Positions 1 through 64,000 of a stretch of 64,000 nt of DNA are shown piece after piece. The DNA comes from Ischnura elegans. Lineage: Eukaryota > Arthropoda > Insecta > Odonata > Coenagrionidae. Position 1 is the first letter of the stretch. Every line of letters begins with the position of its first letter. The notes beneath the pieces are model-generated. The model searched no databases. It had not been told where the DNA came from and saw only the letters and a program-made list of their open reading frames with translations. The stretch lies in assembly GCF_921293095.1 (NCBI RefSeq), contig NC_060254.1, positions 105,982,917-106,046,916 on the forward strand, written 5' to 3'. The position numbers and the translations under genes are program-made.

Positions 1-292
1 AAAGTAATACATATGTAATGTCAAATAAATGTCTCGTATGGTATGAACTTTCAAATAAATACATAGCCATCCAGTGCCAGCTTGCTCATTTAATCTCTAT
101 CAGCCTCCTGGGCTAAAAATACAACACCAATGACCCTTAAATAAAGACAATAGGTACCTACCCTTGTAAATTTATTAGTACCTTGAGGAAACTTTTTTTT
201 TGCGAAATCATTTGTGTCGTTGTTTTTCAATTCAATTCCATTTATTGCATCATTTTTAATTTCAAATTTACATAAATTAAAATCAATAGTGA
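1..292. other. AT-rich unassigned sequence
   Basis: I see no coding frame, repeat terminus or RNA signal here, only AT-rich sequence with short homopolymer runs. It ends where similarity to the second repeat copy at 3552 begins. Confidence 0.5.
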
Positions 293-1018
293 TGCAATCA
301 CGAATTTCCTTGCAGATATTTCAGTGTTATTTTAAAGCACATAAAAAATATATGTACTTTGTTAATAACAATATCTGGGTTTTTTTTACTGCATTGAAAT
401 TAAATGTTACTCCAAGCAAAATAGCATGTATGTATTTCCCTGTTAGTGTTTCTCATATTAGCATTGGCGGATTTAGGGGGGGGGTGGGGGGGAGGGAGCA
501 CAGGGGCATGTGCACCCTTATACCGTTAAAAAATATACAAGATTTTTAATAATGTCCCATTATCATTGCATTCATTTTGTATTACGAGGTAGCCTAATGC
601 CCCCCCCAGATCAAAATCCTTTTCTTGTGCCCCCCAGAGAGAAATCCTGGATCTGCCCCTGCATATTTAGTGCATATTTACACTATTATCCAACTAGACC
701 ATGTACAATTACTTTTGATAGGTTCTCAAGGTATGCAGAAATATTTTTATACGAGTATCTTTTTTTTGTTCAGATTTCAAAAATTATTATCATCTCGAAA
801 TTCAAAATCATTCATTACTTGTCCCAAAAGTTTCTTAGTACATATCTTGGCTGAAATGTCTTTTTAATGTTAAATCAGAGGTTTGACAAACATACATATA
901 TTTAAAGATGAAACATTGAAATGTTTTGGCTATTGTTTAAATTAAGTTCTCATTAAAAATTTGAGTCTACTAATATATTTTCTAATGCTCACAGGGCATG
1001 GTTGCAAGTAATTTGTTG
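293..1018 (+). repeat. Unknown interspersed repeat, copy A
   Basis: Compared by eye, 293-460 matches 3552-3708 and 672-1018 matches 4636-4972 in the same order and orientation. Landmarks shared by both copies are the segments around CCCTGTTAGTGTTTCTCAT and TATTATCCAACTAGACCA, and the ending CTCACAGGG.ATGGTTGCA. No long frame is shared, so this is a non-coding repeat or duplicated segment rather than a gene. This copy is interrupted by the short hAT-type element at 462-661, which copy B lacks. Family unknown; similarity looks well below 90 percent, so the duplication is old. Confidence 0.65.
462..661 (-). mobile_element. hAT-type MITE (200 bp)
   Basis: The ends read CATTGGCGGATTTAGG and (inverted) CAGGGGCAGATCCAGG. 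The element is flanked by CATATTAG on the left and CATATTTAG on the right, a slightly damaged 8-bp duplication. Internal sequence matches, in opposite orientation, the element at 28387-28584. CA-starting termini plus an 8-bp duplication indicate the hAT superfamily. It has no coding capacity. Copy B of the surrounding repeat shows the uninterrupted target. Confidence 0.75.
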
Positions 1019-1699
1019 CAGTAAAGAAATAAAAAAATCATTAACAATCTGCCCTACAATCTATGACATTGTTGTGATACGACATCTGCTATCATCTCAA
1101 AAAAGGTAAAAATGGGTGATTGGTCAAATCCACAACTTTAAGTTATTCAAATACAAAAAGAATCTTTCACCAATTTGAATAAAAATCTTGCATCCATATT
1201 CACAAAATCAATATTAAAAAATATTAAAAATTGAAAAGTTATTAATAAAGGGTACAGGAAGAGCATGGCCTTATATATACAATGAGTTATTAGAGGAAGA
1301 AAGCTTGCCACGGCGGGTAAGCTAAGAAGGGGGGCATGGTGGTCATTAAGTTATTCAGAGTTACAAAACCTCTAACTAGAAACTCTTTCCCGTAAACAAA
1401 AGCTATCATAGCATTAATCAGTTTCTGGAGGAATTTGTCTGCCATAAAGGTGTATGATTTTGAAAGTGTATGTATTTGTTTTTTTCATGAAATGAGACCG
1501 ATTTACAAAAAATGTGTACCTAGAAAAATGATAACAAAAACAGATCTCATACCATTTTGACGATCTGCCAGAGGCTGGGGGCAGGGGTCATTCCCCAAAT
1601 TATGCAGTGGACTCGTTCCAGTCACGTGCTATGGCTGGAAAATCAATTTACATGATATTATTTAGAAATCAGCTTAAATTGAACTATGGATGATCTACC
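1019..1699. other. Unassigned AT-rich sequence
   Basis: No credible exon, repeat terminus or RNA gene was seen between repeat copy A and the CACGTG-rich MITE. Confidence 0.4.
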
Positions 1700-2188
1700 C
1701 CCAGTGAGGAATGGGTGGTGGAATCCACGTGGAGATGTAACGTGGATACCACGTGTTTTTGGTAGTGGAATCAACGTGGAACCCACGTGGAAATTTGGTG
1801 GAAAAATTAAAACAGCAGTTGGCACTGTCCTAAAACCATTAAAACCTCAACCACTCTATATCTAAACCTTCTATATATGTGTCTACGATTTTTCATGTGC
1901 TCTCATGTCTGCCTTTCCACGAATTATATAAAAATAGAATGTGCGATACATTTTCACATAACTAGCGTGGTTTCAGGATGATAAATGACGCAATGTCACC
2001 AGAGAGTTAAGTTCCACAAATTAGAAATTCTGTTTAACATTTTATGCTAATCACCACAAATCCACTTGAAATCAACGTGGATTCCACGTGGGTCCAACCA
2101 CTCAATATCCACCACCACCATATATCCACGAGTCAACGTGGATTCCACGTGGGTTCCACGTGGATTCCACCACCCATTTCTCACTGGG
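1700..2188. mobile_element. MITE with CCCAGTGAG termini and CACGTG arrays
   Basis: The two ends form an inverted repeat of about 33 bp: left CCCAGTGAGGAATGGGTGG, right (inverted) CCCAGTGAGAAATGGGTGG, both continuing into TGGAATCCACGTGG. CC flanks each side, a possible 2-bp target duplication. Both subterminal regions hold copies of an ACGTGGATTCCACGTGG-like palindrome, with at least six CACGTG cores. Terminal CCC plus dense subterminal palindromes is the layout expected of CMC/EnSpm-type elements, so it may be a non-autonomous member; that assignment is inference. The one internal open frame (2044-2271) is only the repeat read through. Confidence 0.7.
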
Positions 2189-3551
2189 CCCTCATTATAA
2201 CTTATATTATTGCTCCTGGAATTTTTATAAATAGTATGAAAAATTGCTTATGCCAAATGGCCTATAAATAGAGGTCCGTGGAAGACGTTTTATTTTTTGC
2301 TAAAATTCATTTTTAAACCATGTGATTTTTGTGTTATAGAAAATCTTGGCAGTGTTTTATAATGCTACAATTTTTCCACATTTATAGCCATTTATTTTAT
2401 GGAACACGTTTCATGAATACTGATACTTTTATTAAGCATTTTACATAACTTTTAACACAATTTCGATTGTACAAAATTTCTGATAAAACTAAATGAAGGA
2501 AATGGTCAAGTATGTAGTATTGGCATATACGATCAGCTAATGGAAAATCCCCACTCCCTAATATATGTCTATACTTGGAGAGCCATTCCAGAATGTTTGG
2601 ATTGTCAAGTTTCTCTACACTAAACAAAGCCTTTAAAAATGCTTCAGCAGTAGCGACAACAAGTTCCTCCTTTGCTTTCTTTGACTGAGTGACTGTGTGT
2701 TCAAATTCTTTAATTGCAAACTTAGCACAGTAAAATGTGCTCTGTCTTTCACAAAAAATCCTTCCAAGTTGAATTCACTTACCCTGGTATGAGCAGTAGC
2801 ACTAGCGTTTGGAATTTTAAAATTCGTTTCCATCGTTCGATATTTAAAGCTGGAACCACGATAAATAACAGTCCAACCGCAAAACACAACCTCTCATAAT
2901 GGTGTTTTCAAACTGAGTGCTGGGTAATTACGGTATTACCGTAGTACCGTATAACTTACAAATTGACCAAAATATTTCATGTCGTGGGTTCCCTTTCGAT
3001 ACCCCTCACCCAGGTGTTGAGGGAAGGTAGGACATGCAGCTAGATACAACAAAATCGCTTAGTTTTGATTACAGCTGTTGCCAGTCGGCCAGGAAAGGCA
3101 GTGAAATAAGTACATGTAACTCAAAATAATTGGATTCATAGAAACGGGAAAAATTATTTCCCATTTATCAATCCTAAAACAAGTAGAATGAGGCTTTCTC
3201 ACCCGAAGAAATAGATGTTAGATTTGGCCAATGTAAAAATGCTTTCTTTTTGCATTGAAGCTCAGTGGAGATCCGAATATCCGACCGCTTATAAGGAGAA
3301 CCCCTCTCCTCCTGTCCTTTCTGTTCCTACCTTCCCTTCCCCAAATGCTAGCACTTTGTGCCTTCAAATAACTATCCGTGTGTATGGATGTCTTTTAATG
3401 AATCGAATCGCTCAGTTGACGGGATGGCACCGTTAACGGTCGCCTTGGTCACCACGACACCCATTTCAATGTGGCCCAGCAGTGCGCCGTTCACGGCGTG
3501 AAATACAGGCAGTGCTACAGAGAGGCCGCTTTCTGAAGAAATGACTCTTTG
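2189..3551. other. Unassigned sequence between repeats
   Basis: Open frames on both strands here are 60-85 codons, overlap one another and lack recognisable motifs or convincing splice signals. I see no repeat termini. Nothing supportable as a gene. Confidence 0.4.
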
Positions 3552-3720
3552 CAATCAATAATTTCCCTGCAGATATTATCAGTGTTATTTCAAAGCACAT
3601 AAAAACTAAACTATGTTAATACCAATATTTGGAGTTATTTTTTCTGCATTCAAATCAAGTGAAACAAAACAGCATGAATTTCCCTGTTAGTGTTTCTCAT
3701 ATTAGTACATGTTTACATTA

Positions 3721-4634
3721 CGAGAGGGGACCTAACGGTTGAGAGAGGGATCTGCTTTTCCCGTAAAGGGTTCCAAGCAGTGATATTTTCTGAGTCAGTG
3801 TGAGAATCCTGGTCGCCTCTGAGTGCATCTGTTTGTCTGTGGGATTTTTTTGGTTAATCAACTTTTTCCGATGTAGCGAAAAGGTGTGATGGCTGACTGG
3901 CGGGGTGGGCATGCGGCAGTGAAGTTTATTTTATTTATTTTTTTTTGTAGGGGAAAACTCCCGCAGAAACTCTAGTGATGCTTAAAACTGCTTTTGGGAA
4001 TAGTAATCTAAGTAAAGCACGTGTCTACGACTGGTTTTCGCATCTCAACAATGGACAGATGTCGATTGATGACCATCCTCATTAAGGGCACCCGTCAACA
4101 TCAAGAACGGACGGCAATGTTGCAAAAATCCACTCCCTCGTTCAAGAAGATCGTTGCCGAACCATAGAAGAACTTTATAGGTATTTTGCAGAGGTTAAGG
4201 GAAACTATCCGGAGAAAAAGGGCTGATCTTTGGCACACAGGTGATTGGTTCTTCCACCATGACAATGTAGCCGCCCACACCGCAATGTCCATGAAGTGGT
4301 TTTTGACAAAAAAAGGCATCACGCCAATCGTTCACCCCCACTTTTCACCAGATATTGCCACCTGTTACTCTCTCTACTTCCTAGACTGAAAAGGGATATG
4401 AACGGAAAAGGTTTTGGGCCGGTAGATGAAGTTAAACAATAATCGGTGAAAGGCCTAAAGAACATTGATTTTAGTGAATTAAAAAATTGTTTTGAAGTGT
4501 CGAAGTAACGATTAGATGAATGAATGTGTTGCAGTCAATGAGGATTACTTGGAAGGTGATAAAAATTTATAGAGAAAATATTGATTAATGAAAAAGTTAC
4601 TGCGCAATTCCCGTTATTTTTGGCTCCCCTCATG
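3721..4634 (+). mobile_element. Decayed mariner transposon
   Basis: Boundaries were set by comparison with repeat copy A, which lacks this DNA: TA at 3719-3720 and TA at 4635-4636 are the target duplication. The ends, CGAGAGGGGACC and (inverted) CATGAGGGGAGCC, are weakly inverted. The interior holds a broken mariner transposase, described separately. At 914 bp it is shorter than the usual 1.3 kb, consistent with internal deletion. Confidence 0.75.
3955..4575 (+). pseudogene. mariner transposase pseudogene
   Basis: Tc1/mariner transposases cut and paste DNA flanked by mariner termini. The 5' part reads as the mariner helix-turn-helix region (ARVYDWFSHLNNGQMS, then GHPSTSRTDGN and VQEDRCRTIEELY) but has a stop between them. 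It then jumps in another frame to the C-terminal catalytic part: LRETIRRKRADLW, WFFHHDNVAAHTAMS (second catalytic Asp in HHDN) and HPHFSPDIATC, where the family usually has HPPYSPDLAPCD. The tail near 4540 still shows the VNEDYLEGD-like end. About 130 residues containing the first catalytic Asp are missing and several stops are present, so the copy is dead. Family assignment is firm; the subfamily is not determined. Confidence 0.85.
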
Positions 4635-5232
4635 TATTATCCAACTAGACCATTCACAATTACTCTTGATGGGAACTCTATGCAGATATTTTTTATTATG
4701 AGCACCTTATTTGGGTCAGATTTCAAAACTCACAATCATCTTGAACTTCAAACTATTCATTTATTATCCCTAAACTATGTCTTAGTATGAGGGCTGGAAT
4801 GTCTTTTTGAATGTCACATTACGGGTTTTACAAATATATGTATCTAAAGATGAGGTATTAAAATCTCAGGGAAATATTTAAATAAAGTTCACTTCAAAAA
4901 CTTCAATGCACTAATATGCTAATATACTAGTATGTTTTATAACGCTCACAGGGAATGGTTGCATGTAACTTGCTCTCCTAGATTTTAGTGACAAGATTAA
5001 ACAGTGGCATTTACCAGGACCTACGTCACCCTGGGCTTCCCAGGCAACTACCCAGGGTGGCGTAGCTAGGGGGCAACCAAACGCCCAAACAGCAAAATTA
5101 AATTGTTTTCCAATTTTAAAATTTTTTATTTTTTATTCTATCTCATGGTGTAAATTTATTTTTATTTTTGCGGAAGAAAAGGTAGACTTTGTGAAAAAAA
5201 ACTCATAAAGTTTCATGGCTATTATCCATGTA

Positions 5233-7457
5233 CAGTAAAACTTCGATTTTACGCACTTCGATTTTACATCAAGTCTCGTTTTTACGCAGCGGCACTCAAG
5301 TCCGGCCGGAAAGCATAGGGAATTGCAATGGTGAAACTTCGATTTTACATCTTTTCTTGATTTTACGCAGTTTTTCGATTTTACGCAGCATAACCCCAGC
5401 CCCTAAGAGGTCGCTAATCTCGATTTTACGCAGTTGTCTTTCGGCTTGTTTTGAAAATCCGACTAGAGCAATATGCAGTTAGGTTATTATTTCGTCCCAA
5501 TGAGTTGCAAAAATGAATACAGGAACGGTTGAAATGACATCGCGCTGTTGAGCGTGAAACTAAATACATCGCGAATCTAATTATTGCTTCCCCGTGAGCC
5601 CTCTCAGTAATATTTCAGGCTCCATTACGAACGCGAATGTCGCTCTTAGTTCAAATTCGCCGTAGAAGGATATCGAAACCTAAAACACACGGCAATCGCC
5701 GTGTATGCGTAACTACTTTTGATTAAGACATGATCGCTGGAGATATTAACATTATCACCTTTCGTTTATTATTCGACTTATTGATCGATGCTGTTTATAT
5801 CCAGAATTATGAGCTACGGAATATCTATCCCCAACGCAAGGCTTTCTAGAATTTTGCCAACGCTATGTTTTCCGTCGCCCCAGCGAAATATAACGGCGAA
5901 ATGAGTCGTTAAAAATACTCCCGTGCCAAAATTTTGGCTTCCAAGGTGATCCAAAAAAGATAGTCGTACTTCTAGTATGGACGTAAGTCGATGGTGATTC
6001 AACACGATGGTAAAAGCAGCATGCGTTGTCTCATTCCCAGGCTAACCCCACATCTGCGGGACAAATGGAGGCGAGGAAAAATTGCTTGCGCTGCGCGCTT
6101 ATCAGAACCGACTCAACTTGTATCTCATTGTCAGACGGTTTAAGTTAAACATGGTTGGAACTTGAATAGCTATTAGCTTAACTCCGCTAGGTGGCAAGCG
6201 TTTTAACGGAACGGGAGTTAATGCCCTCGGAGAATAACTCGCGTCGTCAATCGTCATGTAATCGTTGAAGTCAAATTCAAGACGTGAGTGATAAGGCAGT
6301 CCCTTTAAACTCAGGAATGGCTTAGCACCATTAAATCGAAATACAAAAAGTGTCCGGTGTTGTTATCAGATATGGGGAAGCAAAATATTACGTGAAGCTG
6401 AGTCACACGGCTTGTGAGTCGAAGGTCCCGGCGCTGAATTCGCGGAAGAATGCCGACAGAGAAGCTATTCCCGGAAGAGTCAATCTACTAATGCTAAAAT
6501 TTCATGGGGAAATGCTTTTTTAATGCGTATAAATTATAAAGAAGGAAAATTTTTCAGGACTATTAGTCATTTTTTATTCATCACGGGCGGCATGACGGCA
6601 GTTGCGCGGTCATTTTAATAGCTCACTTAAAAAAAGTGATCTAAGCACCGGAAAAATCTGAATTTCCGAATATCCCGGGTCCTGTGTGCTGCGTATTATC
6701 TATGGTATGCTATTTGGAGGTAACCAACAACTGGGGTCATTAGCGCCATGAAGTGAGGGCTGGGGGGATAGGAACCCTATGTTGGCATTAGCCAGGTTGT
6801 AATGATAAGCTCAAAAGGGACCAGGACTTAACTTCCCATCTGATGGACAGAGTGGTGCACTGGAAGTGCCCTCCATATTAGACTCAAGTAGGGATAGGGC
6901 CATCTCTGATAAGTCTCTGCTACTGCCAGGACTTGAACCCATGCCCACAGGGTGTAAAGCCTTTGTGATGTATTAGCAAAATTTTGCTCCCTGTTAATGG
7001 GGTTAATTTGGATGACTATCCTCAGGTATCTCATTTTTTCAATCTCCAATCTTTGTTTGTCTGCTGGTGGTTACACGGATATCCTGAAAACTGCTTTTAA
7101 TGAGAATATTTTCGAAAATTAGCTTCTCTGCGACCATTTAGTATCACCATTCCGAAATTTCTCCTGGGTAACAGAAGTAATCTTAGTGCCAGAAATGCTG
7201 GCATTTCAACCATTTTGTTCAACCATGGGAAACACTGTTCAGGAATGCAAAGTTGTTTCTCTTAAGGTAACACGTCATCTTTGGTGTTGCTTTTGAGTAA
7301 ATAAGATTATTAGGCTTCATTTTCCGAGCAATAATGAGCTAGTGTTATCCTGAAAACTATACTCCTCCTCAATACCAACACTTGATTTTACACACTTTGA
7401 TTTTACACAGTGCCCATATTTCGGTCCCTCCAACTGCGTAAAATCAAAGTTTTACTG
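5233..7457. mobile_element. Tigger/pogo-like DNA transposon, non-autonomous
   Basis: The left end starts CAGTAAAACTTCGATTTTA and the right end, inverted, CAGTAAAACTTTGATTTTA. TA flanks each end (5231-5232 and 7458-7459). CAGT-initial termini, AT-rich internal termini and TA duplications are typical of the pogo/Tigger branch of Tc1/mariner. The motif CGATTTTACGCA recurs about five times near the left end and in degenerate form near 7380-7410, probably subterminal transposase sites. No DDE transposase or CENP-B-type helix-turn-helix frame is visible in the 2.2 kb, so it is a non-autonomous or heavily decayed copy. A segment at 6780-7040 with a tRNA-like TTGAACCC block may be another insertion. 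Confidence 0.7.
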
Positions 7458-7627
7458 TATATAATAAAAATATATCACTGCCACTCATATTATGTTGGTT
7501 CTTGAAAAATATAAGTCTATTAAACTATTTGGATTAAAATGTTCTTCTTACCTCCGAAAATGCTCTCTGGTATTTCTTTTTAACAAAAAATGTACACTGC
7601 ATTATACACAAAAGAGGTGATGCTACA

Positions 7628-7848
7628 CAATGGCGCAGGGAGGGGTCAGGCTTTGGAGGATAGACCCCTTCCGCCCCGAATTCAGAGAAATTTTTTAATT
7701 CATTTCATTTTACTTACTTAATTGCATTGATATTAATTATGGAAAAGTGTAAGGATCGATAGAATATCCCTGAGAAAGCTGTAAACCTCACCATTTTGAA
7801 CCATTTACATATCTTAAAATTTTCTGGGGGAGGTCCCAGCACCACCGG
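7628..7848 (-). mobile_element. Degenerate hAT-type MITE
   Basis: Starts CAATGGCGCAGGG and ends near CAGCACCACCG. Its interior, read on the minus strand, matches the element at 8969-9218 (for example AAATGGTGAGGTTTAC versus AAATGGCGACCATTAC, followed by a shared TCAGGGATAT-like block). The target duplication is no longer clear. Older copy of the same family in opposite orientation. Confidence 0.5.
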
Positions 7849-8968
7849 CTTACAATGGCAGGCATTCCATACCATCCTGATCCCACAGCATTGATTGTCC
7901 CCTCTAAAATTCCCCTGTCCTTAATTCCTAGCTGTACCCCTTTCCCCGGACCACTTAATTGGTATACGTAATTGAGGGGTATTCCATACCAAACCCCCCT
8001 TAGTAGGGCAACACAACAGCAGTTTGCTCTGTGTTTTCCCTTGTGCGGGCCCTGGTATTGATGTACAAGTCATTTATATTTTGACCGTAACAAAGATAAG
8101 AGTGCTATCCACAAGCATTCTTGTTCTTTTCCGAATCCAATCAATTCCGCATTACAATATTTGAGTGCTCCAATTTTGGGGATTTGATGGATTTTAGGGT
8201 GTTTGCAGATTATAAAGCATACAAGCCTCAAAGTCTCAAAGTCTGGATCTACAGGCTTTATAGTTGTGTTCGCTAGTTTCCTTGTGTTCACCCATCCCTA
8301 TTTCCTTTGATGCCAAACGTCGGGTTGAATCGACGAGCATTTTCATACGCAAACGACCTGATGCCGGCTATAGCTGACATGGGGGAAGGAAGGTGACTGG
8401 TGAGATAGCTGTGGTCGTATGCATTCTGGCCCTGCCAGAGACCCAACTTAGGGAGACCTTAGGGCCACTGCACCGTAATTAAGCCCGACCCTCCCCTTAT
8501 GGGATCTGCTTTTATCCCACTCCACAATGTTGATTGTAATGCATTTACGTACATGAGTAGGCAAAAAATGTCTTGTGAACGCATAACTCAGCTAAAAGGT
8601 TTGCGCCGAGTGCATTTAAATGGGTTTATTATAGTATCCTTTGTGTCATGTTTTCACTTAGGGCGTGTCAAGAGGTGTGCCTACGCGGCAGGATGACCAG
8701 CCACAGAAATTGCATGATGTCGTACATGTGACATAAAACAAGCTAATGCAAAAACAACAAGAAAAAGGACAGGTGGGATACAACAAGAAGAGGAACTAGG
8801 CGTTTTGGTAGGATGAGAAGTACTTGTGTACTAACTTGGGTAGCAATCTGTGCAGCCATGGTAATGCGCATAGCAGACAGACAAATAGACATCCACTTCT
8901 AAATATATGTAGAAGATGGTTAGCTAGATTTATAAAATCCCTTCTTACCTTTTATAGGAGGAATAGGG
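7849..8968. other. Unassigned sequence
   Basis: Frames on both strands (for example 8070-8291 minus, 8499-8696 plus) carry no family motif and have no supporting splice context. No repeats or RNA genes recognised. Confidence 0.4.
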
Positions 8969-9218
8969 CAGGGGCGCAGCTAAGGACAAAGGCTGGGGGG
9001 TGGGTTTAGGCGCAACTATAATACTTTGGGGCGTGGGGGTATTGCATAACCGCCTTAAGATTAATGGTGTAAAATGGCGACCATTACGGTTTTCTGAGGG
9101 ATATGTGATTAATCCTAATACTATTCTATAAGTAATACAAATCCATTAAGTAAAATGGATTAAACTTAAAAATTTCTCTGAGCTCTGGAGGGGTTTTATC
9201 CCCCACGCTGCGCCACTG
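8969..9218 (+). mobile_element. hAT-type MITE (250 bp)
   Basis: Ends are CAGGGGCGCAGC and (inverted) CAGTGGCGCAGC. The perfect 8-bp duplication GAATAGGG lies at 8961-8968 and 9219-9226. Termini and 8-bp duplication identify a hAT element; at 250 bp it is non-autonomous with no coding capacity. The intact duplication suggests relatively recent insertion compared with the related copy at 7628. Confidence 0.85.
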
Positions 9219-9226
9219 GAATAGGG

Positions 9227-10559
9227 GATGCTCAATTGAGTATTGAGTTTAATTCTCAATTGAATTGCGGTGGAATGATTAGAATGGTAGAAAGTATTTC
9301 AATGTTGTTACAATCTAAGAGTGAGGGATCAATACTTATTCTAGGAATTAAGGTACAGCAATTCCAATGGAAAACCTTGAAAATGTCATATACCTCTGGG
9401 TGGTTGGCCGCCGACATGCCAGGGAGTTGTCCTTGATGTTATGGCCCTGAAATAGTGAAGGCATATAATTGTAGATAAACCTCATTTATTGATGAAAATT
9501 AGAACTGTGTTACATCTTAAGATAACAGAAAAAATGTTATTCTAGACCTAATGTTGTGTGTTTTTAATGTAATAACCACTATTATCCAAGATTATTACAA
9601 GTTTTTCCAAGAGAACTTTACATTTTTTAGAATAAGGGTGTTCATAGGGGAGAATTCTTGTATTCAGAAATGTACTATGGGAGACATAAGTGATAATTAC
9701 ATAGGGGTCAGTGTTTGCCAATATCAATACCACCATGGGAATAGATTATCCCACAGCAAGGTACTATTGTTTTCAATAATTTGTTGAAAACCACACATCC
9801 AATTTTCCTATCAGGGCCAGACCAGTAAAACTTGGATAGCTGGCATACAAGGCTAATTGCACCCAAGGTCAAGGATGTGACGGAACTAGCAAAATTGGAG
9901 TCAAAGTATATGCGATGTGAGCAAAGTCTGGAAACGAGCACGTAGTCTCGTAGCTGATACTATTGCTATCATCATTGATTCATAACTAATTATATTCAAA
10001 TGTGAGTTTGCACAGACTACTCTGAGTGCTTGAAGGAGCTTTGCAGCAGCCTGAAACTATGTACAGTGTCGTTAACCTCAGCTTCAATATCAGTGTGGCA
10101 ATAGAAATGTAATTTAATTAATTATGAATTAATTTGATTAAAATCCTGTTACTTCTCCTTGTTTAAAAGTGATAAGTGCCATGGAAATTGAATTTTCAAT
10201 GGAAATAAAGTACATCCAAATGAATGTTACTTCCAGAATCAGTTAATGAGCAATCTTCCCAGCTATAGAAAAAGGAAAGCAGTCCAATGATCCGTGATTC
10301 TCCTATCCTATTAGGCAAGTTAAGAGGCAGAATATCACTCATGTTTGAATGGTGGCAGGAATGGATCCAGATTGCAGGGGGAGGCACTCCTTTACATTGA
10401 GAGGAATCAAAACATCTGGGAGTCTACCATTTCAATCCTGTTGGCATTTGCATGAGGTGGAAATCTCTCTAGTTTATGTCCACACCAATACTTCTAGGCA
10501 TACAAACATACGATACATTCACTTACCTCTTGAGGTGGGACTTTGGGCCTCGCCGCGGG
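9227..10559. other. Unassigned sequence
   Basis: No recognisable coding segment or repeat terminus. At its right edge, the minus strand has a strong donor-like AAGAG|GTAAGTG at about 10530, downstream of the GC-rich open frame. It may mark an exon end of that unit or be coincidence. Confidence 0.35.
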
Positions 10560-11102
10560 TCACAGGTGGTCTTGATGGCGGTAAAACCTCCCGTCCCCAT
10601 CGGGATGGTTCCGCGACGCTCTCTGTCCCAGGGCCTGGCGGACAAGATCTTCAATCCGTCTCTCTATAACCCCCACCATCCAGTCAATTTCATTTGTAAT
10701 AGACGCTATATCCAGAATTATGTTGTTATACTGTTGCATGAATTCTTCAACTGAGGGACGGTGGAGGTGGGGCCCTGGAAAGTCTTCCACCCCCCTGGCA
10801 GGGCCCTGTCGTTCAACATTGAGGTCTTCCCATGGGTCTTCTACTAGGCCTTCTTCTCCCGGAGGAGGAGAGGCGGTTGGTGAAGGGCGGCCCTCCTCCG
10901 GGGGCAATGGGGACGTGGCTATCGGCATCTCTGCAGTTTCATCTGACGTCGCTGTTTGCGGCAATGCCACGTCAGCCCCTGAAGTCTCCAACTCCTCCGG
11001 GATAGGGCCCTCGGCAGCCAATTCCTCCACCTCTTTGCGTCCTAGGCATCTGCCTATTATAGAGAGGAATCCTTCTTGATCACAAATAAATTTGGGCCCA
11101 TT
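10560..11102 (-). CDS. Unidentified GC-rich open frame, possible exon
   Basis: A minus-strand frame is open from 11102 to a stop at 10560-10562 (about 180 codons). It is much more GC-rich than its surroundings, which fits real or formerly real coding sequence. No ATG opens it; GTG at 11030 or entry through an acceptor upstream is possible. The first part is acidic and Pro/Glu/Ser-rich (SPLPPEEGRPSPTASPPP), a likely disordered linker. The last 60 residues form a predicted amphipathic helix (MQQYNNIILDIASITNEI, then ERRIEDLVRQALGQR) suited to a coiled coil. I recognise no family. The layout, disordered linker plus C-terminal helix, resembles tails of Myb/SANT-like transposon helper proteins, but that is a guess. 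It could also be a fragment of a retrogene. Confidence 0.4.
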   Translation of the reverse strand, partial: NGPKFICDQEGFLSIIGRCLGRKEVEELAAEGPIPEELETSGADVALPQTATSDETAEMPIATSPLPPEEGRPSPTASPPPGEEGLVEDPWEDLNVERQGPARGVEDFPGPHLHRPSVEEFMQQYNNIILDIASITNEIDWMVGVIERRIEDLVRQALGQRASRNHPDGDGRFYRHQDHL

Positions 11103-13019
11103 TCATTCCCACCCCATAGATTTTGCTATCAAAATGGATTAGTTAATGACACTTGTAGACTATGCAGGATAGAGAAAGATCGTTTAATTTGATTGTATAA
11201 TTAGAAGAATTGGAGAAGAAGCATTCACCTGGGTTCCTCATGGGGAATCTAAGTGAACAGTTGGGCATTAGGGACCCTAAGTGTCTTATATGTGTAACAC
11301 CTAGTGAGGTTATCAAGGCTCTATTGCACCCTTGCAATGCCAAGGACCCATCTACTTCACTTGGGAATCAATCCAGTTACGACTCCGTACTAACTTACAA
11401 AAATTCCATAGCTCTAAAATACTACTACTAGAGTACTACTTCAGTGTTTTCCTAAAGAGGGGCTAATATGGCTTATTGTCAGTGTGAGTTTAAAAAACTA
11501 TTTGTATCCGTTATTCTAGCAAGTCGTTCATTAATATGCCTTCACATAGAAATTATTGGGAAGATGTTTGCAAAGGAATGTGTTTATCTAGATATCTCAT
11601 CGACCGGAGAAAAAATTCCCAGCAAACGCCACAAAAAATCATTATATGCATCGATTACATGTTCGATTCATGATAAATATGATCTTCATGTCCCGTTTTT
11701 GACTTTGAAGGAGTAATACAATGCAACGGAATTGCTGGAGACTTACCGGAAAGGAAATCGATTAAATAATTCATGACTACGATAAATTTCCGCCAGGAAA
11801 ATTGAGGCTGGGAAATAACACCTTCATACGGGGCTCTAGCAATCTCTTCTTTGAGTAAATTTACCCGAAAACCAAAGAAAATGCGAATTTCCTGGACATA
11901 AAATTATTTTTGAGAGAACCAGATCCTGGTTGCTAAGCAGCTATCTCTGTGGGATGTATTTGAACAAAATATGGGAAAAATATATATTCTTAAGGGCGTA
12001 TTACACGATATAATAAAGTTTAGAAGTTGTTTTGTTACTTACATATGGTATTACCCATATTGAAAACTGTTTCCTCAAAAAACTGGCGTTTTTATGCGTA
12101 TGCACTGTTGCTACGAGTACCTTTTACAAGGATTAAAGGCATATTAACGCACTCCTAGCAACGTGCGGCTATCGTCTTCTGAGGGCATTGTTGTGAGGAA
12201 AAGCATGCGGCTGTGCATATATATATATTATAATTCATTTCATTGCAAATATGTAAACTGTTCTAAGAATCAATAAAGTGCCGTATTTTCAAATTAGTAA
12301 AAGTATTTTCACTGAAATTATCTACATGGAGTCGCGGTGGCCGGTAATTTTCATGCGGGTATTTTTTTTTTCTGCGTGAATTTTTATTGCCACGGATTAG
12401 AATTGATTGTTTCGATCCTTGTTGATTTAGCGGGGTTAATTTATACACATATAAATATCCGTCGTCTAAATATTAGTTCGCTGCCAGTTTTGGCTGTAAT
12501 AATTTTCGGATTTCCAATTTGTTTGTTCACGCCCTCTATTTACTTCACCCCTTCTGTAGTTCAAGGAGGATATTTTACGCGGCAGAAAAAAAGACATGGA
12601 AAATTTACGCGTGTTATTTAAAAAAATTAAATCTGAGCATAGAAATCATGTAAATTCCTCTCGATAAATATGAATATAAGCTATATTTATTCTGATTAAA
12701 TATCAAACTGTTTATAACCGAATAAAATCTTAATTGCAGATTATATCGGCGTATTTAAGTGTCCAATAATATCTACCCTTTTCACACGGATATATTTACG
12801 TCGGATTAGTGTTCAATCTTTCAATCAGTGTCGCCGTTTCGTCATTGATATGAGCAATTGTGACCTTCGAATAAATTTCTGCCGCTGTCTCTTGGACGTT
12901 GAATAAAAAATTACATCCAATATTGTCCCACAGAAGAATCTCTCTCTTATTCCAATTGTAGATATTAATGCCAATGTGTTGACAAAATCCATCCTGCTAC
13001 GTTTGGGCAATAGTTAACG
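11103..13019. other. Unassigned AT-rich sequence
   Basis: Only short frames without motifs. A short AT dinucleotide run lies near 12220. No repeat terminus, tRNA or promoter pattern that I can support. Confidence 0.4.
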
Positions 13020-13319
13020 TTGTTGGAGCTTCTGAATATTTCTGCTCTTCTAGGTACCAAGGGATTATAGGTATGAAATCATAACTATTAGTCAACAATC
13101 CTAAGATTGATTTGACGTAGCTGTCAATTCCTCTCTCCTATCCGCTAGCCTCTTCATGGTGACATATTTCTTCCCTTTTGCATCCTTAATTATAGCCTGT
13201 CCAATGTAACTCATTCGGGACCGTCCCTTGCCATTCTTTCCTTCCAACTTTCCTTCTATGATCGTTTAATCAGGCCATCATGTCTCATAATGTGGACAAG
13301 AACTATTCCCGTCTTCTGC
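13020..13319 (-). pseudogene. LINE reverse-transcriptase ORF, C-terminal end
   Basis: Read on the minus strand this is the tail of a non-LTR retrotransposon ORF: GRNGKGRSRMSYIGQAI, then KYVTMKRLADRREELTA and SNQS, matching the common ending in which a GR-rich block precedes a SYxGQ motif and an MKRLAxDRxxWR helix. It is the downstream half of the LINE at 18101-18550. The two halves are separated by the piggyBac-like element at 13324-18096. Stops and frameshifts are present, so it is not functional. Confidence 0.75.
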
Positions 13320-14739
13320 TTAACCCTTAGAGGACCAAGGGAGGGCTAAAAAATGTCCACCTTTTCATTTTTTCAATATTTTAAGTACTTATTCACCCAA
13401 TAAAGATTTATAACTTCGTTATATTGTCAAATATAGGTTTAAAAAGATAAATACATCTTGATGTATATGGAAAATTTTGTTCATACAACGTTATGAGAGC
13501 GTAAATACGCGGTGGACACAAAGTAACCCTCCCTTGGTCCAACCTGTGACATATTTTTCGACCGAATGGAATCGTGTAATGGGGCAAATAGTTTTGTTTG
13601 GCATTATAATTTATAACTTAATTAGTTTAAATTATGTATTAACGTTTAATTTAATTCAACAATAGGCTACATATTGCATTTATGTATTTAAACTATAGGA
13701 TGTAATTACTTTGATTTTATTTCACAAATTTCTACTTTACATAGTTTCAATTACTATTCTATTCTAAGAAATCAGAATTCGTAAAAATAGTTTTCTATGT
13801 ATTTATCTTACATATTGATTAATTTTCTTTAAAAAATTTGAACTGCATGTTTAAAATAAATACTCTGTTTCTATTCACCTTGCTTGCTCTTATAGGCTCT
13901 GCTTGGCAGAATTATAAACTGATACATTATATCGAAAAAAAGGTTCTGAATACCCTTCTGTAATGTTGAATATTGAAGTCATTCCCTCTATAATACTTTC
14001 ACAAAAACCTTTTCACTGTATTTATTTTATTCATTCATGAACAGTAAAGGGCGCAAAGAGCTCTATCCAGCCATTCATGAAGCATCTATTAAAAAAAATG
14101 AATTTTTTCATATCCCGGAAACACTTTGGTTACCTATCTAATCAGACTCGCAAGAATTCGAAGTATTTTACCTTCATGTCAAACTGGAATGCCATTGATG
14201 CGAATGCATGAGGGCAACAAGAACTAGCCCTCTTTCTTACCGTGATATTAGTGTTTTTAAATTTATGACACACCGGCTAATTTACTCAATACCTTCACCC
14301 TCACCCTCAGCTGTTGCGTGATTTGAACTCTCGCCATTCAAGATGCAATCTGTATACAATATAATGCAATTTATACAATCAGGATACAATCCCAAAATTA
14401 CCTATCATACGGTGAGCATTTACGATGCATGGCATGCTGTCAGCAAAGCTCCTGTGAAATTTTGGTCCTCATGTTGACATCTAGAGCTACTATGCGGTGG
14501 TTTTTGAGTGAAAGGGTTTATATCTTTGAAAATTTTTCCTATCTGCTTATCTACTTGACTGAGAGTGACGTGTAATGAGAATTGAAAATCACAAGTGACA
14601 CAGAATAAGTCAGTAATGAAGAATTGAGTGAAACTGTAGTCCATGTTAGTGAAATCAATTCAAATAATGAAGTAAGGCAGGTGAAGGAAGTGGCTTTTGC
14701 AGGAAAAAAAGGCAGCTAGGAAGATATCGAGTACGTTGC

Positions 14740-16960
14740 AAAAATGGCAAGGAAAAACCTGAGTGATCCTCGCGTGACTAGGTGAACCATTCAAAATATA
14801 TTGCGGAAAAAGCAATGTTTACTACCTGCTGGTAAGGAAAAGGATATGCGCAAGTCATCTGAAAAAATTTCAACCCTGAAATTCTTGACATGATTTGACT
14901 GCATACAAATGAAGAAGCAGAACGAGCTCGAAGTCTAAAAATGATACGGTAGAACTAAAATCCTTCGTAGGATTGTTAAGATAGGAGTTTTGATACTGCT
15001 CGGTGCAAACGGTGATAGCAAGTTAGAATTGCATGATTGCCCAGCTAGCACATTATAAGTCATTGAGATAAGGTGAAAGGAAGAAATAAGGAAGTCGCTT
15101 CTCAAGTAAGCTTGTTATGGGTTTCTTACGGCCATGGCAAAATGGATGCCAAACTTTCAGCACTTCCGTAGATGCTGTTATTATCCCATCGTTACAGAGT
15201 GTTAATTAAGGCCTTTATGCATTAAAACAATGTTTTTATTATTGGCGCTTCTATATTATGAGGAGAAATAACATCATACCGCCATAATTTGAAAATCATT
15301 CACATTTATGAACTGATAGCTTAACGAAGGTCGTAAGAAAAACACAATTTCACAAGAATACCAACGTAGAATAATATAAAAATGCCGGAAGGAACATCTA
15401 ATATACGTTATGTAGTCGTCGGGTTATCAAACCATAATTTAAAATTCATAAATGTTAAAATGTATGGACCTTGAATAAATTCAGTTTTTCATGCACATGC
15501 CAAACAAGTTTTTTTTACATAATTGGATATTTAAGTAGTAACTACGCCACCCATTTTCAACAACCGCCGTGGTGTAGTGGTTAGCGAGTAGTACTTCGGT
15601 TCCGAGGATCGCACGTTCGGATCCTTCCTGGCGTTATTTTTTTTCTTTCCGCCGCATGGATAGAGTACTTGTACTATGCTTTATATCTTCACTAGCCGGT
15701 TGCTTGCAGTTATTAATTTTTTTCTATTTACGGGAAAATCTGTTATCAGTTGTTCAGCCCTTCTAAAAACTCGCTAAATTTCCCCAATAGCCTTTAAATT
15801 CATGTCAAGATGAGCCGCGTAGCATGTGTAGTACGCTGTTCAGCCGCCTTTGGCGCTCCAACAGAAGTGACTTACATTGCCTGAGGATATTTGACGGCAT
15901 TCCTTACCTAAACGCCCCTAACGTCTTACCCTTGCCTTATATAAGTCCCTTAGCTTACGATAAGCTGCTTATCAATTTTTTCCGTAAGAAAACCATAAGA
16001 AACGGTTAACTCACTTACTTTGTGCTATCTGGGTGGTGGTTACATAGATTTGGAAGGTCCTCCTATGCTACGAAGAGTTGAAACGGATTTCAGGAACTAT
16101 TGCCTTATTTGATGAAAAGTCTACTCAGGGAAAGACAAAGATGAAAAGACAAAGTTGCGCTTATTTTTCGGTATTCCAAATGGTCAATGCGATATAACCC
16201 AAATATTACATTTGTGAACCCGATATGTTAGTTGATGAAATATTGTCATTGTTTAGGGGAAGGTGTAGATTTATAGTATTCATGAAACAATAACCAGGGT
16301 AGTATGGGATACTTATAAGAATGTTCACCAACTGTTATGAGAGGTATGTGCTCAACATGGAAATTGTTGCCTCAGAAAATAATGAACCATCAAAAAGCAG
16401 AGGTTCAAACGAAATAGTGAACGCCTGGTGGTCCCAATCAAGAATTCCGGGGGAAATATGTCAATGGGTAGATACTATAATTCTGTGGAGCCAGCAGAAG
16501 AACTTTATGGATTGACTATGGTTGGAACTATGTAGAGTAACAGAAAACGTATTCCTGAACAATCGAAGGGAACAGCTAGTCACAAGATTTTTTCAAGTTT
16601 GTTTGAACTTACAGACCCGAGATCTGGGAGTCCACCGGTGACTCTTATCATTCATCACCAAAGAGAAGCCTAAGAAAAATAGCGTTTCTCTATCCATACA
16701 GCATAATGAAATCTATTCATATCTGATATATAAATGTCAGTAATTGTTTCAAAAATAAATGTGACGTAAATTTGCTCTACTACAACACCAAAGGAGGAGT
16801 TGATGTTATTGATCAGATGCTATGAAAGTATTCCACCAAAAGATGTACAAGAAGTTGGCCAATCTGTCTTCTTTGCACTAATCGACATTGCTGCCCTAAA
16901 TGGATTCTCTCTTTTTATACCCATTTTCCTCAGTAAAATATCAAAAAAATTAAAAGGAGA
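14740..16960 (+). pseudogene. piggyBac transposase pseudogene
   Basis: piggyBac transposases excise precisely at TTAA. Remnants occur in the right order on the plus strand: an N-terminal block near 14755-15040 (ILRKKQCLLPAGKEKD-like, then HTNEEAERARSLKM in mixed frames, then GVLILLGANG), a catalytic-core block at 16030-16290 (LHRFGRSSYATKS, later NPDMLVDEILSLFRGRCRF, where the family has a DE and FRGRC motif), and a C-terminal block at 16781-16920 (YNTKGGVDVIDQML, then a stop, then YSTKRCTRSWPICL). GGVDxxDQM carries the third catalytic Asp. Many stops and shifts, plus an unrelated insertion of about 0.9 kb (roughly 15100-16010), show it is dead. The C-terminal Cys-rich finger was not located. 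Confidence 0.82.
15562..15640 (+). repeat. tRNA-derived SINE head (tRNA-like)
   Basis: Contains a good Pol III A box (TGGTGTAGTGGTTAGCG) and, 34 bp on, a B-box-like ACGTTCGGATCC, at tRNA spacing. The acceptor stem pairs only about five of seven positions and the anticodon arm does not form a normal 7-nt loop, so I call it a SINE head or tRNA pseudogene rather than a tRNA gene. A T-rich tract follows directly. Confidence 0.5.
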
Positions 16961-17496
16961 CATCATTTAGGCATATTTGTTGGGCCTTGAACTTGTGCGG
17001 CCACAATACAGTATTAGTTGGAAAAGAAAATAGGTTTACAGAACCACATTTTATTGATGATGGAAGGGGTCGCGGATAGAAAAATACAGCCGTCATATGT
17101 TGCTGTCAAAGTAATTGGCACAGGAAGTTTCCACGCGTGCAGCAACGCACTCACATCAAAAAGAGAAAAACCTAACAAATTATAAAAAACTATGATTATA
17201 TGTAATATATGTAACAGTTATATTTGCGGTAAACATGGCATAAAAACTAACGCATACAATACAGGCAATAATGCTGCCTTATCAGAAGATTAGAGTTGAT
17301 AATTCATTAGTGATTGCTAATGTTAAAAATTTTATAACTTTATCGGAATGAAATGGTTATTGATAAATAAATACTACGAACAATATAGAACATAATTTTT
17401 TTTAATAGGAGACGTATTATGATTTACCATGTACTTTTAAATTAGGTAACAGAAAAAATTAATTGTTTGAGGCGTAACTTGGTGAAAGCGATTCAT

Positions 17497-17661
17497 AATT
17501 AAATTAAGAAAGAAGAACTTTGTACTTTCACATTAATATTTATTCACGACCATGGTTTCAACGTTAGACGTCATCCTCTGGGGATGACGTCTAACGTTGA
17601 AACCATGGTCGTGAATAAATATTAATGTGAAAGTACAAAGTTCTTCTTTCTTAATTTAATT
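17497..17661. repeat. Perfect-arm 80-bp palindrome
   Basis: Bases 17497-17576 are exactly complementary to 17582-17661, with a 5-nt centre (TCTGG). I checked the arms base by base and found no mismatch. The palindrome lies inside the piggyBac-like element. AATTAGGTAACAGAAAA occurs just upstream (about 17442) and at the right edge (about 17658), so the palindrome sits between short direct repeats. Perfect arms in otherwise decayed DNA imply a very recent origin, gene conversion between arms, or an assembly/sequencing fold-back artefact. Confidence 0.9.
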
Positions 17662-18100
17662 AGGTAACAGAAAACGGAGTGGAAAATTTTAGGATATTTT
17701 AAATAATTATAAAATTGTTGTCCTGGAGTACGGTTGCTGAAAATTGACTTAAATTTGAAATACTATGCCTTATTGTTATTTTAGATGCACAGTTATCGGT
17801 GATTTAGAAACTTTATTTTCAAATAAGAGCATGAAATCCGGAACCTCTGTGAAGAAGTTTTATCATAATTTCGTTTATGATCAGTTTAAAAAGATTTGAA
17901 AATTTCAATAGTCTTATTGCGATTTTATGACTTTCAGCTGGATAAACAACTTTTAAAATGTTTTAACAATGTAAAAACAGAATTGTTGAAGATTTATTCT
18001 GATTCATGGTTAGTTAAAACGAAAAAATATAAGTGGACATTTTTTGACCCTCCCTTGGGCCACGGTGTAACCGGAAAAAGCTTGGTCCTTTAAGGGTTAA

Positions 18101-18550
18101 GGCTTTTAGAAGACTTATTTTTATTCCCACTTTCTTAGCACTCCTTCATTACTTACACGTTCGATCAATTTTATTTTCATCATTCTTCGGTAGCAACACA
18201 TTTCGAATGCTTCCACTCTTTGACTTCTCTGCTGCTATCAACGTCCAAGCCTCACTTCCTTAGAGAATCATACTCCCTATGTAGCATATGATGTATTTTT
18301 TCCTTACATCTATGCTTGCATTATCAGATGTAAGAAGATCCACCTTTTTGTAGTAAGCCATCTTCGGCAGCGTTAATCTACTGACCATTTCTGTCTTGCT
18401 TCGTCCATCGTTCGTAGTTCGGCTTCCCAGGTAAGAATACGCTTTCACATCTCATAGTTTTTTATTTCTTAGCTTAATGTTTGTCCTAGCCTCCTCTCTT
18501 TTTCTGCATACTAATATTCTTCTCTGTCTCGGCTATGACTGCTATGCCGT
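18101..18550 (-). pseudogene. LINE reverse-transcriptase ORF, thumb region
   Basis: On the minus strand this reads SYLGSRTTNDGRSKTEM, SRLTLPKMAYYKK, DLLTSDNASIDVRKKY and SEAWTLIAAEK. These match the conserved stretch after the catalytic palm in LINE reverse transcriptases (YLGS.I..DG...EI, then KR...CY..S...YG.E.WTL). It is the upstream half of the ORF whose end is at 13020-13319. The piggyBac-like element landed in a TTAA between them. More diverged LINE sequence probably continues to about 18900. Not functional. Confidence 0.78.
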
Positions 18551-18899
18551 CAGCGAATCATAGCATAGTTTTTTTCTCCGTTAATATTGACACTCAAAGC
18601 CTTCTCCTTCTAATCACCTAAAATTATAAGGTTTTCTTCACCCCTTACCTGTTTGATTACTGCTATCTTCATAGACGCCTTAAACTTCTTCATCCTATAG
18701 TAGTCCGTCGTAGGTATGCGTTAACGTGTACCACTACGGAATCTACCGGCTTAGTCTCTAGCTTTACCATAATTTTCCTTTTATTTAGGACGGGACCTTT
18801 TTCCCTAAACTTCGATCGTATGCCCCTTATCTCTTACATAATTAATGGAAGGAGAAATATTTCTCGTAGTTTTTCAAAGAAATTAGTAAAGGCCTTATA

Positions 18900-19427
18900 A
18901 ATAAATTATCCCCTACGAAATTAAAGCGGGCCAAATGTTGGCAAAGTCGAATTCATTAGTTCGTAATCAGACATAGCTTAGTCCCAAGAAGATACATTGA
19001 ATGAATCACACACCATTTGTACGTTGAAGATGTTGTTATAACATTGAAATTTAGGTCACAATAACTTTTCTTATAATCGTATTGCAAGTGTTTCATTCAA
19101 TATGGAAAAATTCCGCTCAATCGCGTTTGAATCTTCGGATTTTATTTGTAAGTTGAATTAAGTATATGCTTTTATGTAGAGCGTTTGAAAATCATTAATC
19201 ATTCTATCAAATTAAGTTGTTAAGCATGGAACGGAAACTAAATATTATCATCTACCGTACAGTGGTTAGAGTAATTTGTGAAAGAGTATATTCCAGCGTC
19301 ACATTCAAAAGGTTTTGTGCTCTTACTCATACAAAGTACTGCATCCAACAAGTAACTTTGTATGCAGTCACGCGCGCGAGTGCATAGTTAAATACACCAA
19401 GTATGATATTCGGCATGAAAAAATCAT
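18900..19427. other. Unassigned sequence
   Basis: AT-rich, without a coding frame or repeat terminus I can support. Confidence 0.35.
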
Positions 19428-19505
19428 TTGGTTAACCTGGAATTCGAACCCGGATATCCCCGATGACCGGTCAAATATGCTACTAATTATACCACAAAGC
19501 CACCT
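19428..19505 (-). repeat. tRNA-like SINE fragment
   Basis: Minus strand shows TGGCTTTGTGGTATAATTAG (A-box region) and GGGTTCGAATTCC (B box) at tRNA distance. Stems are imperfect. A related copy lies inverted at 19575-19650 (shared AAAAAA.CATTT, TTAACC.GG and the B box), making an inverted pair. Likely SINE heads rather than tRNA genes. Confidence 0.45.
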
Positions 19506-19574
19506 TTTTACTTGAATATGAGAATCTCTTTTTCCTTGTGACTAAGATTCGCCTAGAAAAAAAATTACTTGGTA

Positions 19575-19650
19575 ATACGTAACTTGTGTAACATAACTGA
19601 CCGGCAAACGGGAGGATCTGGGTTCGAATCCCGGTTAAGCGAAATGTTTT
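19575..19650 (+). repeat. tRNA-like SINE fragment, inverted partner
   Basis: Carries a perfect B box (GGGTTCGAATCCC) preceded by ACTGACCGGCAAACGGG, and ends in a GCGAAATG plus T-run tail. It is the inverted partner of 19428-19505. The A box is poor. Another A-box-like stretch (GGTGGCCTGAGTGGTAGAG) occurs at 19814. Confidence 0.45.
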
Positions 19651-20029
19651 TTTCGTGGCAATTAACAGTCTTGGTATATATGTGTCCTCATTCATGTTAA
19701 ATAATAGTGGTGTATAAGAACTAAAATTCCCTTCGAAATTAAAAAGAAATGGGTAACATGTCAAGTACGAGACCTGACTTCAGTGCAGTGTACATCCCCG
19801 GAAGGGTCATACGGTGGCCTGAGTGGTAGAGAAAAATTGATCTTGTAATGCTCCTCAGAAATTTTAACTTCTTCCCAAGGCGGAGATGTTAGTATTGAAG
19901 AATTTTTAATGAAATTACATTTTGTTGTCATAAACTTCTAGAAGCATCATTATGCAGAAAACTTTCTACAGTTACACTTAATGAGTCTACCTGATGTTTT
20001 CAAGTAGGCTTCCGTGGAGATTGTGATGA

Positions 20030-20399
20030 TATTTAGTGATTTTTTCGGGTATTCTTCCGCGTTTATCCATTTTGTAGGACAATATTTCGCCAACGTTCCA
20101 GTTGGCTTCCTCAGGTCCACTGAACTGTCGATGCAGAAAGTTGTTCATCTTATATACACCCCGTTTGCCGCCTTTTTTGTGGAGGTGTGCCCTGATTGGT
20201 CAGGATCTTTGAAGACCCTTTTCCACGCGCTGGCGAGATTGTAGCCGTCTTCACGGTTGAAGTTCTTCGTTGTTTTGGCGATCTCAATTGCCTCCCTGAT
20301 TATTCTCGGGTAGTAGCGGCCTTCTTTGTACAAAAGAGAGGCGTCGTCAAAGCCAATATTGTGCGTCGGTCCACTCCATTGGTGTTCCGCCGCCGCTGA
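20030..20399 (-). pseudogene. Penelope-like element, C-terminal fragment
   Basis: Minus-strand sequence reads GRYYPRIIREAIEIAK, then KNFNREDGYNLASAWK, and further on PEEANWNVGEILSYKM and KRGRIPEK in another frame. The REAIEIxKxxxNFNREDG block is the well-known end of Penelope-like retroelement ORFs, following the GIY-YIG endonuclease. Only this tail remains; reverse transcriptase and GIY-YIG parts are absent here. A second such tail is at 54780-55560. Dead 5'-truncated copy. Confidence 0.72.
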
Positions 20400-20409
20400 C
20401 TGCCCCTAT

Positions 20410-20615
20410 GAAAAAATTGTATAAAACCGTATAAAATTTCTATACAGTTTATACAGGTTGTATACAATTTGTATACATTGTATACAAATTGTATAAACTG
20501 TATTAATTCACATGCTGTATACAGCATATACAATTTGTATACAATTTGTATACAATGTATACAATTTGTATACAATGTATACAATTTGTACACAATGTAT
20601 ACAATTTGTATAACA
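20410..20615. repeat. GTATACAATTT palindromic repeat cluster
   Basis: About 200 bp made almost wholly of GTATACAATTT / AAATTGTATAC units in alternating orientation, around ten copies, with GTATAAA-type variants at the edges. Units are self-complementary, so the region can form many hairpins. Similar but sparser GTATACA units occur at 33012-33060. It resembles a subterminal repeat cluster of a DNA transposon, but no terminus was found. It could also be a simple minisatellite. Confidence 0.7.
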
Positions 20616-20639
20616 GCAATTCAAAGTAGGCCTCAAAAA

Positions 20640-20955
20640 CTGAAGTCCAAAAATCAACTTAGTAGGGGACCAAAATAATGTTCCACCTTCGAGAGTTCAA
20701 TTGCTTCTAAAGATCATGAATCGCGTTTTAAACAAGATTCTTGGAGATCCATCAATGTTAGCCATTCAATGCCACTTGGAAATTTTTCAACTGAGGCGTC
20801 AAAAATTCAAGTCCAAAAATGAACTTAGTAGGGGACAAAAATAATGTTCCACCTTCGAGAGTTCAATTGCTTCTAAAGATCATGAATCGCGTTTTAAACA
20901 AGAGTCTTGGAGATGCATCAATGTTAGCCATTCAATGGCACTTGGAAGATTCAAT
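20640..20955 (+). repeat. 166-bp tandem duplication
   Basis: A unit of about 166 bp occurs twice in tandem, for example AGTAGGGGAC at 20661 and 20827, followed by near-identical sequence through ATGAATCGCGTTTTAAAC and GCCATTCAATG. The second copy yields a short open frame not supported as a gene. It lies between the GTATAC cluster and the THAP exon promoter region. Confidence 0.75.
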
Positions 20956-21039
20956 GTCACCAGCGGGCGTCCATATCTCCATAGTGTCCCCGTGTCCCGT
21001 TTGTATGAAGCGGTACGAAGGTTTTAAACAGTACACTGA

Positions 21040-21720
21040 CAAATTCATATGCAGCGATAAAATTGTATCACATACGCCCAAATTTCCTAAAAACTCGTGA
21101 TTTAATATATGACACAGTAGTCATTTCGTTTCTGGATACTCTGGATAAAAAAATTCATATCCGGTGTGGGACTATTTTCTTTTGCGGATGGGGCCATAGC
21201 CACCGAGAAAGAGAGCCCGCGGAAGGATCGCCCAGGATCGCCGTTGGAGATTACGTGGTTTACGTTGTTTCACCATATTCCTTAGATTTTTGTGGTTAAG
21301 TTGGTGAAAATTAGAGTTTTTGTGAATAGTGAAGTTTCCGTTATTCTTTAATTTCATTCGGTGGGCTTCAGAAACTTGTTTGTGAGGCATTTTTGTTAAA
21401 TATGCCTTTCTCGTGTGTGGTGCCGGTATGCGAAGGAAACCCCTGCAGGACTAGACCCAAAGTTCAAGTTTTTACCTTTCCTATAGATCTTCATGGATTG
21501 AAGAAGAAGTGTATTTTGGCGATAAGAAGAGACAATTTCACCCCTACGGAAAACATTAAGGTATGTACCCTTTCTCCCTGAAATTCTTTGGACGTAATTT
21601 CTAGTTAAAAGTGGCTTCATGATGTTGATGTACAGGACAAAGTGGTGTTTTAAAATATTGTAGCAGCAATTCATTTGGAAATTCTTGCATTTTAGTTGTG
21701 TTCGTTGTATTCTGTCGTTC
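21040..21720 (+). repeat. Long inverted repeat arm containing THAP exon (left)
   Basis: This segment matches, in inverted orientation, about 31450-32075. Shared landmarks are AATTCATATGCA, GATAAAATTGTATC, GGGACTATTTTCTTT, TGGGCTTCAGAAAC, the THAP exon, its GTATGTAC donor and intron sequence down to GTAGCAGCAATTC. By eye the arms agree at perhaps three quarters to four fifths of positions with small indels. The left arm lies outside, and the right arm inside, the CTTACCCAGACGG inverted termini. Confidence 0.75.
21402..21560 (+). CDS. THAP-domain protein, first coding exon
   Basis: The exon reads 53 codons from ATG 21402 to a strong donor (AAG|GTATGT at 21561, phase 0). The product starts MPFSCVVPVCEGN and continues VQVFTFPIDLHGLKKK and AIRRDNFTPTENIK. 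Start MP.SC..P.C, FxFP and a basic helix ending in RRxNFTPT are the first two thirds of a C2CH THAP zinc finger, a DNA-binding module of P-element and Kolobok-type transposases and derived host proteins. Cys5 and Cys10 are the first zinc ligands; the later Cys and His would come from the next exon. The usual Trp in KKW is Cys here. No second exon is visible before the inverted terminus at 21929, so the gene may have been cut by the insertion there. The frame is intact, unlike the copy at 31764. Confidence 0.7.
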
Positions 21721-22261
21721 GGATCTGTCGTGCAACAATTGCTCTATGAAAAATGTTCTTAATTATAATATATGTATTACTAGTATATTTTATAACTTTC
21801 ATTTATAAATATATAATGTATTAATATTTTTACTTAAAATCTTTTCTTTTTTAAGAAGAAGAAAAATCCAAAGAAAAGTTTCTAAAATGTTTACGGCCTA
21901 AAATGGACAGGTTTCCTAATTTTGAAACCTTACCCAGACGGCACAGAACCCTCCGTATCTAATTCGTATGTACATAGTACCCATTGACTAAGGGGATACT
22001 ATGCCGCTCCGTCGCTTTTCGTCAATGGATAATTTCCGTTCGCGGCCTGTCGACGAAGCGCGTACGCAGCATGTGAATGTCCGCTACTAAGCACGTACGA
22101 TTGGATACGAAGCGCGCAGGAACACGGCACTCAGGCTAATCTCAATCGATTGGGTCGAAAATTAGATATATCGTAACTCGCACGATCGAAAAATGTATCG
22201 AACGCAACACCATCGATAGCTACCGACCGTAGCGAGAACCTTGATACGAATCATTATGAAT

Positions 22262-22407
22262 TGTAAGTTCTCAATAGGTAAATAACACCATATCATGAAT
22301 TCTAATTACCATGAAAGACTCACGACCGACAAAGTTTTGTCGGTTGTGAGTTTTTCATGGTAATTATAATTCATGATATAGTATTATTTACCCATTGAGA
22401 ACTTACA
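22262..22407. repeat. Fold-back palindrome, 73-bp arms
   Basis: Bases 22262-22334 are nearly complementary to 22335-22407, from TGTAAGTTCTCAAT at the tip to ACCGACAAA at the centre, with only a few mismatches and essentially no loop. Probably a small fold-back/MITE-type element in the left arm of the outer transposon. No clear target duplication. Confidence 0.8.
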
Positions 22408-22503
22408 AAACTTACTCGGCCACTTAAATAACTCTGCGAAAAATGAGATTCTCATGGCTAATTCACGCACCCCCAGCATCCAGCATTGTTAATCCCTTAC
22501 AGA

Positions 22504-22850
22504 AAATTAATACTGGTGGCCAGTATTTTTAATACTGAAATACAGTATTAAAAATACTGGATTCAGTGATTTTCAGTATTAAAATCACTGACAACCAGTA
22601 TTTTCAATACTGGAAGAGTGCCTTTAATACTGGATCTCAGTATTAAAAATACTGGCTCTGGTGATTTTCAGTATTAAAATCACTGACAACCAGTATTTTC
22701 AATACTGGAAGAGTGCCTTTAATACTGGATCTCAGTATTAAAAATACTGGCTCTAGTGTTTGTCAGTATTAAAATCACTGACAACCAGTATTTTCAATAC
22801 TGGAAGAGTGGCTTTAATAGTGGATCTCGGTATTGAAAATACTGGCATCA
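22504..22850 (+). repeat. Left subterminal repeat array (95-bp units)
   Basis: About three and a half tandem units of 95 bp; CAGTATTAAAATCACTG begins at 22574, 22669 and 22764. Each unit also carries inverted pairs of the form CAGTATT..AATACTG. The array starts about 10 bp inside the left terminus of the CMC element. Such arrays are the expected binding sites for the element's transposase or accessory protein. Confidence 0.88.
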
Positions 22851-23142
22851 ATGATTTTATGGAAATTTATTATTAGGCAAGTGACTTCACTGCTGGCCAC
22901 CATTTAGCATTAAAAATTTTGGAATCTGGGGTGCTAAGGAAAAAAATGCTGCCTCCATTTTTGTCACAAAAATCTTTTATCTCAACTGGATCATGCATTT
23001 CATGTCATATACTATAAAATGTTTCGTGATGTGTCATAAATTAGATTACCCACTTGTATGAAGAGATAGGTGTATCACCAAATAACTGGATGCATAAGTT
23101 ATTGAAAACAATGACATTATTTATTGACCATTTTAAGTACTT

Positions 23143-25955
23143 TTAGTCCCTTTCCAAAGAGTTAACCAGAGGAAATATACATAATTTATTCTCAAATGGA
23201 ATCAAAACACACTTGTTGCACAACATTTCTGGAAATACAGCAATACATTCAGGAGTTAATTCAGAAATATATGGGAAGGCATTGGAAGTAATACCAATTG
23301 ATTTTTCTCGGAAAAGTGTTTCATTGGTTTGGTGTAGCTTCACTCCTAAAATAATGCATGTCATTTTATTGGAGCTCACAGTTTTAACTTTGAGAGCATG
23401 CGTAATAAAAATCAATTGCTTATTTTGGAGCTGCACGACATAATTAACTCGTTTCGTCATACGTGTATAGCTTTGAACGTGAAAGAGAACATTTTTATAA
23501 ATAAATCTCTGGAATGAAATTGCATTGTTCCAATATACTTCCTCACCAACTAAATTTTCAACCGTCACTTTCTGAGCCAAAGTCAAGGATACAATGTCTG
23601 GAGCACCAAACAATCTCACATAATCACTATGATTTTCGCATAAACTTGATCTATGCTTAGCATAAGTAAGCTTCCCATATAATAACTTTGCACAGTTGGA
23701 TTGAGATGTTTCCATAATTTCAGAGGCCTTTTCCCTAAGTGCCTGTAACCTTAAATACGACTTGCATATTTGATGTGGTACTGCTTGTGAGCTTTGGAAC
23801 ATTCGGGCCAGGACCCCATTGTTGTGCTCATAAGGGAAGGCTGATACTCCCCACAGAGATCCAAAATTTTGTACACTTTTTGGGATGTGCAATAACAAGT
23901 GACAATTAAATTTCAATAATTGTGGGGTATTGTAAACATCCTCCATTGATAGCACAAACTTCCTCAGAGCTTTCTCAGCCAAAGAGAACTCTTTCGGGCT
24001 GATATGTTCTTGAAGGAATGTTTTAATGCTATACACCAAAAGGGACCAATGGTCAAGGTATTTCATTGGAAAATTAACAGCTTTTAAAGAAATTACAGAA
24101 TAGTACAACAAAAAATTTTTCCACTCTGATGCCTTCCATAATTTTATGTCACTTAATGAGCGAGGTGTTCTAGTGATTTCACTTGGTGGTTTCACAGACT
24201 GAAGGACATTATCAATTATTTTACCTTTTTTATTGCTACCGATGTAAAAGGGCTGACTTTGATTCATGGGAGAAAGCCACCAACACACCAGAGTCTTCAC
24301 TACACCAAGTAGCACACAGTGCATGTATTCTGGGACGAAGGACACAATGATATTGAAAACTTTCAGAAGCAAAAGCACCGAGGGTCCTTTAATTCCATTT
24401 ATGCTCTTCCCCGTCCTTTGCACCTCTCGTGTATCACGCAGGTGCTGTTCCTGCGTTCTCGGAAGTCCTACATCTCCCCTGTACATTCGTGCTTGGCCAC
24501 GACCTACCGCAATTTCCTCACCTTCGTGCAAACAGAAAGGGCATCCTTGAGCTCCACGAAACGTTTTTAAGTTTTGCAATAAAGGCCTTGCTTGGGAGTC
24601 CACAGAGGCTAGGATTGTATGAACTTTAATGTTACGAACCTCTAAATCATCCGGCAATTGAATTTGGATGCCTTCAGTATGCAAAACATTCAGCTCCTCA
24701 ATGAATGGCTGGAGATAAGTGTTCATGTTCGGTTTACTTGGGCCATACCATAACCCACAGAGCATTATGTTTTCCCTTCTCTTCTTAAAAGGCAACTCAT
24801 TCACGGCTACCTGAATTGGCCAGAGTGAAACTTTTGACGATTTAAAAATCTTCACGCCATCAGTGTTCCACTGTAGAGTAATGTCAGGCTTGCAGATTAC
24901 TCTCTTTTCTTTCAACTTTTTGTACACTTTGCCACTAATCACGTCCGTTTCTTTATCAACGTCCCACCGCAATGCAGAACAAAAAGTTACATCATTCAGC
25001 AGTTTAGCCAATTGCTCCTGCAAAGGGATTTGAATGAAGTAACTCCCTTTCTCCTTCAGTTCATCTATGGACCACCTCAATCCACACTCACACTCTTTCT
25101 CTTCCATTCCATTCATAAATTTTATGAGCTTAAGGCAATTCCGGTCACCACAGTAAAAGTGAGTTCTGACCTCTGGCAACGTTGCGAATCTTTTCAGAAA
25201 CATATGGAGAGAACCGTGAGTTCTGGTGGGTAGGTGGCAGTCAACTAGTTCAATTAAATGTTCTAAGGCTACGTCAGACAACCCAAAACGCAAGGCATAG
25301 CTCATAATTAAGAGCTCACTTTCCTTCCTTGACAATCTGCTCCCTTCGTAGAGTGAAGTTCCCTCTCTGTTGGTATTTACCTCATTTTCTTCAAACAAAC
25401 CTGTGGGATTAAACTCCCCATCATCACTACCACTATCACTGTCCTCAATGAAACTGTCATTAGGCTCAGAAGCCGGTGAATCCATATTCAAAACATCAGG
25501 TAGTGATTCCACCTCACAACCATCATCGCAAAAAGACATCCTGGTGGAACAAACCTGAGAATTTTCAAGCATCTCAATATCTTGGTTACTACAACTACTT
25601 TGGCTGATACCAAGTTCCCAGTCATCATCTCCCATTTCAGAATCACTGCCAGCTCCCAAGTCTTCCAGCGAAGGATCACTATCGGTGTCACTTAGGTGTT
25701 CTCCAGGGTGAACCTGCATAGCAGTAATAGAAGTAAATACTCCAGAACATCTTAGGGAAATAATTATTAAAGCATTGCCAAACATCAATAGTTATATATT
25801 CCATCTGTCAATACGGATGGAATTAGGAACTTACTAACCTCAACATCCGATACTGAGGCATTATCTTCATGTGGTTGCAGTCGTCTTCGTAATGTAGCCT
25901 CCGGTATACTGATGTTCACGTCACTCAAGTACCGTTTGTACGGTCCACGCGACAT
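23143..25955 (-). CDS. CMC-superfamily DDE transposase, 895 aa
   Basis: Cuts and inserts the element in the nucleus. Exon 1 is 25955-25839 (ATG, 39 codons, starting MSRGPYKRYL); the intron 25838-25714 has GTTAGT and TATGCAG borders; exon 2 is 25713-23143. Joining keeps the frame. The N-terminus to about residue 150 is acidic and low-complexity. Cys residues near 227, 232, 247 and 249 (YCGDRNC, ECECG) look like a zinc site. The likely catalytic triad is Asp324 in WNTDGVKIF, Asp411 in ASVDSQARP and Glu668 in SAFPYEHNNG. A CxxC at 430-433 (GCPFC) and EYMHCVLLGVVK (about 501-512) are hallmarks of the CMC/EnSpm transposase family. An AATAAA signal on the minus strand lies 18 bases after the stop. 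Length is in the usual range and no stop or shift is seen. The exon-2 frame also opens with an ATG at 25788, but that lies in the intron; the spliced start is preferred because similar proteins begin with a short basic MSR-type leader. Confidence 0.88.
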
Positions 25956-26420
25956 CGTACCTCAAAGATTATATTCTAGAGATTGTGCCTTACTACTGTG
26001 GTTATTACCAGTTATTACGATCAATTACGATGGCGGACTACCTAAGAACTATGGAACATAGTTTTAGTGGTAACTCAACTTCGATCATCTTTCTTGTACA
26101 TCAATTATTTCTTCCATATTAATAATTTAATTATGCCCAGACTTGCGTCAAAACCGTCAAAACAATATAAAGGTCATAATATATTTTTCTCTTTTCCACC
26201 TTGTGAACGTTTTGAACGACCTTGGACCAGAACAAAAGCCTATCCAGATTCATTTCGCACCTCTTTTTTTACTTTCATTCGTCACATTACCGTTATCTTG
26301 ATGTCCGTGTGCTCCATGTGGTAGGGCTGGTGAAATATTTCAGTGTAACTGCATCCTGTGGTGTAATTTACGAATTCAGCCTTTTTTTAGTTATTCTGAA
26401 CTGTAATCACCATCGATATC
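25956..26420. promoter_or_regulatory. Shared divergent promoter region of the CMC element
   Basis: The 465 bp between the two divergent start codons must contain both promoters. I see AT-rich DNA, a GATGGCGG motif near 26028 (YY1-like core) and no sharp TATA box placed convincingly for either gene. A short frame at 26067-26324 is not supported as coding. The region is probably where the element's two genes are co-regulated. Confidence 0.5.
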
Positions 26421-29400
26421 ATGTCACATGAGGGTGAAATACCAGCGACTCCGTTATCGGACAGAGAATGTCTATTGGTGCAATTTGTACACGAGAGGAA
26501 GAAACCTGTTCAAGTTGCTTTTCAAGCGTGGGTTAAGGACAGATCTTTAGATTTGAAGAAGGCAGTGGAATCGGAAATTGTTATCCGTTGGCCTTGTGAA
26601 GTGGACGTCGTGTGCGCAAAGTTAATGGAGCGGAAGCTGAGGAATTGCGTAAATTGGCAGGACTTGGTCGTGAAAGTTCGGGCTGTAGGAGGTAAGTACG
26701 AATTCCACTATGCTGAAATCTCCTTGCATTACACCCTTCACTGTGGCCTAAGCAGTTTTCTAGAACTTGTAACGTATAATTGAAATATGTTGCACCGGCA
26801 CTTCTATTCCAGAATGGACTGACATGTGCCGGCAGGCCAGTAGTATAAAAAAATTCGGTGTACCGAATCCCACTAAAAAGGAAAGGCGGCAGTTATGCGC
26901 GAAGATGATCAGCAGCAGTGAAGGGGAAATGAGTACCACGGAAGAAGAGGTAGAGGAAATTGCGATTTTTTGTTTGTGTATTATCGTTAAAAGCTCCACT
27001 GATTGCTTTTTCATGCTATTTTTCCTCGTGATAATTGAAATATGCAGTCCTCTTTTTATCCATTAATTCATATTCATAGAGGAGGGGTGCGGAGAGCTCA
27101 CTGATGACTGAATTGATTTGGTGATCTATGTGGACAAGTTTTAACTGAGCAAATTTTAAGGGAATAGTAAAATAATCTTATTTCCGTATTAACCACGAAG
27201 TGAGCTGAATGGTGTTGATATTTAAAAGACAAAATTCAACTCATATTGATGTTGGGAGTTAAAAGTAGTCAACATTTTAAGCTCAGTTAGTGAAACTAGT
27301 TAATTTCAATTAATTGAAAATGTTGAGTGTTGAGATTTTGATCACAATTTCCCTCATAATTTGTTTTCTTTTCAATACCTGTGTTACTGCAGAGTCACAT
27401 TGTTTTTATGAAGAAAATTAAGGAAAAATGAAATAACTCTTATTGTTTAATTTTTTTCTTTTTTAGAACAATGACACCATAGATGGAGGGGGAAAACAAA
27501 AGAAACGGCAATGCAGCTCTAATCCTAAATCTAGGAAAGCCATGAATGTTGTTGTGAAGACCACAAATAATGAGGTGGCAAATAGAATCCGTGACTTGCC
27601 ATTGGATCACCTTTTACGGTCTGATGTGGTAATATGCTAAGCTTATGGATCTATAGTTTTCTATTATTCTCCAATCCATAAAGTTCAATATCTTTACCTG
27701 TATAACTGCAATATTTACAGATTTCTGATGATGATGATGATGATGACAGCTCGGATTTTGAAAATAGTTCTAAATCAAGGTTATTGCAGAAAATATCTAT
27801 TCTCCAAGAGGAGAACAAGAAGCTCCGTCAAGACAATGCTAGACTAAGAGCCTTGCGTTGTGTGAGTGAAGGTAATGTGTTCCACCAAACTATATACTAT
27901 TGGTGATATTAATGTCATTTTGTTTATGGGAGCAATGTTATCAGCATTTAATTGTTGCTTGTCTTAATTTACAGATTTAGAAAAAGTATTAGAAAATTCT
28001 ACTGCTGTACGGGAAATGATGCTTAAGCTGAAAGGTGATATGGTATCATTGACCAATGCTGCCTCCACTTCAAGAAAGGCTAACAGAACTGGTAACAGTA
28101 GCTCCTGTAGCAGCTCTGGCAGTTTAATCAACAATCAATGTACAACCACCAATGCTCCTGCGAGCGTCAGCCAGTCCAGTGTTTCGGGTGATCCTCAGCA
28201 TGACATAGGCGATGAAGAAGTATGAGCTTTTTATCATTTCTGTTTTTCATTTTAATAATAAGCTTATCTGAAATTTTGCACAAACACTACCTTCACCAAG
28301 CTTTTATGATAAGGTGCATAGTTATAAGGAATGACTTAATCTATTCATAGTTTCCTATGCTGAATTATTGTTAATGAGGGTATGTCCAGGGGCGGATCCA
28401 GGATTTTTTTCTGGGAGGGGCACAAGCAAGGCCGTATCCAGGATTTTGTTCTGGGTGGGGCACAAGGATACCTCGTAATACAAAACGAATGCAATGATAA
28501 TGGGAGCGTATTAAAAATCTTGCATATTTTTTAGGGTCTGGGGGGGGCACGTGCCCCCGTGCCCACCCCCTGGATCCGCCTATGGGTATGTCTATCTGTG
28601 AATTTACTGGTATAGAGCTTTAGGACAGAGAATATGTTACTGTCATTAGAATAATTCCAATTTAGAGCCTGTATAGGTGCATAGCATAGGTAAAAAGTAG
28701 GTGTTCGTAGCAGGAGGAGGGATTGATGTCAATGATTAGCTAAGTTTAATTGGATGCCAAGGGTTAACTACCTCAATACTTCCTCTAAAGCTTGGTATGA
28801 GCTTTCAGTCAACTTATTGCAAAAAGCTATGGGAAAGTCCAGTGTACTTAACTTTCATTTTTTTGGGTGTGTTCCTCGAATAATAAATAAGGTAAGTAAA
28901 TTAATCATTCTTAATTGATTAACATGCTCTCAATCTGTGCCAAGACTCATTAATATGTACTGTAATTTTTCAACTAATTATAGATTAAAATGTTGAGGAT
29001 TCCTTTAAGGAAGTTAAGTTATTCTGTTCACAATTTAACATAGTTTTTTAATAAGTTTAATTTTATTAAAGCTAACTAAAATTTCAGGGCTTCATGAACT
29101 TTGGTGGCCGACTTGTGGAAAAGGAAAGAGTGGCCAGAGTTGACAAGTCTCGCGGCATTTCCTTTTTCACCTCCAACATCATGGCCGTAGTATTTTCTAA
29201 GGAGGAAATGGCCAAGAGCAGTATAGCAGGAGGAGAATGCAATTTAAATAAGAAAAAGGGAGAGGACACTAAAAGCAATAAAGTTCTTCTCAATGTGGAT
29301 GTCAGGAAATCAGTTGAAGGTAAATCTATTCTTCTTTAATAGTATCCTTATGAAAGTTTAATGCTATGTACTTGGCCTTATTTTTTCTCATTCTTTACTC

Positions 29401-29527
29401 TGCAGAATTCATTATGGGCCAATTAAGTATAACTCCTGCTATGATCAGTGAGGTTAAGGCTATCCAAGCAGCAATGAAAGCCAAATTAAATAACGAATCA
29501 ACTGCCTGGAAGAAGAGGACGAAATGA
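26421..29527 (+). CDS. Transposon-encoded BEN-domain-like protein, 439 aa, seven exons
   Basis: Exons: 26421-26691, 26813-26949, 27467-27628, 27721-27871, 27975-28219, 29088-29319, 29406-29527. All junctions are GT/AG and phases match, giving 440 codons including TGA; AATAAA follows at 29562. The donors at 26950 and 28220 are weak and were chosen because they fit the phase. The N-terminal 130 residues (starting MSHEGEIPATPLSD) match nothing I know. Exon 4 has a run of seven Asp and then a leucine-rich coiled coil (LLQKISILQEENKKLRQ, about 209-260), followed by a Ser/Asn-rich linker. The C-terminal 100 residues (ISFFTSNIMAVVFSKEEM, KSSIAGG, later LLNVDVRKSVEEFI) resemble a BEN domain, a helical DNA-binding module of chromatin factors. 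By analogy with TNPA of plant En/Spm it probably binds the subterminal repeats or assists the divergent transposase. BEN assignment is by eye; an alternative is an unrelated helical DNA-binding fold. Confidence 0.72.
28387..28584 (+). mobile_element. hAT-type MITE in intron 5 of the BEN-like gene
   Basis: Ends CAGGGGCGGATCCAGG and (inverted) CATAGGCGGATCCAGG with an exact 8-bp duplication GGTATGTC at 28379-28386 and 28585-28592. The first 50 bp are partly repeated in tandem near the left end (GGATCCAGGATTTT, then GTATCCAGGATTTT). Same family as 462-661 in opposite orientation. Its position in the intron leaves all exons untouched. Confidence 0.9.
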
Positions 29528-29639
29528 GAGGAAACCTTATATCTCTAATGTCTAAATAGGCAATAAATTTTCAGTCCATAATTTTCTGTATTTTCTTTAG
29601 CCTAAAGTACATATGTTTAAAATATATTGTAACATGTCT

Positions 29640-29970
29640 TGGTTAGTCACATCAATCGAGAGGGTTACCCCAAATTTGACCAATTGGTTTACTTGTGTGG
29701 TTTTCCTTCTTGTGAGTTAATGAGTCTGGTCCCATTTTTCCCCCCCGTCTCTATTTTCCGTGAGCTCAAGGAGGCATGTGTGTGGCCTTCAACCCTGCCT
29801 TGTCATATGACGATGTCGTCCCAATGGCCCTTGCGTTAATAGCGACAGCTCACCAATCTCCCCCTTCACCCCGGTGGCATGCAATTCCACCGACAGTGAC
29901 TAGCCTTGGTGTGACCCTCCCTCCTTCCCCTCCCCTTATAGTAGAAGGAGGACTAGTTATTATATAAGTG
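29640..29970. other. Spacer between BEN-like gene and right repeat array
   Basis: Pyrimidine-rich stretches on the plus strand and no motif-bearing frame. Non-coding spacer within the CMC element. Confidence 0.4.
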
Positions 29971-29982
29971 CCCCTTCACAAT

Positions 29983-30250
29983 CAGCATTGAAATCACTGG
30001 CCAGTATTAAAATCACTGGTCAGTATTAAAATCACTGGTCAGTATTAAAATCACTGGCCAGTATTAAAATCACTGGTCAGTATTAAAATCACTGGCCAGT
30101 ATTAAAATCACTGGTCAGTATTAAAATCACCGGTCAGTATTAAAATCACCGGTCAGTATTAAAATCACTGGTCAGTATTAAAATCACTCGTCAATTAATC
30201 ACTGGCAGTAATTTTAATACTGAAATTTTTAATACTGATCAGTATTAAAT
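29983..30250 (+). repeat. Right subterminal repeat array (19-bp units)
   Basis: Eleven consecutive 19-bp units of CAGTATTAAAATCACTGGT occupy 29983-30191, differing mainly in the last base and a few CACC or CTCG variants. Then 30192-30250 has further inverted TTTTAATACTG / CAGTATTAAA copies reaching the right terminus. The core is the same 17-mer as in the left array but with unit length 19 instead of 95. Confidence 0.92.
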
Positions 30251-30261
30251 TTCTGTAAGGG

Positions 30262-31019
30262 AAGTGGCTCGTACTTACTAGGAAACCTTGAGATGTTAAT
30301 GAGAGTAAATTCTTATTAATTTTGACACTAAATAAGACATCACATAGCCCACGAGCATTAAAAAGCTTACCCTAAAGCCTGACGAAATAAAATTTTTAAA
30401 TAAAAATTGCCGATGAAACAGGATTGCTGACACATCTGCTATTAGTATGATCGAATTCATCAAAATGCAAGCAAAAATTAACGTATAGTTCAGTCTCAGC
30501 TACTAAAACTTACCCATATCAGGCGCTAAAGTATTTGAAAAATTATTTGGGATGAGTAAAAGTCCCTAGGTCACTGCAGTAAATGTATCACCCTATTAAA
30601 AATATGAAAGTCCTGCCAAATCACCAGCATAAACACTTGTAAAATAAAACATGTTATCTCTTAGATCACACCTCCGATTTTATACTTACTTTGCATGAAG
30701 TCACCACCGCAAGAAATTTTAAAGAGGCAGGAAAGAAAAAACCCACAGAAATACAATACATATATTATGTATTTTCTATTGTCAACCACAATAATATTTC
30801 CAATTTTCTCTTCTATCCCACATCTAATTTAGCGAAACAATTACTCTTATTCTCTTTCGAATAGAAAATTATTTAAAAGAGGACTGGTCGATACATACAA
30901 ACTATCGTCAATACTTTCTCCGATGAACGTCCACTATCACTGCACCAACTTGCACAAATCAAGTCCACATCCACAAATATGTCACTTCTGCCACAATGTC
31001 TGTCTTCTTGGCGACAGGT
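30262..31019. other. Right arm of outer transposon, unassigned part
   Basis: AT-rich sequence between the CMC right end and THAP pseudo-exon 2. If the THAP gene had later exons they would lie here on the minus strand, but I see no long frame or family motif. Confidence 0.4.
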
Positions 31020-31764
31020 AACAGTGAAGCAATGGTACCTTCCTCCAATCTGGGCACCTCCAATTCAGCAAGAATTTTCTCCTCGTCTTCTCGTCCAAGG
31101 CCACAGATTATTTTCTGATATCACAAGGTGCGATGTGAAGCTCACCCACCTAAAATTAATAAATAATAAAATACCATGTAACTTATTAGGTCAAATCATT
31201 TCCAAATTTTGGTATTTCTGCATGAGAAATCAAATTACTAGGCTCGTAAATATAGTAAATATTTTTATGCCTGATATTTTTATTGTTTTAAACTATAGCA
31301 TAAGATAATTTGAAATGATGAAAGCCGACGTGTAATACACCATAGGGCAAGCTAAGAAGCAATATTCGAACCTATAAACTTGGCAGCTTATTCCTAGTTT
31401 CTCCTTTAACCACACGTTTACCGAATGAATTAATACAAAAAAGACAACTAAAATGCAAGAATTTTCAAAAGAATTGCTGCTACAATATTTTGAATCACCA
31501 TTTTTAGTACTATAGTACTTCAGTACTGAATAGTTCGGGATGTTGATGCATCAACATCCTGAAGCCACTTCTAACTTAAAATTACATCCAAATAATTACA
31601 GCGAGAAAGAGTACATACCTCACAGTTTTTCGTAGGGGTGAAATGTTTTCTTCTTATCGCCCAAATGCACTTCTTCTTCAACTCAGGATCTTTTGAAAAG
31701 CTAAAAACTTGAACCATGTCCCGGAGTTTCCATTACATCCCGACAATACACACACGAAAGGCAC
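31020..31764 (-). pseudogene. THAP-domain gene remnant, two exons
   Basis: Minus-strand exon 1 (31764-31619) aligns with the intact exon at 21402-21560 but has GTG in place of ATG and a frameshift after KFLAFQK. Beyond it, DPELKKKCIWAIRR and HFTPTKNCE are still readable. The donor is GAG|GTATGT. After a 469-bp intron an acceptor (TTAATTTTAG) opens exon 2 at 31149 with VGELHIAPCDIRK, corresponding to the THAP tail VCELHFxxxDI with the zinc-ligand Cys changed to Gly. This is followed in shifted frame by EVPRLEEGTIASLLP, typical of the sequence after a THAP finger. The gene is inactivated by start loss, frameshifts and a ligand change. It is in the right arm of the outer element, antisense to the BEN-like gene. 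Confidence 0.72.
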
Positions 31765-32075
31765 TTTTAACAAAAATATCTCACAAACACGTTTCTGAAG
31801 CCCAGTGAATGAAATTAAAGAATAAGGGAAACTTCACCATTACCAGACACTCTATTTTTCACAAACTTAGCCACAAAAATCCCTGAAATGTGGTGAGACG
31901 TAACGTAAACGATGCGATCTCCAACGCCTTGTGCTAGCTTGTGAAGACATGTGATCTTTCTAGGAGGATATGGCACGATGACACCAGATGGCACCACCCG
32001 CGAAAGAAAATAGTCCCAGACCGAATACAGTTTTATCGATGAGATACAATTTTATCTATGCATATGAATTTGCCA
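31450..32075 (-). repeat. Long inverted repeat arm containing THAP exon (right)
   Basis: Inverted paralogue of 21040-21720. Relative to the left arm it carries a small extra palindromic stretch at about 31500-31560 (GGATGTTGATGCATCAACATCC-like, adjoining AGTACTATAGTACT) inside the THAP intron. The arms could pair over about 650 bp across 10 kb. Confidence 0.75.
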
Positions 32076-32329
32076 GTCCTCTTGCATCTTTTTTCGTCAT
32101 TAAAGGAAATAAAGAAACAAAACCTTCTAAGTAACTTCCTAAGCGCGATTTTTGTATCTTGATTGTCCACCCTCGTATTTAGGTACGAAAACTTCCTGTG
32201 CCGTCTGGGTAAGAATGTTAAACACGAGACGAAACATAAGACTGTAGTTTCCTGTCTTATGTAATCTGCTTGTTACCTACAAGAGACAATTTCTTGCTAC
32301 AATGAAATTTTTATATACTTCATTACTAC

Positions 32330-32512
32330 AGTAGCAGTGCAGGAGAGCATGTCAGTCCCTGAAAAAGATGTGGAGGTGGCTATTAGAAACTCACTAAGGC
32401 ACGCCAAGTGACAGCAACAACACGGTTGCAGGGGGAGAAGAAAATTAAGTACATAATACTTATGTAGTTTCTTGTGTTGTATTATTTCACCAAAGAAGCC
32501 CAATAAATATTG
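32330..32512 (+). other. Possible terminal exon with poly(A) signal
   Basis: An acceptor-like TTCATTACTACAG precedes a frame reading VQESMSVPEKDVEVAIRN and ending SLRHAK, stop near 32411. AATAAA follows at about 32501. It lies just right of the outer inverted terminus, in the orientation of the THAP exon at 21402, so it could be the last exon of the gene split by the transposon insertion. The short length and lack of a recognised family make this tentative. Confidence 0.3.
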
Positions 32513-33011
32513 TGTATGGAATTGAAGCCTAATTTATTTAAATTCTTGTCTGGACCTATTATTTAGATACTAGTATCGAACGAAATTCAGTCCTAACCTA
32601 AATGTGTCTTAAAGGTGTCCGTGTGCTGTGTGGGAAGTACCTTGTAGACGTTTATTTTTTTATGAGTAAGTGATGTTTTACTTTGAATTAATTACATGCT
32701 ATTCTTAATTTCCACTGTTTAACTTGAGAATCCCCTATTTATCATTTAAAAATCTGGTATTGAATGGTTGGTTAGTTTTCAGTTTAACAATGTTTAAAGG
32801 ATTATAATGTTATATTTTGGACAGCATTCACTCCATTTTTATTTATGCCTTTGTATGCATGTAGGTTCCTAGAGGAAGTGTGGTAAGGGAAATGGTCTGT
32901 TGGAATAATTTTTATGAGTGTTTCTTTATGACCTGAGATGAAATGAGGAAGAAAATGGGTAGTATTACTCCACCTATTTTGGATGAGGTATTCCTAGGTC
33001 TTCTTTCATAC

Positions 33012-33062
33012 AGTTTGTATACAATTCTTATTCAGCCCGTATACAGCCCATGTACAATTCTT
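33012..33062 (+). repeat. Short GTATACA cluster, right side
   Basis: Three degenerate GTATACAA / GTATACAG / TGTACAATTCTTAT units, similar to the dense cluster at 20410-20615. Too few to define an element end, but placed on the opposite side of the nested transposons. Confidence 0.4.
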
Positions 33063-33131
33063 ATGCTGCCCATGTTTAATTCTTAAGATTTTGTAGTATA
33101 TGATCCGTTGAGAAGCCTTTCCTAATTACTA

Positions 33132-33208
33132 CTTCGGTAGCCAAGGTTGTTAAGGTACTAGTTTTTCATCCTCGTATATGTAGGTTCTGGGTTCAAGACC
33201 ATGTTCGG
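33132..33208 (+). repeat. tRNA-like sequence (SINE head or tRNA pseudogene)
   Basis: ACTACTTCGGTAGCCAAGG, a D-arm-like GTTGTTAAGGTACTAG, and a good B box GGGTTCAAGACC about 50 bp on, followed by T runs. The acceptor stem is not complementary, so a functional tRNA is unlikely. Confidence 0.4.
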
Positions 33209-33344
33209 TCAATTTTTTTCTGTCTTATAATTTTAGAAATCACTGTTATAATTCATCCCCATTAGTTTAATTTAGTTGCTTAGCGATTTTTTTAAAATTT
33301 TCATGTTAATTTATGGATTTTTAGTTTTTATATTAGTCCTACCC

Positions 33345-33530
33345 TTCCTGTACCCTTCGTTGAGGCTGGCAGAACCCTTCCCTTACACTCCAGGAAGGAG
33401 AGGGCCTACCCACCAATGTTCTAAAATACCCTTCGTGTACCGTTGCTGAAAGTTATAGGAAGGGTACACCTATCCTTCCCTTACCCTCATTGGAGGGTAG
33501 ACCTCCCCACAATGGGGGAGTTTATTTTGT
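33345..33530. repeat. ACCCTTCC / GGAAGGGT repeat cluster
   Basis: At least eight copies of ACCCTTC-type motifs in both orientations within 170 bp. This resembles subterminal repeat clusters of DNA transposons seen elsewhere in the window, but no terminus or target duplication was identified. A frame downstream (33540-33700) carries no family motif. Confidence 0.5.
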
Positions 33531-36500
33531 ACAGGGTTGGACTCGGCATTTCAGTGCTCGTGATGTTTGGTCGATGTAGGAATCACCGCCGCTGCATTGT
33601 GGAGGAGTGGCAGCCCTCCAAAAACACAGCATCATGACCAGATTCGAATATCCTCGTCAAAATGAAAGAACACACCCTAAAGACATCTGTGGAGGAGTAT
33701 ACCAGATTAAATGTAAATGAAATTGTCTTATACTTCTTAAAGTCTTCTTGTCTTATACTTGTAAAAATGATTCGCAGGTTTAATGTATTTCATGTATATA
33801 TTTTTTGCACACAACAAGCATATTTACGCAAATAGGAGATATGTAACGATTGAATTTGGTAATCTAGACGTCATCGCTGTATTACAGCGACCAAAAATCT
33901 TGATATTGCAGTGATATAATTTCAAGTTAAAATTCTTTATTTTCGGTGACTCACGCAATAATTAGTAATAGTAATTTCAATAGTTAGAATATCTTTTATA
34001 AGAATATAACTTCCCGTAGTTTTTTCCCTCTGTTGTAATTTATCGAGAAACACATTTTCCGGAAATGCGTGAAAAATTAACCAACGTGATACTTTTCGTA
34101 TCGTGTTTTGATGACACAGCGGTTACTTTTGAAAATATTTAGACACGAAATGAAGATATGCACGTTATATTACCTACTCGGTGAAATATTTATTCTTGGT
34201 TAGCGTCAGCAAGAATTTAAAAGGAAATGGTGTAACCTAGAACCCAACTGATAATGTGCAGTATATTCTCTATATTCATCTTATTTTCAATGCTTGGTTC
34301 CAAAAAATTAATATATTATAGTCATAGCCGATACATTATCGAGAGGTACTTACTTTAAAGCAGTTTCTCCTTCTACCGTGTAAATTACATCTTTTGTAGC
34401 AGGTTTGGAATGACCAAAATGGTTAAAATAATTTGATAGTCTATTTATTAGCTTCATTACATTTTTAAAGATTTTACATGGATGAAAATACGTGTCGAAA
34501 GATATTTAAACTGTCAATAATGTAGCACATTTAAAACGGATTTATATACTCACCATTATTCCTAGTACTTCATTTCCACCATCCCTCAAAAGATATGCTT
34601 CCTCTTTTCTCAGAAATTGGTCTTCATATTCTTTTTCCTCTTTGATTTCCTTTCACTTTCCATGCAGAAGAACAGAAAACTTGAAAACTCGCGCTCGCCC
34701 CGTTCCAAGCACACCCTCGCAACTCAACACTGGGCTTCGGATGATAGAAAAAAACTGCTGGGGGGTGTTTCAGAGTCTCCCCTTCCGAGCGAATCGGGAG
34801 ACTTGACGCGGATTCTACGTCACTTGCTAGCGGCCAGGCAATCCGTGCGTTTCAGACTGGCTTCCTATCGACTAAAGGACGGCTTTCCGATAGGATAGAA
34901 GTCGAGTGGGCAATAGGTGAAGGAAGCTCATTCCGGTTGGGAATGGTGATATGTTATACTGTTGGTTTTTATTAAGTATTTGGTTCTAATAAAATAATAC
35001 CACTTTATTTCATGAGTGCTGATGCATGTGGATATTCTGATAGAGTAATATTGGTGTAAGTGACTTTAATTCTCGTGTAAATTAGACAATAAATGCGCAG
35101 ACTGTATCACTGTCGGTGCAAGTTCATTTGCGTTGTTATTTGGACGAGTAATTTGGCAAAAAGAACGTTAAACAAGTTGGAATGCATGGCGTAATGACTT
35201 TCAAAGATGTAGGTAGCATTATGCATTGGAAATGTGTCCGTGGGGTTGAAAGTATAACAATTTGTCTAGTTTGATATGATTGTGTGCATGACCATTGGCA
35301 TTGCAGTTACATCGGAATTAGGCGTGGTAACGTGCGTAATACAGTTGATTCTATAGAGCACATCCTAAATATTCGTTTTAATATGAGATGTTAGTTCAAG
35401 CATAACGGGAACAGCCACGGTAACAACTATACGGAAGCACCCTCACACAATCTTGTCATATATACCTACTCCACAAATTTCGACGTCCTTCCCATGAGAA
35501 ATAGGGTGGTTTGCTATTGTTTTTTATTCAGATTATTACTCCTGGAGTACGTATTTCACCCTTTTAGATTTTTAAATTACGATACCTATTTTTCGCGATC
35601 AAATGAAAATTGAGAAATTTCAAGCGCACGAAAACGCGACGGGTAAGCATGAATGCCGGGAAAACTCCCGTGTGACGTCGTTCTGGTTCCTGCTGCCGCA
35701 AGTGAGGCGACCTTGGGGCGAGGCTCTGAGCGCTGATACGACGCAGGATGCTAGCATGTAGCAGAGTACCATGCTAGCTGATGGCGCTTGGCTAAAATAA
35801 GGATTATTAATACTTAATCAAACGGGGAAAACTGTCCTACCTTAGCCAGTTTTAATGGGTGATTATTAAGACATGTTTCCCTGATCTCTGTGCCTCATGC
35901 ATGCATTTGTAACCTCAGACGCTGTAAAACTCCTATCTACTCGTATAGAAACTGTGACGTTACGTGGAGTGGCATCGTATGGGCGCCAATCTGGCCTCTT
36001 TCAAATGAGGATAAAATTGACCCTTGCCATTCGTCTAAACCGGTATTTCTAAAACCAAATAATTTGTATATTATGAATACAGTAATGGTGGGTAAGGAAT
36101 GGCAATCAACGCCTTTCGTTTTCTTTGATGAAGGAAACTACCCTATTATACAAAATGATCATCGACTTACCCCGAAATATTTACCCAGATATATATGGAA
36201 TTCTGTCGGGCGTGATGCTTAGAGATAAATAGCGACCGTCTATGATAAAATAAAAAAGGGATATAAATTGCATCCGCCAGTCCAGCAGTCCGGAGACGGC
36301 TGCTGGCTGCGGGGATCACCGTACTCAACGGATGTTGGAAAGTGAATCTTTTAAACCAGGCGATTGATATAAAATCAATTATTAGAAACGAACCCTTCTT
36401 TTCGTGAGCTACGTGTTTAAACAAATTTCACAATTAGAAACCTGCACTAACGGCGAATTTCTTTAAGAGCTATTTGACATGCATTCATTTAATGAATTTT

Positions 36501-37096
36501 AAAATAGGAAAAAGAGAATATATGTAATTGTTTCTTAAGGTAACACTCTGGGGTCTAGTTGCTGTGATAACTAGAGTTACATATTTATATCAGTCATAAC
36601 TAATTGCTCCCTGTGTAACCGGGTACAAATGCTAGTGGAGGCGGAGATTTTTCAAATATTGCACCTTGCTTGCCGTAGCACTTTGAGGACGGCGTTTGGA
36701 ACACATCCCTCTGTTCTTCGGAGGGTATGACAAGCCGCCATAACAATGAATACTTACCACAAATACTGACTTGATAGAACTACCATGGAACTGCTTTTTC
36801 TTTACCTCTTCGCTCTTTCTGCTGCTCCTCCATAGTGGCTGATGTTTTCACTTTATTTATTATTAAAATATTGTTATACATTTAATTTTCTAAAATCAAG
36901 TAAGTGATTCTGATGGGTTGTTACAAATGCTAATGGCTCAAATTATGGCATCGACAAAAACTATCGTTTGAATATTTTACAGCAAACTTGGGCATTGCCA
37001 AAAAATTGATCCATGAACCTCATTAATTAAGCTACAACAGATAAATACATAAATATCTCGCTACAGTATCTATTCGTCGTCAAGCCTAGTCAATAA
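33531..37096. other. Unassigned sequence
   Basis: Several frames of 70-110 codons (for example 34617-34898, 35890-36222) show no motif, signal peptide or splice support. 35640-35780 is GC-richer than average. No repeats with recognisable termini. Confidence 0.35.
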
Positions 37097-37559
37097 GTTA
37101 TTATTAGTGATGGGTCGATTCCAAAATTTTATCGATTCCGATTCTGACATTTCGATTCCGATTCTACCGATACCGATTCCATCGATTCTGATGCCGTAGG
37201 CTCCAAGAAAAATAACACTTAATTCCAGGCAACAAGAAAACCACTTTAAAAAATATTGCTCTGTGAAAGAGTCGGTTGACAAAAGCATCTTTCATATCAT
37301 CACCATGTAATTGAAATATAATAGCTAATTTCAAAACACCTGAAAAGTGGTGTTACATGATAGGTTTCACTATAGAATATTAGCACTCATGTTTAAATTT
37401 AAAATAAAAGTATCTCCTTTAATATGCATCTTTTATAGATAATATTTTATCATTATCAATAATGTCTCACAAATTTAGTCTCATTTTACAGACTTTAAAT
37501 TTTTGCTCAGAAAGCAAAGCATCTTCACTCTGTTAAGATTAAGCCTGTTGCATTTTACA

Positions 37560-37820
37560 TCACAACTTTTTTTCCTGGAGAACTAAATGTCTTTCACTGA
37601 ACACAGTGGATAGCGGTATGGCAAGAAACCTCTTCGCTAATACTTTAAGCCTTGGGTAGGAGATACAAGTCTTCCAGTATTTCCCAGGGAAGGAATTTAG
37701 TGGTGCATTCATCTCTGATAAATAAGCTTCCACTTCAGCTTCAACAATGTTTGCTATGGTGACTTTGGGTACTTTTCCAAATACGTAACTGTATCTTGAC
37801 CATATACCTGTCACAGGCTC
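37560..37820 (-). pseudogene. hAT transposase C-terminal dimerisation fragment
   Basis: Reads VTIANIVEAEVEAYLSEM, then FPGKYWKTCISYPRLKVLA and KRFLAIPLSTVFSERH, ending LQEKKL. Alternating YL, PLxxW-like, YPxLxxLA+, LxIPxxS..SER motifs define the hAT dimerisation domain, which joins transposase monomers. The frame is open to 37928, but upstream of about 37820 it runs into the nested CTCGAG-rich insertion, so the catalytic part is absent. Not functional. Confidence 0.85.
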
Positions 37821-39842
37821 CCTAGTCGATCTCGAGTCGAGTTGAAAATTACTCGCAAGTATCGAGGCGAGTATGATAATTTCTGAAACAGGCAATACAG
37901 CAGTGCATACTATTCTACTCCAATACAATACAATATATTCTACTCCAATTTTCTATGGTGAATGTCTAGCCTTATGTAAGATGGAAAATATAATGAGGAT
38001 CGTTGATGGCTATTGTCAGAAGTAGGAGATGAATGAAAATTAATGTCTTCAATAGTTCCATGGGCACAATTGAAATTGATGAACCTCAAGTAATATGTCT
38101 ACCATTTAAGTCGTATATGTAACCAAGCTACAAGGGAAAGCCCTGAGTATAGTCATTTTCACAGCTATAATAAAGATTACATACTACGTATATGAATCAT
38201 GTAATATTTGGCCCTTTAAAATTCTCAAGCAGAAAAACCAATTATTCTACATGCTCAGACAGCAGGTTTTGACGTCTCCATGTTACAGTATTACTGCCTG
38301 CAGAAAATTGCCTTTTGCTACACACTTGTGTGACTGAGCAAGTACTTTCCCGCCAAAATTGCAAGATTTCGGAGACTTTGGAATTTTTATTAAAAATTGT
38401 ATCAACGATTTTTTTGGATCTTAAATCTTCTGGAATTCAAGAGGACGAAGCGAACGAACTATGGAACTAAACTTTAGTTTTTTAGAGCCAAAAAAATTCA
38501 ATACTTCTCACGTCATTTAATCAACCTTAAAATCTATTGCTTTTTTTAAGTTATCACATCGGACGGACGCAGTAATAAAAAAAGCTAAAAGAGCCTTGTG
38601 GTGTGAAAACTCCCCCTTCCACGCGACTCACCTCGGCGAAGGTGGAAAGAGAAAAAGGGTATCGGTTGTTGCATTTCACGGAAACAGTTCATTTTTCTCT
38701 CTCTTAAGCATGCTGGCTTAATCTCTTCACTTTACTTCAATACCCGAGCCATATTTCTTAATCGTGGGATGGTTCCGAAATATATCCAATCCTTAGTATT
38801 TTATCTCGAGTAATGCGCTAAATGGTCAAGTCGATCTATACATAATCCTTCTTAAAATCCTCAGTTTAGTGTTTTAAGTCAATGAAGACGATTATCCAAT
38901 CTTTAAATGACAATTTTCAAGACTAATGTCTGAAAAAACTTGAAAAATCGGCCTCAGTTACCGAGCCTCAGAGTTCCGCGGCGTGTAGCTCAGTCTTGAT
39001 GCGCGATTGAAAAAATCGCACTTATTTCCTTAGTCGCAAACTTTTTTTCCACGATTTCAAATTAGTACTCTTTAGAAATCACTACTTTATATTGTGGTTC
39101 AAATTTTCCGAGTTATTTTTTCGTAAACGAAAGATAATGTCTACTTTATGTCAAATTTCACGTGAAAAACGGGTCGGCCATTTCGAGTTGTAAAACCAGA
39201 CAGATGAGGGCCAAAATCTTCAAAAGTCATTGGAAGTAAAGGCAAAGCACCAGGTCAAAGGAATATTGCGTTTTTCATTATATAAAACTCATACCAACGC
39301 AAAACCACCTGGATAAATTCAAAGATTTTTTGGGGAAAAACGATATCTCGCGTGACATTGAAAAATTGGTCATCTTTGGTCCCCTGTATCTCACTAAAGA
39401 GTCGTATTTATGTAAAATGGCATAAAAATCTATATCTGGTAATGATTTATGAGTATTTACGCCAATTTTCAAGTCTCTATCCCCAAAAAGGTCATTTTGG
39501 ACTTAATTCCAGCTTTTTCCGATTTCGGACCAGTGTGCGCCGGGCAAAGAAGACGATCGGCCGCCGGGGCTGGCGTAAAGGTATTCGGCACCCACGTCGA
39601 CAACTATAGTGTATTCGGCAAGGTGAAACTACCAGGCCAAGGCGTTAGAATGACATATCGGCTTTAAAAACTGCATTATTACATGAGTTTCATGATAGCG
39701 CTTCCTAGCCTCGAAAGCTCTGTAACCTTAACTACTCGACTCGACATTCGTAATGCTATCTACTCGAAACGCTCGAGTCGAGTACCAACTGCTCGACTCG
39801 ATTTGAATTTTCGAGTACTCGCACATTCCTACAAAATATGTG
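37820..39842. mobile_element. Nested repeat element with CTCGAGTCGAG clusters
   Basis: Both ends of this segment carry CTCGAGTCGAG / CTCGACTCGA motifs with ACTCGCA and GAAAATT nearby: 37823-37875 and, more densely, 39738-39832. It lies within the hAT transposase frame, so I infer a second element inserted there. Exact termini and target duplication were not found. The interior (AT-rich, plus a GC patch near 39530-39600) has no family motif. Confidence 0.45.
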
Positions 39843-40042
39843 TTTTGTTATTACGATTACGTGGCGCGAAAATTCAAATGACTGTTGGAAACGCGGTCTT
39901 ATATAAATTTGTGGTTTCAAGTACTACTGGAATCGGAATCGATTTTTCACCTTGGCAGTACTCGTTATCGATTCCGGTTCTTGGTCGAGAATCGAGGAAT
40001 CGAAGAATCGAGGAATCGAACCGACCCATCACTAGTTATTAT

Positions 40043-41040
40043 TATTTAATACATTTATTAGTGACCATGTGGCAAACATGGTTAAGTCAAAATCATCTGG
40101 AACTCTCTTCTTCCGTGATGCCTTGTGATATGGTATTCGTCCGAAACTTAAGGGAAGCCGATAAAACCCCCAAATAGACCACCGTGTCCTCATCAGGGCT
40201 GGTGAATAGATGGTGTAGAGTGTCCGCTGTGTTGTCTTGCGTCGCGCTCTCGTTGTCCTTTGCATTATTCGTACAGCGGATTTCATGGTGATGCTATTTG
40301 TGAGGTGCTGTGTTTTAAATAAATCGGAATTAGTCCACTACATTATAACAATCTTTTATGATTGAAAAAACTCGTCCTTTTTGTTATAGCCGAGACAATA
40401 AGGCTCAGGTCATTGAGATAATTTACAATATATGTTTAAATTCAATCGTGGAGAACAGTTCCCATAAGTTCCCATTGCCACACCAATTGTTTTATGGCCA
40501 CATGCGCATTTTTCAGGAAGTAATTGAACATTTATTATTTATATTATTGATTGAATCATTTATTTTCTCAACTAATAGACTTAGTAATTAGAGAATAGAA
40601 GAGAGACAAGATGCCGCTGAAGGAAGGTAGATAGGAGAGAAATACATGGTACTTAATGGGCGTAAGATGAAATTTAGAATGGTTTAATAAAGTAGGTTTT
40701 ATGCTATATCAAATTGGAATTGTAAGTATTTCATGTAATCTTATATTGGCTAGGTCGCGTAGAAATTTTCTTTCAGAAACATGTGGCAGATATTAACTTC
40801 GACGATATTGTGAATTTTGGATTAATTTTGTCTCGAGCACCTACCTCACATGTGACTCTAAAATAACTTTATAAAGAAGAAGACCAATGGACATCAAGTC
40901 ATATTAGAATCACATGATGACCAATGAAAAATATATTCAATCGTGTGAAAAGAAGTTACTCTAAATTTTAAGATTAAGTAGCGCTCAGATAGTATGAGTA
41001 TCATGGTAGACTACCTGAGATTAGAATTTGATGAAAAGAA
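40043..41040. other. Unassigned sequence
   Basis: No motif-bearing frame or repeat end recognised. Confidence 0.35.
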
Positions 41041-41428
41041 CGATTTTTCCCTCATCCGTCCGCCTTCCCAATGGCCATCACCCGCTCATTCCAGAAACAC
41101 CATCTGTTCCCCAACACCATCGCAAGCCGCGCTGTCCTGGACTTGGGCCACAGATGTTCTCTCAGTTGGACATGGGGAGATAGCAGGTCCACTTTGGCGA
41201 CCACTGACTCGGATGCAGGATCTGGGGAAGGGAGAAGGTGGAAAGCGATCGGTGACTCTGCGCCCGCCAGCCCTTCCGTTCTTTTGGACGCTGAGTGCAA
41301 TTTCAATCTATTGCATGGATCGAGGAAGGGTACTGCAGGCAGCGGGCAACTCCACACCCTCCTTACCACAAGCTCAGTCATCTGAGAACATAAGTTGTCC
41401 GTTTAAGGCTAGTAGCAAGGCTCATTAA
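41041..41428. other. GC-rich patch open in several frames
   Basis: About 380 bp of distinctly higher GC content, open in three frames on both strands (longest 144 codons plus, 109 codons minus). Overlapping open frames are expected from GC-rich DNA lacking AT-rich stops. No family is recognised, so I do not choose a coding strand. It may be a fragment of a transposon ORF or an exon. Confidence 0.3.
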
Positions 41429-44400
41429 CAATATAACAGCCATTGATTCTCTCGCGTTGTGAGAACCATGGAGCAACAAGAACGAAATTTGATGAATGGG
41501 AATTGAAATTTCTTGTCCTTCATGCTTTTAAAAGAGATATATAAAAAATCAACTGTGGCCAAGGTTGAGACGTATGACATACTTACGACATATGACACCT
41601 GAAAGAAAGATACAGCATAAGCAATGGAGGCATTAAAAATCACCAAGCAAACAAATGAAATTCAGGCGATCTTCAAACAATCGAATAATTATGCTTCTTT
41701 GTTTTGGGACAAATGAGGCGTGTTACTTTTTGATTTCATTCTGCCGGGTTTCACGATAAATGCAAATGCTTGGTCAATTGCGCGGAGCCATTCAAAATAA
41801 AATAAGAGGCGTGCTGAATTCTGTAAGTGTTCTGATGCATGACACCGCCCGTCCCCTATGTGCTTGTGCTACCCAACTGTTCTATGAGCAATTTCAATGG
41901 GGCGTTTACGATAACCCTCCTTTCCAATAATGAACTTGCGATTTTTGACTTGCATATTTCGCGGAGTGACAATTTGGCTAGGAAAAAGCGCTTTTAAGCG
42001 GACGAATAGATTCGTATAGCGGTAAAATCATTGAAAGGCATTCGCAGCAACGTCCTATGGAGAGCAACCTTCGCCGAGGCCATTGCGTCGAAAATGAAGC
42101 AAATGTGTACTTATTGTTTAGCAATGATATGATTATTGTTCGATCACTTTTTCTTTTACTCATGATCCATTGGAGGTAGAAAAAAACAACCCTCGGTAAT
42201 GAGAAAGAACATACAAAGAATAATTAAAAAATATGCAATACTCAGGTACAGAATATTATATCAGGAAGATCAAAAAGATGACAGAAAATACTGAACACGA
42301 ATGAAAATAATCAGGTATATAACATTGGCCATGACATCTAAACTATCTATACTTGAGGTGGTTGGTTGGTCGAGGGAACAGAAAACGAAAATCCTCGTCA
42401 CCTACCGCCATCGCACCAACCTCCACCCAGGCATAAAATTATGCAATAAATAAAAGCGGTGATGGCATAAGATAAGTAATGTATTGCAGGTCTGGATAGC
42501 ACAGTTCATCCTATAAAAAGGAAGTCACATTCGGATGGAAGTTAATCCCGTGATACTTTATAGTTGAGTTGAACCTTTAAAGCTCACTATAATAATCGAA
42601 TTAGAACTTATCATGAAAAACATTTATCACATGTTTCTTGCGTGCATAATGATTAAGAAGTTCTCCTTGGTGTTTATGTTTGGTAATAGGATACATAAAA
42701 ACGTGAAAGGAAATGTGTAAACTTAAATATTTTAACTTAAGAATTCACCGTGTAACCAAACCAATTAAGCAGACGATTGAACATAAATTACTGCATGTTC
42801 TAAATCTTCTAATTCAACATAATTCTCTGCGTGCCACTTTTCGGATGTTTGGCAGGGGATGATTAATCACCATCTTGCAGCATGCAAGAGGACCACCGCT
42901 CCCAAACCGCACGGTCATTGTAATATTACGCATAATGGCATAATATACGTCCATATCAGGGGATTTGGTTCATTGATTCACGTGTTCACTCGTACTTGTA
43001 ATTTCATTTGCTTTAACACAGTTAAGTTAACATAAGTGCTCACTCTTGGACTATACGCAGTAAAGCGTACCTCGTGACCTAAGTGCGTGACGTCAGGAGA
43101 GTAATGTTGAGGGTCTCTTTTGTGGCGCCCTCACTCCCTTTCCCCCTTCCCCTCTCCTTCTCCTTCAATACCTCCTCTTAACAACCAGCTCTCCACCCTA
43201 CGACGCGCCAACTGAGCGCCTTCGCGATGCACTTGGACTCGAAATCAGGCCGACAATTTTGACTCTGACTTGAGCTATTTGTTCACGGCAACCTCCCCTG
43301 ATATCCTAAGTGATTCCCCGCCCTCTTTACCTCTCAGGACTGTATGTTAGAAGCAGTGCGTCACTCTGGGTTTTCCCCTAATTCCTCATTCCATCATATC
43401 TAGTTAAGTTTGAGCCTCACAGCAGTTCGGAAAGGGTAAGGAGGTGTGTCCTCCCTCGCAGAAGGGTACGGGTAAGTCCTATTCTCGTAAATAACCTATT
43501 AATCCATGATAACCTACAAATTTAATCATAATTGTTCATTATTTTTGATCAAGTAGGAAACATTCTTTGGAAAATTATTTGGACACAATTATTGGAGTTT
43601 TTGTACCCACACCCTTGGTTTTGACTTCATGTTACTTCCGAGTATAATGATTAAGAACTGTTCCTTTCATCAGTACCAAATTTTTAGTACTATAGCTTAA
43701 AGCTACTTCTTGTTCTTTTTACAATTTACAAAAGGTGGAGTGAACAATTCAATTAATTCAGTGATTGACAGTGCAATTCTAAAATCAAGTTGCCAACGAT
43801 CTCTTCAAGCCTTTTCCTCAACGCTTGGATAATAATAAATCGTTCTTCATCACGATGAAAGCAGTGTGCATGTCTCTTGGAATTATGTGAAGCTACCAGA
43901 ATGTGTTACTCATCGGCTAAAGAGTGAAGTGAAAGTGTCATGGTTCCATCAAATAATTCATTGCCAGTGTTGCGTTCAATGTGAAGTGCTTGTGAATATA
44001 AGTATTTTGGGGTGTCGCTGTTTTAAAGCTGAGCTCTGTCGTCGATGGACCTGGAAGCAAGTAGAAGGTAGGGAGTCTTCTCCTCTTGCAGTTTTATTCA
44101 ACATGGAGGTTGAACAATTTTTCCAGAAAATAATTTAAACAGAAGTGATATAGCTCCATTTTTTTCTGAGGAGAAGGAAAATTCTTTGACCCAATTCGCG
44201 GAGTCTCCTGAAAATGAAATATATTTCAGGAGTTTATTCGTAGAGTGTCTTAGAATGTTGGAGCTATCGGTTTTTGTAGTATGGCGGGGTGAATAAAAAA
44301 GGATTTTCATATTAGTTCAATAGGTATAAATTTCCTAGTACTGCTCTTTCGCTATCGCGTGATCTGGCCACCAATTTCTACAGGTTCGACTATGTTGATT

Positions 44401-47330
44401 TAAGATGCCTTGGGATGAATATTCCTAATGCTCGTATAGAGATTCGTAATGATCCAATGCTTTGATTTTACACCCCATACTGATCCGCCATTTATAACAG
44501 TTTTTAATCTGTAAAGTGTCTGAAAATGCAATCAGTGTCGTGTACACTAAGTTCCCCAAAAGGTTTTTGTTCAGTGAAAACAGGGTCACATAGAAAAGAA
44601 CAACTGAATCACCACTTTGGAAAAGAGAGTTGAGGTGAGAAAGGTGTTTGGTTGGTAGAAGTAGATAAGCTTCTTCTCCACTTCCCACTGCGCTTTTAAC
44701 ACATGAATGTGTAAATCTACGTGAGGCAGTATATAACTGTATGACTTGCTATAATCTAAACCTATTCGTTTGCGTGTTTCATGGCATATACTTTGATTTG
44801 ATCCTTTGCGTGCCGACCGTGTAAATCTCAGACAAAACGCAAGCCATAAGTGCTAATTCAATATTTCTGCCACATTTGCTTCGTTCACTTTTTTATCCAA
44901 AATAAACCCTTCTCCATATTTTTCCTTCGTCGTGTACTTTATAGAAAAATCGAAAAAGTTTGAAAGCTGAAGTAAACCACGATGCATTTCCCCTTGTACT
45001 GACATAACTCGTGAGTTGCGAAAGAAAATTATTATATATTGACAGAATACTAAGTCGGCTTATCTCATGTTTAAAAGTTATGAGGCGTACGAATTTCTAT
45101 CTCTTCAGCTTTTGTGGACTACGACCATTAACATTAAATAACTGATAAGCCCACGCTGGCAAAGTCTGAATTACACATTCAGAAATATTCCCATGCAGAA
45201 ACGCGTTGATTAGGTGACCAAGCTAATACCAATGAACTTGGCTTGTGCTGAAGTTGAAATTCATTGATTATTTCCGTACAGATTTTTCTTGAAATTTGCA
45301 AGAATGTTAGTGTCGCATCATTGTGGCTTCGATGATCTGTTGCGAAATCTCCTTCACTTTAACCTCTCCAAACACAGAACTTCGAATAGGCATGCCTGCT
45401 GGCGCCAAGAATTGGGGCCTAAAATCCGTAATAATTCTAGTCGACAATGGTTTTATTTCGGGGAAAATAAAACAAAAATATGTATTAATTTAAAATATGT
45501 TTAACCCTATTCAATATTCCAGTTTTTTGCCTTTACTGAAGAACCAAATTTTGTATATCAAAGATAATTAATTTGAGTCGTTACAAAATGATTAAATCTA
45601 ATGATGAAATCATAACGACATGACTTACCTTGAGTAAAATTCGAAGATGAAGACCAAGATCCTTCACGGAAGAAATCAATTTCATCTGTCCTTCATTACG
45701 CTGTCCTTGAAGTGGTAACTTTCGCTGGTGACTTATATCTTCAGTTGGTTCGTAATGAACCATTTAGCAATCTCTTTGTATAAAGAAGACGGCATCAGGT
45801 TACTCCATCCGTTGGCCCAAGTTGAACTTGGCTATCAGGGAAACGAATCTGCGAATGACCAGAAAATAAATACTACTATGTTATTTTTATAATTCAATCA
45901 AGAGCTACTAATTTCATCCGCGTATACATGAAAGTATAATGCCATAATTATTCAGGCTTAGTTAGCGACACTACTTTGAGGCCAAGAAAGGTTTGATAGC
46001 TACTAACCAACGCCATTATAAATGAACAAATGTAAAAGCGAGCATGCAAGTCTTCGATATTTTATCGATATCCGTGGCATAGTGGAAGAAGATGATCACA
46101 TTGCGGACTTAATTGAAAAGCATAGATCATATAGAAGACTGAAGATCTTCGAAGCAATTGAAAGCTCTGTTTTGAACTGTCCAGATTTAATTGTTTACGC
46201 TCGGCTAATAAACAAAATGGAAAATATTTTTGGGTGTTATTTGAATGCTTTTTTGCGATTAAACTTAAGGCAGCAATTATGAGATTATCGACCCATTCGC
46301 AGCTGGCTTACAACGGACAAATGGATAGCACATTTCCGTTTCATGGAATCTTTACCACCGAAATAATGCGTAGAGAAGGAGTATGAATCTAAGCAATGCA
46401 TTGAACCATGATTGAATTGAAATTACTAATGTTCAGTGTGGTTTTCATACTTAAATATTCGATAAATTTGAAACATCTGTGACAAATAATGGATCGTAAA
46501 GGAGAGATTTGTATGCGCTATTGAGAAAACATAAATACTTATCCCTTATGTACAAATCGCATAGTGGGATTAGCAATGCTCTTATCGCTCGCGAACTCAC
46601 TAAATATCTCCGCTAATCACTGTCGTATGGAGTAAGTTTACATGGTGAGCTACATTAGTAGCATGTTAATGCTTGAGGACAATCATGATTAGAATTACTT
46701 TCTCTGTTCACTATCTCATAAAAATTACATGTGCTCACTTACCTCAGTCAAAACCGCTGCATTTCTTCCAAGTATTTCTGTTGATATGTACGTCGTATAA
46801 TCGCTCTCCATCCTCGTTTAGGCATAATGAGACGGTGACTTAAACGAACGAAGGAACGTTTAAAACAGTCCAGGAAATGAATTCAACAAATTGAAAACAT
46901 TCAGAAGTGTGACTCTGCCGAGAGGACGGTTGGTGCTTTCTTCGTAAATAAGAGGAAGGGGAGGTGCTGCTTTGCGGACGACAGTTGAATGCGTTGATGT
47001 ACTGTTATTCGTAATGCGGTGACGTGTTTTGCAAACGTACCTAATGACCTTCACACATGACTAGAAAATTCTGGAACATTGATCGCGTGTGTTTCGACCG
47101 TTGGCCGCTTGAGAATTTCCGCGCTATTTTTGTATATTAGCTGAATCATACGAACGAATCTTATTGGTCGAACGTTTTATTGATTTTCCGCGCGATAAAT
47201 TTTTTAATTATAATAAAAAATATTACCGTATTTATTGATGTACTTCATTGGATAAAATTTCAAAGGACCCACATCTTAGATATTCAGCGCTTTTTTTCGG
47301 TTTTTTGTTGATTAAATAAATAAATCGGTT
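41429..47330. other. Unassigned sequence with a few exon-like stretches
   Basis: Mostly AT-rich and without repeat termini I recognise. Exon-like features are a minus-strand frame ending in a strong CAAG|GTAAGT donor at 45628, a minus-strand MPKRGWRAIIRRTYQQ-type short frame before GAG|GTAAGT at 46743, and a plus-strand 86-codon frame at 46022-46282 (MNKCKSEHASLRYFIDIR). None matches a known family, and no consistent gene model could be built. Confidence 0.3.
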
Positions 47331-47337
47331 CGAAATC

Positions 47338-47442
47338 ATCGTGACGTCACAGGCACACGTCACGTGGCTGACGTAGTGTCGGAACGTCCCCTCCCTCCTT
47401 TTCTGGACTTCAGTTCGCGGCAAGCTCTCTTAGGATTAAGAG
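47338..47442 (+). promoter_or_regulatory. Candidate Pol II promoter and first exon
   Basis: A CpG-richer island in AT-rich surroundings holds GTGACGTCAC (full CRE palindrome, 47340-47349), CACGTCACGTGG and GCTGACGTAG, followed by the arthropod initiator TCAGTT at 47410-47415 and a strong donor (AAGAG|GTGAGT at 47443). A start near 47412 would give a 31-nt leader exon. CRE-initiator-donor at this spacing is what a host promoter should look like. The same island could serve a divergent minus-strand transcript. Confidence 0.5.
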
Positions 47443-49269
47443 GTGAGTACCTTAATTACTTGTTTGGTGATTCATTTTCATATTATTTTCATTGCACTTT
47501 CATTGTACTCTTTAAAGTGTAGGATCCTTCGCAAATGCAATTTGTTCAATTCCATTCAGTTATCGAGATTAGAGTGGCATATATTTTGAGTCACAATATT
47601 TATAACGCCAACTACCTCCATATTCCAACGTTATTACCATGTGCCCGAAGTTAATATTAGTGTCGGAGTAGTTTTTTAAAGAACGCTAGTGATAGGGAAA
47701 TCTCCTCTCGGATTAAAGCCATCCTGTTTTCATTCTTAATCCTGTGACTTTTGAATTGAAATAATTTTTTTTGTGAAAATTGGATGTTGGACGTCATTGG
47801 ACGAAATTCCATAGTACTAGATTTATTGCCATAACGAATATTCGATCATTCAATTCGTTTGACCTTTGACATAGCATCTACATTCGTTAGGAATATGTGT
47901 AAATTATAACAGTTACATTCTGATATGATGTGTCGTCATTTGAAATGAGTAAGTAGTTTTATCTTTACATTTATCGAGGCTTTTAGAACATCAAATATAT
48001 CGATTTTATTGCAGGAATTATGATCCGTAAGGCACTCTGATAGCTTATTTCTAGTACTTCAGCAGGTTAGTTACTATTTTGACGAATGTCATAATGATGA
48101 ATTTTATCGCGTTGACTGTAGGTATAAGATATTAATATTAGACGTGGAGCAGTGTATTTCATGCCAGCCACGCTGCTTCGTTGTTGATTGTGAGAGACCA
48201 TTACATTTCAAAATGAAGCTTCTATCCGCGATTTCTTTAGTTGTTAGCCATTAGGATCCCTTATTCATGCTTTTACCATAGTTGGTACCTGAATGGCGAG
48301 TTATTCCACGTAAGTAATTAATGTTTCAACGAGGTATTTTAAAAAGTCCTTGTTATTTGAACCTAGGAAATTGCAGTTAACTTATTTCGTTAATACAAGC
48401 ACCAGCCTCTCCGGAACCACTTCGCAATAATTTATCACATAATTTTGATGATGAGGAAAAGTAATAGAATATTAGAGGTCTTAATTGGATTTACAGCACT
48501 TCACTTGGCAATTTATTTTTTCCACTTACTTCACCTTTGGAGTCGTTAGTACGATAATTTGTTGTAGCCTTTAATATCAACATAATCTTTAAGTTATGCT
48601 CCATGTAAAGTGTATATTTTTGTCGCGTGAATATTGTCAGCCTTTAACGCGAACTTTTCTTTTCAGGTCCTCCATTGAATAGGGGTGGCGGATCAGTTCC
48701 GTGAAACGGTTGGGGTTGAATGGGGCATTTGCGAAGTGGCTTCAAGGAAGAGGAAGACTGAAGATAAATGGTGAGTCAATATCATTCACTTCATATGATA
48801 GGCCTTTGAATATTCCAATACATAAATATTTGACTTCTCTATATCTCTGTTAGTAACTAATTAAGAACTAAATCCTGTGCGGTGCGCAAAAATTAACTTC
48901 TTCTGTGATAATTTTTATGATGATATTTCATCATTTCCTATTTTATAATAGTGTTTTGCGCTACAAATTCTCAGCTGTTTAATGGTATAAAAATCCGTGA
49001 CTATGAAGGCGAAGAGGAATTAAATCTGTTTTAATTTTACGTAGTTCAGGTGAATTTTGCGAGGTTCATTTTAGCATTTAAGCATGCCACGGTCTCTCAA
49101 TTGCTCTTTCATATCCTTCATTTTTGGTTTCTTAAATACGAAATCAGACGTCTTACTTTTCCGCTCTTACCAACCACTTGTCATTCGAGGATTGACTTCC
49201 TTAGAACATCAAGATCAGTTTTTCAAGATGTGTTCGATTACAATGGTGTGTATTCCACTTTAAGTATTG

Positions 49270-51520
49270 ACTAGGCTTCTATTCTCTCCCACTCTTCTGA
49301 AGAATCCCGCAGTCCTCACTCGAACGATCCATTTCATTTTCATACAGCCGAATACCCATCAGTTTCTTCACTGCTGTCATTGCCCATGATTCATTGCCAT
49401 ATATAGAAGCATACTCGAATTGTAAGTTCTGATAAAATATTTCCAAACTTAATTTTCATCATAAAATTTCCTGCTTTTCTAAGCAAATTGATGCTTTATT
49501 TTTTCTGAAAAGTATTTTTGCCCTGGGCTGTCCTACTGATTATTTCTCTTTTGTTTCTACAATTGATTATTCTGCCTCCGAAATATTTAAACTGGTGACC
49601 TCTTCCAATCTTTCTTTCACTAGTTTTATTCTATTCTTAACTTCCTGCCGTTTGCTACACTCTAGTATTTGATGGTGATTTTCAGATGGCATTGGTCGTT
49701 GCTCTGCCCACCTTACTAGAATGTTTTTTTATTTTACAAATATTATAAGCGTGTCTCCTCGTGGATATTCATCCATGTAAATTCCCAATTTTTTCTTGGA
49801 TGTATTCGGTGCCTTTTTAGTTGTAAATTATGAAAATTACGGGAGAAATAACACAGCCTCAGATCACTTGACTTTGCTCCCAATACTTGATTCTTCATAG
49901 CTGGGCCCTATAATGTTGGCCCTACCCCTACTTGGTGTTTTTAAACGAATTGTGGATCATTCATATGCCATTGTTAATTAACTTCATTCAAAATTATAAG
50001 CATGGAATTCCAATCCACACTACTGCTGCGTCAAATTATTCAAGGAAGAAAAAGACTAAAGGAATTTGGCGAGAAACTGGTCGACCTCTTCCAATGTTTT
50101 TTTCCCTAGTTTAATGATATTCCTATGCTACACTCTAATGTATAATATTCGATATTCATTTAAATTGATTTCGTACTTAGTTAGTCGCCCTTCTATACAC
50201 GTCTCATTCAGATATTCAATCCATCTCTTCGTTTTTATTAGTCATCAGTCAAAAGTTCTCCGTATTTGTCACTTACGGTATTCATCATACGCTCATTAAT
50301 TTGAAGAGATTCCCATAGCGAGCCTCTAGTTTTCCTTGCGCACGATGTTTTCATATACCTCGACCGCTTTTCTCTGGCCTCCTTGACTTCATATCAAATA
50401 TCGTTCTTTATTCTCCTTTGAAATTCCTCGGCTTAAGTATTCTTGTACGTCAGTGGTGCCTCAGTTAGATTCGAGACTTTTTGCGTGATCCATTTCGATG
50501 ATTATCCTTCTCCCGAGAACTTCTCCAGCTGCATCCAATAGCCCACTGCTCAAGTGTTTCTGACTCTCTTCTTCTGATTTCTCGGTCACATCCGATGCTA
50601 CTTTGGTCTACTCTGCGTCCTCAAATTACACTTGATACCGAGTTTTCTTAATTTTTTACTTGCCAAATGTTTTTCACCGCTTTCTTCAGTTTTTAATTTT
50701 TTTATTTTGGGTGAAATAGCATTGTCGCTGATGAGAGCCTTAGGGTAACTTTTACCGTCAATTTTCAAGTTCTTTAATTGTTTTATTTTCGCTATCGTAT
50801 CCTCCGTTAGTCGTTTTTTTTCCTATAATCGCTTCGCCTGGGCTGTTCTACTGGTTATTTCTCTTTTGTTTCTACACCTGGTTATTCTGCTTCCAGTGTT
50901 TGTCTCCCTGGTTTTATGCCATTCTTGACTCCTTGTGTTTTACTACACTGTAATATTTTATGGTGATAATGTTTCCGACTCTCTTCCTCTGATTATTCGG
51001 TCATATCCGATGCTATTTTGTTCTCCTCTACCTCCTGAAATTACACTTGATATTCTTAATTTTCTGCCTACTAAATACTTTTCTCGGCTTTCTTAAGTTT
51101 TTATTTTATTATTTTTGGTGACATAACATCTCTATTGAGGCATAGTCTCGGTCGTTTTAAGCCTAAGGGTCACTTTTGCCGTCCATTTTATTGTCGATGA
51201 ATCGTTTCATCTTCGTAGAATTTAATCAACTTAGAATATATCAAGTCCACTATCACTTTCCTCTTTTTCTTCGACTGTGATCATTTTTATTTTGTATTCG
51301 AAACCACTAGCTTGTGTTCTTTGTCAGTCTTTCATTTTGGATTTACATCATCCCTGTTTCTCGGCTTACCATCCATCTTAAACATCGTCAGGGATGGCAT
51401 TAAATTCACCCAGAATTATTACATTTTCTTCACCTTTAATCTGCATTATTATTCCCGCTGTATCTTGATTCACTTACTCCACTTCTGCATTTCTTAGCAA
51501 TTTTTTAGGTTAACAAACAT
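49270..51520 (-). pseudogene. Decayed, rearranged LINE (APE and RT-linker pieces)
   Basis: Minus-strand order from 51500: an endonuclease block (GEENVIILGEFNAIPDD, later ASGFEYKIKMITVEE), linker sequence rich in Lys/Arg (NHRNGSRKKSRI, CRNKREIT-type), then a reverse-transcriptase tail near 49400 (SWAMTAVKKLMGIRLYE). The order fits a non-LTR element, but most of the palm domain is missing. 50540-50640 is repeated at 50965-51075, and the CCTGGGCTGTYCTACTG segment occurs at 49515 and 50836, so the copy has internal duplications. Many stops. Probably the same broad family as the LINE at 13020/18101. Confidence 0.65.
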
Positions 51521-51803
51521 TCGGAGATGCAGTAGTTATGGGTTTTGCTTTATATCTTAACCATTACCTACCTTTCATCATACATTTGGTGGCTTTTTAA
51601 TTGTCGCTTTTGATAAGCATTATACTTATTACAGCATTAATATTTAGCGATCCTTCGTGTATTAATCTGTAGCTTGCACTCCACAAGTCTCCCACTCCGG
51701 GCAACTGTATTTCGCCGATTCGTAGCTATGACATAAAGGGATAGTTGTGGTGGTCGACCCTAGCCTTCTACGTCGCAGTATTTTAGGCATTTAACTGACA
51801 TTA
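51521..51803. other. Unassigned spacer
   Basis: No recognisable feature between the LINE fragment and the Transib left flank. Confidence 0.4.
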
Positions 51804-51808
51804 CGGCG

Positions 51809-54401
51809 CACAGTGGGCGGAAATCGAAAAAAGTGTGACAAAACCCTAAATTTTCACTATTTTTTTGGTGAACAAAAATGGTACAGTCCGATAGAATAAT
51901 GTCCAAAGATTAAGGAACTATGGCTATTTCAATATTTGGTTCACCCATTAAATCATTAGAATCCGTTAAAGACGAGAAAAAATTATAAAAAATGTCAATT
52001 CTGAATTTCTGCAAAAATCGAGTATTTACTTTCGCTATTGAGCCGTTAATATGGTTTTCCATAAATTTCAACGCATATTTTGTAAAAGAGTAAACCTTTT
52101 CTAAGAATTACACGGGATAGTTTATTTATTTTTATCAATTTTTCATATAATAATTAAACATTCAAAAGTGCATTATTTTTGGACTATTTTTGACATAAAG
52201 TGGAAAAAAACTTTATGAGGGCGACGAGACTTGATCTTAAAATTCATATGGAAATAAAGACCTGAATCTTGACTATATAATCCTAAAGAAAAATCTTGCT
52301 CCAACTTGCTACCTTGCTTGTTGATGGGATATGTATAAAAAGTCAACGCTGCCGCCCGGCCCGGCCGCGGATTACCCTGATTTGGTTTTTGCTCCAGTTT
52401 AAAGCAAATAATGGTTCCACCACTATTATTTTTACCCCAATTGTTAGGAAAGATGTGAAATCTAAAAGTAAAGGCAATATTTTGTCCAAAAAAATTTCGC
52501 TCTCTCTTGTTGCACATAGAGAGTAGAAAATTCGCCGCTGCCGCCGGTCACCCATGAGCCCTATGAGGACGTGTGACCATACGTCGGCAGAGTGCTTTGT
52601 TCCCATATTCGTACTTACTCTCACATACATATGTACAGGGAATTTCCCGCACTTTAGGTCCCTTCAAACTAGAAATCCCACCGACCTTGAGGAGAGGGAA
52701 AGAATCGAAGCAGGCGCGGTCAGTGCACACGACCGACAGACCGCAATTGTTCCTTGGGGCGGTAATCCGCTTCCACTACTAGTAGTTCTCTAAATAACAC
52801 CTCTTGACTACTCCAGCTTATTGTTCCTTCAAAATGTGGGGCTCTTGAATTTGGTGTTTGGGGCTAGGTTGTTTCTTTGAAACTCGCCGCTATTTGTTTT
52901 ACCACCGCAGCGCACGTGCATCGGTTAATGCCCTCCAAAAGATCGCTTCTCTGGAACACACTAGTGAACGAGTTAGCCGGCGATATACCGGGCGGTTTTC
53001 CCAAAAATTCACATGTTCTATTGTCTTAGATAATGTCTTGCTTCCTCAGTTTTACTCATACGGTCAGTCTAACTTAGCTGGTGAGTGTTGAAACATCGAC
53101 GTCTTTTAGCCACAGTGACTACTGACAGAGGAGTTCTCCTAGGTGAACCCATCGATTGGTTACCGGTTGTCGAACTTACTCTAATACAGAGAGGTCGTAC
53201 ACGACGGAGGGAATACATTAATCGGTCACAGGTATGATTAACACCACTAGTTGTAGAAATATTTTATGTCGATAAGGCAACGTTAGAAAATGTAGCAATT
53301 TTTGGTGGCTTGTAGATTTAGAAGCTTTTATCTCCGACAGGGGAGAAAATGAAGAGGAGGAAAGTGACTCGAAAAGAACTGCACGATGCTATGTGCCAAG
53401 GAATGGTGTAGACGGTAGAGTCGAAAAAACTATTGGCATTCAAATTTCTATTAAAAATTTAGTATTGGGGGAGATGCAGAGACAAAGGATTTTTTGGGAA
53501 ATCAGCGACTTCTAATTGATGAAGATCGTTTCCGCGAGTATTGCTCTTCCACTGCCGCCCTTTATGTGGAGCACTCTGAATGGTATTATATACCCCCAAC
53601 TGTGCATAAGATTCTAATACATGGAGCGTGTATTATAAACGCAGCAGTGCTACCCATTGGAAAATTGTCGAAGGAGGCCCTTGAATCGAGGCACAAGGAT
53701 ATTAGGAGGTTCAAAGAGCAGCACTCCAGAAAATTTTCCAGTGCAAAATTTTATTTTTCTAAGACTTCTTCTATCTTCGGACGCAATAGTATCCTCATCA
53801 ATCGATTCGAGCCACGGAAATGTGAAGGTACCTAAGGGAGCTAAGAACCTCCTTCTGATTGACGAGAACGCAGAGTCAGATGGAGACGAGATTGATTCAG
53901 GTAACGAAGACCTATAACTGTATATACTCAGGTATGCATTATTTCCATTTCATTAGTCATTCATTTCAGAAACAGAAATATGGTTTTGACTTCTCATGAA
54001 AATAATCGAAAAATACTCGCATTAATTTCCGTGGAATACATTGGTAAAATCCATATCCTTAATATTACATAGATATCACGCATCTACACATTCTATGATG
54101 TATCGATACATCACGGTTAAGTTGTTTAGGGTTATGTATCAAAGTTTCTAAGTCAGTGATAGTACTTGTATGAATATAATAAGCATCTAACATGCAGCGC
54201 TTTTAATATTAAAATTAGGGAATTTTTACTGTTTCCGCCATTTTATTTTAGAGAGGCCCCTGATTGTTCTAGAGCAAAGATAACATTATAATCGGATTAA
54301 GGAGGTAAAAATAATTAGAAATCGAAAAAATCGTGGATCTACGTTGAATAATAACGGAGATATTAGTTTTGTCAAGCTTTTTTCGATTTCCGCCCACTGT
54401 G
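51809..54401 (+). mobile_element. Transib-family transposon
   Basis: Ends CACAGTGGGCGGAAATCGAA and its exact inverted copy (continuing AAAAAG), flanked by the 5-bp duplication CGGCG at 51804-51808 and 54402-54406. Terminal CACAGTG, an A-rich block about 12 bp inside, and a GC-rich CGNCG duplication are the Transib signature, the family ancestral to V(D)J signal sequences. A decayed RAG1-like transposase lies inside. Length 2.6 kb is slightly below the usual 3 kb. Confidence 0.9.
53100..53917 (+). pseudogene. Transib (RAG1-core-like) transposase pseudogene
   Basis: The best part, 53494-53835, reads LLIDEDRFREYCSSTAALY, then IPPTVHKILIHGACII, AVLPIGKLSKEALESRH and KDIRRFKEQHSRKFS. Helix HKxLIHG, LPIGxLSEEAxExRNKDxRxxRxxxxRK corresponds to the C-terminal catalytic half of Transib/RAG1, with the active-site Glu in the LSEEA stretch (here LSKEA, so Glu is in the second position of the pair). 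A tail in another frame (ISSSIDSSHGNVKVPKG, ending SGNEDL) matches the usual acidic end. Upstream only scraps are readable. Frameshifts and loss of the N-terminal half make it non-functional. Confidence 0.82.
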
Positions 54402-54406
54402 CGGCG

Positions 54407-54640
54407 CCTGTAGTGAGTAAAGTATCGATTTTTTTTATAATACTCTCGGATGTTTCGTTAAAATCCTTTCCATCATTTCTTCCTTTAGGGTGTAGCAAAG
54501 TTCAGCCTATTAATGCTTTACAGCCCCACCAACAAATTGATAGCGATAATCACTATGCCAACGAAAAAACTTTTCAGGCTATGTCGCTGCGTCAATTTTC
54601 GGGTGGCCCTAACATTTCCCGAAGAATGATGGTCGTCTAT
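54407..54640. other. Spacer between Transib and Penelope-like fragment
   Basis: Short interval without recognisable features. Confidence 0.4.
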
Positions 54641-54659
54641 TGAAGTGAATCAGATGAAG

Positions 54660-55560
54660 TAGGAACTGTTATTCATACATATTTATTGGTAGTGAACCCA
54701 GATAGAATGGCTTTCTATCTGGGCAATGGTGAAAAAAAAGAAATTCGGCTATTTAAGAATCAGTTAAAAACTTTTATTCATATATATTTATTGGTATTCG
54801 TTTCAGGGGGGGGGGAATGGGAGTTGGAGGAGTAGGTTGTTGAGTGTTTTTCCGAATTATGGTTTGACAAGTACGAATTATTTTAAGGCCGGTGTCTCTG
54901 TTAAGATTGTTCTTCTCCACTTTTTTTATTTCGATGGCTTCTCTGACGAGTCTTTTTTGAAAGCCTTTCACGTAGGCGACAATTTCTGTTCCTTTAAGGT
55001 AAATTGCGTGGCCCAGCGCTGCGTGTTCGGCTGCCGTGGACTTAGTTGACTACCCCAGTTGAATTGCTCTCTCGTGTTCCTCCTGGCGTGTTCTAACTGA
55101 TCTGCCAATGTAGTTCTTCCCATAGGTTTGACAAGGGATCCGGTAGACTCCTTCGACTTGTAGTGGAGCTCTGTCCTTGACGGGTTTTAAGAGATTTTTT
55201 ATCTGCACGCGAGGAGTGAAGATTGTCCTTATCTGATATGTTCTTAGGATATTTCCAAATCTGTCCGTTGTCCTATTTATGTGCAGTAGACTTTCTTTTG
55301 GTCGCTGATGTTATTTGTTGAGGAGTTCGCTGTTTCTGCGGTGTCTGCTTTGTCCTCAACATTCTTTTTCATGACCTTAATCAGTGCTCGTTAGATAATT
55401 CTTTCGTCGAATTCATTTCCCCGCAGAAAGGCCTCTAGTTTCCGCCTTTCTTCGGCAAAGTTGTTTTGGTCGATTATTGTGTTGGAGCGGTGACTCAGGG
55501 CGTTTACCACTCCATTTATTTGTGCTGAGTGATGAGTATATGCCCATGTTCAACTCTCCT
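54660..55560 (-). pseudogene. Penelope-like element, GIY-YIG and C-terminal part
   Basis: Minus-strand frames give VEGVYRIPCQTYGKNYIG, then RTRQEEHERAIQLG, TAAEHAALGHAIYLKG and KGFQKRLVREAIEIKK, then NNLNRDTGLKI. GVYxIxCxxCxxxYIG-R is the GIY-YIG endonuclease signature (the second CxxC Cys is Tyr here), followed by the AxEHAxxxGH and REAIEIxK motifs typical of Penelope-like retroelements. Upstream, weak reverse-transcriptase linker sequence reaches about 55560. The 3' end has TTATTCATAxATATTTATTGGT-like sequence twice (about 54667 and 54775), 108 bp apart, perhaps part of a tandem or pLTR structure. Frameshifted, inactive. Confidence 0.75.
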
Positions 55561-56137
55561 CCTTGTACTATTGAGTTTTCAATTGCATGTAGCCACCCAC
55601 GAGCCCCACTTAACTGATGGAGCCGGGTCTGTGAAAAATCGGAATTAATGTCAGCAAATGGAATGCACTGAGGAAGAGTCTTGGAAGTGTTTTCTTTCGG
55701 GCTCCGTGGCGAATAATTTCCTCTCTTTAGATTTTCCTTTCTTTAGAAAGTATTTGTACCTACCGTCTATGTATAACTACTACATTATACTTTGCGTTGT
55801 AGTTATAGATATATACTATATCTCCTCCTCTAGGATCATCAAAACTATTTCAACTAAGAATACATCGTACGTAAGAACGCATAGTAAGAATAGAATATTT
55901 AATGCGTGTTGTCGATACTAAGCGTAAGAATTTAACTCAATCGAGGATTGACAGATATTGGTCGCATGCACACGATGATATAACTAGGGCCACTTTCCTT
56001 GCTGATTTCCAAAGGATTTTATTTCCACATTTTTTTCAGCATTCAAGCAAAATAAACCACTTTCGTCTGTCAACTATATATTTACTCTGTATCGAACAAG
56101 CCAATTCCTACGAATATTACATCTTTGGGGGTATCCA
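55561..56137. other. Unassigned sequence
   Basis: No motif-bearing frame or terminus recognised. Confidence 0.35.
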
Positions 56138-56141
56138 TTAA

Positions 56142-56719
56142 CCCTTTCGACAAAGTGGTGTTGTTGCCTTAGCATGACTGTTGGACTGAGCCCCAAGGGT
56201 CCCTTCCGTCCCCTCTGTACGGACCATTTTGCAGGACATTGGTTAAGAAGGGTCTCACGGATAATCACACTCCCTCAGCGCCAATCTTTTTCGACTTTTC
56301 CGCATTATCTCGGGATCAAAGTATAGTTGGTCTTCCTCCTTTCCGGGTTGATAGCCCTAGTAGCAGAATTGGTTCCGGGTCAACTCATGATTAGTTTATG
56401 TGAATTTTCTACATGGATAATTGTTGTTTGCCCGTATGTTGCAGTCTTCGAATTCAATTCCTCGTTTTTTTTCTGTGCATTGTCAACTTTTGAACGGAGC
56501 TCTGCCGTCCTAATTAACGGATTTAATGCATTAACAATTTATATGTTGATGGTCCAGATAAGACTTCGCGTAGCCTCGACCGGCATAAAAGGGCAACGAT
56601 ACGGATATTTACGGCATTCCTTGGCCTGCGTCGGAAAATATATGACGAATATTTGCGGCTTTCGTCCTCCGTGTCAAAAACCGTCCGGGCGAATATTTAC
56701 TTTTTTAGTAGCGAAAGGG
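56142..56719 (+). mobile_element. piggyBac-type MITE (578 bp)
   Basis: TTAA at 56138-56141 and 56720-56723 flanks CCCTTTCGACAAAG and (inverted) CCCTTTCGCTACTA. TTAA duplication with CCC-initial inverted ends identifies a piggyBac-type non-autonomous element. The 137-codon frame at 56327-56740 runs past the right terminus and has no transposase motif, so it is not regarded as a gene. Confidence 0.72.
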
Positions 56720-56723
56720 TTAA

Positions 56724-58382
56724 TTAGATGTGGCGTTTAGGAGGGGCGAGAGGGTCGAGTCGATTCTCACCCAATCTCACGTGCGGGACCAGGGGGTCCT
56801 TGCAAGTATCACGTAATTTTTTTCTAAAAAAATGATAAAACATTGCTTTTTAATAAATCTAACGAATGAAGGTTAGATTATTGTATTTACACTAAATATA
56901 CGTTTTCAATTCTGCCGCGATAATAACGCATGGATATGGGTCATCGTTTTAAGTTATTGATTTTTTATCTTACCACTAAGATAACCCGTGAAATATAGAA
57001 ATAAGGTTGGCTTGACTGCCTCCTTTGTTTCCAGTATCAAGTTCAACGATTTATGTGAAGAGAGAAGGAAATGTTTATGCAAATATTGAATCTGATCATT
57101 GATTAAAAATTATCTTCCGTATTAATTTATCCAAAAGAAACTAGATAAAGTTAAATCGTGATCTCGGTGGAACAAAGCAACTTTGGATTTGTACAAATTG
57201 GAATTCAAAGAATTATGTTCAACTTGTAATTTTATACTTTATCGTGTGGTCAATAAAATCAATTTTTTTAGTTATATATTTAAATTTTGCTGCCTGCCTA
57301 TTTTTTAAAACAAAAAGTTGATACGGTGTAATAATTCCCAAAATGTTTGTTTGCTATGTATTTCTTTGGTACTGCTTATTCTACGAATTCTCTAGTGTTG
57401 CTATTATAATACTTAAAGTTATATATTTCTGAGTCAGTTTACATATTTATACAAATCTTTCACTGCTAAAATAAAGTGGATATAAAGAATTCCACATTAA
57501 AGTACAATGATTTCATCTGTTACGAGATATTTTAATATACCTACCCTATTCAATATCACTTTAGAAAGCTCCCAAAGAAATAGACTGTTGTTTAAAAGTC
57601 ACTGAACAAATATGCGAATTTCCATTGAATTTTTTGGGTGTCCTTCTTTTTAAATAAACAGCCTTTGTTTTAGCATCCATTTCCACGATTTATAAAGACA
57701 GGCGGGTATAATATTTTGAGTCATTCCACCTCAATTTCAAAAAAGCTTGTCCCGTGTCAGATTTTGATGAATTCATGGTTGATAGTTTATAGTTGAACCT
57801 GTAAGTCATACTACTATGATATAGACTACCAGTCTATGAGTACACGTCCATAGACTAGTATTAAAAGTAATCGGAAAGCCGCACGGGAGGAAAAGTAAAC
57901 GTTCAAATATTTCCAAAAAATATCATTCAGGAGTTGATTTAAATTTAATTTTTGTTATTCTAAGGCAATGATTGAGCCTGCATTCTAAAGATTAAATGCT
58001 TGGGCCACTTCCGAGATGGGTTATTTGAAAAAAGTTGATTTGTTTAACAATGTTTTAAATATTTAGATATAACAAAAATAGATAAGTGTACTTTAGCAAT
58101 GTTTTACTCAAAGTGACTACCGAAAGGACTTATCGGTAAAATAAGCAATAAATAATGTCTGTACGACAATTTGATAGTTAAATTGTTGGATTTATATGAT
58201 TTAGCGCAATTAAAGAAAAAAAATCGATAACGTATTAAGTATTTAGTTTGAGGTTGATGTAGACACATACAGGTATCAAAATCTCAGTCTCTTAGGGACA
58301 AACGCTTGTTGAATTAAGGTGGATTGCCCCATGTTTAATAATCTAACCCCCGAATTTAACTTAATTTTTTGCTCTCTTCTAG
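56724..58382. other. Unassigned AT-rich sequence
   Basis: Very AT-rich; no frames, termini or RNA genes recognised. It would be the end of intron 2 of the hypothetical host transcript. Confidence 0.35.
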
Positions 58383-59660
58383 GTGCAACCAATCCCCGGA
58401 CTTGAGGGGAAGAATGAAAGGTGGAGCAGGAAGAATGAAGAAGAGAAGACGACGATGGCCTCGCGGGACATCCAATGCTTATTCCTTTTATGTTATTCGG
58501 AGAGATTTGACTCGAATTTTAATCCTCATATTTGCTTTTTCAATTTCAGAATGAATATTGAAGAGTATGAACACCATTCATCGACTTGAGTTGAAGGCTG
58601 GTAAGAGTGCAGTTTTCCTCAGGCGCTGTGAATTCCCGTATATTTTCATCAGGTTTACATCAGGTAATCTTGAACGTGACATGGTAAAATAGGGCCGACC
58701 TGAACCACACAACAGGAGTTATGAGAGACTCCTGGTGGAAAGTGAATTCACCCTCGATTATCAAAGCACGAGCTCTAGGTAACAACAGTACACGAAAGGT
58801 AACGGATCGAAGGAGCAAGTTTGAAAAGGTTTCGAAACAGCGCTGAAATAAAGGTACCAGAAAGTGCACTTTAAAGTTATTTACTACGAATGAGACCGTT
58901 CCCAGGAGACAAAGAATGCATTCTTAGGCAGGAAATCCACGTGGGTATTTTTGTGTGTGTAGTTTTTTTTTAGGTATTTGGGTGGATTTTGTACTAACAG
59001 CATTTATTGCAGGAGACGAATGAAGAATGAAGACGTAGCTGTGGCCCCGAAGATTGAAGACATCGCAGGGGGCCTCGAAGAATGAAGAGGGAAGATAATG
59101 TGTGCGTTTATCGGGAATGAGTGGACATTGATAATCCCTCGCCTGAACTGAGAGTACCATAGATCTTTTATTTACGTTTTGCTATATTATATATGAACCT
59201 GATAGCAAAATAGAGTTTATATCAATTCAGTTTTAAGAAGAACTAGTTTCCCCAATTATGCGCAACTGCAGACGCCTGTACGAATACATTTTTGTTTTCG
59301 TTTGCGTCCTTTACAGAGGATCACCTGCGTCCAAAGGCTCCGTTTTTATGCGTAAACAAATTTGACAAAAGTTAGCAATAACACAGAGGTAGATTATATG
59401 GTTTGAAAAAAATGTATACACAACCATAGACTAAGAATTTCAACCACCAATCCAGTACATAAATAAGCGTGCGATTCCCACCCTAAGGCGACTGCCTATA
59501 TGGCGAGTTTTCAAAGTTCGAGGTATTGTAGCCAATTTTTTAGATCAGCAAGATGAACCCGTCGCCAGTGGAGTATAAATTACGCCGCGCGACCTGCCGT
59601 GTACCTTTATATCTGTATCACCTATAAATGTACTAATTTCAACAAATAAAGATTAACTTT

Positions 59661-61265
59661 AACAAAAATCGTTTGTTATCATATATGCACATATCATGCG
59701 CAAAGTACGCATTTTGCCCGGTCGTGTAAAATAACAGTCGCGCCATAATTTTTTAACCAAACTACTTTCAGTTTATAAATTACGTAGGTCTACGCGGAAG
59801 ATGCTATATTTTGACTCAACACACTTTTTGATGTGACTGAGGTACCTATTAAGTAAATTATTATAATATAAATATCAATTTGATCTTACAATACCTTCAA
59901 ATGATCTTCAAAACAGAATATCATCGATAGGTAAGAGTCAGGAGCAGCCTTGAACCATTTATTCCGTATGGCTTGTACTTAAGGCACGGGAATGAATATC
60001 TTCTCCGCAGGCTTTTGTTTCGACGTCGAGATGAAATTTGGAACAAAAAACCATTTATAATTCTTTTTTGGATTCATGTTTTCCGTACTAGCCGACATTT
60101 TTAGGAAGCAAACTCCACCGATTCCCGGAACCTCTCGCCGCGCTAAAGAAGGCGACGGAATACAGCGATACTCCACTGGTGAGTACTGCCTTGTGACGTC
60201 ACATCTCAATCAAGATGGAGGCACTGTGTTTCAGCGCAACATGAAATTTTCCTACTTTCAAAACGTTTTAAAGTGCATACCCCAGATGCAGGAAATAAAA
60301 GTGATTATACTAATGTTTCTTTTTTAGGCTAAACTTTCAAATTCAGCAATTTAAAAAAATTAGTGCACTTCCCTATTGATGCAAAAATATCGTACTGCCC
60401 ACTAATTTCATTCCACTCATCACAGCACGTGTTTCGATTCCTATACAGTCATAATCGGGTACAAACAAATTACTATTTCGGACAGAAATATATTCTTTCA
60501 ATCAGTGGCGAATATATATTGGGACCCCCCCTAGCGGGACCGCCCGCATCGCCTGATAATTCAGAACCTAAATTGTAACTTTTTTATTTCATAAGATAGC
60601 ATTGTCTTGTATATGCGTATAATCATTTTGAATAAAACTATCTTAAACTTTGCATGTGACTTGATTATTCTTCATTACGATTAAAGTATAGGTAGCTCAA
60701 AATATCTCTTGCGCTTACCCTTGAGTTTTTTCTATATCCTATATCCGTTTCTGAAAAGTAGTGAGGGAGAAGGGTCAGAAGGAAGTCGGTGGAGAGGTTG
60801 TAGGAGGAGGCACAGACGGTAAGTCAAGAAGAGTTAATCATACAGACAACCCAATTTCCGGACTCGGGTCATGTCACGAGGTAAAAAAGGTTTTGGGGAA
60901 AGAAGTGGGGTTAGGTAGCAGTCAGGGGAGTATACATGTAGGATGGGGGAGTGACTAAAAATCTCATTTCCGTCCAGTAAGTCAAATTTCTTCCTTTTCT
61001 CAAAAAGTTGGGTCACGGTTCTCCAAGTACCTTTTGCGTTCGAGCGCGCGAGTAAAGAAGTTCCTCCCAGTGTGGCCGATATACACCCCCTCACGTGAGC
61101 CACATCATAGTTTGTACTTGCCGAAAGAAAACACTCCGACGGGTTTTTGGCCCGGGAGTTCGACTCCCATTTCGCTAGCCAGGCTGCATCCGCGTCCGAC
61201 CGCGTTGCTCTTATGATTCATACTGCAATGGTATAGACGGTTTACCTAGACTGTAAGCCAATTTT
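59661..61265. other. Unassigned sequence with a possible Penelope-like scrap
   Basis: Around 61020-61100 the minus strand reads GVYIGHTGRNFFTRA, close to a GIY-YIG motif, but too short and shifted to call firmly. 61150 carries GGGAGTTCGACTCCC, B-box-like without a matching A box. Nothing else is supported. Confidence 0.3.
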
Positions 61266-61269
61266 ATGG

Positions 61270-63420
61270 ATATAAATATGACTGTACATTCCTTTAATGG
61301 AATGAATTCCCTATTGATCGTCCATCAAAATATCCGAAGTGCTAGACGCAATTTTAATTTACTACTTTCACATTTAAATAGCATGTCACAATTACCCGAT
61401 ATTGTAGCTTTGAATGAAATATAAATTCAATCTGATTAAATTAATGTATATACAGTGAGTGGGTAGGTACTATTCTTATGGAAATTGTAATACTTCTGAA
61501 AGAGCAAGAGGTGAGTTAGCGTTTATAAGACATGACATAACAACCGTACTGAGGCCTTGTCATATAAGCCCTACTGATTGCTTGTTGATCAATGTTTCAT
61601 GAGAGTTTGGTATATTTGATCTCTTTGTCGTCTACAGGTACAAAAAATTTCTATTGATCGATTTGTTTTAGATTTTGAACCCTAATCATGGGGCATATCT
61701 CAAAACTTAGTAATGGTCGGTGATATGAATGTTCAGTTACTAATGCCCAGCTGCGATTCCAAGCAGTTTACAAATCTCATGAGTTCATGTGGCTTGACTA
61801 CCTTAATCAATGAAGCAACCAGAATTACGAGACAATTAGCTACCTGTTCAGATCATGTAATCACTCGGTTCTTAAACACATTTAATGTAGACCTTCAACA
61901 CTTTTAAAGCATTTAGGTATAACGCATCACTCTCCAGTCCAACCCAATCTCCAAACTTTATGCTCGCGAATAAACGAAAGTACACCATCTAATGTCACTT
62001 TGCTATAGTATTGCTGCCGTAAATCATTAAATGAAAATGTTCGACTGTATTCTTGGGAAGTATTGTATGAAGAAAATGAAATTTCCTAAACTTTTACTAC
62101 ATTTTCAAACATACTGTTAAGATGTGTAAACGAGTCTTAAGTATGGTCATGAATGAACTAAAGCCCTGGATCACTGACTCCTCGATGAGCAAAGTTGCGC
62201 GATAAAAAATCTTTTTCAAAAAGTACGTCATCTCCCGCACAATACGGCTTGAGGAAAGAGTAAGTAAAGATAAGAAGTAAACTGTGTATATGTGTCCGTA
62301 ATGCGGCTAACTCCTATTACATGGAAAACTTGGACAAAGTAAATCGAAATAAAAGAAACAGTGGAGTATCTTCAAGGAATTAACGGGACCGAAACAAACT
62401 TCGGTTGCATGAACTAATACAAGGAAATCGTACCTTAAATATATGACCCAGTTATTATTGATATTGACTTCAAGAAGGAGTTCATCAGCACATTTGAGTC
62501 TCCTAAATTGTATCCATTTGTAAAAAATAATTCAATTATTGATCATTCATCAAATAGTAAAAATCACCTAAGCGTAAACTCCTTTTTGGAACCGGTCACC
62601 ACGCCTGATGTATTAAAAATTGCCAATAGCCAATCTTTAGAAAAGCTGCCCGTCCAGATCAACTAAATGCTGGTATGATAAAATTATCATTTAAGACATT
62701 GCAGATGTACTCTGCCATTTCTTCAATCAAAGCTTGCCAAATGTAAGGTTCCCTACATCCTTAAGGTAAGAAATTATTGTTCCCGTTCACAATATAGTCG
62801 AACTTCGTGGTATTCACAATTACCGTCCGATTTCTTTGCTCTAAATTTATTTTAACGTACTTTAAGAACTTGTAAAAAGAATACTGGTAAATTTTCCGGA
62901 AAAGGAAGTAGTTTTGTGACAGTCAATATAGTACGAGGGTCGTTCAATAAGTCTTTAGAAAAAGGTATAAAAACAAATTGTATTCGACGAATAATTATAA
63001 ATGTTTGATTTTAGTCTCCGTTCAGCTCTATAGTTATTGCAAGCAAAAGTTGTTCTCTACAATCGGTAAAAAGTAACAACAAAGAAACTATGGGATGGAT
63101 ACAGCTCAAGCTTCAACTGCTGACGAGTCACAAGTGCTAATTTCTGACTAACATTAATTGTGGAAACTAAGAAAGCAATTTTTGGAAATTCTAAGGACTT
63201 ATAGAACGAACCTCGTATTAGGATAGGTAAAAGTACACAGGACGCTTGAAAAACCGTATCACCCCGATTTTCCAGTCCATTAAATGTAATAAATAAACCG
63301 CTGCTGTATATAGAGTTGTAAAAAAGTCTTTGATACAATAAAATACAAGATGTTTGTGGATAAACCACATCTGGCAGGTCTGTAACTTCGTTTTCTCCCG
63401 AGTTGGGAGAAAATAGACTC
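61270..63420 (+). pseudogene. CR1/Jockey-group LINE ORF2 remnant
   Basis: Plus-strand pieces occur in order: LLIVHQNIRSARRNFN and LPDIVALNEI (APE endonuclease start), VMVGDMNVQLLMPSCDSKQ and EATRITRQLATCSDHVI (rest of the endonuclease), KPWITDSSMSKVA and KKQWSIFKELTG (linker), then the reverse transcriptase: LPNVRFPTSL, HNYRPISLL, and after the mariner insertion GKSTQDA and SLDTIKYKMFVDKPHLAG. Stops and frameshifts are frequent, so it is inactive. It is truncated about 20 residues beyond the FDT region. The clade assignment rests only on motif resemblance. Confidence 0.78.
62934..63215. mobile_element. mariner-type MITE (282 bp)
   Basis: Ends CGAGGGTCGTTCAATAAGTC and (inverted) CGAGGTTCGTTCTATAAGTC with TA on both sides (62932-62933, 63216-63217). 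These termini are characteristic of mariner. No transposase is left. Removing it with one TA rejoins the LINE frame across CDSQY and GKSTQDA, which confirms both the element borders and the insertion order. Confidence 0.85.
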
Positions 63421-64000
63421 GTGAAGCGTTTCATCCAACACTTAAGTCTCTAACTCGATTGCATATAGACGATGAAGTAAAGAGTGAAGTGAGTTGTGAA
63501 TGTAACATCTTCGAGGAAATTATTTTTTCCATGCTTGTTCAACCAACCGTATACATTTCGATCAAAGGTATCTGACTATTGCGAAGGGGATATGTTTCAT
63601 ATTTGAACTAGCTGTGCTTTAGGGATACATCGAACGCGTATTAATTTTCATTCGTTTGTTCGCTTCTAAGTTCTGTTTGATTTTATTACGTATTGAACCT
63701 ATTGCCAATTCATTGTGAGCTTTCGCCAATGTTTACATTTCACGCATTTCGTTGCGCTGTTGTTCGTTTTTGTTTTGGTCATATTTTGGTTACGGTAGGA
63801 GTGATAGTGAAATTCGAAGTTTTTTGATGTTACAATAACTGGCTTAGCAATTTGGTTCAGCCTATTCATTTAATTGTCTTCGCAATGTTAACGTGAAATA
63901 ACGTAAACTGATTCTAGGTCGTTAGTGATGTGTGGGAAGTGACATGTGAAGAATCCTTACGAATTTCTAGGAGTGCAAATTCTTTTAGTGTGGTGTGCAG
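63421..64000. other. Unassigned sequence at the window end
   Basis: AT-rich, no recognisable frame or repeat terminus. Confidence 0.4.

Follow-up and report, generated by a model that had tools for sequence, protein, structure and literature searches.

The analysed window, i.e., the whole stretch of 64 kb, contains a 7,768-bp element (22494–30261) that is supported as a complete-looking CMC-type transposon with two open genes. One gene encodes a Transposase_21 enzyme and the other, oriented divergently, a smaller partner protein with a leucine heptad run and BEN-like sequence near its C-terminus. The reading that we consider fairly probable is that of a cut-and-paste CMC transposon closest to the animal TRC/EnSpm elements, in which the zipper/BEN-like partner binds palindromes at the element ends in a role similar to that of TNPA.

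The element is bounded by CCCTTACAG...CTGTAAGGG, and both termini begin with CCCTTACAG, i.e., they are CCC-type ends. The left terminal inverted repeat with the CCC core (22494–22515, plus strand) and the right one (30240–30261, minus strand) are identical at 21 of 22 positions counted from CCC, which confirms the inverted termini proposed in the first-pass annotation. Including the flanking T/A, 22 of 23 positions match (22493–22515 versus 30240–30262). The window contains two exact copies of the terminal 12-mer CCCTTACAGAAA, one at 22494–22505 (plus strand) and one at 30250–30261 (minus strand), and the number of sites remains two when one mismatch is allowed. Since at least two such sites were also obtained in 6 out of 100 shuffles (chance mean 0.37), the 12-mer is weak on its own and the longer 22-bp terminus match carries the weight. 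The alternative view of two solo ends located around a host gene was rejected because no inner ends were detected. A second copy of the element was not found within the 64-kb window.

The transposase gene is located on the minus strand and was modeled with a single intron. Exon 1 (25955–25839) begins at the ATG, and its predicted splice has eight in-frame alternatives; exon 2 (25713–23143) covers the whole catalytic core according to the Pfam match and the gene model. The resulting protein has 895 amino acids and no internal stops. Because all eight donor/acceptor pairs in the searched range keep the frame open over more than 860 amino acids and affect solely the region near the N-terminus, this is the best transposase model rather than the sole one. 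An AATAAA signal begins 18 bases beyond the stop codon. The protein belongs to the Transposase_21 (tnp2) family (PF02992; Pfam E = 1.2e-11, 44.6 bits, cut-off 28.6 bits), and the CMC signature residues are in place, with motifs starting at positions 322 (NTDG), 409 (SVDSQ), 429 (GCPFC), 643 (CHLLLH), and 666 (PYEHN); the signature pattern was taken from PMC12730594, and the residues were assigned by eye. The family match and the signature bear out the earlier assignment as a CMC transposase.

The partner gene lies on the plus strand and comprises seven exons between 26421 and 29527, which encode 439 amino acids without internal stops. All six introns are of the GT-AG type, and one frame is kept through all six junctions. 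Thus, the two spliced, uninterrupted genes of 895 and 439 codons described previously could be rebuilt, and their divergent orientation held as well. In the gene model, exon 1 (26421–26691) encodes an N-terminal region with no database match and is followed by exons 2 (26813–26949) and 3 (27467–27628). Exon 4 (27721–27871) harbors the leucine heptad run (residues 211–232; L211, L218, L225, and L232), a pattern that appeared in 39 of 5,000 shuffles. Exon 5 (27975–28219) precedes exon 6 (29088–29319), which contains the BEN-like similarity (phmmer stretch 332–383), and exon 7 (29406–29527), which contains the stop codon and presumably the end of the BEN-like domain, with no significant similarity when taken alone. 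An AATAAA signal begins 35 bases beyond the stop. The start codons of both genes are separated by a spacer of 465 bp (25956–26420), which, judged by its position, is the presumed site of both promoters. A scan of this spacer for bacterial-type promoters was discarded as inapplicable to a eukaryote.

Among solved structures, BEND6 is the top match for the C-terminal part of the partner (E = 0.03) and the second match when the whole partner is used as query (E = 0.13). The serine-rich mL77, which ranked above BEND6 in the latter case (E = 0.073), and the acetyl-CoA acetyltransferase matches to the C-terminal part (E 1.4 to 1.6) were taken as noise. The local alignment of the partner with BEND6, which was chosen as the top database match after BEN had already been proposed, yielded a score of 74, which was reached in none of 5,000 shuffles (mean 25.5, sd 4.5). 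When exon 6 alone was aligned with the first part of the BEND6 fragment, the score was 70, which none of 5,000 shuffles reached, and its frame ranked first (72, next best 39) among the 677 reading frames of at least 40 amino acids in the window. Between exon 7 and the second part of this fragment, no significant similarity was detected: 303 of 5,000 shuffles scored at least as high, or 754 of 5,000 when the end of exon 6 was included. A match over the whole domain across the exon 6/7 junction is therefore not borne out. In Pfam, neither BEN nor DUF4806 was matched by the whole partner with a limit of E = 1 or by its C-terminal part with a limit of E = 10, in a search whose filters drop most matches above about E 0.1. 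Shugoshin, CtIP, and similar Pfam matches were all below the cut-off and were rejected. AlphaFold models of single exons calculated without alignment were unusable (mean pLDDT 42.9 for exon 6 and 43.5 for exon 1). A BEN-like sequence in exon 6 of the partner is thus supported by sequence comparison, and the earlier claim of a BEN-like partner is borne out for this exon. Because the similarity is confined to exon 6 and a Pfam BEN call is missing, the protein is filed as BEN-like and not as a member of the BEN family.

The same results bear on the question of whether the partner gene is a wrong model, in which exons were joined by chance splice sites and exon 6 stems from a different or broken gene. 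The structure was predicted from sequence alone, the partner has no Pfam call, and the BEN similarity ends near the exon 6/7 junction, all of which would fit such an artifact. It is nevertheless highly improbable in view of six GT-AG junctions in one frame, the first rank of exon 6 among 677 frames, and the length of the open frame: 439 open codons at the partner's composition have a chance of about 7e-14, before allowing for the free choice of splice sites.

The shared subterminal 17-mer arrays reported for the element were recovered as a family of 21 members at a threshold of at least 81%, 11 of which are located at the left end and 10 at the right end; the left-end member at 22906 is marginal and lies outside the array. 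Beyond the first-pass annotation, the end arrays are palindromic: both are built from the palindrome CCAGTATTnnnAATACTGG. Counting sites with up to 4 mismatches of 16 as matches, the left array (22520–22845), which consists of 95-bp repeats, contains 11 matches, three of them perfect. The right array (29982–30223) is made up of 19-bp tandem units with a degenerate form of CCAGTATTnnnAATACTGG and contains 12 matches, none of them perfect. Of the 26 matches in the 64-kb window, 23 are located in the two arrays, none in the element interior, and three outside the element, while 3.6 matches on average and 11 at most were obtained when the entire 64-kb sequence was simulated 20 times. The sites of the right array are imperfect palindromes, and tandem copies in general are not independent of each other. 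The half-site CAGTATT was not found in the element interior, and for this reason a function of the palindrome as a site of promoter autoregulation was rejected. The shorter core CACTGG also occurs away from the ends: of its 25 occurrences in the window, 9 fall within the right array, 2 within the element interior, and 14 outside the element. The BEN sites known from the accessible text of published papers, CCAATTGG and ACATGT, are unlike CCAGTATT.

The repeated subterminal motifs of maize En/Spm are bound by TNPA. In the mechanism proposed here, the Transposase_21 enzyme would cut and join the CCC-type ends. The partner would dimerize via its leucine zipper, bind the palindromes packed in both ends with its C-terminal BEN-like domain, and coat and bridge the two ends, which would aid the transposase in the assembly of a paired-end complex, in the manner of TNPA and TNPD in maize En/Spm. 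Binding of the partner to the end palindromes, its requirement in transposition, and the joint movement of the two genes are inferred. Since BEN-solo proteins bind palindromes as dimers, a TNPA-like end-binding role appears to be the best explanation for the partner.

BEN-solo factors such as Insensitive, Elba1/2, and BEND6 carry the BEN-type sequence close to the C-terminus, as the partner does. Insensitive has a coiled coil upstream of the BEN domain (PMC6317261), and a coiled-coil pattern is found upstream in the partner, too. The BEN-solo factors are described as dimers on palindromic DNA (PMC6317261, PMC6911014), which would be expected for the partner by analogy. According to PMC6317261, the Insensitive dimer binds its palindrome, and multimerization domains, one of them a coiled coil, allow it to hold two sites simultaneously. 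In contrast to these host chromatin factors, the partner is transposon-borne, and its similarity covers one exon and lies below Pfam detection.

The CCC termini and the Transposase_21 enzyme place the element nearest to the published animal "TRC" relatives of CACTA. SmTRC1 of Schistosoma and its relatives in Tribolium and Aedes share the Transposase_21 core (PMC1636069), and the TRC elements, including Spongebob/EnSpm-4N1 of Hydra, have CCC-starting termini and a size of several kilobases, as observed here (PMC1636069, PMC4298943); a CCC start was suggested as a rule for TRC termini in PMC1636069. The first-pass remark on animal CMC elements being described mostly by their transposase has to be qualified, because SmTRC1 also yields several proteins besides the transposase. 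These are products of alternative splicing, in contrast to the separate, divergently oriented gene of the present element, and none is termed BEN-like in the accessible text (PMC1636069). A transposase plus a second protein is likewise found in maize En/Spm with TNPD and TNPA (PMC1636069) and in plant CACTA elements with ORF2 (PMC4158355). Their termini are CACTA compared to CCCTT in the element, and Spm is one alternatively spliced unit instead of two divergent genes. The partner looks BEN-like and is likened to TNPA by its proposed role. PIF/Harbinger-type elements with a Myb/SANT partner (Nuwa) also combine a transposase with a DNA-binding protein, but both the transposase superfamily and the partner domain are different (PMC12730594). 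Pattern searches in viral contigs gave 1 match for the transposase and 600 for the partner, and a search of prokaryote genomes with a transposase pattern gave 8, none of them a relative; a looser transposase motif (0 in viral contigs, 0 in prokaryote genomes) and the exact end motifs (0 in viral contigs) were not found either, which says little because these collections were not built for animal genomes.

The partner might also be a passenger with no role in transposition, if an autonomous CMC transposon happened to capture a BEN-like gene of its host (transduplication). Captured gene fragments are usually partial, whereas the partner is open from the start codon through the poly(A) signal, and the element ends hold palindromes of the sort that such a protein could bind. 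The six introns of the partner, compared to one in the transposase, are as expected for a captured genomic gene, a single copy of the element is known, and BEN proteins are ordinary host regulators (PMC6317261, PMC6911014). On the other hand, a second ORF is also part of plant CACTA elements (PMC4158355). On balance, we regard a chance capture as rather unlikely and favor the TNPA-like partner.

A wider link between BEN proteins and transposons is conceivable, since DUF4806 is described as a BEN subtype (PMC11075544) and is multicopy in Hydra, where two genomes contain 69 and 54 copies compared to 0–6 in each of five further cnidarians (PMC7642931); such a link is not stated in the accessible text of either source. 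It is possible, although rather unlikely, that the animal CMC/TRC class carries BEN-family, TNPA-like end-binding subunits matched to palindromic arrays, that some multicopy animal BEN/DUF4806 genes are transposon cargo, and that host BEN-solo boundary factors descend from or were lent to such elements. No report of a BEN-bearing CMC/EnSpm/CACTA element was found among the papers listed in the literature searches, with Repbase Reports and most subscription papers outside this search, so that a prior description is possible. Among papers on BEN domains and DNA transposons, the accessible parts of PMC5704228, where the BEN domain occurs in a reference title, and of PMC11075544 report no such element. 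A self-contained element with a transposase, a zippered BEN-like protein, and palindromes at both ends makes the recognition of the long subterminal arrays in animal CACTA relatives directly testable. If the proposed role is correct, the TNPA/TNPD arrangement would have been realized in a second way, and transposition would be connected with a family of chromatin-boundary proteins of animals.

The recent activity implied in the first-pass annotation was not supported. An exact target-site duplication of 2–8 bp is absent at the element flanks (left AAT, right AAG), as is a 2-bp duplication in the one copy examined (AT versus AA), and a hAT-type non-autonomous insertion, which does not belong to the element proper, is nested in intron 5 of the partner gene (28387–28584, plus strand) with an 8-bp duplication GGTATGTC. 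Recent activity is therefore not established. Nor is the independent pairing of a CMC transposase with a BEN-like factor in this lineage, which the first-pass annotation had also proposed. Together with the lack of a second copy in the 64 kb, these features would also suit an old, immobile or domesticated copy, of which the host keeps one or both genes after the role in transposition was lost. Such a copy is distinctly improbable: the two ends still agree at 21 of 22 positions and have kept their arrays, which would be needless for a domesticated gene, and the hAT-type insertion is intronic and leaves the partner gene open. Moreover, the 2-bp duplication known from animal TRC elements was present at only 7 of 14 SmTRC1 copies (PMC1636069). 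A copy related to the hAT-type insertion in intron 5 is located at 488–661 of the window.

The candidate CMC (CACTA-Mirage-Chapaev) transposon at 22494-30261 is bounded by two occurrences of CCCTTACAGAAA, the only two in the 64 kb window, which are inverted to each other and lie at its two claimed ends. With one mismatch allowed, two matches were also found in 6 out of 100 shuffles (window composition 37.7% GC, no N), and the evidential weight therefore lies on the longer terminal match. This inverted repeat comprises 22 bp starting at CCC with one mismatch, which confirms the termini proposed in the first-pass annotation. The subterminal arrays claimed there were recovered by a repeat search inside each end and have a motif in common, but their architecture differs, with 95-bp units on the left (22520-22845) and 19-bp tandem units on the right (29982-30223). 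This copy, flanked by AAT and AAG, lacks an exact target-site duplication in the 2-8 bp range. Because only 7 of 14 copies of SmTRC1, an animal CACTA relative (TRC) from Schistosoma, had a 2-bp duplication (PMC1636069), a single copy lacking one is weak evidence. A long palindrome (36 of 40 base pairs matching, centre near 22334) was observed at about 22300-22370, approximately 125 bp left of the element.

The motif of the end arrays is itself a palindrome, CCAGTATTnnnAATACTGG. Allowing four mismatches in 16 positions, 26 matches were detected in the window: 11 in the left array, 12 in the right, none in the interior, and three outside the element. Simulated whole windows (first-order Markov, n = 20) contained 3.6 matches on average and 11 at most, to be read with the copies inside one array being tandem duplicates and hence non-independent sites. 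Perfect copies are confined to the left array (three), and the best copy in the right array has two mismatches. The heptamer CAGTATT occurred 42 times (21 left, 13 right, none in the 7.1-kb interior, eight outside). The shorter CACTGG (25 occurrences; none left, nine right, two interior, 14 outside) was less confined.

The transposase gene was rebuilt on the minus strand from two exons (25955-25839 and 25713-23143) and encodes the anticipated 895 residues. Within the range searched, eight splice choices leave an open frame; the resulting proteins vary near the N-terminus only. Pfam assigned Transposase_21 (E = 1.2e-11) and no other domain at E up to 1; signature residues were assigned by eye. 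The element shares CCC-starting termini and Transposase_21 with animal TRC elements as described (PMC1636069). Spongebob of Hydra, placed in the TRC group, is described with CCC termini and 2-bp duplications (PMC4298943).

The second gene (plus strand, 26421-29527) could be rebuilt as claimed, with seven exons, GT-AG introns, and a single frame of 439 residues. With this composition, 439 codons would all stay open by chance with a probability of about 7e-14, not counting the freedom of splice-site choice. Exon 1 (26421-26691) encodes an N-terminal region that may resemble the N-terminus of BEND5-type proteins; Pfam matched nothing in it at E up to 10. The partner protein gave no Pfam domain above cut-offs and no NCBIfam match, and structure prediction of exons 1 and 6 yielded no usable model. 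Compared with solved structures, its C-terminal 117 residues matched BEND6 best (E = 0.03), the other 13 among the matches listed being acetyl-CoA acetyltransferases (E 1.4 to 1.6); when the whole protein was the query, a serine-rich match (0.073) outranked BEND6, which came next (E = 0.13). The pairwise alignment with BEND6 scored 74 (shuffle mean 25.5), reached by none of 5,000 shuffles, a test weakened by the selection of BEND6 as top match, a weakness offset by BEN having been proposed in the first-pass annotation before any search. Among 677 stop-to-stop frames of the window of at least 40 residues, exon 6 (29088-29319) scored highest against the BEND6 fragment (72; runner-up 39). Against the first part of this fragment, exon 6 scored 70 (0 of 5,000 shuffles). 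Exon 7 (29406-29527) scored 23 against the second part, equalled by 303 of 5,000 shuffles, and adding the end of exon 6 gave 754 shuffles as good. Since exon 6 is significant and exon 7 is not, about half of the putative BEN domain is supported and the remainder is assumed; the proposed BEN-like character is supported for exon 6 and not for exon 7. Residues 211-232 form a heptad run of four leucines, as contained in 39 of 5,000 shuffles.

BEN-solo proteins bind to palindromes in dimeric form, and Insensitive multimerises through a coiled coil and a further region, which allows it to hold two sites (PMC6317261, PMC6911014). In maize, the DNA binding of TNPA is stabilised by the transposase TNPD, which interacts with it, and transposition requires both (PMC1636069). 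By analogy, we infer that the partner would most likely coat the palindromes at both element ends and bring these ends together for the transposase. The TRC-like and BEN-like features suggest that the sequence is probably of animal origin. Two-protein CACTA elements of plants and multi-protein TRC elements of Schistosoma are already known; a partial literature search found no description of a CMC element with a BEN-like second gene. DUF4806 is described as a BEN subtype (PMC11075544) and as multicopy in Hydra (PMC7642931), which is a lead and not evidence for transposon carriage.

Neither nucleotide nor protein comparison revealed a second copy in the rest of the window. Intron 5 of the partner gene carries a short non-autonomous hAT-type insertion (28387-28584) with termini CAGGGGCGGATCCAGG and CATAGGCGGATCCAGG and an exact 8-bp duplication, GGTATGTC; the coding sequence is still open despite it. 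For such a hit to have occurred, this copy or its ancestor must have been resident for some time, so a very recent origin is disfavoured. At 488-661, a second stretch related to the insertion matches it with 80% identity over 187 aligned positions. A hAT transposase remnant was found on the minus strand at 37560-37952 (Dimer_Tnp_hAT, Pfam E = 6e-5), and nine further frames in the same scan had no match. By eye, an apparent broken mariner-type transposase was noted at about 3950-4570, and repeated CCACGTGGATTCCACGTGG-like palindromes flank a short stretch at about 1730-2190, possibly a further small transposon.
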